From Cytophagaceae bacterium (GTDB taxonomy: Bacteria > Bacteroidota > Bacteroidia > Cytophagales > Spirosomataceae), in NCBI GenBank assembly GCA_947459055.1, contig CANHCG010000164.1:1-5112 (forward strand): a DNA stretch of 5,112 nt, written 5' to 3'. Each line of letters starts with the position of its first letter. The stretch's first letter is position 1. Positions 1-5,112 of the stretch are shown one piece after another. A program made the translations under genes and the position numbers. The notes beneath the pieces were generated by a model. It searched no databases, had not been told where the DNA came from, and saw nothing but the letters and a program-made list of their open reading frames with translations.

Positions 1-381
1 ACAGATTACCTAATTACACCTATAGGTACCGGTACCACGGGCCTAGGACTCAGCCAATATATAAAAACAGAGGTTATAGGCATCTTAACTTTAAATAATA
101 AAAATGAAATCGAGGAACATATTTTAGAACATGCCATTAAAACCGACAAGATCAAACTAGTTTCAAATTTTATTTTCGATAAATACGCGAAACAACATCA
201 AATTTTAGATGACTTTTGTGTTGAATTCGAACAATCCCACCAGATAAAAATAGAGCCCACATACACCGGGAGGATGTTCTATGGACTCTATGAATTAATC
301 AAACAAAATTATTTTAAATCGGGATCCACCATTGTGGCACTTCATACAGGGGGAATTAAATTATCCCACGGACCCTTCTAA
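1..381 (+). CDS. PLP-dependent ACC deaminase / D-cysteine desulfhydrase family protein, C-terminal part (5' end outside window)
   Basis: The frame is open from base 1 to the TAA at 379-381 and gives 126 residues of a fold-type II PLP enzyme. Near the start of the fragment is a Gly/Thr-rich loop (GTGTTGLG, fragment residues 9-16), the kind that holds the PLP phosphate. Further on is [15 protein letters not shown] (86-100), the family's conserved Tyr-Thr-Gly segment that lines the active site, followed by the C-terminal block IVALHTGG (111-118). Members of this family are about 300 residues long, so roughly the last 40% is present. The catalytic lysine lies upstream of the window. Family members deaminate 1-aminocyclopropane-1-carboxylate or desulfurise D-cysteine to pyruvate, ammonia and sulfide. 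The fragment cannot decide which, and Bacteroidota homologues are mostly uncharacterised. The last 21 bases overlap the end of the convergent sufB gene. The family call is firm and the substrate is open. Confidence 0.85.
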
Positions 382-1809
382 AGAAATAGCTAACAACTTT
401 TGAGCTTCTACAGCAAATTCCATAGGTAATTGATTCAGCACTTCCTTCGCATATCCATTGACAATTAATGCAATAGCTGTTTCTGTCGAAAGTCCACGTT
501 GATTACAATAAAATATTTGATCCTCACCAATTTTGGAGGTTGTTGCTTCATGCTCGACCGATGCCGTATTATTTTTTACTTCTAAATAAGGAAAAGTATG
601 TGCCCCACATGTATCACCTAATAATAATGAGTCACATTGTGAAAAGTTCTTTGCCTTATCCGCTCTTTTACTAATTTGAACTAAACCTCGATAGGAATTT
701 TGCGAAAATCCAGCTGAAATACCTTTAGAAACGATTCGAGATTTGGTGCCTTTGCCTAAATGGATCATTTTGGTACCTGTATCTGCTTGCTGGTAATTAT
801 TTGTTACCGCCACTGAATAAAATTCACCAATCGAATAATCCCCTTTAAGCACCACGGATGGATATTTCCAAGTAACAGCTGAACCCGTCTCCACTTGTGT
901 CCAAGATAATTTAGCATGTGCTCCGTCGCAAATACCTCGTTTGGTAACGAAATTGTAAATACCACCCTTCCCTTCTTTATCACCAGGATACCAGTTTTGA
1001 ACTGTAGAATATTTTACTTCAGCTCCTGCATGCACAAAAATCTCTACCACAGCCGCATGCAATTGATTTTCATCGCGCATGGGTGCTGTACAACCTTCCA
1101 AATAACTCACATAGGATTCATCTTCGGCCACAATCAAAGTACGTTCAAATTGACCTGTGCCAGATGCGTTTATTCTAAAATAAGTTGATAATTCCATCGG
1201 GCAACGAACCCCTTTAGGAATAAAACAAAAAGAACCGTCAGAAAATACGGCAGAATTAAGTGCTGCAAAAAAATTATCCTTTACTGGCACAACACTACCC
1301 AAATATTTTTTGATTAATTCCGGATGTTCCTGTACAGCCTCAGAAATCGAACAAAATATAACACCCTTTTCAGCTAATGTATCTTTAAAGGTAGTTGCGA
1401 CCGAAACAGAATCGATTACCGCATCAACAGCGACATTTGACAAACGTTTTTGTTCATCTAAACTTATGCCTAATTTTTCAAAAGTACGACGTAACTCAGG
1501 ATCAATTTCATCCAATGAATTCAATTGCTTTTTTTGAACTGGAGCCGAATAATATTTTAAAGATTGGTAATCGGTGGGTGTGTAATCTACATTCGCCCAT
1601 GTAGGCTCTTTAAGCGTCAACCAATGTCTAAATGCCGCTAAACGCCACTCCAACATCCATTCAGGTTCATTTTTCTTTTTCGAAATAAAATGAATAATCG
1701 ATTCATCTAATCCAACTGGCGCTTCATCTGTCTCAAAAAAAGACTCAAAACCATATTTATAATCTGAAGAAGTAACCTCTTGTAAAATCTCGTCAACCTT
1801 TTCTGCCAT
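361..1809 (-). CDS. sufB: Fe-S cluster assembly scaffold protein SufB
   Basis: This 482-residue protein is full length for SufB (about 480-495 residues). SufB is the cytoplasmic scaffold subunit of the SufBC2D complex, where sulfur from the cysteine desulfurase and iron are built into a nascent cluster. The C-terminal half is the right-handed beta-helix core. Visible landmarks are EGCTAP with Cys240 (the E. coli Cys254 position, sulfur entry), VQNWYPG with Gln271 and Trp273 (sulfur tunnel), NFVTKRG with Lys290, QCDSLLLGD with Cys392 (E. coli Cys405, cluster ligand at the SufB-SufD interface) and [14 protein letters not shown] with Glu419-His420-Glu421. The protein ends in the typical [19 protein letters not shown]. 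No key residue is missing, so it should be functional. The ATG at 1809 follows a short A/T-rich leader with no Shine-Dalgarno sequence and a TAATTTTG box 21 bases upstream. Unusually, the next gene downstream is convergent and overlaps the sufB stop, so sufC does not follow. Confidence 0.97.
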
Positions 1810-1830
1810 GATTTGTCAATAATTTGAACA

Positions 1831-1858
1831 CAAAATTACAAAATTGATTTCATCCAAA
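1831..1858 (-). promoter_or_regulatory. Candidate Bacteroidota-type promoter of sufB
   Basis: Read on the minus strand, bases 1838-1831 are TAATTTTG, a perfect match to the Bacteroidota -7 element TAnnTTTG. A TTTG at 1858-1855 lies 16 bases upstream as a possible -33 element, a little closer than the usual spacing of roughly 17-23. Transcription would start near 1824 and leave a leader of about 14 bases before the sufB ATG. This suggests sufB can be transcribed independently of the lrp-type gene 80 bases upstream, although read-through is also possible because no terminator hairpin is apparent between them. Confidence 0.55.
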
Positions 1859-1889
1859 CATGAATTTATTTAGAACAATTCTTAATAAA

Positions 1890-2354
1890 TTAAAATAAAG
1901 GTGTATTACGAATTAAACTTTCTTGTAAGGAGATAAAGGTTTCGGTACGTTGAATTCCAGTTACTCGTTGGATTTTATCATGTAAAACTTCACGGAGGTG
2001 TTGGGTATCCCGACAAATAATTTTAGCAAAAATGGAATAAATACCGGTTGTATAGTGAATATTAACCACTTCAGGGATTTTTTCTAATTGCAATGCAACA
2101 TCCTCATACAATGAACTCTTGTCCAAATAAATACCTAAGAATGCGCTGATATCCCAACCAATTTTAGAGTAATCAATTAGCAACTGAGCGCCTCTTACGA
2201 CACCTAAAGATTCCATTTTTTTCATTCGTACGTGAACCGTACCACCTGAAACATCTAGTCGCTGGCCTATTTCCGTATAAGGTAAATTCGCATCTGCCAC
2301 CAAAATTTCCAATATTTTATAGTCAAGAGGATCTAAATCAAATTTCCGTTCCAT
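1890..2354 (-). CDS. Lrp/AsnC family transcriptional regulator
   Basis: This 154-residue protein has the standard length and layout of the Lrp/AsnC (feast/famine) family. The N-terminal winged helix-turn-helix spans about residues 6-60: LDYKILEILV-type first helix, then LPYTEIGQRLDVSGGTVHVR as the HTH, then MKKMESLGVV leading into the wing. An alpha/beta RAM ligand-sensing and oligomerisation domain covers about 68-145, with the family motif at TGIYSIFAKI (103-112). Such proteins form dimers to octamers, bind A/T-rich DNA, and often respond to amino acids and repress their own gene. The regulon cannot be read from sequence. Candidate targets are its own promoter, the divergent tRNA-like gene and the codirectional sufB 80 bases downstream. 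The ATG at 2354 has no Shine-Dalgarno sequence, as expected for Bacteroidota. The family is sure and the specific role is unknown. Confidence 0.95.
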   Translation of the reverse strand: MERKFDLDPLDYKILEILVADANLPYTEIGQRLDVSGGTVHVRMKKMESLGVVRGAQLLIDYSKIGWDISAFLGIYLDKSSLYEDVALQLEKIPEVVNIHYTTGIYSIFAKIICRDTQHLREVLHDKIQRVTGIQRTETFISLQESLIRNTPLF

Positions 2355-2398
2355 GTAAATTTTTCAAGAAAAAGGTTATATTTTTAAAAATGATTAAG

Positions 2399-2406
2399 CA
2401 AAATTA
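2399..2406 (-). promoter_or_regulatory. Candidate -7 element of the lrp-type gene promoter
   Basis: On the minus strand, bases 2406-2399 read TAATTTTG, a perfect TAnnTTTG and the same octamer as upstream of sufB. It lies 44 bases before the ATG at 2354, which predicts a leader of about 37 bases. I see no TTTG or TTG at the expected -33 distance (around 2424-2432 on the minus strand), so this promoter may be weak or activator-dependent. The surrounding DNA is extremely A/T-rich, so a chance match is possible. Confidence 0.45.
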
Positions 2407-2420
2407 GATTTTTTTTAAAA

Positions 2421-2441
2421 TATTTTGAATTTATTAAAATA
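2421..2441. promoter_or_regulatory. Candidate operator: inverted repeat between divergent promoters
   Basis: TATTTT at 2421-2426 and AAAATA at 2436-2441 form perfect 6-bp inverted arms with a 9-base A/T-rich spacer. The site overlaps the -33 TTTG of the rightward promoter and lies just upstream of the lrp-type -7 box. An adjacent 10-bp palindrome, AAAATATTTT, spans 2417-2426. Size, A/T content and position fit a binding site for an Lrp/AsnC protein controlling its own promoter. However, A/T-rich DNA gives such repeats by chance, so this is a suggestion only. Confidence 0.25.
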
Positions 2442-2455
2442 CCTATTTATATTTG
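2424..2455 (+). promoter_or_regulatory. Bacteroidota-type promoter for the tRNA-like gene
   Basis: TTTG at 2424-2427 (-33) and TATATTTG at 2448-2455 (-7, perfect TAnnTTTG) are separated by 20 bases, an ideal Bacteroidota sigma-factor arrangement. Transcription should begin around 2462, about 29 bases before the tRNA-like acceptor stem. It is the best promoter match in the window and faces away from the lrp-type gene. It indicates that the RNA gene is actively transcribed. Confidence 0.7.
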
Positions 2456-2490
2456 CACACCGAATAGTTACAAAGGTAGTTATTTTTCAC

Positions 2491-2633
2491 TGTAGGGTGA
2501 TGAAATTGGCAGACGTGCCCTCCTGTCTCGGGGGTGGTGATTCTAGGATAAACGCGGCATAATGGGTTGACCACTAAGTTAGTTCTGTGTCGTGGCTAAC
2601 TACACCTTGGAGGTTCGAATCCTTCTCCTACAG
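2491..2633 (+). tRNA. Atypical tRNA-like gene, anticodon GUC (Asp), class II body with an oversized variable region
   Basis: The sequence folds as a complete cloverleaf. The acceptor is TGTAGGG (2491-2497) with TCCTACA (2626-2632), 7 bp with one G-U, and C2490 with G2633 could make an eighth pair. The linker T8-G9 is followed by a D arm with stem ATG/CGT (2500-2502/2514-2516) and a Leu-like loop AAATTGGCAGA holding A14, G18-G19 and A21. The anticodon arm is CCCTC/GGGGG (2518-2522/2530-2534) with loop CTGTCTC, giving U33, anticodon GUC at 2525-2527 and C38. The T arm is GGAGG/CCTTC (2609-2613/2621-2625) with loop TTCGAAT. All usual invariant bases are present. The discriminator is G2633, and CCA is not encoded. 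The oddity is the 74-base variable region (2535-2608), three or more times the class II norm. It has its own promoter and terminator. It may be an Asp tRNA, a misdecoding tRNA, or a tRNA-shaped regulatory RNA. The structure is seen directly; its function is unknown. Confidence 0.75.
2535..2608 (+). other. Oversized variable region of the tRNA-like RNA
   Basis: These 74 bases separate the anticodon stem from the T stem. T2535 can make the usual 26-44 contact with G2517, and T2608 the usual 15-48 contact. GGTG (2536-2539) pairs with CACC (2603-2606) as a basal variable-arm stem, just where a class II arm would begin. Inside it, AGTTAG (2577-2582) pairs with CTAACT (2596-2601), plus a possible T2583-G2595 wobble, forming a hairpin with an 11-13 base loop. 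A small TGG/CCA hairpin (2563-2565/2571-2573) is possible in the remaining part. The rest looks single-stranded or could join tertiary contacts. No group I intron core or open reading frame is evident. Confidence 0.6.
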
Positions 2634-2678
2634 CTTTTTAATTAATTAGTTTTTAGTTTGTTGATGAAGTGTAATGTT

Positions 2679-2709
2679 AAAAGCAATTCTATTTTAGAAT
2701 TGCTTTTTT
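2679..2709 (+). terminator. Intrinsic terminator after the tRNA-like gene
   Basis: AAAAGCAATTCT (2679-2690) and AGAATTGCTTTT (2696-2707) form a perfect 12-bp stem around the loop ATTTT, with a run of T from 2704 to 2709. It lies about 45 bases past the tRNA-like 3' end and 57 bases before the peroxiredoxin start. It therefore closes the RNA transcription unit and separates it from the next gene. Confidence 0.85.
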
Positions 2710-2766
2710 ATTTGAATAATACTCTATAATTTAGGTAGAATAATTCACCCTTTAAACAAGATAGCT

Positions 2767-3402
2767 ATGTCATTACGATTAGGAGATATCGCGCCAGATT
2801 TTCAAGCGGATACGACACAAGGACCGATTTCTTTCCACGAGTGGATAGGAAATTCATGGGTATTATTTTTCAGCCATCCAGCTGATTTTACGCCTGTTTG
2901 TACGACAGAATTAGGAAAAACTGCCTTATTACATGGAGAATTTGAAAAAAGAGGCGTAAAAGCAATCGCAATCTCTGTAGATTCATTAGACTCACATAAT
3001 AAATGGGTTCCTGACATCGAAGAGGTAAATCAGGTGGAAATGAATTTTCCAATCATTGCAGATCCTGAAAAGAAAGTGGCCATTTTATATGATATGATTC
3101 ATCCAAATGCTTCGGAAAAGGCAACGGTTCGTTCTGTATTTATTATTGGGCCTGATAAAAAAATAAAATTGACACTCACCTACCCTGCCTCAACAGGTAG
3201 AAATTTCAATGAAATCTTACGAGTGATTGATTCTTTGCAATTAACAGCAAATTATCAAGTAGCTACGCCAGCTGATTGGAATTATGGAGAAGATGTCATT
3301 ATTACTCCAGCAGTTTCCAATGAGGATGCTGTAGTTAAATTCCCAAAAGGCTTTACATCCGTTAAGCCCTATTTACGGAAAACACCTCAACCGAATTTGT
3401 AA
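2767..3402 (+). CDS. Peroxiredoxin, Prx6 (1-Cys) subfamily
   Basis: This 211-residue cytoplasmic peroxidase reduces hydrogen peroxide and organic hydroperoxides. The thioredoxin-fold AhpC/TSA domain occupies about residues 4-135, with the active-site block SHPADFTPVCTTE. There Thr42, Pro43 and peroxidatic Cys45 form the PxxxT/SxxC motif, His37 precedes it, and Arg122 in VRSVFIIGP completes the site. The C-terminal domain (about 140-211) is the Prx6 type, with TPADWNYGEDVII, an FPKGF turn and PYLR near the end. Cys45 is the only cysteine, so no resolving cysteine exists and recycling must use an outside thiol or partner protein. The ATG at 2767 gives the exact family N-terminus (LGDIAPDF) and has no Shine-Dalgarno sequence. 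Promoter evidence is weak: TAATTTAG at 2727-2734 has one mismatch to the -7 element, with a distant TTG at 2700-2702. The gene is flanked by terminators, hence probably monocistronic. Confidence 0.96.
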   Translation: MSLRLGDIAPDFQADTTQGPISFHEWIGNSWVLFFSHPADFTPVCTTELGKTALLHGEFEKRGVKAIAISVDSLDSHNKWVPDIEEVNQVEMNFPIIADPEKKVAILYDMIHPNASEKATVRSVFIIGPDKKIKLTLTYPASTGRNFNEILRVIDSLQLTANYQVATPADWNYGEDVIITPAVSNEDAVVKFPKGFTSVKPYLRKTPQPNL

Positions 3403-3420
3403 ATTCAGTATGATTCAAGC

Positions 3421-3454
3421 AAATGGGAAGCAATAATATTGACTTCCCATTTTT
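3421..3454 (+). terminator. Intrinsic terminator of the peroxiredoxin gene
   Basis: AAATGGGAAG (3421-3430) pairs with CTTCCCATTT (3443-3452) in a 10-bp stem, and the T run continues to 3454. The enclosed bases 3431-3441 can extend the helix (CAATA/TATTG) past a single bulged A3442, though part of this must open to leave a loop. It begins 18 bases after the peroxiredoxin stop codon and ends before the pgi promoter. Confidence 0.85.
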
Positions 3455-3471
3455 ATTTACCTATACTCTTG

Positions 3472-3479
3472 TATTTTTG
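3472..3479 (+). promoter_or_regulatory. Candidate -7 element of the pgi promoter
   Basis: TATTTTTG is a perfect TAnnTTTG and lies 20 bases before the pgi ATG, predicting a start near 3486 and a leader of about 14 bases. That is the same geometry as proposed for sufB. No TTTG or TTG is seen at the expected -33 distance, where the tail of the upstream terminator sits. Confidence 0.5.
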
Positions 3480-3499
3480 TACAATAAGAAAAAAATCAG

Positions 3500-5112
3500 A
3501 TGTTACTAACCAAGAACTTTACAGAGACTTCCGCCTATCAAGCATTACAAGCAGACTTTAATCGCCTTAATCCTAGCCATTTAAAAGACCTATTCGCTAC
3601 TGACACGAATCGAGCAGAAACCTTTCGTATATTTTTTAATGATATTTATTTCGACTATTCTAAAAATATAATTGACAAAGAAGCATTCCAACATCTCATT
3701 CAATTAGCTAATGAATGTGGATTAAAAGCTGCCATTACATCTCAATTCTCCGGCGAAGCCATTAATCAAACCGAAAATAGAGCTGTCCTTCATACGGCAC
3801 TTCGAGCTAATCCAAGCAAAGAGATTATTGTCAACGGTAAAAATATCATTCCCGATATTCAGGCTGTCAAGAATCAGATGAGACAATTTTCTGAATCAGT
3901 AATTATTGGCAATTGGAAAGGATATTCAGGAAAGGCCATCACTGATGTTGTAAATATTGGGATCGGTGGATCAGATTTGGGTCCCGTGATGGTAACAGAA
4001 GCATTAAAAGCCTATAAAACCCATCTGAATCTACATTTTGTAAGCAATGTTGATGGTACTCACATCGCTGAGACACTAAAAAAAGTAAACCCAGAAACCA
4101 CCCTATTTTTAATCGCATCCAAGACCTTTACCACCCAAGAGACGATGGCAAATGCTTTTTCTGCTCGTGATTGGTTTTTAAATCAGGCAAATGATATTGC
4201 GCATGTTTCAAAACATTTCGTGGCACTATCAACGAATGCAAAAGAGGTAGCTAATTTTGGTATCGATGTAGCTAATATGTTTGAATTTTGGGATTGGGTA
4301 GGTGGACGATATTCATTATGGTCGGCAATTGGATTATCCATCTGCTTATCTATTGGCTATACTAATTTTGAGGCTTTATTAGCTGGTGCGGAAGCGATGG
4401 ATCAACATTTTGAAACAGCTGAGTTTGATCAAAATATACCAGTTATCCTCGGATTATTAGGAATCTGGTATGTTAATTTTTTCGGAGCGGCAACCCACGC
4501 AATCCTACCTTATGATCAGTATATGCATCGTTTTGCGGCATATTTTCAACAAGGGGATATGGAATCCAATGGAAAAACGGTGGACAGAAGTGGTAAAAGG
4601 GTAAATTATGCCACCGGACCTGTCATTTGGGGAGAACCGGGAACGAATGGCCAACATGCATTTTATCAATTGATTCATCAGGGAACTCAATTAATTCCTG
4701 CCGACTTCATTGCTCCGGCTGTTTCACAAAATCAAATAGGAAATCACCATACCTTATTAATGTCTAATTTCTTTGCGCAAACCGAGGCATTAATGAATGG
4801 AAAAACGAAAGACGTCGTAGTATCCGAATTAAAAAAGGCAAACTTGTCAGAGGAAGCAATCGAGAAATTGAGTCCATTCAAGGTTTTTGAAGGCAATAAA
4901 CCGACCAATTCATTTCTTGTAAAAAAGATAGACCCTACTACTTTAGGTTCCTTAATTGCGATGTATGAACATAAAATATTTGTTCAAGGGGTGATTTGGA
5001 ACATCTTTAGCTATGACCAATGGGGCGTAGAATTAGGAAAACAATTAGCGAATTCAATTTTACCTGAACTGGAAAATGAATCAACGGTTACGAGCCATGA
5101 TAGCTCAACCAA
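3500..5112 (+). CDS. pgi: Glucose-6-phosphate isomerase, 3' end cut by window edge
   Basis: From the ATG at 3500 the frame stays open for 537 codons plus two bases to the window end. The enzyme interconverts glucose-6-phosphate and fructose-6-phosphate in glycolysis and gluconeogenesis, in the cytoplasm as a dimer. It is the long E. coli-like form (about 549 residues). Substrate-binding blocks are GIGGSDLGP (154-162) and SKTFTTQET (207-215). Both PGI family signatures are present: [14 protein letters not shown] (from 267) and [18 protein letters not shown] (497-514). The catalytic residues Glu355 (GDMESNGK), His386 (GTNGQH) and Lys514 fall at the same numbers as in E. coli Pgi. The visible end, SHDSST, is the conserved near-C-terminal stretch, so only about a dozen codons are probably missing. 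The start is preceded by an A-rich leader without a Shine-Dalgarno sequence. No frameshift or missing motif was seen. Confidence 0.97.

Follow-up and report, generated by a model that had tools for sequence, protein, structure and literature searches.

A full cloverleaf with a variable region of 74 nt can be read from the sequence at positions 2491-2633 of the window, the 5,112-nt stretch of DNA analysed here, which comes from a draft genome of the Spirosomataceae (G000, 73% complete). The locus raises the question of whether such an RNA represents a genuine tRNA architecture and, if so, what task it would serve. The features to which the argument refers are the following.

1890-2354, minus strand: gene for an Lrp/AsnC-family regulator (Pfam AsnC_trans_reg), divergent from the RNA
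2424-2455, plus strand: promoter-like pair, TTTG at 2424-2427, then 20 nt, then TATATTTG at 2448-2455; a sigma-70-like match lies at 2425-2453
2491-2633, plus strand: the entire tRNA-like RNA, 143 nt up to G73, CCA not encoded; 168.2 bits with covariance model R1
2491-2497, plus strand: 5' strand of the acceptor stem, pairing with 2626-2632; U1 is 2491 and G2 is 2492
2500-2516, plus strand: D arm, with a covarying stem (2500-2502/2514-2516), G18-G19 at 2508-2509 and nucleotide 20a absent
2518-2534, plus strand: anticodon arm, with a covarying stem (2518-2522/2530-2534) and the loop CUGUCUC at 2523-2529
2525-2529, plus strand: anticodon loop bases read from the sequence, G34 U35 C36 at 2525-2527, U37 at 2528 and C38 at 2529
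2535-2608, plus strand: variable region of 74 nt, from sequence and covariation
2536-2539, plus strand: 5' strand of the basal variable-arm stem, pairing with 2603-2606; double changes at 3 of 4 pairs in 28 relatives and at 4 of 4 in a diverse set
2545-2552, plus strand: AG and GAUAAA strand of the conserved internal loop, with pairs A2545-U2601 and G2546-C2600
2555-2561, plus strand: 5' strand of the inner variable-arm helix, pairing with 2586-2592; double changes at 5 of 7 pairs in the 28 relatives and at 7 of 7 in the diverse set
2566-2574, plus strand: GTTGACCAC motif of the long forms, 7 of 9 positions invariant in the alignment of 28 relatives; short forms lack it
2596-2599, plus strand: CUAA strand of the conserved internal loop, invariant in the 28 relatives
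2609-2625, plus strand: T arm, stem 2609-2613/2621-2625; many family copies have a single-base bulge in the 5' strand
2633, plus strand: discriminator G73, constant across the 83 rows of the diverse alignment
2648-2675, plus strand: downstream motif of 28 nt (A/GGTTTTTAGTTTGTTGATGAAGTGTAAT), located after the RNA and ahead of the terminator
2679-2707, plus strand: intrinsic-terminator-like hairpin, computed

The earlier note on this DNA had described the cloverleaf, a variable region of about 74 nt and a basal variable-arm stem at 2536-2539/2603-2606, and all three were borne out at their exact coordinates, with every stem of the cloverleaf present and double changes at three of the four basal pairs. 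The cloverleaf is accompanied by the invariant bases of the T loop and the D loop. The list of invariant bases in the earlier note stood only in part; the window keeps U33, as listed, but the list omits the pyrimidine U37, and U33 varies in the wider family.

The fold was evaluated in two alignments, one of 28 relatives found by BLAST (A1) and one of 83 diverse copies (79 distinct) drawn from 60 loci and fitted to the structure model (A3). In A1, 97.9% of cells were paired as the named structure predicts, and 15 of its 33 pairs showed double changes; none of 500 shuffles did as well. The corresponding values in A3, the alignment fitted to the structure, were 98.8% of cells and 27 of 33 pairs. 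Double changes were present in all seven helices. The predicted folding energy was −44.8 kcal/mol, and 41 of 200 shuffles were as stable; with a z-score of −0.75, energy alone is not informative on this RNA. The proposal of a new tRNA architecture therefore holds on fold, homologues and covariation, the homologues in relatives by which it was to be checked having been found across genus and family, and the stem covariation in both the 28-relative and the diverse alignment.

Several other accounts of the structure were tried and rejected. A decayed tRNA gene, against which the earlier note had already argued, is ruled out by the covariation and the wide conservation. We infer that the variable region does not hold an intron or group I insertion, given that the insert self-pairs, keeps its motifs and measures about 21-115 nt. 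The RNA is not a tmRNA, as a tag is absent and the anticodon arm is intact, and the triloop anticodon hairpin drawn by RNAalifold was rejected because the copy in phage record LR756504 and others fit the form with 5 bp and a 7-nt loop. By eye, neither a pairing between GACCAC and the variable-arm stem nor one between the 3' motif and the RNA was conserved.

Standard tools passed over the RNA. ARAGORN found no tRNA in the window, a tRNA match was absent from the Rfam search of the window at E≤1, and none of the copies was called by ARAGORN in 29 of 80 loci from named genomes. Nor was the RNA among the 34 matches to RF00005 in a genus mate with a single-contig genome (G012). Of the copies in 35 phage stretches, ARAGORN called only two short forms, L078 and L125, as tRNA-Asp(gtc).

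These short forms bear on the size of the arm, which ranges from about 21 to 115 nt across 225 distinct copies. The usual plan is a 4-bp stem, a GAUAAA/CUAA internal loop closed by a covarying 2-bp helix, and an inner hairpin, to which the arms of long forms add GTTGACCAC. L078 and L125 have an arm of ordinary size that is devoid of the internal loop, and five other phage copies (L074, L105, L111, L142 and L144) have an arm of intermediate size, indicating that arm size forms a range with the giant arm at one extreme.

The promoter and terminator claimed for the RNA correspond to the promoter-like pair at 2424-2455 and the terminator-like hairpin at 2679-2707, which flank it. The window pair is presumably of the TTTG/TAnnTTTG type, which we take to be the Bacteroidota promoter consensus, and a similar promoter-like arrangement lies upstream of the copies in the genus. 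The downstream motif, with at most 2 mismatches, was located 5-118 nt past G73 in 49 of 52 loci (L019-L070), the three others being a contig end, a phage copy and a partial copy. It is less variable than the RNA itself, and a similar-looking motif was seen downstream in Cyclobacterium-type loci. In several genomes a promoter-like TTGAC...TAGTTTTATTTG precedes the motif, which may thus be a separate small RNA. An Lrp/AsnC-type gene was upstream and divergent in 37 of the 91 host loci compared.

By BLAST, 31 of the 38 genomes in the genus carry the RNA, among them all 16 good ones; in the family, 203 of 222 genomes carry it (173 of the 181 good ones), covering 29 of 36 genera. At the level of the order, 371 of 390 genomes matched R1 at E≤0.001, of which the weak matches resemble ordinary tRNAs; by a hand count the best E was below 1e-20 in 286 genomes, weaker in 85, and 19 had no match, in a scan that used strict filters and scored at most 7 candidates per genome. 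Six genomes with a best E of 1e-17 to 3e-19 (G370, G427, G435, G473, G489 and G503) may carry divergent copies. In a sample of the phylum, 31 of 296 genomes had the RNA (R1, E≤1e-18). A longer search pattern returned at least 119 stretches in named genomes, and all 80 among the matches listed also matched R1, some of them cut by an end; we take these 80 loci to be from Bacteroidota. Tandem copies were seen in several of these loci, for example five in Flammeovirga pacifica (L184) and four in Sporocytophaga, and arrays of 3-5 copies with fairly even spacing occur in L184, L220, L207 and L214. In Belliella kenyensis a weak third match (L218, 5160-5292, 50 bits), perhaps decaying, lies beside two good copies. 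The plasmid collection gave no match to the RNA, and among open-licence PMC literature, searched by title and the start of the abstract, no paper on such an RNA was found.

Phages also carry the RNA. A 636-kb phage record, LR756504.1, contains a copy with 77% identity amid ordinary tRNA genes, and a pattern with a fixed loop retrieved 76 viral stretches, 75 of which were confirmed by R1 (the exception is L081) and two of these 75 were cut by a contig end. In many related phages (L074-L145) the RNA lies amid recurrent genes; by their appearance, without a family search, we take them to resemble terminase, PhoH and ThyX. Predicted phages L101, L120, L132 and L133 have their own tmRNA, as called by ARAGORN, some adjoining tRNA arrays. 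The copies in L276, L292, L298, L299 and L303 have enlarged, often palindromic D loops. The tips of the inner-arm hairpin are palindromic in many copies of L071-L146 (for example TTGCAA, TGTGCACA and GCATGC), and with such ends a kissing-loop dimer would be possible. Viral tRNA-like sequences in L282, L294, L310 and L312 have a different D arm and acceptor but contain a GTTGACCAC...CTAAC stretch; perhaps they represent another tRNA-like RNA that shares this module, or a chance resemblance.

U1-A72 was present in 222 and G2-C71 in all of 225 distinct copies, for most of which the loop had been fixed by the search patterns, and acceptor pairs 4-69 to 7-66 were variable. A viral scan that used only letters of the variable arm and the T arm left the loop free; it yielded 79 stretches, 46 of them new, and 31 of these could be parsed into 27 distinct new copies, the 15 unparsed ones including cut copies and false matches. 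The loops of the 27 copies were CUGUCUC (13), UUGUCUC (8) and UCGUCUC (5), with one parsed a base out of register, and all 27 had U1-A72, G2-C71 and G73 despite differing acceptor stems. The same three features were found in each of the 26 parsed loci out of 49 detected with the model (loop CUGUCUC in 25, UUGUCUC in 1). GUCUC at positions 34-38 and G73 were constant in the 83 rows of A3, including 24 rows fetched without fixing the loop (CUGUCUC 15, UUGUCUC 7, UCGUCUC 2). Position 32 varies in the family, and C replaces U33 in 5 of the 27 loop-blind phage copies and in one chromosomal copy, L395. Position 37 was U, never a purine, in 83 of 83 A3 rows, which, together with the loss of U33 in some copies, argues against decoding. 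A single base separates G19 from A21 in 28 of 28 A1 rows, a spacing that later patterns fixed. Position 10 was A in 190, U in 34 and G in 1 of the 225 copies, G being commoner in the loop-blind phage copies.

In passages of PMC9976931, the aspartate identity set is given as G73, G34, U35, C36 and C38, to which a table there adds G10, and G1-C72 and G2-C71 are described as conserved in bacterial tRNA-Asp, G1-C72 being also used by bacterial AspRS. The same passages state that amidation by bacterial GatCAB needs U1-A72 and that G1-C72 and U20a lead to rejection (PMC9976931). The RNA has G73, GUC, C38 and G2-C71 of the aspartate features and lacks G10 and G1-C72; in addition, it agrees with both conditions for amidation, having U1-A72 (without G1-C72) and no U20a. 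The tRNA-Asn anticodon GUU was not found, GUC being present in 83 of 83 A3 rows. In the genus mate G012 every one of the 20 amino acids has an ordinary tRNA, and the RNA comes on top of these; the tRNA-Asp of this genome carries G1-C72, U20a and the loop CUGUCAC, and its tRNA-Asn carries U1-A72, yet also has a base 20a. Ordinary tRNA-Asp was likewise found beside the RNA in phages L112 and L120.

The distribution of the RNA was compared with that of GatB. In the phylum sample (n=296), GatB was present in 31 of 31 genomes with the RNA, and the RNA in 0 of 44 genomes without GatB. Within the class of the window genome, which we take to be Bacteroidia in GTDB terms, the RNA was present in 29 of 33 GatB-positive genomes compared with 0 of 20 GatB-less genomes among those listed (Fisher 5e-11, with kinship ignored). 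The four GatB-positive members lacking the RNA are G232, G573, G681 and G725; in the last two, judged by score, GatB is within the range of the fusions described below. Outside the class, 219 genomes had GatB and 2 had the RNA. The test across all 296 genomes (Fisher 0.007) is weak because the other classes keep GatB and nearly all of their members are without the RNA, and the losses of RNA and GatB partly share descent. In 60 chosen genomes, a normal free GatB was present in 31 of 31 with the RNA (Fisher 0.0007). The 29 chosen RNA-less genomes of the order comprised 20 with only normal free GatB, including G208; five, all members of the family, with only a GatB of 1105-1126 aa (G129 and G131 being RNA-less by BLAST only); G285 with both forms; G303 with fragments; and G314 and G228 with none.

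The long GatB of G217 and G285 (L411 and L412) proved to be GatB joined to a bacterial-type AspRS, a covalent pairing of both enzymes of indirect Asn-tRNA formation. Several records among the best 120 of 1679 relatives (E≤1e-100) bear the name 'bifunctional amidotransferase subunit GatB/aspartate--tRNA ligase AspS'; we take them to be from Spirosomataceae-type and Flavobacteriaceae genera. In 45 chosen genomes, AsnRS was found in 45 and GlnRS in 34. Both synthetases were present in 21 of 28 chosen genomes with the RNA, leaving GatCAB there without another obvious substrate; the remaining seven lacked GlnRS, and in these GatCAB would serve tRNA-Gln too. GlnRS was absent from G232, G573 and G285, which have normal GatB (G285 with the extra fusion) and no RNA, so these genomes need GatCAB for tRNA-Gln; G232 was the one genome scored for GlnRS among the 20 RNA-less genomes with normal GatB, and G573 lies outside the order. 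None of the 45 genomes combined GlnRS and a GatB established as free and complete with absence of the RNA. The draft of G314, in which neither GatB nor GlnRS was found, is probably missing sequence. AsnB scored above the cut-off in 38 of 50 genomes and below it in G012; as it was above the cut-off in 20 of 25 genomes with the RNA, absence of AsnB as the driver was not supported, and the RNA does not simply stand in for AsnB. A survey in passages of PMC4206432 reports 18 genera, including Bacteroidetes, that have AsnRS, GlnRS and GatCAB but no asparagine synthetase.

The constant aspartate identity bases, U1-A72 and the genomic link to GatB lead us to favour, with a confidence somewhat above even, the reading that this conserved RNA with its giant variable arm is a dedicated non-decoding carrier, predicted to be charged by AspRS and amidated by GatCAB to Asn; we infer each enzymatic step, from Asp charging to amidation on the RNA, from sequence features. 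AspRS would read GUC, C38 and G73 and load Asp onto the RNA; the Asp anticodon suits a normal AspRS, so that a relaxed enzyme would be unnecessary. GatCAB would then accept the RNA, which has U1-A72 and is free of the features, G1-C72 and U20a, by which tRNA-Asp is rejected. The Asn-charged product, which would be harmful at Asp codons, may be kept off them by U37 and the variable arm, and in some copies also by the missing U33; Asn would then be freed for AsnRS and metabolism, or passed on. The GAUAAA/CUAA internal loop probably docks a partner in the AspRS-GatCAB complex. Phage copies would boost the same pathway during infection, and a GatB-AspRS fusion would link charging and amidation within one protein. 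We give about an even chance to the wider scenario in which a tRNA left translation to become an asparagine biosynthetic cofactor, phages took it up as an auxiliary metabolic RNA, and lineages with the fused GatB-AspRS dispensed with it. Several observations count against a carrier, among them that G10 occurs in 1 of 225 copies and G1-C72 is missing, both being features of bacterial tRNA-Asp, and that 20 of the 29 chosen RNA-less genomes keep only a normal free GatB. Nor does the carrier reading account for U37, the GTTGACCAC motif or the 3' motif.

The strongest rival holds that the RNA is not a turnover substrate and instead scaffolds or regulates an AspRS-GatCAB complex, its tRNA body and variable arm keeping the pair of enzymes together or sensing Asp, Asn or Gln. 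Lineages with GatB fused to AspRS would no longer need the RNA, and its replacement by the fusion is as compatible with a scaffold as with a carrier; the conserved internal loop of the variable arm and the Lrp/AsnC-type regulator as conserved neighbour also speak for this rival. A pure scaffold, however, could do without U1-A72, G2-C71 and G73, which belong to the least variable parts of the RNA, and we consider this explanation unlikely. Still less credible is that the RNA decodes Asp codons as a class II-format isoacceptor of tRNA-Asp, with the long arm as decoration. The Asp identity bases, the place of the RNA in phage tRNA arrays and the ARAGORN calls of the short phage forms as tRNA-Asp(gtc) are what such an isoacceptor would present, but an ordinary tRNA-Asp is already available in the genus mate and in phages L112 and L120, the constant U37 (83 of 83 A3 rows) and the U33-to-C change in 5 of 27 phage copies and L395 are at odds with decoding, bacterial tRNA-Asp has G1-C72 where the RNA has U1-A72, and the presence of the RNA tracks GatB. 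We give as little weight to a tRNA-like regulatory or decoy RNA unrelated to amidation, for instance an anticodon-nuclease bait or an antisense acting through GUCUC. Phages carry the RNA, some of the 35 stretches scanned contain no other called tRNA, the loop pentamer is constant, and a conserved 3' motif lies ahead of the terminator; U1-A72, G73, G2-C71, the GatB profile and the GatB-AspRS fusions would nevertheless be left unaccounted for. For the tRNA-like regulatory RNA that the earlier note had entertained, nothing specific emerged; what was found favours a part in metabolism together with AspRS and GatCAB, a possibility absent from that note. Charging with serine by SerRS, the RNA then serving as a seryl donor or decoy, is highly improbable, for although the bacterial Ser set in passages of PMC9976931 includes G73, G2-C71 and a large variable region and the RNA follows tRNA-Ser(UGA) in phage stretches L071, L090, L112, L120 and L129, that set has C72 where the RNA has A72 in 222 of 225 copies, contains no anticodon bases and so leaves the conservation of GUCUC purposeless, and gives no reason for tracking GatB.

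The proposed asparagine carrier can be compared with several known systems. With bacterial tRNA-Asp the RNA has G73, G2-C71, G34 U35 C36 and C38 in common, but it has U1-A72 rather than G1-C72, no 20a, U37 rather than a purine, and a variable region of about 21-115 nt against about 5. It resembles the class II tRNAs (Leu, Ser, Tyr) and tRNA-Sec in its class II cloverleaf, with a Leu-like D arm, and differs from them in the internal-loop module of the arm, in an arm of up to about 115 nt and in its identity bases. Outside translation, tRNA-Gly serves in peptidoglycan synthesis and Glu-tRNA in haem synthesis; an aminoacyl-tRNA acting as metabolic donor would be common to these and to the RNA, whose amino acid would itself be made on it. 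The GatB-AspRS fusions likewise couple Asp charging to amidation, as a protein solution to the job predicted for the RNA. The tRNA-Asn of the indirect GatCAB pathway in Bdellovibrio and Deinococcus has in common with the RNA U1-A72 and the predicted order of Asp loading followed by amidation. It differs in that the RNA has GUC instead of GUU, U37 and a giant arm, would need no non-discriminating AspRS, and is not expected to decode. Passages of PMC4206432 describe this pathway as the known instance in which Asn is made on tRNA alongside AsnRS.

If the carrier reading is correct, the RNA would represent a new job for a tRNA, metabolic and not decoding, and a widespread tRNA class that has so far gone unannotated; that ordinary tRNA software misses it marks a gap in tRNA annotation. 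Phages would then possess a metabolic gene that does not encode a protein, and the retention of GatCAB in the many Bacteroidota that have both AsnRS and GlnRS would be explained.
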